DNA from: Synechococcus sp. Baikal-G1 | GTDB taxonomy: Bacteria > Cyanobacteriota > Cyanobacteriia > PCC-6307 > Cyanobiaceae | Direction: 5' to 3' | Assembly: GCA_002737305.1 (NCBI GenBank) | Contig: NSII01000144.1 | Span: 1,939 to 59,122 of the forward strand | Length of the DNA stretch: 57,184 nucleotides | Shown: one piece after another, positions 1-57,184 of the stretch | How the letters are laid out: every line of letters begins with the position of its first letter | Position numbering within the stretch: position 1 is the first letter of the stretch | Position numbers and translations under genes: made by a program | Notes under the pieces: model-generated | Told to the model about the DNA's origin: nothing | Database searches by the model: none | What the model saw: only the letters and a program-made list of their open reading frames with translations

Positions 1-509
1 ATGCGCACCAAGTTGGCGTAGTCGAGATAGTCGCGCGGGTAGTAGCGGATCAAATCGCGGGCAACGAACAGGCCCAGGGCGGCCAGTTTTTCGGCGGCCT
101 TGGGGCCGATGCCGCGGATCTGACCCAGGGGGGTCTGGGGTTGGAGGCCAGCGAGGTCTGGGGCCGGGGCTAGCACCTGGGGGCTCTCCTGGGGCCGGTT
201 CAGGCGCGGCGGCGCCGGCGGCAGGGCCGGCTGCAGGGCCCGCTGGATGTCATGCAGCCGCTGGCGGCTGCGGCGCACCAGGCTCTGGCGGCGGGCCGGA
301 CTCAAGCTGTCGTAGAGGCGATAGTCGTCCGCAAGCTGGCCCAGGGCCCCCTGATCGGGGAGCGGCAGGCCGGCCGGAGGCTCGCCGCACTGGCGCGCCA
401 GGAAGCTGCTGAACCGTTCGCGGCGGCCCTGGAGATTGCCAAAGCCCCGGTCCGCTTCCAGCTCCAGGGCCTGCTGCAGGGGCCTGGCCCATTGGGTGAA
501 GGCAGCCAT
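1..509 (-). CDS. recG: ATP-dependent DNA helicase RecG, N-terminal part (runs off the window)
   Basis: Only about the first 169 residues are in the window; the gene continues past position 1. RecG remodels stalled forks and Holliday junctions in recombinational repair. The visible part has a helical N-terminus (WARPLQQALELEADRGFGNL) as in cyanobacterial RecG, then an HhH-like GIGPKAAEKLAALGL stretch, then RYYPRDYLDYANL at the start of the wedge domain. The helicase motifs lie outside. The ATG at 509 begins just before the conserved stretch. An in-frame ATG at 569 would add a Pro/Ala-rich 20-residue leader and is possible, and neither start has a clear ribosome binding site. It follows the unknown gene 593-2428 on the same strand. 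Confidence 0.88.
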   Translation of the reverse strand, partial: MAAFTQWARPLQQALELEADRGFGNLQGRRERFSSFLARQCGEPPAGLPLPDQGALGQLADDYRLYDSLSPARRQSLVRRSRQRLHDIQRALQPALPPAPPRLNRPQESPQVLAPAPDLAGLQPQTPLGQIRGIGPKAAEKLAALGLFVARDLIRYYPRDYLDYANLVR

Positions 510-592
510 GCCAGTGACGGCGGGCGCCGGGGCTGGGGCCGGGGCCCCTGAACGGGCCGATTGGCCCATGCCTGGCCCAGGGGAGGCTCCGG

Positions 593-2428
593 CTAAGCGG
601 GTTCGCGGCTGGTTGGGGGACTGTCCTGAAACCACTGCCGCTCTGCCTCAAGGGCCTGCACACGCCGCTGCCAGTAGCGGTGCCGTTGGGCCATTGTGCG
701 CAATCGGGCCCGGTTCTGCTCAAGGCGCCGGCGACAGACCCGCAGGGACGGCGTCTCGAATTCCAGATCGGTTGGCCTCAGCAACAGGGCCACCATGTCC
801 AGCGGCCCGCCGAAGGGGAAGCCCCCTGGGCCCCCAGCGCCGTGGCTGGCGGGGCCATCGCCTCCAAAGGGCATCTGCAGGCGCACCAGGTTGGCGGGTG
901 CCGGCAGGGGATCGAGCTGGCCCTTGAGCACGGCATCAAGCAGGGCAATCGGCAAGTGGCTACGGGTGATCCCCAGCCGCAACAGCTCCCCATTGACCGC
1001 ATTCGAGAGGTTGCGCAACCGCCGCTGCAGGGCCCCATCGAGGGCCTCCCACCAGGCCAACAGGCTGGGGGCGTCTTGGGGCATCAAGGAGTCCAGGGCT
1101 TGCCAGCCCGCCGAATCCTGGGCCTGGCCCAGGCCTCCGGCCTGGCGCAAACGGTCGAGACGGATCGCCATCAGCCCCCTTTCCCCCCCCTCCAGCGGGG
1201 CCGGGGACTCGGACGGAACCAGGGCATCAGCCGGGCCATCGGGGCCTTGCTTGGCCGGCCCCTGGTCGGACTCGCCCTCGCCAAATTGGCGAGGGCCAGA
1301 TTCAGCTTGACCAGAAGAAGCTTGGCCAGAAGAAGCTTGACCAGTAGCAGCTTGACCGGCAGAAGCAGAACCTGGGTTGGCCAGGCCTGGCGTCTCCCGG
1401 CCCAGCCCCTCGGCAGCCAGGGCAAAGAGGGATTGGAAGAACTGGAAATCGTCGGTCGATCCTTCCGGGGTAACGGACCGTTGGCGCCCGCCGCTGGGAC
1501 CAGGGCCCCGCTGGAAGGGAGGCCGCCGGGGACGACGGGGACCATCGCTGGCGCCCGGGCCAGGGGGGCTTGCCGGATCGGCGGGATCGCTTACCTGGTC
1601 CACTGCGGCAGCCAGGCCAGGCTCTCCGCCCGGATCCAGGGGAGGCAGGGGCTGGTCCGGATCCCGACCTGGGCCCTCAGCCGGCTGGGCACTGGCCTGC
1701 GGGACCTCCTGCTGGACCTCCCCCTCCTGCTCTACCTCCTGCTCCTCCTGCTCCTGCTCTTCTGCCTCCTGGTCTTCTGCCTCCTGCTCTTCCGCCTCCT
1801 CTACCTCCTTCTCCTGGACCGGATCCTGCTCTGGATCGCTTTGGTGGGCATCACTCTTGGCTTCAAAACCGGCTAGCCAGGCCCCCAGCCCGTCCAGACC
1901 CGAGCCAAAAAGATCAGCGCTGAGGGGCAGATCGAGACCCAGGTGCACTGAGCCCCGATGCGGGCCAAAGGACCTGTCCCGGGAATCGCCTGGTCGCAGG
2001 CCCCCGCCCTGGCCTTCAGCCTCGCCGTCGACCTCTCCAGCGTCGTCATCGCCGTTGTCGGCTGCCAGGGCCAGCAAGAGGCGCTGCTGGTCCCGCCGCC
2101 GCTGCCGTTGCTGGCGGCTCTGCAGCTGGGAGGCCAGGCCCATCAGCTGCTCAACCGTGAGCAGGCAGTTGCAGCGCTGCACCAGGGCCTGGAGCCGTTC
2201 CTGCAGCTCCAGGCGGCGGTTGGCACCGATGGCGCCAAAGCGCTCTGGGTAGGTCTGGGTGGCCAGATAGAAACAGGCCTGCTGCACGGCGTGCAACAGG
2301 CCCTTGCGGAGCACTTGTAGGTAAAGGGCCTGCTGGCGGTAGAGCTCGGGAGTCAGAGCCACAATCAGCTGACGCTGCAGCTCCAGTTGACGCTCGGCCT
2401 CCGCCAGGGGGCTGCTGTTGGGGTGCAA
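593..2428 (-). CDS. Conserved cyanobacterial protein of unknown function, low-complexity centre
   Basis: This 611-residue protein lies between tsf and recG; I do not recognise a domain. The N-terminal ~110 residues are helical and Gln/Leu/Arg-rich (AEAERQLELQRQLIVALTPEL). The middle holds a strongly acidic Glu/Gln/Val tract around residues 205-240 and a short Gly-Gln-Ala-Ser repeat around residues 355-375. The C-terminal ~200 residues look folded again and end in an Arg/Gln-rich helix (RLRTMAQRHRYWQRRVQALE). There is no signal peptide or membrane segment. The start lies 13 bases downstream of the tsf stop, so it may be co-transcribed with tsf. Folded ends joined by a disordered acidic linker suggest a scaffold or adaptor, but that is inference only. 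Confidence 0.8.
   Translation of the reverse strand: MHPNSSPLAEAERQLELQRQLIVALTPELYRQQALYLQVLRKGLLHAVQQACFYLATQTYPERFGAIGANRRLELQERLQALVQRCNCLLTVEQLMGLASQLQSRQQRQRRRDQQRLLLALAADNGDDDAGEVDGEAEGQGGGLRPGDSRDRSFGPHRGSVHLGLDLPLSADLFGSGLDGLGAWLAGFEAKSDAHQSDPEQDPVQEKEVEEAEEQEAEDQEAEEQEQEEQEVEQEGEVQQEVPQASAQPAEGPGRDPDQPLPPLDPGGEPGLAAAVDQVSDPADPASPPGPGASDGPRRPRRPPFQRGPGPSGGRQRSVTPEGSTDDFQFFQSLFALAAEGLGRETPGLANPGSASAGQAATGQASSGQASSGQAESGPRQFGEGESDQGPAKQGPDGPADALVPSESPAPLEGGERGLMAIRLDRLRQAGGLGQAQDSAGWQALDSLMPQDAPSLLAWWEALDGALQRRLRNLSNAVNGELLRLGITRSHLPIALLDAVLKGQLDPLPAPANLVRLQMPFGGDGPASHGAGGPGGFPFGGPLDMVALLLRPTDLEFETPSLRVCRRRLEQNRARLRTMAQRHRYWQRRVQALEAERQWFQDSPPTSREPA
1306..1365. repeat. 15-bp tandem repeat, four copies, inside a coding gene
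   Basis: Four imperfect in-frame copies of a 15-base unit start at 1306, 1321, 1336 and 1351 (unit cttgaccagaagaag with one to four changes). Read on the minus strand they encode a five-residue repeat of the Gly-Gln-Ala-Ser/Ala-Ser/Thr type in the 611-residue protein. Copy number could vary by slippage without a frameshift. Confidence 0.85.
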
Positions 2429-2441
2429 TGGGGCCGCTAGC

Positions 2442-3101
2442 TCAGGCGGAGATGGTCATGGCGGCGACTTCAGCAGCGAAATCGCTTTGCTCCACCTCAA
2501 TGCCTTCACCCAGGGTGTAGCGGGTAAAGCGACGGATCTGAACGTTCTCGCCGATCTTGCCCGCCACCTGCTTGACCAGCTCCTCCACGGTGATGGCGCT
2601 GTCTTTGATGAAAGGTTGGTCGAGGAGGGCGAGCTCCTTAAGACGCTTGCCGATTCGTCCTTCGACGATTTTCACCTTCATGGCCTCAGGCTTGCTAGCC
2701 AGGTCATCACGGCCCATCTCGATGCCTTTTTCGCGCTCGGCCACATCCTTGGGGATGTCGGCGGTGCTCACGAATTCCACGTTGGGACAGGCAGCAATCT
2801 GCATGGCCACATTGCGCAGCAGGTCCTGAAAGAGATCGCCGCGGGCAACAAAATCGGTTTCGCAGTTGACCTCCACGAGGACACCAACGCGAGCACCTGT
2901 GTGGATGTAGCTGCCGATGGCACCCTCGGCGGCGGTACGACCCGATTTCTTCTCGGCCGTGGCAATGCCCTTCTGGCGCAGCCACTCGGTGGCCTTGGTG
3001 GTATCACCAGCAGATTCGGTGAGGGCTCTCTTGCAGTCCATCATGCCTGCGCCGGTCTTATCGCGCAGTTCCTTGACCAGCTTTGCTGAAATCTCAGCCA
3101 T
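2442..3101 (-). CDS. tsf: Translation elongation factor Ts
   Basis: EF-Ts is the GDP exchange factor for EF-Tu. At 219 residues it has the length of the short EF-Ts form of cyanobacteria and chloroplast relatives. The UBA-like N-terminus carries the family signature [16 protein letters not shown] (about residues 12-27). The EF-Tu contact motif TDF follows in CETDFVAR (about residue 80). The C-terminal [21 protein letters not shown] is also typical. It lies 72 bases downstream of rpsB in the same orientation, the usual rpsB-tsf operon. The sequence between the two is G-rich and shows no terminator. Confidence 0.97.
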
Positions 3102-3173
3102 CGGAGGGCGGGGAGTAGGGGGTTAAGGGGTTAGGGAGTTGGAGGGAATGGAATCGGGGCCAGATATCAGGCT

Positions 3174-3896
3174 TCAGCCTTCCTCATCCTCATGGGCGCC
3201 GCGCTGGTCCTGGGCACCGTGGCGACCTTCATTGATGGCATCAGCCAGGCGTCCCAGCACCAGTTGCACCGAACGCACGGCGTCGTCGTTGCAGGGGATG
3301 GGCACGTCGCAGAGGTCGGGGTCACAGTTGGTGTCGAGCATCGACACCAGGGGAATATCGAGCTTGCGGGCCTCGAGCACGGCGTTGGTTTCGCGGCGCT
3401 GATCCACCAAAATCACCACATCGGGCAGGCGGCGCATGTTTTTGAGGCCACCGAGATACTTCTGCAGACGCTCGAGTTCGCGACGCAAAACAGCCGCCTC
3501 CTTCTTGGGACGCAGGGCGATACCGCCGGAGGATTCCAACCGCTCCAGGTCCTTGAGCCGATCGATCCGGGCGCGCATCGTTGTCCAGTTGGTGAGCATG
3601 CCGCCCAACCAGCGCTGGTTCACAAACGAAGCACCGCAGCGAGTCGCCTCCAGGGCAATCACTTCGGACGCCTGTTTCTTGGTGCCAACAAAAAGGAAGC
3701 GCTTGCCGCTGCGGGCGGCACTGCGGGTCCACTTGTAGGCGTTATTCATGCAGACGGCCGTCTGCACGAGGTCGATGATATGGACCCCGTTGCGCGCGCA
3801 ATAGATGTAGCGCGCCATCTTGGGATTCCAGCGGCGGGTTTGGTGCCCAAAGTGGGCACCCGCCTCCATCATTTCTGAGAGTGTGACAACAGCCAT
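3174..3896 (-). CDS. rpsB: 30S ribosomal protein S2
   Basis: S2 sits at the head-body junction of the small ribosomal subunit. The family opening [19 protein letters not shown] fixes the start at the ATG at 3896. A longer in-frame start at 3926 would add ten residues with no family counterpart. Other S2 landmarks are [34 protein letters not shown], and [19 protein letters not shown] followed by the DTNCDPD loop. The protein is 240 residues, and the C-terminus is a short charged tail rich in Glu, Asp and His. It is the first gene of the rpsB-tsf unit. The ~240 bases upstream to the glycosyltransferase gene hold no recognisable gene. Confidence 0.97.
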
Positions 3897-4134
3897 TGAA
3901 GTGGGGGGTTTCGGGTTCGCCTCCACCTGCCAGGGACCATGGGGTTGACCGACGGACCGAAAACCGGCCAGGGGGTCAGGGGCAAGGCCAGGGGCCTAGC
4001 CAGCGGCACAGACGGAACAGCCAGTGCCTGGTCACCCGAAACGGACAGGTGTGCGGTTTGTTAGGGACCCAGCCAACCTATCAAATGGGCCCTTGCTGCC
4101 AGGCCGGTTTGCCGCCAGGACCCCTGGCCAAGAC

Positions 4135-5067
4135 TCAGGCCAGGCCGGCGGCCCGGGCCTCGGCATAGAGGGCCCGCACGCCGATGCGGTTGAGGGGCAG
4201 GCGCAGCAGCTCCAGGGCCAGGCCTGGTTTGCCCTGGCGGATCAACCAGGCCAGCAGGGGGCGCAGGCTGCGTTCATTCAGTAGGCCGCCAAGGGTAAGC
4301 AGCTCCCAGAGCAGGCGGTGCAGCAGGGTGAACTGGATGATGAAGCGCACCCGGCGGGTGGGGTGCTTGCGGTAAAAAACGAGGCCCATCTTGGCCCGTT
4401 CCTGTTCCACCTCAATCAGGCGGGGAATCTGCGCCAGGCTCAGGGCCGGGTGCCAGTGGTACCCCACCGCCTCGGGGCAACGCACCAGCAGCACGCCCAG
4501 GCGCCTGAGGCGCTCACCCAATTCAAGATCTTCCCAGCCATAGAGGCGGAAGCGGGTATCAAACAGGCCGCTGCGCTCGAGCAGCTGGCGATCAATCGCC
4601 ACGTTGCCCGTGGCGAAATAGGCCCAGGAGAGATCGCGCAGCTTGTGGGGCTCGCTGCTGGGATCTTCAAAATTGGCCGTGTTGATCACGGCGCCATAGG
4701 TGAAGCAAAGGCGATCGCCGCTGCGCTGCCATTGCTGCTGCAGGGCGGTGGCATGGGCGCGCAGGAAGCCGGCCGTCACCACCAGATCGCTATCGATAAA
4801 TACGATCACATCGCCCTGGGCGTGCTCAACGCCCCGGTTGCGGCCCTCAGCCGGCCCGCCGTGGTCCTGCTCGATCAGGCGCACGTGGGGGAAAGACGCC
4901 GCTTCGGCCCGTAACCAGGCCACCGTGTCATCGCTGGAGCCGTCATCAACCACTACCACCTCGTAGGCGCTGATCAACTCGCCGAGCTGCTGCTGCTCGA
5001 GGGCAAGCAGGCATTTGGCCAGGATCGGCCGGCGGTTGTAGGTGGGGATGACGACGCTGAGAAACAT
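4135..5067 (-). CDS. Family 2 glycosyltransferase
   Basis: A 310-residue GT-A fold, inverting sugar transferase. The N-terminal nucleotide-sugar domain is plain: LSVVIPTYNRRPILAKCL (residues 3-20), VVVVDDGSSDDTV (about 38-50) and a DxD motif in VIVFIDSDLVV (about 88-98). The acceptor part includes GWEDLELGERLRRLG (about 176-190), the ED-type catalytic motif of this family. The C-terminal ~80 residues are Leu/Arg-rich with no clear transmembrane helix. The acceptor and sugar cannot be read from sequence; glycolipid or polysaccharide synthesis is the general expectation. It stands alone, with non-coding sequence on both sides. Confidence 0.9.
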   Translation of the reverse strand: MFLSVVIPTYNRRPILAKCLLALEQQQLGELISAYEVVVVDDGSSDDTVAWLRAEAASFPHVRLIEQDHGGPAEGRNRGVEHAQGDVIVFIDSDLVVTAGFLRAHATALQQQWQRSGDRLCFTYGAVINTANFEDPSSEPHKLRDLSWAYFATGNVAIDRQLLERSGLFDTRFRLYGWEDLELGERLRRLGVLLVRCPEAVGYHWHPALSLAQIPRLIEVEQERAKMGLVFYRKHPTRRVRFIIQFTLLHRLLWELLTLGGLLNERSLRPLLAWLIRQGKPGLALELLRLPLNRIGVRALYAEARAAGLA

Positions 5068-5101
5068 GGGTTCGTCGAAACAGCCAAGGGCCAGGACACC
5101 T

Positions 5102-5129
5102 AAAAAAAGGGGGACCCCGCAGGATCCCC
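5102..5129 (-). terminator. Rho-independent terminator after the small basic protein gene
   Basis: Read on the minus strand, a 7-bp stem (GGGGATC with GGTCCCC, one G-T pair) closes a 6-base loop and is followed directly by seven T. It lies 38 bases after the stop of the 51-residue gene. A second small hairpin (ACCCC/GGGGT at about 5142-5155) precedes it. Confidence 0.85.
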
Positions 5130-5166
5130 ACAGCGCAGACCACCCCCGAGGGGGTTTCAGGCCTGC

Positions 5167-5322
5167 TCAGTCGGCAGCGCCGCCGTTGTTGGCCGTGCCG
5201 GTTACGCCATTGCCAGCGCCTTCGCCGCGGCCGTCGTTACGCAGCTTGCGCTTTTTGAACTTGCGGGCGTAGGCGCGGTTGCGTTCCTGCTTTTCCTTCT
5301 TGAGATTCCTGCGCTTCGACAT
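5167..5322 (-). CDS. Small basic conserved cyanobacterial protein, 51 residues
   Basis: I do not recognise a named family, but the Lys/Arg-rich N-terminus (MSKRRNLKKEKQERNRAYAR, then KFKKRKLRND) resembles short conserved proteins of picocyanobacteria. The second half is Gly/Asn/Ala-rich and probably disordered. The start at 5322 is chosen because the highly basic segment begins there; an upstream ATG at 5364 would add 14 unremarkable residues. The very high positive charge suggests nucleic acid or ribosome association, which is inference. It has its own strong terminator and appears monocistronic. Confidence 0.75.
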   Translation of the reverse strand: MSKRRNLKKEKQERNRAYARKFKKRKLRNDGRGEGAGNGVTGTANNGGAAD

Positions 5323-5447
5323 CGGCGGGCCGGTTCGGTAGGGGAGATCCTTCACCATACTCAAACGGGACCGAAGCCCTCGCCGGTTGCCCGTCGCCCA
5401 AGGGGGGGCACGCAGGAGTCACACCGGCCCCAGAAGCCCGCAGGCCC

Positions 5448-6227
5448 CTAGCTGGACCCCGCTTCAGTGGCCGCCAAGGTACCCGCTGTCACGGAGTCGG
5501 CGGACGCCGTGTCCACCACCCGGCCGTCCTCCATGCGCAGCACCCGGTCAGCCAGATCCAGGATGCGGGGGTCGTGGGTCACCATCAGCACGCCACAACC
5601 CTGCTCCTTGGCTAGGCCATGGAGCAGCACCACCACATCGCGGCCCGTGCGGCTGTCGAGGGCGGCGGTGGGTTCATCGGCCAGCAGCAGGCGCGGGTGG
5701 GTCGCCAGGGCCCGGGCAATCGCGACCCGCTGCTTTTGGCCACCGGAGAGGTCGTGGGGCAACTTGTGGAGCTGGTCGCCCAGACCCACGGCCCGCAGCC
5801 ATTCGCGCGCCTGGTCGCGCCGGGCCCGGGAACTGAGGCCAGGGAGCAGGTCGGCGCCCATCTGCACGTTCTGCTCGGCACTCAGGCAGCGCAGCAGGTT
5901 GTGGCCCTGGAAAATCATGCCGATCGAGCGGCGTAGCTGCTGGCGCTCAGCCCGGCTCGAGCCGGCCAATTCCTGGCCAAATACCTTCACCTGGCCCGCC
6001 TGCACCTGGCGCAGGGCCCCCACCAGGGTGAGCAGGGTGGTTTTGCCGCAGCCAGAGGGGCCGGTGAGCAGCACCACCTCACCGCTGGCAATGGTGAGAT
6101 CCACCCCTTCCAGCACCTGGCGGCGCATCTTGCCCTCGCCATACCAATGGCTCAGGCCGGCAATCTCAATCGCCGGCGGGCCAGGGCGCCCGAACTGAAT
6201 GGCAGCTTGATCAGGGCCTGACTGCAT
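5448..6227 (-). CDS. devA: ABC exporter ATP-binding protein, DevA family
   Basis: This is the ATPase of a DevBCA-type (MacB/LolD-like) exporter. In 259 residues it shows Walker A (GPSGCGKTT, about 57-65), the Q-loop (GMIFQGHNLL), the signature LSGGQKQR (about 159-166), Walker B (LLLADEP, about 180-186) and the H-loop THDPR. The gene starts three bases after the devC stop, so it is the last gene of devB-devC-devA. In filamentous relatives DevBCA with TolC exports heterocyst glycolipids. In a unicellular species the cargo is unknown and could be a lipid, glycolipid or peptide. The C-terminal ~20 residues are Ala/Thr-rich. Confidence 0.93.
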   Translation of the reverse strand: MQSGPDQAAIQFGRPGPPAIEIAGLSHWYGEGKMRRQVLEGVDLTIASGEVVLLTGPSGCGKTTLLTLVGALRQVQAGQVKVFGQELAGSSRAERQQLRRSIGMIFQGHNLLRCLSAEQNVQMGADLLPGLSSRARRDQAREWLRAVGLGDQLHKLPHDLSGGQKQRVAIARALATHPRLLLADEPTAALDSRTGRDVVVLLHGLAKEQGCGVLMVTHDPRILDLADRVLRMEDGRVVDTASADSVTAGTLAATEAGSS

Positions 6228-6230
6228 GGC

Positions 6231-7409
6231 TCAGAAGATCTCCGCCGGATCGGCATCACCCAGACGGCGCATGGCCAGGGCGGCCGAACCCATGCACATC
6301 ACCAGGATCATGGTGAACACCACCAGGGCCCGGTCCGGATCCATCTGCACCGGCAATTTCGTGGCGCCCTTAATCACCCCGTAGAGCACCACACCAGCTC
6401 CGTAGGCCGGCAGATAACCCAACACCGCCAATAGGAATCCCTCCCGGGCTACCACCCCGAGCAGGCTGGTGAGCTTGTAGCCCATCGCCATCAAGGTGGC
6501 GTACTCGGGCAGGTGATCACTCACATCGGAATAGAGAATTTGATACACGATCACACAACCAACCACAAAGCCCATGCCGGCGCCCAGGGTAAAAATAAAG
6601 CCAATGGCGGTGCTGCTGCGCCAATAATCCTTCTCCATTTCAATGAAGCCATTGCGCGTGTACACAATCACGTCCTGGGGCAAATTGCGGCGCAGCCGTT
6701 TGGCTACAGCCTCCGGATCAGCACCTGGCCGCAGCCGAATCAGGCCCAGCTCAATGCTGCCCGGTGGCGTATTCGGCAGCAGGCTGAGGAAGGTTTCACT
6801 GCTGGTGAGCAGGTTGCCATCGGCGCCAAAGGAGGGCCCTACGGCGAACAGACCTGCCACCCGCAGCCGCTTGCCGGACACTTCGCTTTCGACCGTGCGC
6901 CCCTGGCGGAACCAGCTGGCCACCGGGCCGAATTCATTGCGGGAGCGCTCATCAAATAGCACCCTGCCTTTCTGGGTGAGCAGGGAGGCCTTGGCCGTTA
7001 GGGCCGGATCATTGAAGAGGGGGTCACTGGGCTCAAAGCCCAAGGTCAGGATCGAGCGGGTGCCACGCGTTTCCGGGTTGCGCCAAAGCAGCAGGTTCCA
7101 ATGCACGGGCGAGATGCCCTGCACCTGGGGATCGGCCAGGGCCTGCACCAACCGGCGGCGCGGGAAGCCGGCCATGCTGATCGAACTTTTGGTGCGCGGA
7201 CTCATCAACACCAAATCGGTGTTGAACATCTTGTGCACCGTGACGCTGGCATCAAACAGGGCATCGCGGAAGCCCAGCTGCATGAACATCAAGATGCCGG
7301 CAAAGCTGATGCCCGCCAGGGCCACGGCCAGCCGTACCGGCTGGCGGGTCAGCAACAACCAGGCCAGGGGAATGCGGCGGCCCGACCAGATCGCCAGCAG
7401 CGGATTCAC
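6231..7409 (-). CDS. devC: ABC exporter permease, DevC family
   Basis: A 392-residue FtsX/MacB-fold permease. There is one N-terminal transmembrane segment (about 20-42, LAVALAGISFAGILMFMQLGF), a large periplasmic domain, then three C-terminal membrane segments (about 275-300, 320-345 and 360-380). The N-terminal RIPLAWLLLTRQPVRLAVA is characteristic of the DevC subfamily. The start codon overlaps the end of devB by four bases (ATGA), indicating translational coupling. It should pair with the DevA ATPase downstream and the DevB adaptor upstream. Confidence 0.93.
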   Translation of the reverse strand: MNPLLAIWSGRRIPLAWLLLTRQPVRLAVALAGISFAGILMFMQLGFRDALFDASVTVHKMFNTDLVLMSPRTKSSISMAGFPRRRLVQALADPQVQGISPVHWNLLLWRNPETRGTRSILTLGFEPSDPLFNDPALTAKASLLTQKGRVLFDERSRNEFGPVASWFRQGRTVESEVSGKRLRVAGLFAVGPSFGADGNLLTSSETFLSLLPNTPPGSIELGLIRLRPGADPEAVAKRLRRNLPQDVIVYTRNGFIEMEKDYWRSSTAIGFIFTLGAGMGFVVGCVIVYQILYSDVSDHLPEYATLMAMGYKLTSLLGVVAREGFLLAVLGYLPAYGAGVVLYGVIKGATKLPVQMDPDRALVVFTMILVMCMGSAALAMRRLGDADPAEIF

Positions 7410-8335
7410 GGCGTGAAGCGGGCGATGATTTTCAGACCAGCCAGCTGGCGCACCCGCTGGATCTCGGCGGGGCTGAGGGCCAGGCGCACCTCCACGATCC
7501 GGGCATCGGCATCGCCGGTGGGATCGGTGGAGAGCAACTGGCGCTGGCGCACCTGGGGACTGATGCGCAGCACCTTGGCCTCCATGCTGCCCGAGAAGCC
7601 GCCGTTCTCACTGGTGATAGTGACGGTCTGACCCAGGCGCACCCGGCCGATGTCGCTCTCGTAGACCTCGGCCACCGCTTCCATCTGATCGTTGGCGCCA
7701 ATCTCGAGGATGCCGGCATCGCCTGGGCGCTCACCCGGATGGGTGTTGATGCGCAGCACCAGCCCATCCATCGGCGAGCGCAACTGGCTCTTGACCAGGT
7801 CGGTGCGCACCTTGCGCAGCTCGGCCTTGGCCTCCTGGAGATCACCGCGCAGGTCGACCACCTTGATCTCCCTCTCTTCGAGGGCGGCAATCGCAAAGAC
7901 GCCGCTGTTGGTGAGCTGGCGGTAGCGGCTGGTTTCACGATCGAGCAGGTTGAGCTGCTGCTGCAGGCTTGAAATTCGCGTCAGCAGCAGGTTCTCCTGG
8001 GCCTGCAGGGTCGCCCGGTTGTCAAAACTGGCCAGCACCTGGCCCGCCCTGACCCGCTGGCCCTCTTGCACATACAGGGCGGTGAGGCGCGGTGAGGCTC
8101 CGAAATCGGTAACCGGGGCCGCCAGCTTGCGGACATTGCCAGCGGGCTCCAGGCGCCCGAGGGCGGAGACGGCTTCGAGGGCTGGCGCCGCCGCCGGCCG
8201 GGGGGCGGTGCCCGAGGCAGTGGTTGCCGTGCCCGAGGCGGTGGACCGGGGTTGGGGGCGCCGTTGCAGCAGCCCAAAGCCCACGGCCACCACCACCGCT
8301 GCGGCCACGGCGATCTGCACGGACCTGCGGCTCAA
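7406..8335 (-). CDS. devB: Periplasmic adaptor (HlyD/membrane fusion) subunit, DevB family
   Basis: This subunit links the DevCA pump to an outer-membrane TolC channel. The order is an N-terminal membrane anchor (VQIAVAAAVVVAVGFGLL), a lipoyl half-motif (LYVQEGQRVRAGQVLASFDNR), a coiled-coil hairpin, a second lipoyl half-motif (LRSPMDGLVLRINTHPGERP) and a beta-barrel (GQTVTITSENGGFSGSMEA). The start is uncertain. The only upstream ATG in frame (8464) would overlap pcyA by 118 bases. The TTG at 8335 lies 11 bases after the pcyA stop and puts the anchor a few residues from the N-terminus, so I prefer it (309 residues). pcyA is immediately upstream on the same strand. Confidence 0.85.
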   Translation of the reverse strand: MSRRSVQIAVAAAVVVAVGFGLLQRRPQPRSTASGTATTASGTAPRPAAAPALEAVSALGRLEPAGNVRKLAAPVTDFGASPRLTALYVQEGQRVRAGQVLASFDNRATLQAQENLLLTRISSLQQQLNLLDRETSRYRQLTNSGVFAIAALEEREIKVVDLRGDLQEAKAELRKVRTDLVKSQLRSPMDGLVLRINTHPGERPGDAGILEIGANDQMEAVAEVYESDIGRVRLGQTVTITSENGGFSGSMEAKVLRISPQVRQRQLLSTDPTGDADARIVEVRLALSPAEIQRVRQLAGLKIIARFTP

Positions 8336-8346
8336 GAAGGGATGCT

Positions 8347-9042
8347 TCAGCCCATCAGGGGATCGTCGAAGAGCAGCTCCTCGATGTAGCGGTCCGCCCA
8401 CTGGGGATTGAAGGCCTTCTCCAGCACCCGACGGGTCTTGTCGTTGCGTTTCTGCTGCCTGCAATAGGAAAGCTGTCCCGCGTGCCTTGCCAGGGTAAGG
8501 GGATGGTTGCTGGCCTGGGGCTTGGCGCTGTGGCAGGCCAGGCCCAGCACGGTCAAAAAGCGGTCCACCTCTTCAATAAACTGGCTTTCCTCGGCCCCAT
8601 CGACCGGACGCACGAAGCGCACGAAAGGCGAAAAAATCGAGCCCCAATCGGGCAGCTCGCGTTCCTGGCTGTAGGTGAAGGGGGGCAGGGCCGCCAGGGG
8701 GCCGGCGATGCTCACAGGCAAGGCCCCGCCCACGGGCGAGAGATCGGCGATGGCGGCCGACACCACGCCCCGGCCAGCGACGATGTCGGCGCCGAAGACG
8801 GGCAGATCGAAACGGGGATCGGGGAAGAAGACGCAGTGGAGGATCTGCAGCCCTGCCCCCAGGCGGGCGGTTTCCAGGTGGAGCTTGCGCAGCCCCCGGC
8901 AACGGCGCAGTTCATTGCGGATGAACAGGGCCTCGCCATCGAGGCTGCCGCTGATCGCTTCGAGCTCGGGGTCGATCTCCAGGGGCTCCAGCTCCGGCAA
9001 GCCCGACCAACAGGCGCGAATGCGGCCTGCCAGGGCATCCAT
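8347..9042 (-). CDS. pcyA: Phycocyanobilin:ferredoxin oxidoreductase
   Basis: PcyA reduces biliverdin IXalpha by four electrons, from ferredoxin, to phycocyanobilin, the chromophore of the phycobilisome. Family landmarks are the catalytic Glu/His region in [20 protein letters not shown] and the following Asp-containing [20 protein letters not shown]. The C-terminus has [12 protein letters not shown]. The ATG at 9042 gives 231 residues, near the usual 230-250. Longer in-frame extensions would run antisense into the M16 gene that begins at 9161. It probably shares a transcript with devBCA. Confidence 0.95.
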
Positions 9043-9160
9043 CAGGGGGTGGACCCCCAGGACTGGACCTGGGGTGGGGCCTGGGGCTGCGGTCGTCAAC
9101 GCTGGATCTGTTGCACGGCGGTTCTGATCCTGACAACAGGATCGCCATCCAGCCAGCAGA

Positions 9161-10564
9161 ATGCAGGTCCTGACACGCGGCGTCACGCATTTGGTGGTTT
9201 CGCAAGTGGTCTCGGACGGGGGGGTGCCCGTGGGTTCGACCTCGGCTACGGATTTGGTTTCAAGCCGCACCAGCCTGGGGGAGCCCCAGCAGCGGCGCCT
9301 GGGCCAGGGGGCCGCGGTGGTGAGCCTGGACCTCCCCCAGGCACCCGTGACCTGCCTGGACTTCTGGTGCCGCGCCGGCAGCGCCGCCGAAACGCCGGCC
9401 GAATCGGGCCTGGCCCATTTCCTCGAGCACATGGTCTTCAAGGGCAGTGACCGCCTTGGGGCCGGCGAATTTGACCTGCGGGTCGAGGCCCTAGGCGGTA
9501 GCAGCAACGCCGCCACGGGCTTCGATGACGTGCACTATCACGTGCTCGTGCCCCCCAGCGCCGCGGCCGAGGCGATCGACCTGCTGCTCGACTTGGTGCT
9601 GGCGCCCCGGCTCGATGGCCAGGATTTCGCCATGGAGCGCCAGGTGGTGCTCGAAGAACTAGCCCAGAGCGAGGACCAACCCGAAGAGGTGGCCTTCCAA
9701 CAGTTACTGAGCCGGGCCTGCCCGGGCCACGCCTATGGCCAGCCGATCCTGGGCCGCCGCCAGGCCCTCGAAGGCCACCGGGCCGGGGCCATGGCCGCCT
9801 TCCACCAGCGCCTCTACCGGGCCGACAACTGCTGCCTGGCCGTGGCCGGCCCCCTGGGGGACGGAGCCATCTTGGACCACCTCGAGAACTCCGCCCTGGC
9901 CAGCTTGGCCAGTTCTGACCAGCCCCTATCGACCGATGCTGCACCCTCCTCGCCTCGGGGCCGAAGCCAGGCTGGGGTCGGCAGCGGGGCGCCGCCCCTG
10001 CAGCTGCACCCAGGCTCCGACACGGTGGCGCTACCGCGGCTCGAGGCCGCCCGGCTGCTGATGGCCTGGCAAGTGCCCGCCTCCGGCGACCTGGAGGCCG
10101 TGATCGGCTGCGACCTGCTCACCACCCTGCTGGCCGAAGGCCGGCGCAGCCGCCTGGTGGCCCGCCTGCGCGAGCAGCTGCGGTTGGTGGAAAGCATCGA
10201 CCTCGACCTCAATGGCCTCGAAGCCGGCAGCTTGGTGTTGCTGGAGGCGGTGTGCGAGAGCGAGCACTTGCCAGCCGTGGAAGCGGAAATCAAAAGGGTG
10301 CTCCAGGAGCTGATCGCAGCCCCGCCGCCCCTGGCGGAAGTAGAGCGGGCCCAGCGCCTGGTGGGCAACGGCTACCGCTTCGGCTTGGAGGCCGCTGGCT
10401 CGGTCGCTGGCCTGCTGGGCAACAACCACCTCTGGGGCCGGCACCAACCGATCCAGGCTCCGCTCGATGCCCTGGCCCATTGGGATCCCCAGCGGCTCTG
10501 GCGCGAACTGACCCCCCTGCTCGATCCCGAGCGGGCCTTCTGCCTGCGGGCTTTACCAGCATGA
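9161..10564 (+). CDS. M16 family zinc peptidase (pitrilysin-like), active subunit
   Basis: A 467-residue M16B-type protein. The inverted zinc motif HFLEH is present in [19 protein letters not shown] (about residues 85-103). The distal Glu ligand lies in [15 protein letters not shown] about 75 residues later, so the protein should be catalytically competent. The C-terminal half has the second, non-catalytic M16 fold. The next gene overlaps by four bases (ATGA) and encodes a partner lacking the zinc motif. This is the classic two-subunit arrangement of bacterial M16B peptidases. Substrates are unknown; leader peptides or imported peptides are typical for the family. The divergent neighbour is pcyA. 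Confidence 0.92.
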
Positions 10565-11949
10565 GCCCCGTGACCTCCAAGCCCGGCGCCAGCCACCCAG
10601 CCGCCATGGACAGCGCCGCGATCAGCAGGGTCGGGCCTGCCTCTAGCCCGGGGTCCCTCGGGGGTCCCCGGGCCAGGTCCGTGCTGCCCGGGGGCTGCCC
10701 CCTGTGGGTGGTGCAGCGACCCGGCCCCGAGATTGTGTCCGCCAAGCTCTGGATCCGGGGCGGCAGCAGCTCCGACCCCGGGGGCCAGCGGGGCAGCCAG
10801 CAGCTGCTGGCCGGCCTGCTCAGCCGCGGCTGCGGCGACTACAGCGGCGAGGCCCTGGCCGACCAGGTCGAAGGCCTGGGCGCAGGCCTGCGCTGCGAAG
10901 CCTCCGAAGACGGCCTACTCATCAGCCTCAAGTGCGCCGCGGCCGACGCCAACCAGCTCCTGCCCCTGCTCCTGACCCTGGTGCAAAAGCCCTGGCTGCT
11001 CAACGACCAGATCGACCTGGAGCGCCAGCTCAACCTGCAGGCCCTCCAGCGTCACCGCGAAGATCCCTTTCAGCTCGCCCATGACCGCCTGCGCCAGCAG
11101 CTCTATGGCGACGGTCCCTATGGCCACGATCCCCTCGGCGTCGAGGCCGAGCTGGCGGCGATCGGCAGGGACAGCCTCAGCCAGCAGGCAACCCGCCTGG
11201 GGCGCCAGGGGGCCGTGCTGGTGCTGGCCGGCCAGCCCCCCGCCAACCTGGAGGAGCTGCTCACCCGCGAAAGCGGTCCCGGGGGCTGGCCCACCCAGGC
11301 CCCCCTGGCCAACCCCACCTGGGCGCCCACCCACCAGCCAGGCCGCCCCTGCCAACGCCTGGCCAGCAATGAGGAGGACACCGAACAACTGGTGTTGATG
11401 CTCGGGGCCGCCACCGTGCCCCTGGGCCATCGCCAGGGATTGGCCCTGCGGCTGCTGCACTGCCATCTGGGCGTCGGCATGTCGAGTCGCCTGTTTGTGA
11501 CCATGCGTGAGGAGCACGGTCTCGCCTACGACGTGGGCGTGCACCACCCGGCCCGCCTGGGGGCTGCCCCCTTTGTGTTCCACCTCTCCAGTTCGGCGGA
11601 GCGGGCCTTTGAGGCCACCAACGAGCTTCTCAACGAATGGCAGCGGTTGCTGGCGCAGCCCCTCACCGGCGACGAGCTGGCCCTAGCCCGCGCCAAATTC
11701 CGGGGCCAGGAAGCCATGGGCCGTCAAACCGGCAGCCAGGTGGCCGATCGGCTCGCCCTGGTGCTGGGCCACGGGCTTCCAGCCGATTTCACCGACCGCT
11801 GCCTGGGCGAGCTCGATCGGCTCGAGCCCGCCGATCTGCTGGCCGCTGCCCGGGAGCTGCTGGCCAACCCCAGCCTGAGTCTTTGCGGCCCAGCCCTGGC
11901 CCTGGCCGAAGCGGAAAAGGCCTGGCAGCAGCACCCCCTCTCGGCCTAG
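10561..11949 (+). CDS. M16 family peptidase-like protein, non-catalytic subunit
   Basis: At 462 residues it starts at the ATG overlapping the stop of the upstream M16 gene. Where its partner has HFLEH, this protein reads GSQQLLAGLLSRGCG, so the zinc ligands are absent. In known M16B heterodimers the non-catalytic subunit keeps a C-terminal Arg-Tyr pair that binds substrate. Here MREEHGLAYDVGVHHPARLG contains a matching R...Y arrangement. The N-terminal ~50 residues are Pro/Ser/Gly-rich and probably unstructured. Coupled translation with the active subunit argues for a 1:1 complex. Confidence 0.9.
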   Translation: MSPVTSKPGASHPAAMDSAAISRVGPASSPGSLGGPRARSVLPGGCPLWVVQRPGPEIVSAKLWIRGGSSSDPGGQRGSQQLLAGLLSRGCGDYSGEALADQVEGLGAGLRCEASEDGLLISLKCAAADANQLLPLLLTLVQKPWLLNDQIDLERQLNLQALQRHREDPFQLAHDRLRQQLYGDGPYGHDPLGVEAELAAIGRDSLSQQATRLGRQGAVLVLAGQPPANLEELLTRESGPGGWPTQAPLANPTWAPTHQPGRPCQRLASNEEDTEQLVLMLGAATVPLGHRQGLALRLLHCHLGVGMSSRLFVTMREEHGLAYDVGVHHPARLGAAPFVFHLSSSAERAFEATNELLNEWQRLLAQPLTGDELALARAKFRGQEAMGRQTGSQVADRLALVLGHGLPADFTDRCLGELDRLEPADLLAAARELLANPSLSLCGPALALAEAEKAWQQHPLSA

Positions 11950-12020
11950 GCCGGGGATCGGCCGGGGATCGGCCGGGGGGCTGCTGAGGGACAAGCCCCT
12001 GGGGGCTCCAGGGCCAGGGT

Positions 12021-12344
12021 TCAGTCGCCAGGCCCCCCAACCTGGCGACGCAAAAGGGCCCCATCGATCAGGAAGGTGCCACGGCGAAAGCGCACGACGA
12101 CCGTGCCCAGGGGGCGGAGCGCCACCACCTCACCCACCTCGGCGAGATCGACCAGGTCGGCGGGGCGCAGCATCGGCATCGGATCGGCCGTTTTCAGGTA
12201 GCTGGGTCGTTGCAGCAGCAGCACAGCGCAACCCGGCGTGAGCCCGGGGGAACTGGCCTCAGGACTCGCGCTAGACCCCGGGGACGTTGGCTGGACAGCC
12301 CCCTGGCTGGCCCCCACCTCTGCACCCGACTCGGGACTTGGCAT
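12021..12344 (-). CDS. SipA-like protein (DUF3148)
   Basis: The conserved part, YLKTADPMPMLRPADL followed by VGEVVALRPLGTVVVRFRRG, matches my recollection of the DUF3148/SipA family. SipA is a small beta-barrel protein that binds the histidine kinase NblS in Synechococcus. The first ~40 of 107 residues are Ser/Pro/Gly-rich and not part of the domain. The start is taken at the ATG at 12344, with a TTG just before it and GAGAAG upstream as a possible ribosome binding site. It is transcribed divergently from bioY. If it is a SipA homologue it would act in stress and high-light signalling; this assignment rests on motif memory only. Confidence 0.65.
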   Translation of the reverse strand: MPSPESGAEVGASQGAVQPTSPGSSASPEASSPGLTPGCAVLLLQRPSYLKTADPMPMLRPADLVDLAEVGEVVALRPLGTVVVRFRRGTFLIDGALLRRQVGGPGD

Positions 12345-12404
12345 CAAGGCGACTTCTCAAGGGCCCCACTCTCCTGCAGGATGGGACTCTGACTGGGTCC
12401 CCCC

Positions 12405-12977
12405 TTGCGCGCACTTGCCAACTGGAGTGGTGCCATTGCCGGACTGCTCCTGATCGTGATCGGGGGCCTGATCCAGGCGGCCCTGGCCTTCCCCTCCCCC
12501 AACGGCCAGCCCTACGTCACCCTGCCGATCAGCCTGCAGGTGCCGGCCCTGTTGCTCACCGCCCTGGTCTGCGGTCCCCGCTCGGCCATGCTGGCTGGGG
12601 TTGCCTATATCAGCCTGGGCCTCTTCCAGTTGCCCGTCTTCCATGCCGGTGGCGGCATGGCCTACCTGATGGATCCTGGCTTTGGCTACGTGGCTGGCTT
12701 CCTACCGGCGGCCTGGGTGACCGGTCGCCTGGCACGCCAGCAGGGCATGGACAACTGCGTCAGCCTGGCGGGAGCCGCCTGCATGGGGTTGGCCGTGCTG
12801 CAGGCCTGCGGCATCACCAACCTCCTACTCGGCGGCCTAGTGCAACGCTGGGGAGGCGGCTTGCCCGGTCTGTTGATCAACTACAGCCTCGGTCCGATCG
12901 TGCCCCAACTGATGCTGTGCTGCGCGATTGCCGTGCTGGCCCTGCCCCTGCGGCGGCTGCTCCTGGTCGAATCCTGA
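12405..12977 (+). CDS. bioY: Biotin transporter BioY (ECF S-component)
   Basis: BioY is the membrane substrate-binding component of an energy-coupling-factor biotin transporter. The 190-residue protein is almost entirely hydrophobic, with about six membrane segments. Family motifs include YVTLPISLQVPALLLTALV (about 36-54), GGGMAYLMDPGFGYVAGF (about 84-101) and the C-terminal GPIVPQLMLCCAIA. No T-component or ATPase lies nearby, so it either works alone or recruits a shared ECF module. The start is a TTG at 12405 with no obvious ribosome binding site. Its stop overlaps the lspA start (TGATG). Confidence 0.93.
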   Translation: MRALANWSGAIAGLLLIVIGGLIQAALAFPSPNGQPYVTLPISLQVPALLLTALVCGPRSAMLAGVAYISLGLFQLPVFHAGGGMAYLMDPGFGYVAGFLPAAWVTGRLARQQGMDNCVSLAGAACMGLAVLQACGITNLLLGGLVQRWGGGLPGLLINYSLGPIVPQLMLCCAIAVLALPLRRLLLVES

Positions 12978-13459
12978 TGGCACGGGCCAAGCGGGATCTG
13001 AGCCGCCAGGGAGCCTGGCTGGTCGCCCTCGTGGTCGTGGCCATCGACCAGCTCAGCAAGGCCTGGGCCCTGAGCCACCTCGGTGGAGCAGGGCCTGTTC
13101 CCTTTCTCCCCGGCCTGCTCAACCTGCAGCTGGTGTTCAACAGCGGTGCCGCCTTCAGCCTGCTGATGAACTCCACCTGGCTGCTGGCCGTGGTCAGCCT
13201 GCTGGTGACCATGGCCCTGCTGGTGTGGATCCAACGCAGCGCTCCCCTGCGGCTAGGGCAATGGTTGGGGGCTGGGCTCCTCCTCGGCGGCGCCATCGGC
13301 AATGGTCTCGATCGCTGGCGCCTGGGCACGGTTGTTGATTTTGTGGCCTTCGTGCCGATCCACTTCCCGATCTTCAATGGGGCCGATGTGGCCATCAACC
13401 TGGCGGTGATCTGCATCGCCTTCGACCTGCTGCGGCGCCATGGTCCCTCCCCCCATTGA
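12977..13459 (+). CDS. lspA: Lipoprotein signal peptidase (signal peptidase II)
   Basis: LspA cleaves prolipoprotein signal peptides in the cytoplasmic membrane. The 160-residue protein has four membrane helices and both catalytic Asp boxes: GAIGNGLDRWRLGTVVDFV carries the first Asp (NGLD) and the second (VVDF). NSGAAFSLL is also conserved. The start overlaps the bioY stop by one base, and the 3' end overlaps the PBP gene by 20 bases. Predicted lipoprotein clients in this window include ZnuA and the Deg-type protease. Confidence 0.97.
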   Translation: MARAKRDLSRQGAWLVALVVVAIDQLSKAWALSHLGGAGPVPFLPGLLNLQLVFNSGAAFSLLMNSTWLLAVVSLLVTMALLVWIQRSAPLRLGQWLGAGLLLGGAIGNGLDRWRLGTVVDFVAFVPIHFPIFNGADVAINLAVICIAFDLLRRHGPSPH

Positions 13460-15671
13460 ACGGCTGCGCCAGCGGCTCGCCGCGGCCCAGCCCCAGGTCC
13501 GTGAATGGCTGGAGCTCTTCATTCCAGGCCAGCCCAGCCAGCGCCTTCCCCTCTATCGCGGCACCTACCGCATCGGCCGCGATCACCACCAGGAGATCAG
13601 CCTGGTCCATCCGGCCGTCAGCAAGCACCACGCCCTGCTGGAGCAACGGGGACGCCATTGGCTGCTGCAGGACAGCGGTTCCACCAATGGCCTCTGGTGG
13701 CGCGGCCGCCGGGTGCAGGAATTGCTCCTGGCCGATGGCGATGTGGTGCGCTTCGGACCGAGTCAGGAACCGGGCCTACCGGAACTGAGCTTCCATCGCC
13801 AACCGGCGCCCCGGCTGGGCCTGGTGGCCCGGGGGCTGAGCCTGGCCCTGGCAGCCATCGCCGCCGGCGGCCTAGGCCTGATGGCCCTCTCCCTCGGCCA
13901 GGTGCCGTTGCGCAACCGGCTGGCCTCGGTGCGCGGCCCCCTCGCCCTCTACGACGGCGCCAACCGGCCCCTGAGCTCGGCCGACTCGAGCTTGCACCAC
14001 GAAAACCCGGGCCTGCGTGATTACCCCGCCGTGCTGATCGACGCCCTGCTGGCCAGCGAAGACAGTCGCTTTTGGTGGCACCCAGGCATCGATCCGATCG
14101 GCACGGGCCGGGCCCTGGTGGCCAACCTGGTGGGCGGCCGGGTGCTCGAGGGCGGCAGCACCCTCACCCAGCAGCTGGCCCGCAGCCTCTATCCCGAAAC
14201 CGTGGGCCAGGGCCAGACCCTGGAGCGCAAGTGGCGGGAATTGCTCGTAGCGATGCAATTGGAGCAGCGCTTCAGCAAGCGCGACCTGCTGCTCATTTAC
14301 CTCAACCGGGTGTACCTGGGGGTGGGCTGGGGATTTGAGGATGCCTCCCGGCTTTATTTCAACAAGCCCGCCGCCCGCCTCAACCTCGACGAAGCGGCCT
14401 TGTTGGTGGGCCTGCTGCCCTCCCCCAACGGCCGCGATCCCTGCAGCAACCCCCAGGCAGCCCTGGACGCCCGCAATGGCGTGCTCAGCAAGATGGTCGA
14501 CACCGGCCACCTGGGCTCGGAGCAGGCCCACCGGGCCAGCCGCCGGCCGATCACCCTGGCGGGCCTCGCCTGCCAGGGTGGCGGCAGTGGCGGAGACAGT
14601 AGCGGCCACCGGCCGGCACCCTTTTACACCGACCAGGTGCGCCTGGACCTGGGCTCCTTGCTGGGTGATCCCGTGGCGGCCGAGGGCAACTTCCTCGTGG
14701 AAACCCACCTCGATCCGCTCCTGCAGCAGGTGGTGGAACGGCGCCTGGGCCAGCTTGTGGCCAGCACTAAGCCGGCCGTCAGCGAGGGGGCCGTCGTGGT
14801 GCTGGACAGCCGCAACGGCGGCATCTTGGCCGTGGCCGGCGGCCGCGACTACCGCCAAAGCCAGTTCAACCGGGCGACCATGGCCCTACGCCAACCGGGG
14901 AGCACCTTCAAACTGTTTACCTACCTCACGGCCCTGGAGCGGGGCCTGCGGCCAGAGGATGGGATCAGCTGTGCGCCCCTGGATTGGGGCGGCCAAACCT
15001 TCGGCAGCGACTGTGGCGGCAGCCTCAGCCTCACCAGCGCCTTCGCCAGCAGCAGCAACACGGCCGCCCTGCGGCTGGCTCGGCGCGTCGGCCTGGAGCA
15101 GGTGGCCCAGAAGGCCCGAGAACTCGGCATCAGCACCCCCCTGGAGCCGGTGCCGGGGCTGGCCCTCGGCCAGAGCGAGGTGCGGCTGGTGGAGCTCACC
15201 GCCGCCTATGCGGCCGTGGCGAACGACGGCATCTGGCATGCCCCGACCACGATCCGCCATCTCACCGACGCCGAAACCTGTGGTGGCCTGGAAAGCCAGC
15301 GCTGCCGCACCCTCAAGGGCAAGGGGGATCGGCCGATCAACCCCGGGCGCCGTGTCACCAGCGTGGCCACGGCCCGGCAGATGCAGGGGCTGCTGCGGGC
15401 CGTGGTGCGGCAGGGCACCGGCGGGGCCGCCTCCCTAGGCGGCAGGGAGGGGGGCAAGACCGGCACCACCAACAACGGCCGCGACCTGCTGTTCATTGGC
15501 TACGAGCCCCAGCGCCACTGGGTGATCGGCATCTGGCTCGGCAATGACGACAACCGCCCCACCGGCAGTAGCAGCGCCCTGGCAGCTGGCCTTTGGGGCG
15601 AGATCGTGCGCGCCGCAGGCACTGGCAGCCTGGGGACCGGCACCAAGACCTCGCCTTTTACCAGGCCATGA
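13440..15671 (+). CDS. Class A penicillin-binding protein with an N-terminal FHA domain
   Basis: A bifunctional peptidoglycan glycosyltransferase/transpeptidase of 743 residues with an unusual cytoplasmic FHA domain. Residues ~40-105 are FHA: YRIGRD, SKHHALL and GSTNG are the phosphothreonine-binding signatures. One membrane helix follows (about 129-151). GT51 follows with SEDSRFWWHPGID (catalytic Glu ~207), GGSTLTQQLARSLYPET and ERKWRELLVAMQLE. The transpeptidase has RQPGSTFKLFTYLTALE (nucleophile Ser, SxxK), SSSNTAA (SxN) and GGKTGTTNNG (KTG). All catalytic motifs are intact. The start overlaps lspA and the stop overlaps the next gene (ATGA). The FHA domain suggests control of wall synthesis by a Ser/Thr kinase, which is inference. 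Confidence 0.95.
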   Translation: MVPPPIERLRQRLAAAQPQVREWLELFIPGQPSQRLPLYRGTYRIGRDHHQEISLVHPAVSKHHALLEQRGRHWLLQDSGSTNGLWWRGRRVQELLLADGDVVRFGPSQEPGLPELSFHRQPAPRLGLVARGLSLALAAIAAGGLGLMALSLGQVPLRNRLASVRGPLALYDGANRPLSSADSSLHHENPGLRDYPAVLIDALLASEDSRFWWHPGIDPIGTGRALVANLVGGRVLEGGSTLTQQLARSLYPETVGQGQTLERKWRELLVAMQLEQRFSKRDLLLIYLNRVYLGVGWGFEDASRLYFNKPAARLNLDEAALLVGLLPSPNGRDPCSNPQAALDARNGVLSKMVDTGHLGSEQAHRASRRPITLAGLACQGGGSGGDSSGHRPAPFYTDQVRLDLGSLLGDPVAAEGNFLVETHLDPLLQQVVERRLGQLVASTKPAVSEGAVVVLDSRNGGILAVAGGRDYRQSQFNRATMALRQPGSTFKLFTYLTALERGLRPEDGISCAPLDWGGQTFGSDCGGSLSLTSAFASSSNTAALRLARRVGLEQVAQKARELGISTPLEPVPGLALGQSEVRLVELTAAYAAVANDGIWHAPTTIRHLTDAETCGGLESQRCRTLKGKGDRPINPGRRVTSVATARQMQGLLRAVVRQGTGGAASLGGREGGKTGTTNNGRDLLFIGYEPQRHWVIGIWLGNDDNRPTGSSSALAAGLWGEIVRAAGTGSLGTGTKTSPFTRP

Positions 15672-17221
15672 AAACCCCGCCGCGCCTGTGGCTCTTCGCC
15701 GGCATTGCCCTGGCTGCCCTGGTGGCGATCGTGGCCGTGCTCAATGCGATCAGTCGGCTGATCTGGGATTTGCAAACCGTGCTGCCCTACTGGCTGGTGG
15801 GGCCCGTGGCCCTGCTGCTGTTTGGCGCCGGCGCCCTGGTGATTGGCCGACTGGCCTGGCCCTGGATTCGGGACCTGCGCCGCAAACCAACCGGCCCAGG
15901 CGGCGCCAATCCAACGATCGAGCCGCCTAGCAACCGCCAGGAGGCGGCCCAGCAAAACCTGGCGGCGATCGACCAGCTGCTCGAGCGAATCCGTGATGAC
16001 GTGCAGCGCCAGGCCCTCCAGCAGGAACGCCTACGGGTGGAAGCCCAGTTGCAGCGCGGCGACCTGGTGCTCGTGGTGTTCGGCAGCGGCTCGGTCGGTA
16101 AAACCTCCCTGATCCGGGCCCTGCTGCGCCAGGTGGTGGGCGAGGTGGGCGCCGCCATGGGCTCGACCCGGTCCAGCACCAGCTATCGGCTGCGGCTGCG
16201 GGGCCTCAGCCGCGGCCTGGTGCTGGTGGACACCCCCGGCATCCTCGAGGCCGGGGCAGCCGGCCAGCAGCGTGAACAGCTTGCCCGCCAGCAGGCGGCC
16301 TCCGCAGACCTGCTACTGCTCGTGGTCGATGGCGACCTGCGCGCCGCCGAAATGGAGGTGTTCACGGCCTTAGCCAGCCTGGGCAAGCGCCTGCTGCTGG
16401 TGCTCAACAAATGCGACCTGCGCGGCGAAGCCGAGGAGAACCAGCTGCTCGACCTCCTGCGCAGCCGCGGCGCCGGGCGTCTCGCTCCAGACGATGTGGT
16501 GGCCGCCAGTGCCTCCCCCCAGTCGGTGCCGATGCCGGGGGGCCGGCCCCTGCAGGTGGAGCCGGAGGTGGAGCCGCTGCTGCGCCGAATCGCCAGCGTG
16601 CTGCACCGCGATGGCGAAGACCTGATCGCCGACAACATCCTGTTGCAGAGCCGCCGCCTCAGCGACACCGGCCGGCGCCTGCTGGGCGATCAACGCCGCC
16701 GCGACGCCGAGCGCATCATCGATCGCTACATGTGGATCAGCGCCGGGGTGCTGGTGGTCACACCCCTGCCGGTGGTGGACCTGCTGGGCACGGCGGCCGT
16801 GAACGCCCAGATGGTGATCGAGATCGGCCGCATCTACGGGGTGAGCCTCTCGAAAGCCTCCGCCCAGGAGCTGGCCCTCTCGGTGGGACGCACCCTGGCC
16901 AGCCTGGGGGTGATCCAGGGGGGGCTTGGCCTGATCGGCACGGCCCTAAGCCTGAACCTGCCGGCCCTGCTGCTGGGCAAGGCCGTGCAGGCGGTGGGGG
17001 CGGCCTGGCTGACCCGGATCGCCGGCCGCAGTTTCACCACCTACTTCCTGCAGGACCAGGACTGGGGCGATGGCGGCCTGCAGGAGGTGGTGCAACGCCA
17101 GTACGACCTCAACCGCCGCGATTCGGCCCTGCGCCAATTCCTGGACCTGGCGATCCGGCGGGTGGTGGAACCGCTGCAGCGGGCCACCGATCCCCAGTTG
17201 CCGCCTCGGCCGGGGCCCTAG
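15668..17221 (+). CDS. Membrane GTPase with DUF697 (YcjF-like) C-terminal domain
   Basis: In 517 residues there are two N-terminal membrane segments (about 8-30 and 42-62) and a short helical linker. A GTPase domain follows with G1 GSGSVGKTSL (about 140-149), G3 VDTPGI and G4 NKCD. The C-terminal DUF697 part contains GVLVVTPLPVVDLLGTAAVN and hydrophobic stretches that may dip into the membrane. It is a dynamin/Era-like family of unknown role, widespread in cyanobacteria. The ATG overlaps the PBP stop, so the two are probably co-translated, and envelope or division functions are plausible. The last 113 bases are overlapped antisense by the small membrane protein gene. Confidence 0.88.
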   Translation: MKTPPRLWLFAGIALAALVAIVAVLNAISRLIWDLQTVLPYWLVGPVALLLFGAGALVIGRLAWPWIRDLRRKPTGPGGANPTIEPPSNRQEAAQQNLAAIDQLLERIRDDVQRQALQQERLRVEAQLQRGDLVLVVFGSGSVGKTSLIRALLRQVVGEVGAAMGSTRSSTSYRLRLRGLSRGLVLVDTPGILEAGAAGQQREQLARQQAASADLLLLVVDGDLRAAEMEVFTALASLGKRLLLVLNKCDLRGEAEENQLLDLLRSRGAGRLAPDDVVAASASPQSVPMPGGRPLQVEPEVEPLLRRIASVLHRDGEDLIADNILLQSRRLSDTGRRLLGDQRRRDAERIIDRYMWISAGVLVVTPLPVVDLLGTAAVNAQMVIEIGRIYGVSLSKASAQELALSVGRTLASLGVIQGGLGLIGTALSLNLPALLLGKAVQAVGAAWLTRIAGRSFTTYFLQDQDWGDGGLQEVVQRQYDLNRRDSALRQFLDLAIRRVVEPLQRATDPQLPPRPGP

Positions 17222-17447
17222 GGGCCGCCGTCAGGCCCAGGGCCTCGGGCGGCGGCGGCTGCATCGGACCCCGGGTATCGAGCACGGTGATCAGCACCAG
17301 GTACACCAGCCCGATCAGGATCGAGAGGGCCCCGGTGAGGATCGCCACCCAGCGGCCGCGGCGTTCGGAAGGTTTAGGTGCACCCTGAGTTGGTTGGGCC
17401 GCCGTGGGGGTAGCCAGGTCGGGCTTGGCCTGATTCGGAGCGGTCAT
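17109..17447 (-). CDS. Small single-span membrane protein, unknown function
   Basis: In 112 residues there is a cytoplasmic N-terminus rich in Pro, Ala and Lys (about 1-32), then one clear membrane helix (WVAILTGALSILIGLVYLVL, about 33-54). A Pro/Ala/Gly-rich tail follows, encoded antisense to the end of the GTPase gene. The ATG overlaps the stop of the PLP decarboxylase gene (ATGA), which argues for a real, coupled gene. The tail sequence is compositionally biased and may simply be read-out, so the conserved part is probably residues 25-65. I do not recognise a family. Confidence 0.65.
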   Translation of the reverse strand: MTAPNQAKPDLATPTAAQPTQGAPKPSERRGRWVAILTGALSILIGLVYLVLITVLDTRGPMQPPPPEALGLTAAPRAPAEAATGDRWPAAAVPPPAGSPGPGIGAGPNRGG

Positions 17448-18859
17448 GGCTGCTGATTGCGCAGGGATTGGGCCACCAGCTCGGCCAACTGGTCGAGGTG
17501 GGTGGCGGTGGTATGGGGATTGCCAAGCACGGCCTTGAGGTGGTGGCGGCCGCCATAGAGGGGGCGCGAGAGCATCAGCTGGCCATCGAGCAACCGTTGG
17601 CGCGCCTGGGCCGACCAGGCTTCCGCCTGGCTGGGGGAGGCTCCCGCCGGGGCAAAGGCGAGCATGTGCAACGGTCCGCCGCAGAGGTCGAGGCCCAGGG
17701 GCTCCAACTGCCTTTGCAGGTAGCGGCGCCGGCCAATGGCACCATCAACCACGGCCTCAATGCCGGCCAGACCCAGCTGGCGCAGGCCCAGCCAAAGCTT
17801 GAGCACCTCGGCAGCCCGGCTGCCCTGCAGGCCCCATTCGCCGCCGTGGCCGCCGCCCCAGCTGGCCTCCATGTAGGGCAGGCCGGTGCCGAAACAGGCC
17901 CCCAGCCGCTCGGGCTCCGCCAGCAGCAGCAACGAGGAGGTCTTGGTGATCCCCAGCAGCTTCTGGGGATTGACCGTGATTGAGTCGGCCAACTCCAAGC
18001 CCGCCACCCGCTGGCGATGGCCCTGGGTGAGACCGCAAACGGCACCGATCGCCCCATCGATGTGCAGCCAGATGCCCTGGGCGCGGCAAAGGGCGGCGAT
18101 CGCCGCCAGCGGGTCCACCGCCCCCCGCACCGTGGTGCCCGCCGTGGCCACCACCGCCAGCACGGGCTGGCCCTGGCCGCGGGCCGCCTCCAGGGCTTCC
18201 GCCAAGGCGGCCGGCCGCAGGCGGCCCGCCCCATCCACCGGCAGGGGCCGCAGGGCCGCCGGCGGCAGGCCCATCACGGCCAGGGCCTTGCCCAGGGAGA
18301 CATGGGCATCAACGCTGCATAACACCTGGGCCCCCTGGTGCCCGGCCAGGCCGGCCCGCTGGCGGGCCACCACCAGGGCCATCAAATTGCTCAAGCTGCC
18401 GCCACTAGCCAGCACCCCCCCCGCCCCCTCACCCAGGCCCAGGGCCGCCGCCATCCAACCGGTGAGCTGGCGCTCAAGGCGCGACAGGCTGGGGGCCAGT
18501 TCCTCGGCCAACAGATTGTTGTTGAGGCCAGCGCAGACCAGTTCCGCCACCACCGAGGCGGTGAGGGGCGGCGGATCGAGGTGGGCTAGGGCGCCGGGAT
18601 GGCAGGGGTTGTAGGCCCCCTCCATCACCTGCTGCAGCTCAGCCAACAGTTGGGCCGGCGCCAACCCCTGGGGGCCAGGGGCCACCTCCGGCAACACGCT
18701 CAAGGGCGGCAGGGGCGAGCGTTCGGACGCGGTCGCCCACCACTGGCAGAGCTGGTCGCTGGCCTGGTGCAGAAAGGCACCCAGGGCGGGATCCAGGCTG
18801 GCGGGATCCGGGAAGGCCGGCACGGGCAACAGGGAGGCGATCTGGGCGGCAGGGGCCAA
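17444..18859 (-). CDS. Pyridoxal-phosphate-dependent decarboxylase (group II)
   Basis: A fold-type I PLP enzyme of the glutamate / diaminobutyrate / aromatic-amino-acid decarboxylase group, ~471 residues. Landmarks are PCHPGALAHLDPPPLTASV (substrate lid region), ASGGSLSNLMAL (phosphate binding), WLHIDGAIGAVCGL (the Asp that contacts the PLP ring) and SITVNPQKLLGITKTSSLLL (PLP lysine). The usual DPHK before the lysine is NPQK here. Specificity cannot be read; a cyanobacterial diaminobutyrate-type or aspartate-type activity is possible. No ATG precedes the conserved part. I take the TTG at 18859, which leaves room for the divergent tadA start; the exact start is uncertain. Confidence 0.85.
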   Translation of the reverse strand: MAPAAQIASLLPVPAFPDPASLDPALGAFLHQASDQLCQWWATASERSPLPPLSVLPEVAPGPQGLAPAQLLAELQQVMEGAYNPCHPGALAHLDPPPLTASVVAELVCAGLNNNLLAEELAPSLSRLERQLTGWMAAALGLGEGAGGVLASGGSLSNLMALVVARQRAGLAGHQGAQVLCSVDAHVSLGKALAVMGLPPAALRPLPVDGAGRLRPAALAEALEAARGQGQPVLAVVATAGTTVRGAVDPLAAIAALCRAQGIWLHIDGAIGAVCGLTQGHRQRVAGLELADSITVNPQKLLGITKTSSLLLLAEPERLGACFGTGLPYMEASWGGGHGGEWGLQGSRAAEVLKLWLGLRQLGLAGIEAVVDGAIGRRRYLQRQLEPLGLDLCGGPLHMLAFAPAGASPSQAEAWSAQARQRLLDGQLMLSRPLYGGRHHLKAVLGNPHTTATHLDQLAELVAQSLRNQQP

Positions 18860-18944
18860 GCGGATCCGGTGGCGGGCCCCATCCTCCCGTGTGGCCGGTG
18901 CCCGCCGAGGCGGGAGGATGGCCCCAGCCCCCGCAGCCCCTGCG

Positions 18945-19463
18945 ATGGCCCGGCCGGGCCCAGACCACTTTTGGATGGCGCGGCTGCTGCGCCGGGCGGA
19001 ACGCCTGGGGGACGAGGGCGAAATCCCCGTGGCGGCGGTGGTGCTCGATGAATCCGGACGGGCGATCGGCTGGGGGGTGAATCGGCGCGAGCGAGACCAC
19101 GATCCCCTCGGCCATGCCGAATTGCAGGCCCTCAGCCAGGCGGCCCGACTGCGCCAGGACTGGCGCTTCAACGGCTGCAGCCTGCTGGTCACCCTGGAGC
19201 CCTGCCCGATGTGCGCCGGCGCCCTCATCCAGGCCCGCATGGGGCGGGTGGTGTTTGGGGCCAGCGATCCGAAACGGGGCGCCCTAGGGGGCTGCCTCAA
19301 CCTGGCAAGCGATCCCAGCGCCCATCACCCCATGGTGGTGGTGGGCGGCATCGAGGCCCGGGCCGCCAAGGAGCAACTGGAGCGCTGGTTCAGGCGGCGA
19401 CGCCAACAGCCACGGCCGAAGCCTGGTTTCGGAAGGCCGGCAGCTCCTGCTCCAGCAGGTTGA
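18945..19463 (+). CDS. tadA: tRNA-specific adenosine deaminase
   Basis: TadA converts A34 to inosine in tRNA-Arg(ACG). The 172-residue protein has the cytidine-deaminase fold zinc site: HAELQAL (His ligand and proton-shuttling Glu) and PCPMCAGALIQARM (two Cys ligands). The loop GVNRRERDHDPLGHAE is typical. The ATG at 18945 is chosen because MARPGPDHFWMARLL matches the usual TadA N-terminal helix; ATG 18918 and GTG 18891 are longer options. The 3' end overlaps the convergent aminotransferase gene by 74 bases. Confidence 0.95.
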   Translation: MARPGPDHFWMARLLRRAERLGDEGEIPVAAVVLDESGRAIGWGVNRRERDHDPLGHAELQALSQAARLRQDWRFNGCSLLVTLEPCPMCAGALIQARMGRVVFGASDPKRGALGGCLNLASDPSAHHPMVVVGGIEARAAKEQLERWFRRRRQQPRPKPGFGRPAAPAPAG

Positions 19464-20589
19464 GCAGCAGGTCGACGTTTTCACTGCGGCTGTTGTGGCC
19501 CATCAGGCCCACCCGCCAGACCTGGCCAGCCAGGGCGCCGAGGCCACCACCGATTTCAATGCCGTGCTTGTTGAGCAGGTGTTGACTGAAGGCCTTGCCA
19601 TCCACCCCTGCGGGGATGCGCACGGTGGTGAGGGTGGGCAGGCGCCGCTCCAGGGGCACATGCAGCTCCAAGCCCAGGGACTCGAGGCCAGCCCAAAGGC
19701 GCTCGGAATTGCTGCGGTGGCGCGCCCAGGCGTTTTCGATGCCCTCCTCGGCCAGCAGGCGCAGGGCCTCGCGCATGCCGAAGTTCATGTTCACCGGCGC
19801 CGTGTGGTGATACACCCGGTTGGAGCCCCAGTACTGGTTGAGCAGGCTCACATCCAAGTACCAGTTGGGCACCTTGCCACTGCGGGCATTGAGCTTGGCC
19901 TCGGCCCGGGGGCCCATGGTGAAGGGACCCAGGCCCGGCGGGCAGCTGAGGCCCTTCTGGCTGCAGCTGTAGGCCAGGTCCACCTTCCACTCATCGAGCT
20001 TCAGGGGCACGGCGCCCAAGGAGGTCACCGTGTCAAGAAGCAGCAGGCAGTCGTACTTCTGACAGAGATCACCGATGCCCTCCATGGGCTGGAGCACGCC
20101 CGTGGAGGTTTCGGCGTGGACCAGGGCCAGCACCTTGGGCTGGTACTGCTTCAGGCCGGCTTCGATCTCCTCGAGGCTGAAGGCTTCGCCCCAGGGCTTC
20201 TCAATGGTGTGCACCTCGGCCCGGTAGCGACCGGCCATATCGGCGAGGCGCAGGCCGAAATAGCCCTTGATCGCCACCAGCACGCTGTCGCCCGGTTCCA
20301 CCATGTTGGCGATCGTGGCTTCCATGGCCGCACTGCCGGTGCCGCTCATCGGAATCGTGAGGCGGTTATCGGTCTGCCAGACGTAGCGAAGCAGCTCCTG
20401 CACCTCCCCCATCAGCTCGATATAGAGGGGATCGAGGTGGCCAATCGGCATGCGGGAGAGGGCCTCCAGCACGGTGGGATGGGCATTGGAGGGACCCGGA
20501 CCCAGCAACAGTCGATCCGGTGTCGCGATCGGCCCTAGGGAGAGGCGATGGCGATCACTCACGGGGATAGGGGAAGCGGTGGGGGCCAA
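19390..20589 (-). CDS. Class V aminotransferase, alanine/serine-glyoxylate type
   Basis: A PLP aminotransferase probably acting in photorespiratory glycolate metabolism (glyoxylate to glycine). In 399 residues: LLLGPGPSNAHPTVLEALS near the N-terminus, SGTGSAAMEATIANMVEPGD (PLP phosphate region), LLLLDTVTSLGAVPLKLDEW (PLP-ring Asp), and SCSQKGLSCPPGLGP carrying the Schiff-base Lys. The sequence resembles cyanobacterial alanine-glyoxylate aminotransferases more than cysteine desulfurases. The glyoxylate partner is inferred from the family. The C-terminal coding end overlaps tadA tail to tail. A ~190-base spacer to apcF shows no gene. Confidence 0.92.
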   Translation of the reverse strand: MAPTASPIPVSDRHRLSLGPIATPDRLLLGPGPSNAHPTVLEALSRMPIGHLDPLYIELMGEVQELLRYVWQTDNRLTIPMSGTGSAAMEATIANMVEPGDSVLVAIKGYFGLRLADMAGRYRAEVHTIEKPWGEAFSLEEIEAGLKQYQPKVLALVHAETSTGVLQPMEGIGDLCQKYDCLLLLDTVTSLGAVPLKLDEWKVDLAYSCSQKGLSCPPGLGPFTMGPRAEAKLNARSGKVPNWYLDVSLLNQYWGSNRVYHHTAPVNMNFGMREALRLLAEEGIENAWARHRSNSERLWAGLESLGLELHVPLERRLPTLTTVRIPAGVDGKAFSQHLLNKHGIEIGGGLGALAGQVWRVGLMGHNSRSENVDLLLNLLEQELPAFRNQASAVAVGVAA

Positions 20590-20778
20590 ATCCGGAGATG
20601 GTCAAGCGATGGATGGGAGCCTAAGCAGCCGCCGGCTCGGGGGCTAGCCCCCTCAGCCGATCCCAGCAAGCGCCTAGGCGCTGGCCTCGGGATGAAGGGC
20701 GAAAGCGGCCTGGAGCCTGGGCTTATCAGGGAAAAGCAAGCAATCTGGAGGGCGCCAGTTCAGGCCTGGCGCGGAGCT

Positions 20779-21297
20779 TCAGCGGGCGCGCACGTTGGTG
20801 TCGGCCAACCCGCGGCAGAGGTGCTCAAACGGCACCCGCACGATGGCAACCGGGCCAATGCCCGCATCGGAGAGTTGCTCACACACCACATCGGCCATCA
20901 GGGCAATGCTGCGCACGGTGGGACCCGTGGGCACGCCCAAGCTCTTGTAGGTGTCATCAAGCCCGTTGAGCACCCGCTCATTGAGGATCGTGGCGTCATC
21001 GGCCACGAGGGCATAGCTGGCGTAACGCAGGAAGTAATCCATGTCCCGCAGGCAGGCGGCCCAGCGGCGGGTGGTGTAGGCATTGCCGCCAGGGAGCAGC
21101 AGTTCCGGATCGGCCCGCCAGAGGCGCTGGCTGGCCTCGCGCACGATCTCGGCGGCCTCACGGTTGATCAGTTCCACGGCGGCCAGGCGCACGGCCGACT
21201 CGTCGTAATAGGTGGAGATGCGGTCGATGGCGGACCGATCGAGATAGCGCCCCAACTGGTCGTAACGACCGATCAGGCCGGTGATGGCATCGCGCAT
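20779..21297 (-). CDS. apcF: Allophycocyanin beta-18 subunit (phycobilisome core)
   Basis: ApcF is the minor beta-type allophycocyanin subunit that pairs with the linker-core domain of ApcE in the terminal-emitter trimer. MRDAITGLIGRYDQLGRYLD at the N-terminus and PGGNAYTTRRWAACLRDMDY carry beta-subunit motifs; the Cys in AACLRD is the phycocyanobilin attachment site. NGLDDTYKSLGVPTGPTV follows. The alternative ApcB is less likely because of the RYDQLGRYL and VPTGPTVRSI signatures. The ATG at 21297 gives 172 residues, near the family length of 169; an upstream ATG at 21318 would add seven residues. It is divergent from glnA. Confidence 0.9.
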   Translation of the reverse strand: MRDAITGLIGRYDQLGRYLDRSAIDRISTYYDESAVRLAAVELINREAAEIVREASQRLWRADPELLLPGGNAYTTRRWAACLRDMDYFLRYASYALVADDATILNERVLNGLDDTYKSLGVPTGPTVRSIALMADVVCEQLSDAGIGPVAIVRVPFEHLCRGLADTNVRAR

Positions 21298-21477
21298 GGC
21301 GGTGAAAATTCGACGCACCTAGCCGGAACGTAGCATCTGGAAACGCCCAGATCCCTTGCCAGGCGCCGGTTCTGGCGAAGTTGACAGAAACGGTTACGCA
21401 ACCTGGGCCAGGCCGCTTGCGGGGGGCCTGCGGCCCAACCCGACCCGACCCCGCCCCGGGAGCCGGGCGGCAATTTG

Positions 21478-21520
21478 GTTACGGTTGATACAAAGCCCCC
21501 CGGGCTGGGCTCCGTACGTT
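21478..21520 (+). promoter_or_regulatory. NtcA-activated (class II) promoter of glnA
   Basis: GTT-N8-TAC at 21478-21491 differs by one base from the NtcA consensus GTA-N8-TAC and keeps the essential GT-N10-AC. A TAN3T-type -10 box (tacgtt, 21515-21520) follows after 23 bases. That spacing is the class II layout, in which NtcA replaces the -35 box about 41.5 bases before the start of transcription. The predicted start is near 21527 with a ~53-base leader to the glnA ATG. Confidence 0.8.
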
Positions 21521-21579
21521 CTCCGGTTGCCGGCTGTTCGGCACCCCAGTCCGCCCCGTTCCCCCCCGATCCCACCGTC

Positions 21580-22998
21580 ATGGCCAAAACAGCTCAGGAC
21601 GTCCTTCGCCTGATCAAGGACGAGGGCATCGAACTGATCGACCTGAAGTTCGCCGATCTGCACGGCAAGTGGCAGCACCTCACGGTCCACAAAGATCTGG
21701 TGGAGGAGGAAAGCTTCACGGAAGGGCTGGCCTTCGATGGCTCCTCGATCCGCGGCTGGAAGGCGATCAACGAGTCGGACATGGCGATGGTGCCGGACCC
21801 GGACACCGCCTGGATCGACCCCTTTTACAGCCACAAAACCCTCAGCCTGATCTGCTCGATCCAGGAGCCCCGCAGCGGCCAGCCCTACGGCCGCTGCCCC
21901 CGGGCCCTGGCCCAAAAAGCCCTCAATTACCTCAATTCCACCGGCCTGGCCGATACGGCCTTCTTTGGCCCTGAGCCCGAGTTCTTCGTCTTTGACGACG
22001 TTCGCTACAACTCCAGCCCCGGCAGCAGCTTCTACAGCGTCGATTCGATCGAGGCTCCTTGGAACACGGCCCGCCTCGAAGAAGGCGGCAACCTGGCCTA
22101 CAAGATCCAACTGAAGGAGGGCTATTTCCCGGTTGCCCCCAACGACACCCTCCAGGACATGCGCAGCGAAATGCTGCTGACCATGGCCTCCTTGGGGGTG
22201 CCGATCGAGAAGCAGCACCACGAAGTGGCCACCGCCCAGCATGAACTGGGCATGAAGTTTGCCGAGCTGATCAGCGCGGCCGACAACGTGATGATCTACA
22301 AATACGTGGTGCGCAACGTGGCGCGTAAATATGGCAAAACGGCCACCTTCATGCCCAAGCCGGTGTTCTCTGACAACGGCAGCGGCATGCACGTGCACCA
22401 GAGCCTCTGGAAGGCCGGCCAGCCCCTCTTCTTCGGCGAAGGCACCTACGCCAACCTGTCGCAAACGGCCCGCTGGTACATCGGTGGCCTGCTCAAGCAC
22501 GCCCCCTCCTTCCTGGCCTTCACCAACCCCACCACCAACAGCTACAAGCGCCTGGTGCCCGGCTTTGAAGCACCCGTGAACCTGGTGTATTCCCAGGGCA
22601 ACCGCTCGGCCGCCGTGCGCATTCCGCTCACCGGCCCCAGCCCGAAGGCCAAGCGCCTGGAGTTCCGCTCCGGCGACGCCCTAGCCAACCCCTACATCGC
22701 CTTCGCAGCGATGTTGATGGCCGGCCTCGATGGCATCAAGAACCAGATCGATCCAGGTGATGGCACCGACGTCGACCTGTTCGACCTCTCGCCGGAGGAA
22801 CTGGCCCAGATCTCCACGGTGCCCGCCTCCCTCAACGGCGCCCTCGAAGCCCTCGATGCCGACAAGGACTACCTGCTGGCCGGTGGCGTCTTCACCGAAG
22901 ACTTCATCAGCAACTGGATCGCCCTCAAGTATGAGGAAGTGCAGCAACTGCGCCAGCGGCCCCACCCCCACGAGTTCAGCATGTACTACGACGCCTGA
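21580..22998 (+). CDS. glnA: Glutamine synthetase type I
   Basis: GS makes glutamine from glutamate, ammonium and ATP. At 472 residues it is a standard type I dodecameric enzyme. Visible signatures are [17 protein letters not shown], the metal/ATP site [30 protein letters not shown], and the ammonium-site loop [17 protein letters not shown]. Where the adenylylated Tyr of enterobacterial GS lies (NLYDLPPEE), this enzyme reads [10 protein letters not shown], a Phe. This agrees with cyanobacterial GS being controlled by small inactivating factors rather than adenylylation. The ATG at 21580 matches [18 protein letters not shown] of relatives. A strong terminator follows, so it is monocistronic. 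Confidence 0.98.
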
Positions 22999-23031
22999 TC
23001 GTTTAGGCCCCTTTTAGAGGTTCTATAAAAG

Positions 23032-23832
23032 CTAATTTTGGGCCGGATCTGCTAACGCTTGATCCGGCTTTTTTTGGCCCGTAGGCTTTTGAGAGTAGTA
23101 ACGCTGGGCCAACGCCTCGGCGCCAACCCCCCGGCGCCAGGCCCGGCGCAGGCACCAGTTCTGCCAGAGGCAGCCCCAGAGGCCCAGGCGCCGCCAACGG
23201 CGTCCCGCCACCAGCAGGGCGGGCCCCAGGCAGCGCAGGCGCAGCTGGCCGGCGAGCCGTTCGACCAGATCCAGGTCCTCCATCAGGGGCAGGGGTCGGA
23301 AGCCCCCAGCGGCCAGGTAAACGTCGCGGCGGACCAGCAGGCCCTGGTCGCCGTAGGGGCGTTGCAGCCAGCGGCTGCGCAGGGCAACACCCGCCTGCAA
23401 CAAGCCCAGCCCCAGGCCGGCCCCCTCGATCTGAAGCTGGAAATACCAGCCCGCCGGCGGCGAGGCCAGGGCCAGGGTCACGGCAGCGGCCCAGTCGGGC
23501 GGCAGGCTGGTGTCGCTGTGGAGAAACAGCAGCCAGGGGGCCGTGGTTTGCTGGGCGCCCAGGGCCAGCTGGGCGCCACGGCCCCCGGGAACCCCCGCCA
23601 CCCGGGCCCCCGCCAGGCGGGCGATCGCCCCGGTGCGATCGCGACTGCCCCCATCCACCACCAGCACCTCGGCCACCAAAGCCGGCATCGCCGCCAGCTG
23701 GGCGAGCAGCAGGGGCAGGTGGGCCGCCTCATTCAGGGCCGGAATCACCACGGCCAGGGGCGGGAGGGGACAGGGGCCGCTCCCCGGAGTTGGCGTTAGC
23801 CGATCGCCAGGCCCTCGCCCATCCCCTGCCAT
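23032..23832 (-). CDS. TIGR04283-type glycosyltransferase (arsenosugar-biosynthesis family)
   Basis: A family 2, GT-A fold transferase of 266 residues. LAVVIPALNEAAHLPLLLAQL, VVDGGSRDRT and LFLHSDTSLP (DxD-like SDT) form the nucleotide-sugar site. RPYGDQGLLVRRDVYLAAGGF and LMEDLDLVERL are typical of the TIGR04283 group. The ATG at 23832 overlaps the stop of the upstream DUF2064 gene (TGATG), and the two families are commonly adjacent. The family name derives from an association with arsenosugar synthesis. No arsenic methyltransferase is seen in this window, so the acceptor is unproven. The final codons contain the glnA terminator hairpin. Confidence 0.87.
   Translation of the reverse strand: MAGDGRGPGDRLTPTPGSGPCPLPPLAVVIPALNEAAHLPLLLAQLAAMPALVAEVLVVDGGSRDRTGAIARLAGARVAGVPGGRGAQLALGAQQTTAPWLLFLHSDTSLPPDWAAAVTLALASPPAGWYFQLQIEGAGLGLGLLQAGVALRSRWLQRPYGDQGLLVRRDVYLAAGGFRPLPLMEDLDLVERLAGQLRLRCLGPALLVAGRRWRRLGLWGCLWQNWCLRRAWRRGVGAEALAQRYYSQKPTGQKKPDQALADPAQN
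23042..23075 (+). terminator. Rho-independent terminator of glnA
   Basis: A perfect 8-bp stem (gccggatc with gatccggc) closes an 11-base loop and is followed by seven T. It starts 43 bases after the glnA stop. It lies inside the last codons of the convergent glycosyltransferase gene, so the two functions share sequence. Confidence 0.92.
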
Positions 23833-24560
23833 CACACGGGCCACCGGGCCGGGGAAGCAGAGTCCAGCCAGGGGGCCAGGTCGGCCCGGCGGTCGAGATC
23901 GCTCTGGCAGCGCAGCAGCTGGGCCGCCAGCCCCCGCTGCCCGGCGGCCCGTAGGCAGCCCTCGAACACCGCGGCCGTTCCCCAGGGCTGGCCCACCATC
24001 AGGGCGGCACCAGCTCGGGCAAAGCCAGGGCGATTGAGCCCGATCAACCAGTACCCGCCATCCTGGGCTGGTCCCAGCACCAACGGCCCCCCATCAAGGC
24101 CCCGAAAGGCCGCCGCCAGGTCGGCGCCAGCCAGGTCGGGCAGGTCCGTACCAATCAGCACCACCTGGTCGGCGCCGGTGCCAAAGGCTCGCTGCCACTG
24201 GCGTTGCATGCGCACGCCCAGGCCGCCCGGTCCCTGGTCGCAGAGGTGGTCGACCCCCAGCTGCTGGCCCCAACGCCGCCTGGCGCCCGGCCCCAGCCCA
24301 TCAACGGCCAGCACCAGCCCAAACCCCAGCTCGGAACTAGCGGCCTGGGCCACGGCCAGGGTGTGGCGCAACAACCGGGCCTGGATCCTGGCCGCCAACA
24401 CGGTCCCTCCGCAGCCCAACCCGGCGGCCAGGCGTCGCTTGCAGCGACCCGGGGACGGCCAACGGGCCAGCACCACCAAGCACCGTCGTCGCCCAACCGG
24501 GCCACCCCTGGGGCCTGTCGCACCCCGCCTCGCCCGTCCCAGCGGCCGATTCGGCCCCAT
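23832..24560 (-). CDS. TIGR04282 / DUF2064 glycosyltransferase-like protein
   Basis: A 242-residue nucleotidyltransferase-fold protein: LVVLARWPSPGRCKRRLAAG near the N-terminus (the usual form has K-T-R-L), VVLIGTDLPDLAGADLAAAF (Asp motif) and LVLGPAQDGGYWLIGL (signature of the family). It is partner of the coupled TIGR04283 gene. The pair is proposed to build arsenosugars or related sugar conjugates. The first ~28 residues (Arg/Gly-rich) precede the conserved fold, so the true start may be internal. It lies 11 bases downstream of the Deg-type protease stop. Confidence 0.85.
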   Translation of the reverse strand: MGPNRPLGRARRGATGPRGGPVGRRRCLVVLARWPSPGRCKRRLAAGLGCGGTVLAARIQARLLRHTLAVAQAASSELGFGLVLAVDGLGPGARRRWGQQLGVDHLCDQGPGGLGVRMQRQWQRAFGTGADQVVLIGTDLPDLAGADLAAAFRGLDGGPLVLGPAQDGGYWLIGLNRPGFARAGAALMVGQPWGTAAVFEGCLRAAGQRGLAAQLLRCQSDLDRRADLAPWLDSASPARWPV

Positions 24561-24571
24561 TTGGAGGCCCC

Positions 24572-25750
24572 TCAGTTCTTGTTGGGTAATTCGGCCGGCC
24601 GCAGTTCGAGGCTGAGGCTCTGGCCGCCCCGCCGCACCTTGAGGGTGAGGGGTTGGCCGATCTGGCCCTGGTCCACCGCCAATTGCACATCGGCGGGGTT
24701 CTTGACCGCATTGCTGGCTACGGCCTCGATCAGGTCGCAGGCCCGCAAGCCGCCCTTGGCCGCCGGACTGCCCCTCAGCACCTCAACCACCACCACTCCA
24801 TTGGTTTCTGGCAGCCGGCACTCGGCATTGGTGGCATTCACTTCCCGGGCCAGCTCGGGGGTAAGGGCCTGCAGGCGCACACCGATATAGGGATGGGAGG
24901 CGCGGCCCTTTTGCAGGATCTCGGCGGCCACCTCCCGGGCCAGGTCCATCGGGATCGCGAAGCTCAGGCCAGCTCCGGGAGCCTTGCGGATCGCCGTATT
25001 GATGCCGATCACCTGGCCCCGGTCGTTGATGAGGGGGCCACCGCTATTGCCGGGGTTAACGGCGGCATCGGTTTGCAGGTAGGGCACCCGCTGGCCGGCA
25101 CCGATGGCATTGGTGCGGTGCACGGCGCTGATGATGCCCAGGGTCACCGTGTTATCGAGGCCCAGGGGGTTGCCGATGGCAATCGCCCACTGGCCGGGCC
25201 GCACCTTGCTCGAATCACCAAGCGGGGCCACGGGCAAGCCCGTGGCGGCCAGCTTGACCACGGCCACGTCGGTGACGGGATCGGTTCCCACCACCTTGCC
25301 GCTAAAGCGGCGACCATCGGGCAGGGTGACGCCCACCCCAGTGACCCCCTCGACCACGTGGGCATTGGTGAGCACCACCCCATCGGAGCGGGTGATAAAG
25401 CCGGAGCCCTGGCCCTGCTCCTGCTGCACCGAGGGTCCGGATCCGAACAGGCCGCCGAGGGGGTTGATCACCCGCTTGACCGTGTCGATCCGCACCACGG
25501 CGGGACCGACCTTATCGACGGCATTGACAACAAAGTTGTTGCCCTGCTGCAGCGAGGCCTGGGGCGGGGCATCGCTAATCGGCACCTTTTGGGCCGCCGT
25601 TTGCTGGCCGGGCAGGGAGGGGAGACTGGGCAGGGTGATCGTGGTGCAACCCACCAGCAGCGATCCGAGCACGACCGGCCCCAGCAACGCTCCAGCCAGG
25701 GGCCGCAGGGTGGGGCGACGGCGGTGGTGGGCCTGCTTGGGGGCTGCCAT
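24572..25750 (-). CDS. Trypsin-like serine protease with PDZ domain, Deg/Hho family
   Basis: An envelope protease/chaperone of 392 residues. The N-terminus has a basic segment, a hydrophobic helix and a lipobox (LLVGC, Cys ~35), suggesting a lipoprotein exported to the periplasm. The trypsin fold has His in [12 protein letters not shown], Asp in [13 protein letters not shown] and Ser in [14 protein letters not shown], so the triad is intact. One PDZ domain occupies about 295-388 ([13 protein letters not shown] ... [21 protein letters not shown]), as in HhoA/HhoB/HtrA of cyanobacteria. It is divergent from dnaA with ~97 bases between the starts. Confidence 0.95.
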
Positions 25751-25847
25751 GGCGGGGGTGGGATGGGCCCGAACGGATGGGCCCTATCTAAGACGATTTG
25801 GCCGCCTAGGCCCTGCCTATATTCGGACCCCAGGTGGCGGACAAACG

Positions 25848-27284
<1,437 letters not shown>

Positions 27285-27297
27285 TCTTATTCGGGTC

Positions 27298-28662
27298 TTA
27301 TTTGGCCGGCAACCAGTGCGCCTGGCGGATCGGTTTGGCCAGCAGCTTCAAGCTCAAATTGGTGCCATCGATCAGCGCGGGCACCGCGGCCAGGCGCCCA
27401 GACTCGGGCCTGGCTTCAGGCCGAGGCCCTCTCCCAGGGGGGCTGGCCCCAAGGGGTCGCAGGGCCAGCAGCAACTGATTGCGGCTGGGATCAAACTCCA
27501 GGCTGGTGCCCGGCTCGAATTCCCAGCCTTTCAGCTGCTTGCGTTGCAGGATCTGACCGTCATGGTTGAAGGCCAGCAGCTGCAGCCTGGGTTGGCCTAC
27601 CCCATCAACCAGCAGCAGCCACACCCGTTGCCCCCTGCCGGCACAGGCACTCGCAGCCACCCCCTCGCGGCCCTGCCAGAGGGTGCGGGGCGGCTGCCCC
27701 GGCTCCACCAGCTCCAAGGACCGGGTGAAATCGGGCCGGTAGTGCACCAAGAGGGCCCGGCCACCGCTCGGGCAGAAGGCACTGAGATCGCGGTTACCAG
27801 GCAGCATTTGGCGGTTCTGGGGCTGGCCCGGTAGCCCCATCAAGATCAAGCCCTCCGGATGGGGCACCACCAGGGAGCCGCCCTGGGGGACCAACCGGAT
27901 GGGGCCACTGGTGTCCAGCCTCAAGGGCCTGGAACGATCGCTGGCATCGCGGAGCTGGATTTGGGCCTGGCCAGAGGCCACGCTGGAGCTTTGAATCAGC
28001 AGCTCTCCCTGTTGGTTGCTACTCAAATAGGCAAACAGCAGGGGCTGGCTCGACAAGCGATCGAGCGGGCCCGGTCGGGGCTCGGCCAACCCCTGGCCCG
28101 GCTCTGCCAGGTTGCGTTGCTGCAGCGGCACCCGCCAGACCTGCACGCGCCCCTGACAATCGGCGGCGGCCAGCACCACTCCCGAGCCATCGGCCAGCAC
28201 CTCCAGGCCGGAAATCGAGGGCCAGATTGGGCTGAGCGCCTGCCAACGGCCGTCATGCTGTTGCAGCTGGAGCTGGTCACCAGCCCCCAGCGGCACGACC
28301 GCCACGATCCTGGGACGGGGATCCCAACGCCAAAGCTGGGGGACCATGGCCACCTGGCGCTGATCGCGGCCCGCCACCTTGAGGCTGATGGGCCCGTCCA
28401 GCGGGCCCGTGGGGCCGAGCAACAGTCGCAAGGTATGGCCGTCGCCCAGCCAGCTGTGGGCTAACTGCGGCGCCAAAACGCTGCCACGTTGCAGGCTGGC
28501 CCGGTCCATCGGACGGCTGAAGCGCAGGTCCAGGGCCCCGGGGCCGGAACTGGCCAGGGCAGGCTGAACCCGCACCAGGCGGGGCGGACGCCGCAGCAGG
28601 ATCTGCTGCTGAACCAGGCCCAACAGACCCGCAGCAGCCAGCAGCCAAGGCCAGGGTTTCAT
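27298..28662 (-). CDS. Membrane-anchored or secreted protein of unknown function
   Basis: In 454 residues there is an N-terminal signal/anchor helix (PWPWLLAAAGLLGLVQQQILL). Next comes a possible Ig-like segment (LDLRFSRPMDRASLQRGSVL, resembling the bacterial Ig-like SbsA type). The rest is rich in short beta-strand repeats with W, G and D spacing, as in a beta-propeller (PRIVAVVPLGAGDQLQLQQ; SGLEVLADGSGVVLAAA). No catalytic motif is seen. The stop codon of the upstream gene at 28659 overlaps its start (ATGA), so it is coupled to the TIGR03943/permease pair. This makes it a candidate periplasmic partner of that system. Confidence 0.8.
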   Translation of the reverse strand: MKPWPWLLAAAGLLGLVQQQILLRRPPRLVRVQPALASSGPGALDLRFSRPMDRASLQRGSVLAPQLAHSWLGDGHTLRLLLGPTGPLDGPISLKVAGRDQRQVAMVPQLWRWDPRPRIVAVVPLGAGDQLQLQQHDGRWQALSPIWPSISGLEVLADGSGVVLAAADCQGRVQVWRVPLQQRNLAEPGQGLAEPRPGPLDRLSSQPLLFAYLSSNQQGELLIQSSSVASGQAQIQLRDASDRSRPLRLDTSGPIRLVPQGGSLVVPHPEGLILMGLPGQPQNRQMLPGNRDLSAFCPSGGRALLVHYRPDFTRSLELVEPGQPPRTLWQGREGVAASACAGRGQRVWLLLVDGVGQPRLQLLAFNHDGQILQRKQLKGWEFEPGTSLEFDPSRNQLLLALRPLGASPPGRGPRPEARPESGRLAAVPALIDGTNLSLKLLAKPIRQAHWLPAK

Positions 28663-29333
28663 GCTTCGAAGGGGCGAGCGGGCCTGGCAATCGGCACAAT
28701 CCGGCTGGGGATGACCAGGCTGCGGACCTGGCCGGCGCGCGTCTCCACGCCCATGACGCCCTCAATGGCCAGCCATTGGTCGGTCTGGGGCGGCGGCCCG
28801 GATTGGGGCCAGCGCACCGGTAGGGCGATGGGGGTGGCATCGGCGATGCAGCAGCGCACCAGCAACCTCGCTAACTGGGGCGGCCCCTCGGCCATCGGCA
28901 GCACAAAGCCCTGGATGCGCACGGGATCCCCTTCATAGAGACGGGGATCCGGTTCCAGCACCAGCAAACGCACCCAGTCGGTGAGGCTGCGCTGGGCTGG
29001 GGGCAGCACAAAGCTGAGTTCCTCAGGGGCCAAGGGCTCGCCGCTGCGGTTGGCTGCCAGATCTGAGAAGGAGGGTTGGGGCGGGATCAACACCATGGCG
29101 ATGGCCACCAGGGCCGCCAACAGCCAACTGGCGGCCTCCCGCCTGCGTGGGGCGGAGCGGCTAAGGCGGCCCCGCCAGTCCAGGATCGCCAGCCCCAGGA
29201 GCAGCACTCCCGTGACCACGATGGCGCCATGGAAAGGGGCCCGCACCAGCAGATTGAGGCGGCCCGTGCTGAAACTGATCAAGAGCACCCCCCCCCAAAG
29301 GCCCAAACAAAGCGAACGCCAGCCCATGGCCAT
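28659..29333 (-). CDS. TIGR03943 family protein (partner of DUF318 permease)
   Basis: About 224 residues from the ATG at 29333, two bases after the permease stop. Two N-terminal membrane helices (LCLGLWGGVLLISFSTG and AIVVTGVLLLGLAILDW) and a third (SWLLAALVAIAMVLIPP) precede a soluble domain with YEGDPVRIQGFV and ARLLVRCCIADATPIALPV. The CC-I-A-D-A motif and the pairing with a DUF318 permease are typical of TIGR03943. The function is unknown. The pair is often found near metal-responsive genes; here zur and znuA are next door. Confidence 0.85.
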   Translation of the reverse strand: MAMGWRSLCLGLWGGVLLISFSTGRLNLLVRAPFHGAIVVTGVLLLGLAILDWRGRLSRSAPRRREAASWLLAALVAIAMVLIPPQPSFSDLAANRSGEPLAPEELSFVLPPAQRSLTDWVRLLVLEPDPRLYEGDPVRIQGFVLPMAEGPPQLARLLVRCCIADATPIALPVRWPQSGPPPQTDQWLAIEGVMGVETRAGQVRSLVIPSRIVPIARPARPFEA

Positions 29334-29335
29334 GG

Positions 29336-30292
29336 TTAAAGCTTCCAAAGGTTGATCCACTGGCCGATCAGCAGCACCACCAGGGCAGTGCCCGCCACCG
29401 TGAGTCCCAGGGCGCGGGGCCGCAGCAGGAGGCCAAAGAGGCTGAGCGATTTGAGGTCAATCACGGGCCCCAGCAGCAGAAAGGCCAGCAGGGCCCCCGG
29501 GGTGACATGGGCGGCAAACGCCAAGGCCAGGAACGCATCAACGCTGGAGCAGACCGACACCACCACGGCCAGGAGCATCAGGCTCAGGATCGAGAGGGTG
29601 GGCGCATCGCCCACGGCCAGCAACCAGCTGCGGGGCAGCAGGGTTTGGACCATCGCGGCGATGGCACAGCCCAACACGAGGAGGGACGCCAGATTGAGAA
29701 ATTCCCGCACCCCATGGCCCAGGGCCTCGGACGCCGGCAGCCGCTTCACGGCCCCAGGCCGGGGCAGCCGCTGGCCTAGGAGCCCGGTGCCGCGCTGCAA
29801 CAGGGAGACCTCAGCCAACGGTTGATTCAAGCGTCGCTCGGCGAGCAGCTCGGCGGTGAGCAGGTCCTGCTCGGGCAGGAGCCTTAAAAGCAAGGTCAGC
29901 ACCATCGCAATGGCCAGGGCCCCCAGGGGCCGGGCGGCCAGTAGCCAGGGTTGGTCTGGGAAGGCGGCCCAGGTGCTGGCCAACACGATCGGATTGAGCA
30001 CCGGCGCAGCAAACAGGAAGCCGAGGGCCGTGGCCAGGGGTGCTCCCCCCGCCAGCAGACGCCGGGCCACGGGCACGTTGCCACATTCACAGGCCGGCAG
30101 GGCAAAGCCCAGGGCCGCCCCGGTGAGGGGGCCCAGCAGGGGATGGGCCGGCAAGCGCTGCAGCCAGCGCCCCCCCGGACTGAGCCAGCGGGCCAGGGAG
30201 GCAATCACGACACCGATGAGCAGAAAGGGCAGGGCCTCAATCACCAAGCCCTGAAAGACCGCCCACATGGTGCCGAGCTTGTCCACGCCCAT
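29336..30292 (-). CDS. DUF318 (UPF0718) permease
   Basis: A polytopic membrane protein of ~318 residues with about eight helices. The motif ALPACECGNVPVARRLLAGG (about 72-91) carries two Cys around a Glu, and VVSVCSSVDAFLALAFAAHV has a third conserved Cys. Both are characteristic of this permease family and could bind metal or thiol cargo. It is the first gene of a three-gene minus-strand unit (permease, TIGR03943, beta-rich protein). It is divergent from zur, with ~120 bases between the starts. The ATG at 30292 (MGVDKLGTMWAVFQGL) is chosen over the one at 30322. Confidence 0.88.
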   Translation of the reverse strand: MGVDKLGTMWAVFQGLVIEALPFLLIGVVIASLARWLSPGGRWLQRLPAHPLLGPLTGAALGFALPACECGNVPVARRLLAGGAPLATALGFLFAAPVLNPIVLASTWAAFPDQPWLLAARPLGALAIAMVLTLLLRLLPEQDLLTAELLAERRLNQPLAEVSLLQRGTGLLGQRLPRPGAVKRLPASEALGHGVREFLNLASLLVLGCAIAAMVQTLLPRSWLLAVGDAPTLSILSLMLLAVVVSVCSSVDAFLALAFAAHVTPGALLAFLLLGPVIDLKSLSLFGLLLRPRALGLTVAGTALVVLLIGQWINLWKL

Positions 30293-30415
30293 CACTGCGT
30301 TGCCTGCAGGCCCCCGTACCATCCCTTCTAAGTCAGGCCGGCCCTGCGGCCTGCAGACCAGGGCTTGGAGGCTGAAAAGGGCTGCATAGGATCACGGGGT
30401 CTTCCACGCCAGGCC

Positions 30416-30823
30416 ATGGCCCCTCCGGTCGCCGCAGCAGGCCTCAAGGACAAGCAGGAACGGCTGCTGGAGCAACTGCTTCAAGCGGACACGGAACTCA
30501 CGGGCCAACAGGTCCATGCCCTGTTGCGCCAGAGCGAGCTGCCCATGGGCCTGGCCACGGTGTATCGCCATTTGCGCCTGCTGCAGCAAAAGGACCTGGT
30601 GCGCTGCCGCCAACTGCCCAACGGCGAGGCGCTCTATGCCCCCACCGAGCGGGATGAGCACCACCTCACCTGCGTCGACTGCGGAGCCACCACCCTGCTG
30701 GAGCAATGCCCCATGCCCGAGGTGCACCTCCATGGCGAGCAGGCCTCCGGCTTCCGGTTGCTGTTCCACACCCTGGAGTTTTTTGGCCTCTGCAGCACCT
30801 GCCAGGAGCGGCAAGCCCCCTAG
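30416..30823 (+). CDS. zur: Fur-family metalloregulator, probably zinc-responsive Zur
   Basis: A 135-residue winged-helix repressor. The recognition helix lies in MGLATVYRHLRLLQQKDLV. The structural zinc site is CVDCG ... CSTC near the C-terminus. The regulatory metal residues include HHLTC and LHGEQASGFRLLFHTLEFFG. The FurC/PerR, Fur and Zur branches are hard to separate by eye. The immediately following znuA and the operator-like palindrome between them favour Zur. The start is taken at ATG 30416; an upstream start at 30365 would add 17 residues. Confidence 0.85.
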   Translation: MAPPVAAAGLKDKQERLLEQLLQADTELTGQQVHALLRQSELPMGLATVYRHLRLLQQKDLVRCRQLPNGEALYAPTERDEHHLTCVDCGATTLLEQCPMPEVHLHGEQASGFRLLFHTLEFFGLCSTCQERQAP

Positions 30824-30846
30824 CGCCCCTGCCAGGCCGAAAAGCG

Positions 30847-30859
30847 AGAACGGTTATCA
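30847..30859 (+). promoter_or_regulatory. Candidate Zur operator upstream of znuA
   Basis: GAGAAC-G-GTTATC is a 6-1-6 inverted repeat with one mismatch; the perfect form would be GATAAC-G-GTTATC. It lies 24 bases after the zur stop and 51 bases before the znuA ATG. It resembles the AT-rich TGATAA-N-TTATCA type bound by bacterial Zur proteins. One arm (GTTATCA) is better than the other. Confidence 0.6.
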
Positions 30860-30910
30860 TTTCGAGGCGAGACCGGCGGGCTTTCCTGCTGCCGCTCCCG
30901 CTTCCCAGTG

Positions 30911-32002
30911 ATGGATCCCGTGCTCCACTCCCCTTTGCGGCGTATCACCCAGACCGCCTTCGCCCTGGCAGCCCTGGGGCCGGCCCTGGCCCTGGTGGCT
31001 TGTGGCCCCAACCGGGGTCCAGAAGTGGTGGCCGCCGATGGGGTGCTTTGCGACCTCAGCCAGCGACTCGCCGGCAGCGACCTCCAGGTGGCCTGCCTGC
31101 TCCAACCCGGCGACGACCCCCACCAGTTCCACCTCACGCCCCAGCAAAGCCAGCAACTCAAAGGAGCCCAACTGGTGCTGATCAATGGCTATGGCCTCAC
31201 CCCAGCCCTTGAAAAGCAAGCCCGGGCGGTCGCCGTGGCCGAGCGGGCCGTGCCGAATAGCCCCAAGCTGGAGGAGCCAGCCGGGACCCACGGCGAGGGC
31301 CTGGAGCGCTCCAAGCCGGATGCCGACAACCACCCCGAAGAAGGCCACACCGAAGAAGGCCCCCGGGAAGAAGGCCACCGCGAAGAAGGCCACGGCCATG
31401 GCGACCGGGATCCCCATGTTTGGCATGACCCCGCCCAGGCGAGCGCCATGGTGCGGCTGGTGGCCCAGCAACTCGAAACCCTCAAACCGCAAGCCAGCCA
31501 ACGCATTGCCAGCCGGGCGGCGGCCATGGTGGCCGTGCTGCAGCAGCTCGATCGCTGGAACCGCCTGCAGTTCGCCACCATCCCGGCCCCGCCCAGCCCC
31601 CTGGCCACTAGCCACCGCGCCTTCGCCAGCCTGGCCCGGGCCTACGGCCTTAGGGAATTGCCAGTGGTGGACTCGCTCAGCAGCAGCCAGAGCCTGCGCC
31701 CCCAGGCCTTTGCAGCGGTGCTGGCCCAGCTCAAGCGGGACAAGGTAACAACGTTATTTGCCGAAACCCTGCCCGCCAGCAAGTCGCTGCAACGGATCAG
31801 CACCCTGAGCGGCGTACCGATCGCGCCAGCCCCGCTGGTGGCCGATGGCCTGGCCAAGGCCGAAAGCCCCCAATCCACCGGGGCTAGCTCCCTGGTCGGC
31901 ACCCTCACCGCCAACACCTGCCTAATCGTCAACGGCCTCAAGGGCCGCTGTGACCAGGCCGGCCAACGCCGCCTAGGCCAGCAATGGGCAGCAATTCAGT
32001 AG
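30911..32002 (+). CDS. znuA: Zinc ABC transporter substrate-binding lipoprotein ZnuA
   Basis: A periplasmic zinc-binding protein of 363 residues. A signal peptide ending in LALVACGPN has a lipobox. Ligand motifs of the cluster A-I family are DDPHQFHLTP and HVWHDPAQ. Between them lies a long flexible loop rich in His and Glu, typical of zinc-specific rather than manganese-specific proteins, and here built from a tandem repeat. Later ligand segments include SHRAFASLARAYGLRELP and a C-terminal Cys pair (NTCLIV/GRCDQ). ZnuB and ZnuC are not in the window. The ATG at 30911 follows a GTG at 30908. Expression is expected to rise when Zur loses zinc. Confidence 0.93.
   Translation: MDPVLHSPLRRITQTAFALAALGPALALVACGPNRGPEVVAADGVLCDLSQRLAGSDLQVACLLQPGDDPHQFHLTPQQSQQLKGAQLVLINGYGLTPALEKQARAVAVAERAVPNSPKLEEPAGTHGEGLERSKPDADNHPEEGHTEEGPREEGHREEGHGHGDRDPHVWHDPAQASAMVRLVAQQLETLKPQASQRIASRAAAMVAVLQQLDRWNRLQFATIPAPPSPLATSHRAFASLARAYGLRELPVVDSLSSSQSLRPQAFAAVLAQLKRDKVTTLFAETLPASKSLQRISTLSGVPIAPAPLVADGLAKAESPQSTGASSLVGTLTANTCLIVNGLKGRCDQAGQRRLGQQWAAIQ
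31337..31396. repeat. 15-bp tandem repeat encoding the zinc-binding loop of ZnuA
   Basis: The 12-base core gaagaaggccac recurs every 15 bases at 31337, 31352, 31367 and 31382; the second copy has one change. It encodes Glu-Glu-Gly-His/Pro-x. Slippage here would change the number of His/Glu units in the loop without a frameshift. Confidence 0.88.
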
Positions 32003-32052
32003 TCCCAGGCTAGGGCAACACACACGCACAAAACCATCTACCAACCCCAACA

Positions 32053-33651
32053 ATGGCCATCAAGCTCCTTAACTTCAGCGCAACACTGGCATTGATAGCT
32101 CTTCATGCCAGCCCCGGCAATTGTGACACGCTCACTAATGCGGAGCTAGGCAAATACTCCAACCAAAAACAGCCAACCAGTATCACACAATTTACGGATA
32201 TTCAGCCAACTGACTGAGCCTACCAATCACTCTCAAATCTTTTAGAGCGCTATGGCTGCGTGGCTGGCTATCCAAATATTACCTTCGAGGGCAAGAAGGC
32301 AATCACCCGCTTTGAAGCGGCCGCCTTATTGAACGCCTGCCTAGACCGCGTCTCCGAGGCGAGTGATCAACTTAAGACGCTGACAAAGGAATTCGAAAAG
32401 GAACTTGCGATTCTCAGAGGACGCATCGATGGACTCGCATCCCGGGTCGGCAGGCTAGACGCCAATCAATTTTCCACAACCACGAAACTTTCAGGGCAAG
32501 CCACCTATGTACTTGGCGCGAACATCTTCAGCGGCAATGCCATCAATACGCAGGCAAACACCGTCAACCTGAGGGATGGAAGCCCAATCGACCTGCCCAA
32601 TGCAACAACCCTTAACTACGACCTGCAGCTGAGCCTTGACACCAGCTTTAACGGTAAAGACCTCCTCAAAACCATCCTACGAGCCGGCAACTTTGGTTCA
32701 AGCGCCTTTGGTGGCTTTCCAGAAGGGCTTGGTCTTTCCACCCTTGAGACGGCCTTTCAAGAAGATGCCGGTGCCAACATCATTGGGATCGACAAACTGT
32801 ACTATCAAGTGCCCTTGGGCCATGGCTTTACAGCAACAGTTGGCCCCCGTGTCGGCCAGGAAGACATGCTTGCCCTATGGCCAAGCGCCTACCCGGCAGA
32901 CACCATCCTCAACGCACTCACGCTCAACGGTGCACCAGCAGCCTACAATAAAAATCTAGGTACAGGCGCTGGTCTTTGGTGGCAACAAGATGGTTATAGC
33001 GTAAGCGCAAACTATGTCGCTAGCCGTGGCAACATAGCAGCCCAGGGCGATCCTTCGGACACCACTGGAGGGCTAGGAAGCAACAGTTCTGGAGCAAGCA
33101 CAAGCCTTCAGATTGGCTACGCAGCTAATCAGTGGGGACTGGCAGCGATTTGGAGCCAAATCCAGCCATGGACAGCCATTTCAGGCAGCACTCCATTGAT
33201 CCAAACGAGCACAAGTAACACGAACAGCCAAGCCACAACCAATGCCTTTGGCCTCAGTGGCTTCTGGCAGCCCTTATCGCCAGGCTGGCTGCCCTCAATC
33301 AGCCTCGGCTGGGGCTTCAACAGCACCTCTTACCAAAGGGAGCAACCTGTGAGCAGCGTTAGCGCAAGCCAATCCTGGATGGCAGGCCTGCAATGGAAAG
33401 ATGTCCTTGCCAAAGGCAATGATTTCGGCATGGCCGTGGGCCAGCCCACATTTGCCACCGCCTTAACAGGCTCTACAATTCCTGACGACGGTAACTTCGT
33501 CTGGGAATGGTGGTACAAACTACAGATCTCCGACAATATCACTGTGACGCCTGCCTTAATCTATCTAAGCAGACCCCTAGGACAAAGCACCCCATCGAAC
33601 CAAGTCTTTAGCCAGTTTGGCGCACTGGTTAAAACAAGTTTTAGCTTCTGA
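32053..33651 (+). pseudogene. SLH-domain outer-membrane porin, interrupted by an in-frame TGA
   Basis: A cyanobacterial SomA/iron-stress type porin: signal peptide (MAIKLLNFSATLALIALHAS), N-terminal SLH domain, coiled-coil linker (SDQLKTLTKEFEKELAILRG) and a beta-barrel ending in Phe (SFSF). Codon 55 is TGA (32215-32217). The context TD-stop-AYQSLSNLLERYGC fits the SLH pattern, in which Trp (TGG) is usual. The frame is open on both sides: codon 1 at 32053 and 478 codons beyond the stop. The gene is clearly more AT-rich than its neighbours. It is either a nonsense-mutated gene, a sequencing error (one G to A), or a case of readthrough or internal restart near 32260. A restart would lack the signal peptide. 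Confidence 0.8.
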
Positions 33652-33674
33652 CGCCATTAATGAATACAACATAG

Positions 33675-34658
33675 CTATAGCCCTGCCCTATCTCTGGCAC
33701 CGGGTTCGTCTGTCAACGGTGCACTTGGATCTAGCCCCTCCAACTCGCCAGCAAACACCCGGCTAGCCGTGATGTCTTCAGCCTCAATCGTGATTAGGTC
33801 CCGCTTGGTGAGCCCCGCGGCCATGGCATTGAAAAGCCGATTGGCCTGGCGCATGCGGGCCCGATCAATGGCATTGCGGATCGAGCGGGCATTGGCAAAA
33901 AAGGGCAACAACATGCGCCGCTGAATATATTCCGCAAAAACCACCGTGGCCTCTTCACTGAGCCGGTAGTTTTCCTTTGCCAGGATTAGCTTTGCAATCG
34001 CTAGCAACTCCGGAACATTGTAATCCGGGAAATCGATATGATTGGCCACCCGGGAAGAGAGGCCGGGATTGGATTGATAAAACACATCCATCCGGTCCTT
34101 GTAGCCGGCAAAGATTACCACCAGATCCTCCCGGTTTGCCTCCATGACTTGGAGCAGGATCTCGATCGCCTCGGCGCCATAGTCCCGTTCATTTTCAGGG
34201 CGATAGAGGTAATAGGCCTCATCAATAAACAGCACGCCACCCATCGCCTTTTTCAGCATCTCCCGGGTCTTGGGGGCCGTGTGGCCGATGTACTGGCCAA
34301 CCAGATCATCCCGGGTGGCCGTGACCACATGGCCCTTGCGCACATAGCCAAGCCGATGCAGGATCTTGGACATGCGCTCGGCCACGGTGGTCTTGCCGGT
34401 GCCCGGCCGACCGGTGAACGACATATGCAAGCTGGGGGCCGTGGTCGCCAGCCCCACCTGCTTGCGGGCCCGCTCCACCACCAGCAGGGCGGCGATCTCC
34501 CGGATCCGGGTTTTCACCGGACGCAGGCCGATCAACTCCTGATCAAGCTGGTCGAGCACCTCCTTCACATGGCCACCTTCGTAGGCGGCTTTGAGATCAA
34601 CCGGGGTCAGGTCGTCGCTGATGGCGTCCGCGATGCCCTCGGGATCAGAGCAACCCAT
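33675..34658 (-). CDS. cbbX: Rubisco activase CbbX
   Basis: An AAA+ ATPase that removes inhibitory sugar phosphates from Rubisco. In ~327 residues: Walker [15 protein letters not shown], Walker [17 protein letters not shown], pore-loop region [19 protein letters not shown], and sensor/arginine finger region [17 protein letters not shown]. CbbX is best known with red-type form I Rubisco. Alpha-cyanobacteria also carry it next to form IA enzymes. The ATG at 34658 overlaps the end of the acRAF gene by 14 bases. It is the last gene of the CCM unit and converges on the porin frame with 23 bases between the stops. The DNA is less GC-rich than further upstream in the unit. Confidence 0.95.
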
Positions 34659-34890
34659 CGATCGCCGCCGCAAAGGCCTGATCGACCTCACCGATGGCGC
34701 CATCCTCCTCTTCGGCGCGCAGGGTGATATTCACATAGGTGCGACCAAAGCTGATATCGGGAAAGCGGCTTTGCTGCTCCGAGAGCGTGTTAAGGCGCTC
34801 CAAAAAGCCCCGGGTGGCTTCGTACTCACTGAATTCGATGCGACGCTCAAGCCGATCGGGGCGGGGTCGCTGGGTCCAGGGCTGCTCCAT
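34645..34890 (-). CDS. Alpha-carboxysome Rubisco assembly factor acRAF (PCD-like)
   Basis: An 81-residue protein with the pterin-4a-carbinolamine dehydratase fold: [35 protein letters not shown] and [19 protein letters not shown]. The pterin enzyme active-site His-His pair of true PCDs (usually HHP) is replaced (FPDISFG). This is as expected for acRAF, a chaperone for form IA Rubisco folding and assembly. Its location between chpX and cbbX in the cso cluster supports this role. It is translated just ahead of cbbX with overlapping ends. Confidence 0.9.
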
Positions 34891-34934
34891 GGCTTGAATT
34901 TAGAACTTCATGGGCATGGGTATGGGGTTTGAAA

Positions 34935-36082
34935 TCAGGAGGCGGCCCTGAGGCAATCGGTGCGGGCCAGGGCAAGCCGGCTCGCCCAGGCGCGGGCATA
35001 GGTCTGATTGGCGGCCTCGGCCTCGGGATCGCTGCTGCCGAGCGGATAGGCGAAGGTGCCGGCGATGGCGGCATTGGTGACGCAGAACATCGCCTTCTGG
35101 AAGCTGGCGCAGATCTTGACGCGCACATCGCCTTCGCCGCGGCTGCGCTGCAGGTACCAATCGTGCAGCGCAGCCGGCAGATGGCGATACATGTCCTGCA
35201 TCAACAGGCTGGGGGGGATGCCAGCCCCCATGGTGGGCAGGGGATCGGCGAACAGGGCGCCGTAGGCGAATTGTCCCTGGTCAGGCGAGATCTGCTGGGC
35301 CTGGGCGTTAAAACTGACCGTGCCCAGAAAGGGCATACCCCGCAGAAACACTGCTTCGACGTAGGGAACGGCCACATCGGCCAGGAAGGTGAGGCCGGCC
35401 TCGGGTGGCAACACCCAGAAGGCCTGCTGGTCGATCGTCACCGCGTAGGTGATTGGCTGGGCTGCCGCAGCCACCAGGCCCTGCTTCAGGAAGTCCACCA
35501 CTTGGGCGATCGTCGCCACCCGCCCATCCCGCTCGGCGGCGGCAAGGTCGATGAACAGATCACTCATGACCCGCCAAAACTGGCCCAGGGCATGGGTGGT
35601 GGCGGCAGTGCGGATCAGCTCAGGCAGGAACTGGCGAAACAGGGGATCGAGCAGGCTCAACAGCAGATCATTGCGGCGCTTGACCTTGATGACCTGGCCG
35701 CAAAGATCGGCGAAAGCCTGGGAATCAAGGTAGGCATCGAGGCCACCGGTGCCATGCCAGAGCATGGCCTTCATGCAATATTCGGCGTACTCAAAATTGA
35801 TGCGGTCATGGTTGAGATGGCGCCAGATTTTAGCTGGGCTCAAGTTGCCATCAAGGAACTTAAAAACTGGAAAGGGGTTGAGAAATTGCTGTTCGGCCTG
35901 ATAAATCAGGTTACGGCTGTAGGCATCAAGAACCTCCCCATAACTCTCCAGCACCCCCACCACTTCCAAGACATGGTCGGAGGTTTCCGCAAGCAGGGTC
36001 TCGCCAGCCAGCAAGCGGCGTTCCAGTTCCGCTGCCGAAGGCATGTCGCCCCGGAAGGTGAGATCGGCAGAAATGACTGGCA

Positions 36083-36083
<1 letters not shown>
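34935..36083 (-). CDS. chpX: CO2 hydration protein ChpX/CupB type
   Basis: A 382-residue subunit of the CO2-uptake NDH-1MS' complex. It converts CO2 to bicarbonate at the thylakoid membrane, coupled to plastoquinone reduction by the complex. The sequence fits the Chp family: NPFPVFKFLDGNLSPAKIWRHL, NFEYAEYCMKAMLWHGTGGLD and LGTVSFNAQAQQISPDQGQFAYG. It contains several conserved His and Cys that could bind zinc. The start overlaps the ndhD stop (TGATG). Assignment to CupB rather than CupA rests on the ndhF-ndhD-chp order and the alpha-cyanobacterial setting. Confidence 0.92.
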
Positions 36084-37641
<1,558 letters not shown>

Positions 37642-37642
<1 letters not shown>

Positions 37643-39549
37643 CAGCGAACCACCTCACCCACAATCCAGGTGAGGGAACTGAGCAACACCACGATGGCAA
37701 TCACCACGGTGAGCACGTAGCTCTGCAGCTGGCCGCTGACACTGAGCTTGAGATTTTCAGCGCTTTGCAACGACAATCGACCGATGCCATTGACCACGCC
37801 GTTAACAACTTGGCGATCGATGGCGTTCGTGAACTGGGCTAGTCCTGCCACAAAGGCCACAATCGTGGACCGATAAATCTTTTCAGTGTAAAAATCTAGG
37901 GCCAGCAGATCCTGGAGGCCCCGCAGGGGTTGCAAGATAGAGCGGGACCAGAACCGATCGAGGCTGATCTGGCTACCAATACCCACTCCCAGCAGGCCGG
38001 ATCCGGCCACGGAGAGGGCAACTGGCAGGGAGAAGGCGCCAATGCCAGGCACTGGATCAATGGTGGCCATCAGCAATGGGGTGACCAGCACCAATACGGT
38101 GAGGCTGACCATGGGCAGGGCCATCAGCCAATTCACCTCGGGGGCCCGCTTGGTTTTGGGCATGGCCGATCCCAGAAACACCGAACGGAACACCCGCGTG
38201 AGGTTCAAGGCCGTGAGCAGGTTAGTGAGCAAGATCACCCCGGCAAAGAGGGGATGGGCCTGCCAGATCGCCTGCACACCGAGGCCAAAACACCAGTAGC
38301 AGCCCAAGGGCAGCAGGCCCACCAAGCCAGCCCCCGCCACCAAAAAGGCCACCGTGGTGGCGGGCATGCGATTGCCTAGCCCCCCTAGCTCGGTGAGGTC
38401 CTGGCAGTTGGTAGTGGCAATCACACTGCCCACGCTCATAAACAACAGGGCCTTGGCCAGGCCATGGGAGAGCAGGAGCAACAGGGCTATGGCCGGTTGC
38501 TGCAGGGCGATGGCGATAAAAACCAAACCCAGATAGGAGGTGGTGGAATAAGAAAAGGCCCGCTTGAGATCCACCTGGGCTAGGGCAACCAGGGCGCCGG
38601 CGATCGCACTGATCGTGCCCACCACCAACAGGCCGGTGGTGGCCATCGGCGAGAGGGGCAGCAAGGGCATCAGCTTGAGCAACACCAAGGCTCCAGAGGT
38701 CACGACCACCGAATTGCGCAGGATCGAGGCCGGGTTGGGGCCCTCCATGGCCTCATCCAGCCAGAGGTGCATGGGGAACTGGGCGCACTTGCCCATGGGG
38801 CCGGCAATCAGGGCCAGGCCGATCAGGCTGCCCACCAGGGGGGCCAACGGACCCTGGGTCTGGGAAGGGTCCTGGGCATGGGCGGCCCAGCGGTAGAGAT
38901 CGCTGAACTCCATCGAGCCGGCCAGGGCCGAGAGGGACACCACCCCCATCAGCAGCAACACATCGCCCACCCGCTTGGTGAGAAAGGCGTCGCGGGCTGC
39001 GGTTACCACCAGGGGTTGGGCATACCAGAACCCCACCAACAGATAGGTGGAAAGGGTGAGCATCTCCAGCAGGAAATAGCTCATGAACAGATTGCTGCTC
39101 AGCACAAGCCCACTTAGGGCACCTTCAAAGAAACCCACCAACGCATAGAAGCGGGCCAGGGACCATTCCTTATCGAGATAACCCAGGGCAAAAAACTGGG
39201 CCAGCAGGCTCAGCAACGTGACCAATTCGAGGGCGGCCAGGTTGGTGAGCGACAAATCAAAACCGATCGCCAGGTGCAGATCGGCCGCGGAAAACCAGTT
39301 GAAACTGAGGTGCTGGGCGCCCCGTTGCCAGATTTCCAGGGTCACCAGGCTGCCGTGGGCAAAAGCCAGCAGGGTGACTAGCAAATTGAGGTAGGCCGCA
39401 GGCCTAGGACCATTGCGCTTGAACCAGCCGGTGGCCCATGGCAGCGACAACAGCACACCGCTGAAGCCGTACACGGGGATCAACCAGACCAGCTGGATCG
39501 GCAGGGGAAGGGCTGCGGTCAAGGGGAAAGGGAAAGCAGGCCGCCGCAA
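37642..39549 (-). CDS. ndhF4: NDH-1 subunit NdhF4 (CO2-uptake complex)
   Basis: A 635-residue membrane antiporter-like subunit with a C-terminal extension that includes the lateral helix. Motifs include FDLSLTNLAALELVTLLSLLAQ, SYFLLEMLTLSTYLLVGFWYAQP (membrane Glu), GKCAQFPMHLWLDEAMEGPNP (channel Lys/His region) and FSYSTTSYLGLVFIAIAL. It is shorter than respiratory NdhF and matches the CO2-uptake branch. It is preceded by a 92-base gap that contains a GC-rich hairpin. Confidence 0.93.
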
Positions 39550-39592
39550 GGACGCGGCTGGCGGCGGAATCTAGGCGGCCCAGCAAGCAACT

Positions 39593-39616
39593 GCCGAGCC
39601 CCAGACGGGACTCGGC
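39593..39616. other. GC-rich hairpin between the ferritin-like gene and ndhF4
   Basis: A six-base perfect stem (gccgag/ctcggc), one C-A mismatch, three more C-G pairs and a four-base loop. No T tract follows on either strand, so it is not a standard terminator. It sits in the only sizeable gap (39550-39641) between the shell genes and the NDH genes. It could stabilise or separate the two mRNA halves. Confidence 0.6.
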
Positions 39617-39641
39617 CCACTAAGGCCAGGGTCAGGTCCCC

Positions 39642-40115
39642 TCAGAAGGTGACCCGTTGGTTAGCAAGGGAGGATGCCCCGCTCAGCTGGCGCAGCCACT
39701 GCATCAGCTCCTCGCCATGGTGCTGTTCGTCCTCCAGGAGGGCCTGAAAAAAGGCGCCATTCTGCCGATCCCCCACCAATAGACAGAAGCGCAGGGCATC
39801 GTCGTAATGGTGGATCAGGTCCTGCTCCAGCACACTGTTATGACGCAACAAGCCCTCCAGATCGGCCGCGTGGGTCACGGGCCGCAACTGGGAGGCGGCT
39901 GGAGCCACCCCGAGAGCCAGCATTTGCTTAACAATGCGCTCGGCGTGTTGCATTTCCTCCACGGTTTCGTGTCGAAATCGCTCGGCCGCCTCAGCTAGAC
40001 CCCAGAGCTCCACCAGGGAGGCCTGGGTCATGTACTGCTGCACCGCCGAGAGCTCCAGGCTCAGGGCGCGGCCCAGATAGCCCAGGACGCGCGGATGGGT
40101 GCCAGCGTTGGCCAT
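39642..40115 (-). CDS. Bacterioferritin-like protein of the carboxysome cluster
   Basis: A 157-residue four-helix ferritin fold. A complete di-iron site can be proposed: Glu18 (RALSLELSAVQQY), Glu and His in EEMQHAERIV, Glu in EQDLIHHYDD, and Glu/His in LLEDEQHHGEEL. The Met in EEMQH matches the haem-ligand Met of bacterioferritins. Related genes occur in many alpha-carboxysome loci, with unknown roles (iron storage or redox protection). The start overlaps the csoS1E stop (TGATG), so it is translationally coupled to shell genes. Confidence 0.88.
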   Translation of the reverse strand: MANAGTHPRVLGYLGRALSLELSAVQQYMTQASLVELWGLAEAAERFRHETVEEMQHAERIVKQMLALGVAPAASQLRPVTHAADLEGLLRHNSVLEQDLIHHYDDALRFCLLVGDRQNGAFFQALLEDEQHHGEELMQWLRQLSGASSLANQRVTF

Positions 40116-40900
40116 CAGCTGCGACGGATGGAATCGACGCTGGCGAGCATGGGCTCGAGCTCATTGTGGGGGCGGGCAATGATGTGGGCGGCCACTAGGC
40201 CATCGCCCACGCGCTCACAGGCATCGGCGCCAGCACGCACGGCCGCGTTAACGGCACCCGTTTCGCCGCGAACCATCACGGTGACGTAGCCGCCACCCAC
40301 GAATTCCCTAGAGACGAGGGTGACTTCGGCAGCCTTGGTCATGGCATCAGCCGCTTCGATCGCAGGCACCAGGCCACGGGTTTCGATCATGCCGAGGGCG
40401 ATGCCCTGAATGGGAGAAGCCATGGTGTTGGAGGAAGGGGAGGTGGAAGGGGTGTTGCTGCCGCCGCCGGAGCGACTGGAGCCAGTTGAGGCAGGGGCGG
40501 ACTTATTGGAGCGGCCGCCACTGGCACGGCTGCTGCTGGCCCGACTGGGCACCGCGCGGCTGGGGGCCGAACGGCTGCTGGCGGCCCGGCTTGGCGCCTG
40601 GCGACTGCCGGAGCGCACCGGTGAGCTGCTACTCACCGCGGGGGCCACCACCGGGATGGTCGCCCCCGGACTCGGCAGGGGTGCCGGGGCCGGCGCCTTG
40701 GGAACCGCCGTAGGAACGACGGTAGCCGCGGTCACCCCAGGTGCCGAAGCCACCGAGGCGACAGTGGGCGTGCCAGGGACCGCCGGGGGCTTGGAGGCCC
40801 CTGGCGAGGCAGCGGCGGCGGCCGCTACTGCCTTCGCTGCCGAATCGGCAGGGGTGCTCGTGCCTTTAGGGCTGGGAACGGGGGGGGTGGAGGAGGCCAT
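40115..40900 (-). CDS. csoS1E: Carboxysome shell protein CsoS1E (BMC domain with long disordered extension)
   Basis: In 261 residues, the first ~160 are a low-complexity extension rich in Ala, Pro, Ser and Arg (many SRA/SRS motifs). The last ~95 form one BMC domain (GIALGMIETRGLVPAIEAAD ... SREFVGGGYVTVMVRGETGA) almost identical to CsoS1 in this window. The extension probably faces one side of the shell and could bind Rubisco, CsoS2 or another partner; its positive charge resembles CsoS2 repeats. The ATG at 40900 is chosen because an earlier one (40957) would overlap csoS4B. CsoS1E is known from only part of the alpha-cyanobacteria. Confidence 0.9.
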   Translation of the reverse strand: MASSTPPVPSPKGTSTPADSAAKAVAAAAAASPGASKPPAVPGTPTVASVASAPGVTAATVVPTAVPKAPAPAPLPSPGATIPVVAPAVSSSSPVRSGSRQAPSRAASSRSAPSRAVPSRASSSRASGGRSNKSAPASTGSSRSGGGSNTPSTSPSSNTMASPIQGIALGMIETRGLVPAIEAADAMTKAAEVTLVSREFVGGGYVTVMVRGETGAVNAAVRAGADACERVGDGLVAAHIIARPHNELEPMLASVDSIRRS

Positions 40901-40953
40901 GGCAGGGGAGAACAGGACGCGGAAGGGAAAGCTGGGGGCAGGGCCCCTAGGCC

Positions 40954-41205
40954 TCATCCGTCCGGCGACCAGTGGTCGATGATGCCGCCGATGGTGAGAT
41001 CGGTGAAGATCTCAGGGTTACCGCAGGCAAAGCGGGCGGCAGAGCCGCTGGCGGTGAACACCCAATTCCCAGGTGCCGCCCCCACCGGGTCCACCGCCAC
41101 GTTCAACTTGCCCTTAGGGGTGCGCAGCACCCGCAGCTGCATGTGGCCCAAACCGCCCACTCGGTGGCTGCAAACAAGGGACCCGGTGACCTGCATGATT
41201 TCCAT
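40954..41205 (-). CDS. csoS4B: Carboxysome vertex protein CsoS4B
   Basis: An 83-residue BMV/EutN-CcmL fold pentamer that caps shell vertices. MEIMQVTGSLVCSHRVGGLG, LNVAVDPVGAAPGNWVFTA and DLTIGGIIDHW are family motifs. The start overlaps the csoS4A stop (TGATG). It is usually far less abundant than the hexamers. Confidence 0.96.
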   Translation of the reverse strand: MEIMQVTGSLVCSHRVGGLGHMQLRVLRTPKGKLNVAVDPVGAAPGNWVFTASGSAARFACGNPEIFTDLTIGGIIDHWSPDG

Positions 41206-41558
41206 CAGCGTGTCGTCCCTCCAGTCGATGACTGGCCAACGACCGATGCTTGGCCACCACCCAAAGGAGTGGCCGGGCTAGGCGCCGGGGGACCGGCAGC
41301 AGCAGCCTTGGCCGCCTCGGGATCCCAATGGTCAATGATGCCGACAATGGTGAGATCACTGGGATAGGACTTACTGCCTGCGGCTTCACGGGCAGCCGAA
41401 CTGCCCACGCAGATCACCCAATCGCCAGGGATGCAACCCACCGCATCAACAGCAACCTTCTGGGTGCTGCCATCGAGCACAACTTGAAGATGCTTATGCT
41501 CAAAATCAGGGATGCGATTGGTGGAAACCAAAGGTTTGACGACCTTGCAAATCAGCAT
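41205..41558 (-). CDS. csoS4A: Carboxysome vertex protein CsoS4A
   Basis: A 117-residue pentamer-forming vertex protein. MLICKVVKPLVSTNRIPDFE, VAVDAVGCIPGDWVICVGSS and SDLTIVGIIDHWDP match the family. The last ~30 residues (Ala/Pro/Gly/Ser-rich) are an extension beyond the usual ~85-residue fold. It begins one base after the csoSCA stop, indicating tight coupling. Confidence 0.96.
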   Translation of the reverse strand: MLICKVVKPLVSTNRIPDFEHKHLQVVLDGSTQKVAVDAVGCIPGDWVICVGSSAAREAAGSKSYPSDLTIVGIIDHWDPEAAKAAAAGPPAPSPATPLGGGQASVVGQSSTGGTTR

Positions 41559-41559
41559 C

Positions 41560-43167
41560 TCAGTGGCCCCCTCCCGTGGCGAATGTGATCGACGATCCCA
41601 CCGCTTCAGTCGGGGAATCCCGATCGTGGTCGCGGATCGTCAACAGAGTATGGAGCAGACCGTCCCGGCAGAGGTCGGCGTAGCGCACGCCAATCGCCTG
41701 TTGCAATCTCTCACAGCGATGAATCGCCCGCTCGCGGGCCCCCGGCACACTGCTGCGGTAGTCGAAACGCACCACAACCGGTATCGGCAAACCGCGGGAT
41801 CCATTGAGCCCCTTAAAGATCTTGACGCCCACATCCAGGTCGGCTGCGCCTTCCTCCAGGGTATCGAGATAGGCGAAATAGGTAAGATTACGCAGATGAA
41901 TCTCCTTGAAACCGATTCCCACGCCGATAAAGCGTTCGGCATGGCCGGCATCAGCGTAGGAGCCGCCATGGAACTGCCGCACGTAGTCGATCTGGGAGAT
42001 GTTGTGCTCGAGCAACCTGGCCACCAGCTTGACCATGCCGGGATCGGGGGTGGAGGCAGCCGCCTGCGTCACCAGGTCCAAGAGGTGGGCCCGGCCCTGG
42101 GCGGCAGGCAACTGGACCGTGGCGTCATAGGCCACCTGGGCGTCCAGCCAACGATCGAGGTTGGTGCTGCCATCGAGACCGGGCACATGCACCCGGATCG
42201 CATCGGTGTCGGTGTCGAGGCCGATCAGCAACAGATCGACGGAAGCACCACAGCAAAAGCTGTTTTCAATGGCAGCGCGAAAATCCTGCAGGCAACCCAG
42301 TCCGCCCGAAGCCGCAGCGCCGTCATCACTGGCATGGGCGGCGCAGCCTTCGTGCTGGGGATCTAAGGAACTGAAGTGATACACCACTACCTTGAGGTAG
42401 CGAGTATCTGCCTGGGCAGGGTTGGGTTTAGCTTCGCGGTATCGACCATGCTCGGTTTTGACCCAGCGATTCACCGTATTTTGGATATCAAACATGGCGC
42501 CTGCATGGGGCCGGCGGCGCACGCTGCTGTAAGGAATCCTCAGGGCGTAGCCGATGGCATGGGCCAGGCGGCCATCGGCGCAGGGGGTGACATCAAGGAG
42601 GTGGAAACCACACTCGAGCAAGAAATGGTTAAAAGCCTCAGCGGCCTGGCTGCCCTGGTGACCGCCGAGGGGATCGGAACCAAAGAAACTGCGGCTGGCC
42701 TGGCCATAGGCCTCAAACACACACCAGGCAAACAGGGTGCGCATGTCCAGCTGGGTGACCCAGGCCGATTCCAAAATCGGCAGCGGTAATTCATAGCCGA
42801 GCTCTGCCTGGGCCAACTGTTGGGCCTGGGCGACAAAATCCGGCTCGTGCTGGAGGGCCGACAGACGCTTGAGCACCGGCACAATCCGGTCAAACGAAGC
42901 CTTGGTGCGCTGGTCGTAGTTGAGCAGGCAGGCGTTCACCGCGGCATTGCTGAGGGGATGGAGCGGCGCACTCGCACCGCGGCGGCCCCGATCGGCTAGG
43001 CGAGAGTTGAGGGACTGGCCAGACTCCAGGGACGGATTGGTCCCAGTCCAACCGCCGGTGGCGCCCAGATCTGAATTGGGCAGCGAACCCGAAGGCCCAG
43101 GGCGACGACGGGGGGCCGTCGGTGCTTGCGGTCTGGGGGGGGCAGGAGCTCTGCGGCGGGGAGGCAT
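41560..43167 (-). CDS. csoSCA: Carboxysomal carbonic anhydrase CsoSCA (CsoS3)
   Basis: A 535-residue beta-type carbonic anhydrase that releases CO2 for Rubisco inside the shell. The catalytic domain carries the CxDxR motif (VTPCADGRLAH: zinc Cys plus the Asp-Arg dyad). The other zinc ligands are His in VVYHFSSLDP and Cys in QHEGCAAH. The N-terminal ~70 residues are disordered and Arg/Pro-rich (MPPRRRAPAPPRP...), matching the Rubisco-binding tail known for CsoSCA. It starts five bases after the csoS2 stop. Confidence 0.96.
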   Translation of the reverse strand: MPPRRRAPAPPRPQAPTAPRRRPGPSGSLPNSDLGATGGWTGTNPSLESGQSLNSRLADRGRRGASAPLHPLSNAAVNACLLNYDQRTKASFDRIVPVLKRLSALQHEPDFVAQAQQLAQAELGYELPLPILESAWVTQLDMRTLFAWCVFEAYGQASRSFFGSDPLGGHQGSQAAEAFNHFLLECGFHLLDVTPCADGRLAHAIGYALRIPYSSVRRRPHAGAMFDIQNTVNRWVKTEHGRYREAKPNPAQADTRYLKVVVYHFSSLDPQHEGCAAHASDDGAAASGGLGCLQDFRAAIENSFCCGASVDLLLIGLDTDTDAIRVHVPGLDGSTNLDRWLDAQVAYDATVQLPAAQGRAHLLDLVTQAAASTPDPGMVKLVARLLEHNISQIDYVRQFHGGSYADAGHAERFIGVGIGFKEIHLRNLTYFAYLDTLEEGAADLDVGVKIFKGLNGSRGLPIPVVVRFDYRSSVPGARERAIHRCERLQQAIGVRYADLCRDGLLHTLLTIRDHDRDSPTEAVGSSITFATGGGH

Positions 43168-43172
43168 GACGC

Positions 43173-45617
43173 TCAGCCCCTAGCGCCGCCGGACACCGTG
43201 ATCAGGGAACCCTTGTCGGTGTTTCCACTGGATCCGGTAACACGGCTAACCGGCTGGGCCACCTCCTCATTGCGCTTGGGCTGGGTGCCCGGCATGGCGG
43301 ACATTTGCCCCGTACGGGTGGGGTTGCGACGGCGGGCTGACCTGCCTTCGGTGCCGGTGACGCGATCGCCCCGATCCCAATCATCGCCAGTGATTTTTAA
43401 GCCAGCTGAAATACCTTCCCCCGTAACGCGGGAGGCGGGACGACCCTCCTCAGCCTCGCCGACGAGGGGCACCTGCTGGGGTTCGGCGTTGGCTAACCGG
43501 GCCCGGGCGGGGGATTGGAGGCGGCCCAGTTGGGCGCCGCCGCGATCAAAACGGAACTCCTCGGTGCCGGTGACCATGTCACCGGCCAGGTCAAAAGGGC
43601 CGGTAACCCGTCCTCCACCCAGTTCGTAGCTGCTGCCCGTCACCGACCCGCCGGTATCGCGCTTGCCGCTGGCGGCGCGGACGGGCGATTGGACGCTGAA
43701 CTGCTGCCAGGGGGCACTGGTGAGCGGTTGGGGAAAATCGGGCTGGTGGCTTTCAACCGGGGCGCAGTTGGCGTTCACAAACTGGTCACCACCGATGTAC
43801 GGGGTGCCGGTGACGTTTTCGCAGGCGCCGCGGCTACCACCGGTCATCACGCCACCGATACCAGGCTGCTGGCCGCTGAGCCGGGGGCCGGGGGTGCCGG
43901 CGCGGGCAGGGGTGCGTTGGCGCATCGCCTTGGCCTGGCCAGAGGAGCACCAATCGTCGGCCTGGTCCATGCCGGCGTAGGGGGTGCCAGTCACAAGCTT
44001 GCAGGTGCCGGGCTCATTGCCGGTGACGTTTTCGGAGCGGCCGGTGCGGGTGCCGCTCACCACCTGGGCCTTATTGGTGACGCTGAAGCCCACCTTCGCC
44101 GCCTCGGGGGCAGGCCGGGTGCCGCAGAAACGGTCGTACTGCTGGCTGCCGACGTATTCATCGCCGGTCACTAGGCGGCAGCTACCGGGCTCATCGCCGG
44201 TGACCCGCTCGCTGCGGCCGACGCTGGTGCCGGTGATGCCGGTACCGCGCAGGGTGTTGAAGCTGTCAACCTTGGCCGCAGCCCGGCCTCCGACGGGGGG
44301 CTCATTGCCGAGGTACTGGTCGCCCGTGAGCTGCAGGCCGGAGCCGGCCTCATCGCCGGTCACCTTTTCGGAGCGTCCCACCATCACGCCAGAGACGGAG
44401 CGGCCGCCCTGGGTCTGGCTGTGGGCCACCTTGCGGGGGGAAGGCACCACGCCTCCGCAATAGGCAGCGGACTGGTTAGCCGAGATGTATTCGGTGCCGG
44501 TGACGGATTTGCAGGTGCCGGGCTCATCGCCGGTCACCTTTTCGGAGCGACCCACCTCATTGCCGGTGACCCAGTTGCCGTGGCTGGTGGCGGTGACGCG
44601 CACCTTGGCGGGCTGGGAGGGGCCCGGCTCGCTCTGGCAGAAGGTGCGGAAGATTTCGGCGCCCATGTACTCGGTGCCGGTGATCTCACGGCAGGTGGCT
44701 GCCTCGTTGCCGGTGGTTTTGGTCGAGCGGTTGGCCTGGGTGCCGGTCACCACCTGGCCACTGAGGGTTTCGCTAACGCCCACTTTCAAGGAGGCTTCGG
44801 CGGCGGCAGCGGTCTTGGCCCCATTGCGATTGGGGCCACTGGGGCGCGTGCCTCCACTACGGGGGGTTCCAGCCGAACCGGCCTTGCTCTTCAGTTCGCG
44901 CACCTTCTGGGCCAACTCCCGGGTGGAGAGGTCGGGATGGCTGAGACGCACGGCGGCGGCAGAGCCCCGGCTCGAATCACTGTTGGCCAATTTGCCGCGC
45001 TTACTGAGGGCCTGACGACGGGCCAACGCCAGGGAACGACTGGGGTTGTACAGGGCTGTTGCCTTCCTCGTGCTGGTGCGGCTGGCGGTGGCGGCGCTGC
45101 CATTGCCCAAGCTGGAGCTGCTGCGGCCACTGGCCCGGGCGCTGGAAAGGGACAACGAAGGGGTGCTGGTATGGGCGGCTGGGGACCCGGTGTCTTGGCA
45201 CTTGCACTTGTGCTCTGTCGTGCCAGCGGGGGCAGGCGCTGCTGCCGGGGCCTTGGCGACATCGGTGCGGGTGCGATCCCGGGAGGTTTCCGCCCGTTTG
45301 CCCCGCTTGCTGAGGGCTTCACGGCGGGCCCGACCCAACTCACGGCTTGGGTTCGACACCGGCTTGGCGGCACTGCGGTGCACGCCTTGGCTAGGCGCGG
45401 CCAAGGACCGGCTGGCCTGGGGACGACCCGCGGGGCGACTGATTTCAGCAGCCAGAACCGAGTCCACCGCAGGCCCATTGGTGCGGGAGGGCTTGGCATC
45501 GCTGGCCGAGCGCACGCGGCTGGGGGCCTGGGAGTAACGACTGACGGCTTTTTTGCCGCCAGTCGTTAGGGCCCTACGGCGTTCCAGAGCTGCTTCACGA
45601 CTGGATGTACTGGCCAT
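43173..45617 (-). CDS. csoS2: Carboxysome assembly scaffold CsoS2
   Basis: An intrinsically disordered, 814-residue protein that links Rubisco to the shell. The N-terminal region has about four Rubisco-binding repeats: AALERRRALTTGGKKAV, RARREALSKRGKRAE, LARRQALSKRGKLAN and a weaker STRELAQKVRELKS. The middle region has six repeats with VTG/TGNE/TGTEY triads and spaced Cys, for example GRSEKVTGDEPGTCKSVTGT. The C-terminal region has further VTG motifs and the conserved end peptide (RVTGSSGNTDKGSLITVSGG). The ATG at 45617 opens MASTSSREAALERRR; the upstream in-frame ATG at 45758 lies in the spacer after cbbS. In some bacteria a ribosomal frameshift makes a short form; I did not identify a site here. 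Confidence 0.97.
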   Translation of the reverse strand: MASTSSREAALERRRALTTGGKKAVSRYSQAPSRVRSASDAKPSRTNGPAVDSVLAAEISRPAGRPQASRSLAAPSQGVHRSAAKPVSNPSRELGRARREALSKRGKRAETSRDRTRTDVAKAPAAAPAPAGTTEHKCKCQDTGSPAAHTSTPSLSLSSARASGRSSSSLGNGSAATASRTSTRKATALYNPSRSLALARRQALSKRGKLANSDSSRGSAAAVRLSHPDLSTRELAQKVRELKSKAGSAGTPRSGGTRPSGPNRNGAKTAAAAEASLKVGVSETLSGQVVTGTQANRSTKTTGNEAATCREITGTEYMGAEIFRTFCQSEPGPSQPAKVRVTATSHGNWVTGNEVGRSEKVTGDEPGTCKSVTGTEYISANQSAAYCGGVVPSPRKVAHSQTQGGRSVSGVMVGRSEKVTGDEAGSGLQLTGDQYLGNEPPVGGRAAAKVDSFNTLRGTGITGTSVGRSERVTGDEPGSCRLVTGDEYVGSQQYDRFCGTRPAPEAAKVGFSVTNKAQVVSGTRTGRSENVTGNEPGTCKLVTGTPYAGMDQADDWCSSGQAKAMRQRTPARAGTPGPRLSGQQPGIGGVMTGGSRGACENVTGTPYIGGDQFVNANCAPVESHQPDFPQPLTSAPWQQFSVQSPVRAASGKRDTGGSVTGSSYELGGGRVTGPFDLAGDMVTGTEEFRFDRGGAQLGRLQSPARARLANAEPQQVPLVGEAEEGRPASRVTGEGISAGLKITGDDWDRGDRVTGTEGRSARRRNPTRTGQMSAMPGTQPKRNEEVAQPVSRVTGSSGNTDKGSLITVSGGARG

Positions 45618-45731
45618 GTCCGCCCGACGAAAGGAAGGTCTAAATAGGGGTGCAGGCATGGGCCCTGCCTGGAACGACCTGGGCCGGCCCAGATCACTGG
45701 GGGGCCAAGGAGCCAGGGGGCTGCGCTGCAG

Positions 45732-45767
45732 AAAAAAGGGTGGGGCCCGGTGAATCACCGAAACCCC
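45732..45767 (-). terminator. Terminator-like hairpin between cbbS and csoS2
   Basis: On the minus strand, a CGGTG/CACCG stem with outer GGGG/CCCC pairs is followed after a few bases by a run of six T. It lies 16 bases after the cbbS stop and ~115 bases before the csoS2 ATG. Outer pairs are interrupted, so it is probably a partial terminator or a 3'-end protecting structure. Confidence 0.55.
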
Positions 45768-45782
45768 AGATCAAATCGCTGA

Positions 45783-46124
45783 TCAGCGGGCTTCGAAAAC
45801 CACGAAGCAAGAGCCCTGGCTCTGGGTGTAGGCGTCGTAGCCCACCAGACGCACGTGGTGATCGGGATAGGCCCGATGACAGGCTTCCAATTCGTTGACG
45901 ATCACACCGAGATCCTTCTCACCGAAGAAGGGCAGCTTCCAATAGGACCAATAAATGGACATTGAACGGCTGGGGTGAACGTGCTCAACCACAGGGCTCC
46001 AGCCCTGGGCAATGATGTAAGCGATTTGATCGTAGATCTCGTCCTGGGTGAAAGGCGGCAGAAAGCCGAATGTCTCCAGGGTGGCGACTGTTTGATAGTC
46101 ACCCACGGTGCTCTTGAAGGGCAT
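45783..46124 (-). CDS. cbbS: Rubisco small subunit, form IA
   Basis: The small subunit caps the L8 core. MPFKSTVGDYQTVATLETFG opens the protein, and IAYIIAQGWSPVVEHVHPS, SYWKLPFFGEKDLGVIVNEL and HVRLVGYDAYTQSQGSCFVV are standard. The ATG at 46124 gives 113 residues; the in-frame ATG at 46187 lies in the intergenic leader. It is 94 bases downstream of cbbL. Confidence 0.98.
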   Translation of the reverse strand: MPFKSTVGDYQTVATLETFGFLPPFTQDEIYDQIAYIIAQGWSPVVEHVHPSRSMSIYWSYWKLPFFGEKDLGVIVNELEACHRAYPDHHVRLVGYDAYTQSQGSCFVVFEAR

Positions 46125-46218
46125 GGGGATCCTTGGGGGATGGGATGGAACGGTCGAGTCGATGGTGATGATTGGGGAAACCAGCAAAGGCTGGTCCCGC
46201 CCAATCGTTCACCGCTAA

Positions 46219-47631
46219 TCAGGCGACGTCGAGCTTGTCGACGGTGTCGAACTCGAACTTGATCTCCTTCCAGGTCTCGAGGGCAATCGCCAGCTCGGGG
46301 CTGTGCTTACCAGCCTCAAGCAGGATGTCGCGGCCTTCGCGCTCGATTTCACGACCGGCGTTACGGGCCTTGACGCAGGCTTCGAGGGCGACCCGGTTGG
46401 CGGCAGCGCCAGCAGCGGAACCCCAGGGGTGACCGTGGGTACCACCACCGAACTGGAGCACGGAATCGTCGCCGAAGATGCTAACCAGGGCGGGCATGTG
46501 CCACACGTGGATGCCACCAGACGCCACGGCGAAGACGCCGGGCATGGAGCCCCAGTCCTGATCGAAGAAGTTACCGCGGGTGCGATCTTCGGGAACGAAG
46601 GATTCGCGCAGTTGGTCGATGTAGCCGAGGGTGGTCTGACGATCACCTTCGAGCTTGCCGACCACCGTGCCGGTGTGCAGCTGGTCACCACCGGAGAGGC
46701 GCAGGCACTTGGCGAGCACGCGGAAGTGGATGCCGTGCTTGGGATGGCGGTCAATCACGGCGTGCATGGCACGGTGAATGTGCAGCAGCATCCCGTTCTT
46801 ACGGCACCACTTGGCAAGACCGGTGTTGGCCGTGAAGCCACCGGTGATGTAGTCGTGCATGATGATGGGCTGGTTGAGTTCCTTAGCGAACTCAGCGCGC
46901 TCATACATCTCCTCAGGAGTGTTGGCGGTGCAATTGAGGTAGTGGCCCTTGCGCTCGCCGGTTTCCTGTTCAGAGATCTTGACAGCTTCGGCCACGAACT
47001 CGAAACGGTTCTGCCAGCGCTGGAATGGCTGGGAGTTGATGTTTTCGTCGTCCTTGGTGAAGTCAAGACCGCCGCGCAGGCACTCGTACACCACCCGGCC
47101 GTAGTTCTTGCCGGAAAGGCCGAGCTTGGGCTTGATCGTGCAACCGAGCAGGGGCCGGCCGTACTTGCTCATCCGGTCGCGCTCGACCTGGATGCCGTTG
47201 GGGGGGCCACCGCAGGTCTTGATGAAGGCGAGCGGGAAGCGGATGTCTTCGAGGCGCAGGTGGCGCAGGGCCTTGAAGCCGAAGACGTTGCCGACCAGGG
47301 AGGTCAGCACGTTGGTGATCGATCCCTCTTCGAACAGGTCGAGGGGATAGGCGATGAAGGCGTAGAAGGCCTCCTTGTCACCGGGGACGTCTTCAATGCG
47401 GTAGCAACGGCCCTTGTAGAAGTCGAGGTCGGTGAGGAGCTCGGACCACACGGTGGACCAGGTGCCGGTGGACGATTCGGCAGCCACGGCGGCAGCCACT
47501 TCTTCCTTGGGCACACCGTCCTGGCCGGTGCACTTAAAGCACGCCAGCAGGTCGGAATCGAGGGGAACGTAGTCAGGAGTCCAATAGGTGTCGCGGTACT
47601 CCTTAACCCCAGCGTCGTACTTCTTGCTCAT
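46219..47631 (-). CDS. cbbL: Rubisco large subunit, form IA
   Basis: The catalytic subunit of ribulose-1,5-bisphosphate carboxylase/oxygenase, 470 residues. Active-site Lys lies in [17 protein letters not shown]; the carbamylated Lys and metal ligands are in [17 protein letters not shown]. Loop 6 lies between [11 protein letters not shown] and [39 protein letters not shown] at the N-terminus and the cso neighbourhood mark form IA, as in proteobacteria and alpha-cyanobacteria. GGAG lies about 8 bases before the ATG. Confidence 0.99.
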
Positions 47632-47701
47632 GGGGAATCTCCAGTGGATCGGGGGGGAAGGGTTAGAGGTGAGAGCGGCCGCTCGGGTCGCGCGTCAGAC
47701 C

Positions 47702-48016
47702 TCAGTCCTTCGCACCAACGAAGCCGGAGCTGCTACCAAGAGCAGGTTCGACTTCCCGGTGGGGGCGGGCGATGATGTGGGCGGCCACTAGGCCGTCACC
47801 AACCCGTTCGCAGGCGTCGGCGCCAGCGCGCACTGCAGCGTTGACAGCGCCGGTTTCGCCACGGACCAACACCGTCACGTAACCGCCACCGACGAATTCA
47901 CGCCCAATAAGGCGGACTTCAGCGGCCTTCGTCATGGCGTCGGCTGCCTCGATGGCGGGGACTAGACCCCGGGTTTCGATCATGCCGAGGGCGATGCCCA
48001 TGGTTTCGTTTGCCAT
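47702..48016 (-). CDS. csoS1: Major carboxysome shell protein CsoS1
   Basis: A single-BMC hexamer that tiles the shell facets, 104 residues. ANETMGIALGMIETRGLVPA and REFVGGGYVTVLVRGETGAV are canonical; the pore loop lies around the second GGGY region. AGGAG lies shortly before the ATG at 48016. It is the first gene of the long CCM unit and is normally the most abundant shell protein. Only one copy of the short form is present, next to the extended CsoS1E. Confidence 0.98.
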   Translation of the reverse strand: MANETMGIALGMIETRGLVPAIEAADAMTKAAEVRLIGREFVGGGYVTVLVRGETGAVNAAVRAGADACERVGDGLVAAHIIARPHREVEPALGSSSGFVGAKD

Positions 48017-48399
48017 TACCTGCTCCTGGAGGAGGGGGGTGGAATGTTCGTTTGCAACCATGCTCGCCAAGCCTTCCCTACGTCAAGCTTTCTGGACATC
48101 TGGCACCATCACCGTCCTCAGGGCTACAGATAAGCAACCCTGATCAATCCCACACAAAACGTTGTGGATTGCTTTTCGGGCCGCTGGCCTGGGCTGGCCA
48201 AACGTCGCCCAACCCTTGCAGAACCCAGTCAGGGCAAGCATTAGAGCGATCCCCCCAAGCCAAAAGCCCCCAGGGCAAAGCCAATGGCGGCTTGCCCTGG
48301 GGGCTTGGCTTTGGGCCCCTAGGCAAGCCATGCCGCCACGGACGGATTAAGGGCTGTCCCAACAGCTGCTGCACTTGCAGCCATATCGAGGCATGGCCC
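48017..48399. other. 383-base intergenic region between csoS1 and sbtB
   Basis: No convincing gene is present; the two short minus-strand frames here have no recognisable domain and one runs through the terminator hairpin. The half nearest csoS1 should hold the main promoter and leader of the carboxysome unit. I could not pick a clear -35/-10 pair. The other half holds the long hairpin at 48262-48308. Confidence 0.6.
48262..48308 (-). terminator. Strong hairpin terminator after sbtA-sbtB
   Basis: An 11-bp perfect stem (gcccccagggc at 48266-48276 with gccctgggggc at 48294-48304) is extended inwards by AA/TT and GCC/GGC around a bulged A, with a ~6-base loop. Read on the minus strand it is followed by TTTT. 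It lies ~90 bases after the sbtB stop and separates bicarbonate-uptake transcription from the csoS1 unit. Confidence 0.8.
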
Positions 48400-48681
48400 C
48401 TAGAGGGGATGGGCATCGGCCACAAAGGCCACGCCGCCGTAGTAGTCGAGGAGGGGCTGCACGCCCTCGCGCAAACGGCTGAGCACTTCACTTTCGCAGT
48501 AAATGATCACGTGGGCATTGGCGCCCAGCCCACTGAAATCCATCGAATCCGAAACCATGCCATGGGGGCCCTTGCCGGTGACATGGCGCATCACCGAATA
48601 ACCCGGAGCGCCGGAGGAATCAATCACCTTGATCACTTCGTCCAGTTCCCGCTCACTGAGGATGAGGTCAACACGTTTCAT
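48400..48681 (-). CDS. sbtB: PII-like regulator SbtB of the bicarbonate transporter
   Basis: A 93-residue trimeric PII-fold protein that binds adenine nucleotides and blocks SbtA. The core is MKRVDLILSERELDEVIKVI, the T-loop region GKGPHGMVSDSMDFSGLGAN, and LREGVQPLLDYYGGVAFVAD. It ends at ADAHPL and lacks the C-terminal Cys-containing loop (CGPxGC type) present in SbtB of some other cyanobacteria. Redox control through that loop is therefore not expected here. The start lies four bases after the sbtA stop. Confidence 0.95.
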   Translation of the reverse strand: MKRVDLILSERELDEVIKVIDSSGAPGYSVMRHVTGKGPHGMVSDSMDFSGLGANAHVIIYCESEVLSRLREGVQPLLDYYGGVAFVADAHPL

Positions 48682-48685
48682 TGCT

Positions 48686-49681
48686 TTAGCTAGCGGCAGG
48701 GAGAAGTTTGTTGATGAGAGCCATGTAAGCAGGAATGCCCACAATAATATTGAACGGAAAGGTGATCCCGAGCGCTGTGGAAATATAGAGACTGGGATTG
48801 GCCTCAGGCACGGTCATGCGCATGGCAGCCGGAACGGCGATGTAGGAGGCGCTGGCGCAGAGCACCACAAACAGCAAGGCGTTGCCATGGCCCAGGCCTA
48901 AGCCTTTGGCGATGAACGCTCCCACGACGGCATTGAAGAGGGGCATAATCACAGAAAAGCCAATCAGGAACGGGCCTGCCTTGCGGAGATCGGAGAGGCG
49001 CTGGGCCGCCACAATACCCATATCTAAAAGGAAAAAGCTCAGGGCTCCGTAGAAGAGTTTGTCCGTGAAGGGCAACATCTTTTCCGCACCATGGGGACTG
49101 CTGGTTGCCACCAAAACCCCAATAATTAGGCTGCCAATCAGCAGGAAGACCGAGCTATTAAGAAAGGCCTCATGGAGCACCGCTCCCCAACGCATCCCCT
49201 TGGTGTCAGGTCGTTTTTGCGGGGCTGCCAATTTCACCAAGAGCAAGCCCACGATGATGGCTGGTGATTCCATCAGGGCCAAGGCGGCCACCATGAAACC
49301 GTCAAAACCAATCTTTTGGCTTTCCAGGAAGCTCTGGGCGGTAATGAAGGTCACCGCACTGATGGAGCCATAGGTGGCTGCGATCGCGGCCGCATTGAAG
49401 TTGTCAAGCTTGGTTTTAAGAACCAAAAAGCTGTAAATCGGTACAGCCAGCGACATCAAAATAGCCGCCACAATTGTTGGCAGCACCTGACCACCCAAGC
49501 CGCTATGGGCAAGTTCTAAGCCGCCGCGAAAACCAATAGCTAGAAGCAAATACAGGGAAAAAAGCTTCGGCAGGGGGGCTGGGATCTCGAGATCCGAGCC
49601 CACCAGCACCGCCAGTACTCCGAGGAAAAAGAACAGAACCGGAGGAGTGAGAAGGTTCTGTAGAACCAGGCTGGTCTCCAT
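48686..49681 (-). CDS. sbtA: Sodium-dependent bicarbonate transporter SbtA
   Basis: A high-affinity HCO3-/Na+ symporter of the plasma membrane, 331 residues with ten helices in two inverted halves. METSLVLQNLLTPPVLFFFL opens the protein; GFRGGLELAHSGLGGQ and AATYGSISAVTFITA belong to the first core motif, and VVLCASASYIAVPAAMRM to the second. The ATG at 49681 is favoured over one six residues upstream. It is divergent from rdgB; the ~200-base gap between them should hold its inducible promoter. Confidence 0.97.
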   Translation of the reverse strand: METSLVLQNLLTPPVLFFFLGVLAVLVGSDLEIPAPLPKLFSLYLLLAIGFRGGLELAHSGLGGQVLPTIVAAILMSLAVPIYSFLVLKTKLDNFNAAAIAATYGSISAVTFITAQSFLESQKIGFDGFMVAALALMESPAIIVGLLLVKLAAPQKRPDTKGMRWGAVLHEAFLNSSVFLLIGSLIIGVLVATSSPHGAEKMLPFTDKLFYGALSFFLLDMGIVAAQRLSDLRKAGPFLIGFSVIMPLFNAVVGAFIAKGLGLGHGNALLFVVLCASASYIAVPAAMRMTVPEANPSLYISTALGITFPFNIIVGIPAYMALINKLLPAAS

Positions 49682-49881
49682 GGCAAGCCCAGTGGGCACA
49701 AGGATTGTCGGCAGCTTACGGGCGCCTACCCCCCGCTACCGCCAGGCGTTGGTCATTGCAACCGCCCCGCTCTGGCGCGGGGGCCTGTCCGATGGTCAAC
49801 CCCGCAGGTCCGCCCCGTCCGCTCGCCAGCGACCTCGCCGATCCGGCACCCCCATCACCATCACCAACACCATTAGGGAGA

Positions 49882-50490
49882 ATGGCGAGCCCTGCCCAAG
49901 CCGGCTTGCCCCGACCCGTTCTGGTGATTGCCAGTGGCAACCCCTACAAGGTGGCTGAAATCGCCGCCATGTTGGATGCCGTTGATCTGGAGGTCCGCCG
50001 CCAGCCGGACGCCCTGGACATCGAGGAAACGGGCAACACCTACCTGGCCAATGCCCGCCTCAAGGCGGAAGCCGTGGCCAGCCTCACCGGCCAGTGGGCC
50101 TTGGCCGACGATTCCGGCCTGGAAGTGGATGGCCTCGGCGGGGCTCCAGGGCTGTATTCGGCGCGCTACGCGCCCACCGACCCCGAGCGCATCGATCGCC
50201 TGCTCCAGGAGCTGGGGCCGACCCCCTACCGCAGCGCCAGTTTCAACAGCGCCATGGCCCTGGCCGATCCCTCTGGCACCACGGTGCTGGAAGCCGAGGG
50301 CATCTGCCGCGGCGAAATCCTCAGCGCCAAGCTGGGACCGGGCGGTGGCTATGACCCCATTTTCTGGGTACGGGAAGCGGCCATGACCTACGGCCAGATG
50401 CCCGCCCACCTCAAAGACAAACTCGGCAGCCGCGGCAAGGCGGCCCGATTGATCGCCCCGGGGCTGAAACGGTTGCTTGGCCTGCATTAA
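49882..50490 (+). CDS. rdgB: Non-canonical purine NTP pyrophosphatase (HAM1/RdgB)
   Basis: It hydrolyses ITP, dITP and XTP to monophosphates, cleaning the nucleotide pool. In 202 residues: VIASGNPYKVAEIAAML (substrate-binding SxNxxKxxE motif), DDSGLEVDGLGGAPGLYSAR, and GYDPIFWVREAAMTYGQM. The ATG at 49882 follows an AGGGAG ribosome binding site. The gene is commonly linked to the carboxysome locus in picocyanobacteria, without a known functional link. Confidence 0.96.
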   Translation: MASPAQAGLPRPVLVIASGNPYKVAEIAAMLDAVDLEVRRQPDALDIEETGNTYLANARLKAEAVASLTGQWALADDSGLEVDGLGGAPGLYSARYAPTDPERIDRLLQELGPTPYRSASFNSAMALADPSGTTVLEAEGICRGEILSAKLGPGGGYDPIFWVREAAMTYGQMPAHLKDKLGSRGKAARLIAPGLKRLLGLH

Positions 50491-50565
50491 GAAGCCCTTT
50501 CCTTCAAGGGGGCCCGCCCAACAAGGCTGGACTTCAAGGGGATTTCACCCCTGCTAGCCAGGGAC

Positions 50566-51372
50566 TTAAGCCTTGGCGGTGCGGTTGATCTGGGCCACAG
50601 CCCGCATGGCGGCAGCGGCAGCCTCTTCCACATCGCCTTCGCGCCCGGCCAGGGTGAGGCGACCGAAGGCCCCCACAGCCTTGACGTCAACGACGGTGAT
50701 ATTGGAGGACTTTTCGGCCTCGTTCGCGGCGATCAGCACGTAGCCAGCCGGCTCAGTTTCGAGGATGAACATGCTCATGCCAGCTTGAATCATCGAACCC
50801 CGTCGGTTCTGCCGGTTAATCAGGACGGCGTGGTCCGGGGTAATGGCACGGATGATTTCGGTCCAGCTGACTTCGCAGCGGCTGCGCAGCTCCATCCGGC
50901 TGCCGATCGCCTCGAGCACCACCTGGCCGGAGTGCAGCACATTGCTTTGGTCCCGGTGATAGAGGGCAAGGGAGCCGAAAGCCCGCTCCACAATCATTTG
51001 GCCCAGGCGCACACTGCTGGCCTTCAGGGCGATGTCGGTAACGCGGTGGACCGCCATGCCGGGGGATACCTCTAGCCAGAGGCAGGCATCGCCGGGGATT
51101 GGCAGAAACCCCTGGGAGACCGTGCCCATGTAGGCCGCCAGCTGGGGTTGGAGCGAATCGAGAAACACATAGGTGCGCAGCTCGATCGACTGCACCTGGC
51201 TGGACTGGCGAGCCAGCCGCGGCGCCTCGTTATCCGTGGTGATCACGCAGCTAGGGGCCGAGGCCTCCAGGGCCCCATGGCCACCGCCCATGCCCAGATC
51301 AGTTCCCGTTATGGCAATCGGGGCCTGGCGTCGCCTTCGGCCTCGATCGCTAGGGGAAAGATTGCGCTCCAT
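50566..51372 (-). CDS. csoS1D: Tandem-BMC shell protein CsoS1D
   Basis: A pseudohexameric trimer with a large, possibly gated central pore in the carboxysome shell. The 268-residue protein has an Arg/Ser-rich N-terminal tail (~45 residues) and two BMC repeats. The first contains [20 protein letters not shown] and the second [41 protein letters not shown] closes the second. The ATG at 51372 is chosen ([15 protein letters not shown]); an ATG at 51492 would run into the divergent leader. It is separate from the main shell unit and may be differently expressed. Confidence 0.93.
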
Positions 51373-51509
51373 GGAGGCGGACCTTGAGGACGTCGTGGTT
51401 CGATCCTCAGCAGATCCATGCTGATGGAGCTGCGTGATCTTACCGGTCAGCCCCCCTTGCGCCGCGGCCCCGAGCCGATACCGTCCGGCCATCGCTTGAG
51501 GCCCAATCC

Positions 51510-51968
51510 GTGGTTAGCCAGCCCTCAACCGCCCCCAGCACCAATGGCGTCGCCCCCAGCCGGGATGGCATGGCCGAATGGCTGGCCCAGGCCATCGACC
51601 AGGGGGTCCAGCCCGACCAGGCCCTGGCCTTCATGGGCCTCGGACTCATGCGCAGCCTGCAGGTGGCCAACCCGGCCCAGGCGCCGTTCTGGCCGGAGCT
51701 CCCCGAGGGGGCCGATTCCAGCGTCGATCTAACGGCCCTGCGCCAGCGGCTAGACCTCACCGACCTGGCCATCCGCACCGGCGCCCCCTTGAGCACCGCC
51801 GAAGTCGCCCAATTGCTTGGAGCCCGCCCCGGCAGCGCCGTCGTCCAGCGGGGCGGCCTAGTGGCCAGGCGCCTGGGCCGCAATGTGTGGCGCCTCAGCC
51901 GCAGCTCCGACAACGATTCGTCCCAGGCCAACCGGGTCGCCGAGGATGGCTTCCGGCGCCGCCTCTGA
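51510..51968 (+). CDS. Conserved protein with HTH/excisionase-like C-terminal half
   Basis: In 152 residues the N-terminal half is helical ([20 protein letters not shown]). The C-terminal half contains [20 protein letters not shown] followed by [17 protein letters not shown]. That layout resembles a MerR/excisionase winged helix: a helix-turn-helix with an Arg-rich wing. I do not recognise a named family. The start is a GTG at 51510, divergent from csoS1D with ~137 bases between the starts. A role in regulating csoS1D is possible from position alone. The last residues (EDGFRRRL) are basic. Confidence 0.75.
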
Positions 51969-52090
51969 AGGGTCTCCGTCCCCCCATGTCCCCTTGAAGC
52001 GCCCCCGCTAGGCCCTGGGCCGGGACTTCAGGGCTGAAGGCGTCCACAGCCTGCCTTGGCATCTTTGGCGACAGCGCGCCAGTCCCACGG

Positions 52091-52375
52091 GTGGCATGCT
52101 CAGAGGCTCTGCGATTTAGAGCTTTGGTTTCGGCGCCTTCCCTCTCTGCCTTTAGCGCCCGGTCCAAACAGCAGCGCCTCTATCGGCTCGTTGATAGCCA
52201 CGGATCGGCCCACTCCGTTCTTGATGACCACTACGACTCCCTTGAGGCCGCCTGGGCCGATGCCGAATCCTGGTGGCAGCACCAGGGCGAAGGCGAATCT
52301 GGCCCGGTGCCGATTGGGGTGGAAGTGAGCACGGCCAGCGGTGGCTGGCGCACCCTGCGGCACCCCGGCCGCTGA
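52091..52375 (+). CDS. Small conserved picocyanobacterial protein, unknown function
   Basis: In 94 residues the conserved-looking core is QRLYRLVDSHGSAHSVLDDH followed by DSLEAAWADAESWW and IGVEVSTASGGWRTLRHPGR, a small alpha/beta protein with no membrane or zinc motif. The first ~25 residues are not conserved-looking, so the start (GTG at 52091) could lie further in. No family is recognised. It converges on the DUF427 gene with 17 bases between. Confidence 0.65.
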   Translation: MACSEALRFRALVSAPSLSAFSARSKQQRLYRLVDSHGSAHSVLDDHYDSLEAAWADAESWWQHQGEGESGPVPIGVEVSTASGGWRTLRHPGR

Positions 52376-52392
52376 GGTCGGCCACGCTTGGC

Positions 52393-52671
52393 TCAGCTGA
52401 CCTGGACCCCCTTCCAGAAGGCCACCCGACCCTTGATCGAGGCGGCTTCCGCCTTGGGCTCGGGGTAGTACCAGGCGGCATTGGCATTGATGGCCTCGCC
52501 GACAACCAGGTCGTAGTACTGGGCGGTGCCTTTCCAACTGCACACGCTGGTGTGGCTTGAGGGCCGCAAATTCGCCGTAACCAGGGAATCTGCGGGGAAA
52601 TAGGCGTTTCCCTCCAGCTTGACGATGTCGTCACTGCTGGCAATCAACTCTCCATTCCAGCGGGCTTCCAT
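52393..52671 (-). CDS. DUF427 domain protein
   Basis: A 92-residue single-domain beta-barrel-like protein: MEARWNGELIASSDDIVKLE, AYFPADSLVTANLRPSSHTS and VCSWKGTAQYYDLVVG are the family pattern (the S-x-C-x-W-K-G motif is the hallmark). DUF427 proteins are widespread and mostly uncharacterised. The ATG at 52671 is chosen because it opens the domain directly. Confidence 0.9.
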   Translation of the reverse strand: MEARWNGELIASSDDIVKLEGNAYFPADSLVTANLRPSSHTSVCSWKGTAQYYDLVVGEAINANAAWYYPEPKAEAASIKGRVAFWKGVQVS

Positions 52672-52750
52672 GGCAACTTGGCGGCGGCACCCCATCCTGG
52701 CGCAGGCGGTTAGAAGCTGGGCGCCAAGGGGGCCAGAGTGAAGGCTTGGC

Positions 52751-53320
52751 CTAAAAGCGGGAGTAGCTGTAGATCTGCATGGTGGCGTAGCCGAGCGAAG
52801 CAGGCGCCGGATTGGCACCGGCCGGCAGGGCCTCCACCGCAAACATGTAGGTGTCGGCCTGGTTGGGATTCATCCAGGGTTTAAGGGCCACGGTCACCGT
52901 GGATCCCGGCTGGGGCGGCTCCGGGAAGCTGATCTGGAAGCGACGCTGGTCGTCAGCGAAGCGGACCTGGACGGGCACAGCAGCGCCCCCATGGCGGGGC
53001 CTGCCAAGGAAGGCTCGGGAGCCAGCAAGATCAAAATGGAAGGTGCGATCCACGCCCCGGGTCTGGGTGATTGTCAAGCCGCCAAGGCCCACGCCCGCCT
53101 TCTCCGGCAGGGTGACGGTGAAGAAATACTCAGCTCCCACCTGGTTCACATCGCTGTAGTAATTGGTGAAAATCACCTGCCACGGGGGTGTGCTGAACCA
53201 GGACTGCCCCTGCATTTCGACCGCCCGGGCTGGCGGCAGCCCAACCAGCGGGGGCGCTGCCAGCGTCAATGGCAGCAAGCTGATCGCCATGGCGGCGGAG
53301 CCGAACAGGAACGGGCGCAT
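52751..53320 (-). CDS. DUF2808 secreted protein
   Basis: In 189 residues there is a Sec signal peptide (FLFGSAAMAISLLPLTLAAP, cleavage probably after PPARA near residue 33) and a beta-rich domain: WQVIFTNYYSDVNQVGAEYF, GLTITQTRGVDRTFHFDL and PGSTVTVALKPWMNPNQADTY. DUF2808 is a cyanobacterial envelope family of unknown function. The ATG at 53320 starts the signal peptide. Confidence 0.88.
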   Translation of the reverse strand: MRPFLFGSAAMAISLLPLTLAAPPLVGLPPARAVEMQGQSWFSTPPWQVIFTNYYSDVNQVGAEYFFTVTLPEKAGVGLGGLTITQTRGVDRTFHFDLAGSRAFLGRPRHGGAAVPVQVRFADDQRRFQISFPEPPQPGSTVTVALKPWMNPNQADTYMFAVEALPAGANPAPASLGYATMQIYSYSRF

Positions 53321-53438
53321 GGGGAGCGGGCAATGGCCGAACGCTAGCGAGGGCTCCCTGCTGCCTCCCCGCTGCCAGGCCGATGGTGCTAAGGCACCTA
53401 GACAGGCTTGATAGGGTGCTGGCAAGCGGCATGGGCTA

Positions 53439-53612
53439 ATGAACAGGGCTGAACTCGACTCCATCGAGCTGATGCTGCGGGACCTCCACACCCGGCACGA
53501 TGAGATCCGCCATCGGGCCGCCTTCCGGGGCTGCACCCGGGAACTGCTAGCGCTTCAAGAAGAACTGGTCCAGTACCTGCTGACCCGCAAAGACTCCCTC
53601 TCGGGTCGCTGA
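53439..53612 (+). CDS. Small helical protein, 57 residues
   Basis: A short open frame (MNRAELDSIELMLRDLHTRH ... LLALQEELVQYLLTRKDSLS) of amphipathic, charged helices with a Cys in FRGCTREL. It is likely a genuine small gene because it fills the gap between two minus-strand genes and has regular heptad-like spacing. No family is recognised. It converges on the DedA gene. Confidence 0.55.
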   Translation: MNRAELDSIELMLRDLHTRHDEIRHRAAFRGCTRELLALQEELVQYLLTRKDSLSGR

Positions 53613-53630
53613 ACCCAGGGCACCGGCGGT

Positions 53631-54299
53631 TCAGCAGGGCCGATCCCCGGGGGGCAGGGCCTCCGGCCCGGGGGAGCCGATGTCCCTGTCCAGGACACCG
53701 GCTTGCCAGCGCGAGATCCATTTGGGCAGGAAGGCCAGCAGGGCCACAAGCACCAGCAGGCCCAGGCCGAACTGCATCACCCCCGTAATCATCCGATCGA
53801 TCGGAATCCAACGCCCCCCCAACCAGGCCAAACTCACCATGGCGGTCGACCACAGCAGAGCCCCGCAGACGTTGCAGACCAGGAAGCGGCCGTAGGGCAT
53901 GCCAACGGCTCCGGCCATGGGCCCGGCCAGGATCCGCAACACCGCCACAAAGCGGCCTAGGAACACCGAGGCCGACGCGTGACGCCGGAAGCGCTGGCGC
54001 AGCAGTTCCATCTGCTCGGGGCTCTGGCGCAACCACAGGCCCAGGCGCAGCAGGAGGTCCCAGCCGAAGCGGCGCCCGACCCAATACCCGATGTTGTCGC
54101 CAAGGATGGCCCCCGTCGCTGCCGCCACGATCACGCCAAAAAGGGCCATCTGGCCACTGCCGGCGGCATAGCCCCCCAGCAGGGTGAGGGTTTCTCCCGG
54201 TAGGGGCAGGCCGGCGTTCTCCAGCAGCATGCCGGCAAAAATCACCCCATAGCCCCAGCGGCCAAGCAGCTCAACCAGGTCCTGGCTACTGACTTCCAT
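53631..54299 (-). CDS. DedA family membrane protein
   Basis: A 222-residue DedA/VTT-domain membrane protein with about five helices. LLENAGLPLPGETLTLLGGY (Glu and Pro motif) and GAILGDNIGYWVGRRFGWDL (conserved Asp, Tyr and Arg) are the family core; FVAVLRILAGPMAGAVGMPY follows. DedA proteins include lipid carrier (undecaprenyl-phosphate) flippases and are proton-linked. The C-terminal tail is Pro/Gly-rich. Confidence 0.93.
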   Translation of the reverse strand: MEVSSQDLVELLGRWGYGVIFAGMLLENAGLPLPGETLTLLGGYAAGSGQMALFGVIVAAATGAILGDNIGYWVGRRFGWDLLLRLGLWLRQSPEQMELLRQRFRRHASASVFLGRFVAVLRILAGPMAGAVGMPYGRFLVCNVCGALLWSTAMVSLAWLGGRWIPIDRMITGVMQFGLGLLVLVALLAFLPKWISRWQAGVLDRDIGSPGPEALPPGDRPC

Positions 54300-54352
54300 G
54301 CCGGCAATCTTGGCGCCTGGCCAGAGTCGCTGGGCCCTTCAAATACTGTCCA

Positions 54353-55711
54353 TCAGGCCAGGGCAAAGCCCCGAGGATCCTGGTCGCGGCGGTGGCTGGT
54401 TGGGATCGGAATTCGCGAAGGGGTGCCAACGGCTGGATCCAGCTGGGCCGTGCTCTCGAGGGCCTGGCGCAGGCGCCGGGCCCCATGCAGGGACATATCG
54501 CGGGGCACAGAGATGCGGTCGCGCAGGTAGCGCAGCCCCGCCGCCGAGCCCGCCGGGGGCGGGCAGGCCTCCCCGGTCACCAGGCGGGTGAGCGCACAGG
54601 CCAGGCCCTGGTCCAAACCGGCGCCAGCATGGGGATTCACGGCCAGCAAGGTCTGCCGGTGTTTCAACACCCGTGCCAGGGCCTCAAGGGCCGCCCCGGG
54701 CGGTTCAAGTTGGCGCGTTTCCAGCACGGCTACGGCGCCTGGCTCGGCGGTCAAGTTGTGGGCATCGGGCCCAGGAGCGCTGCCGGCCTCCACCGGCAAC
54801 CAGGGCCCCTGGTCGATCTGGCGGGCGCAGGCCCGCTGGGCCTCACTGCCACTGGCCAGGCAGCAGCCCATCTGGGGCGGCAGGTCGTGGGCGTGGGTGT
54901 GGAAGTCAGATTGGGTGCCCAGGTAGGTGGGCCGCTGCTCCAGGGCCGAGAACCAACGGTCGATGGCCGGGTGCCGTTGGCGCAGGCCATAGCCCTTGTA
55001 GTAGCTGAGGCTGGCGCCCATGCGCTCCAGGTAGGGCGTGAAGATCAGATCAACACTGCTGAAGCGCTCCAGGAACCAGGGGCCCGGATGGATGGCCAGG
55101 GCCCCATCGACCAGGTCTGCGATTTTGTCAAAATGGCGCTCGGCCGGCTCACTGGCCGGGCTCGCCTCGCCCGAGTAGCAGAGCCACTGGCACCAGGCCC
55201 GAAACAGGCGCCGCTCTAGCTGGCGCAGCGCTCGCACTTCCGGGTCCTCCAGGGGGCGCTCCAGGGGTCCGAAGGCGGCTTCGAGGGCCGCCAGGATCTC
55301 GTCGCTTTCGGTGATCAGCCGGCCATCAAGCTCGAGGGCGGGCAGCATGCCGGAGGGCACCCGTTGCCGGTACCAGGCCTCCTTGTCGCCATAGCAGTTC
55401 ATTGTCACCTTGCGGATCCGGTAGGGGATCTGCTGTTCCTCCAGCCATAACCACACCTTCTGGCAGTAGGGACACCAGGCGTGGTGGTCGCGGTAGAGGG
55501 TGACCCGGACTTCGGACTCGTTGCAGCAAAACAGGCGCAGTTGGGCCTGGGCATTGGTGAGTCCCCGCACCCGATCGGGCTCCGGCAGGGCCAGGGCCTG
55601 GAGCTGGTCCCAGCTGAGGGGAGCCGCCGGGGAGAGGGATTCGGGCACCTGGCGGGGACGACGCAGCTGCTCCTGGTCTAGGCAAAAACGGCCTGCCAAC
55701 GCCGGCCCCAA
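54353..55711 (-). CDS. Glutathione S-transferase family protein with C-terminal extension
   Basis: A 452-residue protein. After a ~65-residue leader, a thioredoxin-fold GST N-domain contains RDHHAWCPYCQKVWLWLEEQ (CxxC active site) and VPSGMLPALELDGRLITESD (glutathione-binding cis-Pro and SD). The helical GST C-domain follows to about residue 280, ending at a DFHTHAHDLPPQMGCC segment. The last ~150 residues are an additional helical part seen in long cyanobacterial GSTs. The thiol substrate is unknown; the CPYC motif suggests glutaredoxin-like or omega-class chemistry. The start is an uncertain TTG at 55711. It is divergent from the DUF4912 gene. Confidence 0.87.
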   Translation of the reverse strand: MGPALAGRFCLDQEQLRRPRQVPESLSPAAPLSWDQLQALALPEPDRVRGLTNAQAQLRLFCCNESEVRVTLYRDHHAWCPYCQKVWLWLEEQQIPYRIRKVTMNCYGDKEAWYRQRVPSGMLPALELDGRLITESDEILAALEAAFGPLERPLEDPEVRALRQLERRLFRAWCQWLCYSGEASPASEPAERHFDKIADLVDGALAIHPGPWFLERFSSVDLIFTPYLERMGASLSYYKGYGLRQRHPAIDRWFSALEQRPTYLGTQSDFHTHAHDLPPQMGCCLASGSEAQRACARQIDQGPWLPVEAGSAPGPDAHNLTAEPGAVAVLETRQLEPPGAALEALARVLKHRQTLLAVNPHAGAGLDQGLACALTRLVTGEACPPPAGSAAGLRYLRDRISVPRDMSLHGARRLRQALESTAQLDPAVGTPSRIPIPTSHRRDQDPRGFALA

Positions 55712-55807
55712 GCCGGGGTTAAGGGTCAGGATTTTGGGATTTTAGTCGCCCTAGACACCATCTAGGAGCCCTTATCACTTAGGAAGGCGCCCAGTTAGGC
55801 CCTGCCC

Positions 55808-56932
55808 ATGAGCCAGTCGCTTGGTGAAACCGCCCGTAATGCCCTTGGTTCGCTCAAGCGAGGCCTCAATGCCTTCCTTGGCAAAGGCAGCGGCGCCGAA
55901 CCCCAGGGTGCTGGCGAGCTTCCGGCAAGGCCTGGCCCTGCCCCCGGGGATCTGGCTGAGGCCCCAAGCGCTGGCGCCGCAACCGCTGCCATCGTCAGCT
56001 CTGGCACTGCCCAGCAGACCCAGCTCCATTTCACCGCCCAGGGCCCCCAGTGGGGCTTCGCCAGCTGGCAACTAGGCGAGGCCGACCGCCGGGGCCTGGA
56101 CCAGTCCGGCGCCAGCTCCCTCAACCTGCGCATCGCCGACGTCACCGGCCTCTCGGGCGACGCGGCAACCACCCCCCATGCCCAGCAAGAGGTGAGCGTG
56201 GACCGCTCCGCCAGCCAATGGGGCATGGCCCTGCCCCTGGCCGACCGGGACTACCGGGTGGACCTCGGATACCACAGCCCCGGCGGCTGGGTGCTGCTGG
56301 CCCGCTCAGCGGTGGTCACGATCCCCGGCCTGGGAGATGGGCTTTCCGTGCCACCCCCTTTCGCAGCTTTTGAACAACCGGCTAGCGCCCCAGCCCCAGC
56401 CCCCTGGGAGCCCCAGGCCAGCCCAGCTGCCCAGAGTGCAGCTGAAGCCCCCGGGGCCGTGCTGCATGAGCGGCTCTATCAATCGGCGACCATGGGACTG
56501 CGCCGGATCAGCCGGGGTTCGGAGACCTTCCACGAGCTGGATCTGTTGGACGATGCCGCAGGCGCGCGGGCCAGCCATGGCGGCAGCAGCGACTCCGGTC
56601 CTGGCCTCTGGTCCAGTGGCCGCAATGACTCTGGCCTCGGTGGGGTGCGCTCCCGCCAGCGCTCCTTCTGGCTGGTGGCCGATGCGGAGCTGATTGTGTA
56701 CGGCGCCACCGATCCCTCCGCCACCCTCAAGATCGGCGAAGAGGTGGTGCCGCTCTCGGCCGATGGCACCTTCCGTGTCCAGGTGCCCTTCCGTGATGGA
56801 CAGCAGCTCTACCCGATCGAAGCCACCGCCATCGACGGTGAACAGAAGCGCCATATCGTGCTGCGCTTCGAGCGCACCACCCCCGAAGACAACACCAACC
56901 CCGCAGACGAAGCCAAGGCTGAGTGGTTCTAA
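55808..56932 (+). CDS. DUF4912 domain protein
   Basis: In 374 residues the first ~65 are Ala/Pro/Gly-rich and disordered. DUF4912 follows (QLHFTAQGPQWGFASWQLGE ... SASQWGMALPLADRDYRVDL ... RSAVVTIPG). Then comes a long Pro/Ala/Ser linker, and a C-terminal half with a second beta domain (SFWLVADAELIVYGATDPSA ... DGTFRVQVPFRDGQQLYPIE). The protein is soluble, with no signal peptide. The function is unknown; the domain is immunoglobulin-like and may bind glycans or protein partners. Confidence 0.88.
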   Translation: MSQSLGETARNALGSLKRGLNAFLGKGSGAEPQGAGELPARPGPAPGDLAEAPSAGAATAAIVSSGTAQQTQLHFTAQGPQWGFASWQLGEADRRGLDQSGASSLNLRIADVTGLSGDAATTPHAQQEVSVDRSASQWGMALPLADRDYRVDLGYHSPGGWVLLARSAVVTIPGLGDGLSVPPPFAAFEQPASAPAPAPWEPQASPAAQSAAEAPGAVLHERLYQSATMGLRRISRGSETFHELDLLDDAAGARASHGGSSDSGPGLWSSGRNDSGLGGVRSRQRSFWLVADAELIVYGATDPSATLKIGEEVVPLSADGTFRVQVPFRDGQQLYPIEATAIDGEQKRHIVLRFERTTPEDNTNPADEAKAEWF

Positions 56933-57184
56933 GCCTGGCCCAGACCCCTGGCAGCAACGGGTTGATCCAATAGGCGCTGCCGGCTAGCGCAGCGGGGCGA
57001 TTGAGTCCCTCTCAGGCGAGCGCCTAGATCCGGGCCCTGCAGAAGCGCTTGCACCTGGGGAACCCCAATCGCCCCTAGGGCGTTCGTCCTAGCCAGGCCT
57101 AACCGCCGCAGCGCCGGGACCTATCGGCCTTGCAATCGCTGCTATCAAGCAGTCGACCTATCTTGAAACGTTCCTTCTGGGCAG
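56933..57184. other. No gene seen at the window end
   Basis: Downstream of the DUF4912 gene I see no convincing open frame, tRNA or strong terminator. A weak GCGCT/AGCGC stem lies near 56972-56988. A gene could begin beyond the window. Confidence 0.6.

Follow-up and report, generated by a model that had tools for sequence, protein, structure and literature searches.

An in-frame TGA at a conserved tryptophan codon of an SLH-OprB porin gene in Synechococcus sp. Baikal-G1

The SLH-OprB porin gene carried by a 57,184-nucleotide stretch of the Synechococcus sp. Baikal-G1 genome (herein referred to as the window) is interrupted by a single TGA at codon 55, a position at which the relatives compared encode tryptophan, and we favor the explanation that this is a recent nonsense allele, perhaps segregating between strains (probability of about 0.6). 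Under this hypothesis, one base change would have converted the conserved SLH tryptophan codon to UGA and translation would stop after 54 residues, in the first part of the SLH domain; a product ending inside the SLH domain would possess neither barrel nor wall anchor, apart from whatever a leak through the UGA supplies. The change would be too young for decay to have accumulated and may still segregate between strains. We infer that the TGA allele is real rather than an assembly error and that porin function is lost, and the loss looks like a probable strain-level event, or else an assembly error, and not like a new genetic mechanism. In cyanobacteria, SLH porins are nutrient pores and probably tether the outer membrane to the wall, and a natural null would reveal which of these porins a field population can do without. 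The features on which the argument draws are as follows.

30365..30823, + strand: FUR-family regulator, probably Zur (PF01475, 55.3 bits; no NCBIfam equivalog above cut-off)
30844..30863, no strand assigned: conserved Zur-box-like 20-base block GCGAGAACGGTTATCATTTC between the regulator and znuA, identical in 4/4 congeners
30908..32002, + strand: znuA-like zinc ABC substrate-binding protein (PF01297, 172.2 bits; the start codon is the mechanical one)
32053..33651, + strand: SLH-OprB porin gene, interrupted (frame and Pfam matches; equal-length orthologues in three congeners)
32053..32214, + strand: 54-codon remnant, with a signal-peptide-like N-terminus and the start of the SLH domain (alone without Pfam match)
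32191..32322, + strand: SLH domain (residues 47-90; profile matches), split by the stop
32215..32217, + strand: premature TGA, codon 55, at the Trp of the SLH motif D-I-Q-P-T-D-W-A-Y (TGG in three congeners)
32260..33651, + strand: longest downstream ORF (GTG start, 463 aa), with the second half of the SLH domain, coil and OprB barrel

The porin frame and its tryptophan codon

The porin frame extends from an ATG at 32053 to a terminal TGA at 33649-33651 (532 codons plus stop), and the TGA at 32215-32217 is its sole internal stop. It begins with a hydrophobic, signal-peptide-like N-terminus (judged by eye) and its C-terminal end is ...KTSFSF, with phenylalanine last. When the stop is taken as tryptophan for the search, Pfam matches are obtained for SLH (PF00395, 31.0 bits with a cut-off of 20.8, residues 47-90) and for OprB (PF04966, 49.1 bits with a cut-off of 22.9, residues 105-518); the two fragments searched separately return OprB only, and a profile search of the genome matched the SLH domain of the porin with one TGA inside it. 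The length of the open remainder (463 aa), together with the 18 nonsynonymous and 28 synonymous private changes described below (dN/dS of about 0.2), argues that the frame is not due to chance; judged from its sequence, it is a real gene, an SLH-OprB porin by descent whose working state is putative.

Syntenic orthologues of equal length are present in three congeners, G005, G004 and G003 (92.5, 89.8 and 89.2% identity over about 1.85 kb; the same loci as L032, L033 and L034), and all three have TGG at the position of the stop. Of the nearest three porin loci, two belong to MAGs labelled Synechococcus sp. UW140 and the third to one labelled Synechococcales cyanobacterium. Across the fetched loci, all 136 placements that cover codon 55 have tryptophan there, in 80 different contexts; 13 pieces of the window itself or its contig and 31 tRNA loci are excluded from this count, and some contigs, present in two collections, are counted twice. 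A motif search for TAA or TGA at this SLH codon (TAG left out) returned a single one of 400 family genomes, namely the window's own; the TGG form of the motif, used as a positive control, matched 59 of 101 genomes (147 sites, counted by hand), which means that the motif overlooks a good part of the genomes and does not reach every porin. The same stretch had no matches in viral_contigs, and no evidence concerning phages emerged.

A preliminary description of this DNA had proposed an SLH-porin frame with a TGA at a conserved tryptophan, and the two Pfam matches and the unanimous placements agree with it, as does the TGG of all three congeners with its expectation that orthologues carry tryptophan. 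It had also named an outcome that would have told against it, orthologues that lack this residue or start downstream; the orthologues keep both the tryptophan and the upstream ATG. A downstream restart at GTG 32260 was rejected, since relatives keep the upstream ATG and the 463-aa product misses half of the SLH domain and has no signal peptide that could be seen by eye.

Related porins of other MAGs also contain single in-frame stops, which we count in favor of a nonsense allele here. Internal stops were found in three of the best 150 porin rows (at most about three candidates scored per genome; rows counted by hand), which are the window, G309 (L051; a TAG aligned near residue 335) and G236 (L091, also L184; a single in-frame TAA at codon 57, around L091 position 2962 and two codons from the window's stop). 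The porin of L093, a 97.4% relative of L091, is intact. The control gene, NADH-quinone oxidoreductase subunit M, has no stops among its best 150 rows. Two control rows flagged with TGA (G089 and G158) realigned over residues 12-511 without a stop and were discarded as end effects, as were the porin rows G020 (free of stops once realigned) and G038 (stop at residue 529 of 532). We also rejected the idea of porins as a nonsense hot spot, the difference between 3/150 and 0/150 among the best rows not being significant (p = 0.25). Upstream of the L091 porin, too, there are a zur-like gene and a box-like site.

Recent lesion or assembly error

To place the stop among its neighbors, we set the window against G005, G004 and G003. 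The comparison took ORFs of 80 aa or more, with only the longest aligned piece counted per ORF and a single frame per place, and required a dN/dS of no more than 0.4, which retained 48, 30 and 15 pairs, respectively (pairs with higher ratios were dropped, and a few of those kept are short or overlapping). This filter replaced a first comparison in which many apparent stops were rejected as antisense shadow ORFs or over-long N-termini. Among the 48 pairs with the closest relative, G005, the porin body alone is interrupted and the other 47 are open in their bodies; the remaining flags fall upstream of starts, at 32011 (the porin ATG), at 41280 (carboxysome peptide B) and at 49738/49798 (a 337-aa ORF whose body matches G005 and which has no NCBIfam match).

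Within the porin, the window branch carries 18 nonsynonymous, 28 synonymous and one stop change (dN/dS 0.198), counted as private at sites where the other three orthologues agree, and those three orthologues together carry 57 and 74 (dN/dS 0.238; Fisher p = 0.73 for the window branch against the others). The unconstrained share of the window branch is at most about 18% (95% upper limit). An old or decayed pseudogene was therefore rejected, there being no further stop, a length equal to that of the orthologues and a dN/dS not above that of the other branches; the earlier assertion that the rest of the gene is intact, with decay recent or absent, stands on the same results. A lesion without decay is either recent or not real.

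That it is not real is the alternative of most substance, although we judge it unlikely. The population would carry TGG, with the TGA being either a miscalled base or a minority variant of a bin that may mix strains. The window is part of a 59,122-base contig from a MAG-like bin (1.79 Mb in 231 contigs, 81% complete, 6.2% contamination) that includes duplicated near-identical contigs (L127 and L128, G000 contigs C102 and C199; 99.38% identity over 3067 bp and the same tRNA-Trp/tRNA-Asp pair), and on the basis of this one pair strains may be mixed in the bin. Identity to G005 is also mosaic along the porin, with no differences between 33018 and 33475 and many upstream of there, a pattern open to recombination or to a chimeric contig. 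However, the other gene bodies compared across the window are all uninterrupted and the private nonsynonymous-to-synonymous ratio is ordinary; about 3.5% (166/4779) of the single-base changes in the porin frame give a stop, and errors frequent enough to make this stop likely should therefore also have produced further stops and a surplus of private changes. A single isolated error at the TGA is possible.

The mosaic is an observation in its own right: the barrel half of the porin (32800-33475) is nearly identical to that of G005 and the sequence upstream is strongly diverged, which could reflect either a recent homologous exchange with the G005 lineage or a chimeric contig.

A true null would have to be tolerated, and against it stands the fact that nothing else in the bin matches OprB or SLH. 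Among the six SLH/OprB genes of Synechocystis, the available text of one study reports that five could be disrupted and one, Slr1841, could not (PMC8707739); a null would thus be costly here if there are truly no paralogues. We infer two ways in which the loss might be borne, one being that the gene, behind zur- and znuA-like genes, would be needed mainly in zinc shortage, and the other that its role may be taken by paralogues that the 81% complete bin lacks. In a protein search, G005 was matched six times, G003 twice and G004 once, with some of these matches being fragments of a single gene. Two regions of G005 that harbor additional porins have for the most part no counterpart in the bin (40/444 and 40/48 candidates scored): of the first there is just a stretch that begins with base 1 of contig C60, and the second yields nothing beyond short or porin-to-porin matches. 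The preliminary description had called for a check for paralogous porins elsewhere in the genome; none is found in the bin, but with the paralogue-bearing regions of G005 largely unassembled here, paralogues may simply be missing from the assembly. The case shows how relatives help to weigh a striking single stop in a draft genome; here they point to a lone and very young lesion.

Readthrough, recoding and phase variation

A hypomorph maintained by ordinary leak through the stop, in which near-cognate tRNA-Trp misreads UGA at a low rate and yields a little wild-type porin, is a distinctly less probable reading. Standard UGA leak at a former tryptophan codon puts the native residue back, and the stop does lie at such a codon in an otherwise intact gene body. 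Against this, no stimulating structure follows the stop (81 bases, z = 0.75, with 158 of 200 shuffled sequences folding as well or better), the tRNA-Trp is unchanged (identical in two own copies and in G001-G004, with G005 outside the sample) and RF2 is present, without internal stop. The stop may, moreover, be very young, in which case no readthrough is needed to explain the intact body.

Programmed recoding or an altered code in the organism is highly improbable and was rejected. The frame is open beyond the stop, as such a mechanism would have it, yet no other in-frame TGA occurs in a gene body among the 48 compared genes, and the stop is conserved in none of the three congeners and, as TAA or TGA at the motif, in one of 400 family genomes, the window's own. 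The porin itself terminates in TGA, likewise in G005. No UCA anticodon was found among the 30 tRNAs typed by ARAGORN (of 31 tRNA matches, in an 81% complete bin whose tRNA set is incomplete); the 31st match, L151, left uncalled by ARAGORN, has the anticodon TCT by eye. The presence of RF2, the unchanged tRNA-Trp and the lack of structure after the stop point the same way.

Phase-variable on/off switching, an option raised in the preliminary description and conceivable for a surface protein whose barrel half may have undergone recent exchange with the G005 lineage, has hardly any probability left, as the change is a point substitution, no direct or inverted repeats were found in 32053-32400 and no tandem repeats in 31900-33700, the relatives compared have tryptophan, and TAA or TGA occurs at the motif in no other of the 400 genomes.

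Zinc-linked neighborhood and known SLH porins

The order of FUR-family gene, znuA-like gene and SLH porin (30365-33651, all in one direction) is kept in all three congeners. The znuA-like gene ends 50 bp upstream of the porin on the same strand, and no terminator-like site was found in 30300-33800. We name the FUR-family regulator Zur because of its znuA neighbor, and the 20-base block between the two, embedded in an otherwise variable stretch, resembles a Zur box. This linkage is possibly that of a candidate zinc-limitation porin.

A box-like 15-mer (one position free) scoring at least 12/15 occurs within 250 bp upstream in 30 of 73 SLH porin stretches and in 0/73 of each of two control stretches inside the genes, a contrast to be read with the knowledge that the consensus was derived from some of the scored loci, making the test partly circular, and that the coding controls differ in composition; several high scorers, such as L071, L074 and L076, did not contribute to the consensus. 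The window's own porin is among the 73 and not among the 30, its best score directly upstream being 10 of 15 and thus below 12, so that its link to zinc rests on position. In its own clade only 4 of 31 reach a score of 12; the box is mostly absent there, which speaks against a simple family-wide zinc porin.

On the other side of the porin (33675-43167, - strand), genes for CbbX, ChpXY, NADH-quinone oxidoreductase subunit M, carboxysome peptide B and a carboxysome shell carbonic anhydrase adjoin the zinc-uptake genes; carbonic anhydrase is a zinc enzyme, and the placement may therefore be meaningful. Divergent from the zur-like gene are a TIGR03943 putative permease subunit and an ArsP_1 permease (28659-30322, - strand).

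We tentatively extend these observations to a proposal that we consider doubtful as it stands, that the porin belongs to an undescribed picocyanobacterial zinc-limitation module (Zur, ZnuA and a wall-anchored SLH porin) needed only when zinc is scarce, with loss alleles (this TGA and the L091 TAA) segregating in zinc-sufficient waters. The linkage to zur- and znuA-like genes offers a testable reason for dispensability and is a more interesting lead than the stop itself. In Anabaena, no porin studied is reported under Zur in the available text of one paper, which does describe a porin-like transcript, all5191, that increased under zinc limitation, as well as zinc resistance of an alr2231 mutant (PMC9705863), and the table of a Zur review, in the portion available, gives TonB receptors for Anabaena and names no porin (PMC6103462). 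For WH8102, the accessible parts of two reports describe predicted boxes at znuA/znuC and bmtA (PMC9337993) and a possible porin among the proteins more abundant without zinc and with short-term cadmium (PMC3865332). In the open-licence literature, no Zur-linked SLH porin appeared among the matches listed, and the gene was likewise not found among the matches listed for porin nonsense and phage resistance or for premature stops in MAGs.

The window gene shares an N-terminal SLH domain, an OprB barrel and a C-terminal phenylalanine with the known cyanobacterial SLH-OprB porins (Slr1841, Slr1908 and others of Synechocystis; Som of marine Synechococcus), and differs from them in the premature stop inside the SLH domain and in its placement behind zur- and znuA-like genes. 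Its best match among solved structures is to OmpM-type SLH proteins (8bym, 8byt and 8bz2; SLH and stalk, residues 28-137, E 8.9e-12), with the aligned motif SWAYQ in 8bym and WAYQ common to both, whereas the porin barrel has no sequence match to these structures. They are presumably the OmpM of a study that, in its available text, describes tethering of the outer membrane by OmpM in diderm Firmicutes (PMC10628300). The MAG porins of L091/G236 and L051/G309 resemble the window gene in that a lone in-frame stop interrupts an SLH porin frame that is open elsewhere, but the stop codon and its place differ, being TAA at codon 57 in the former and TAG near residue 335 in the latter.
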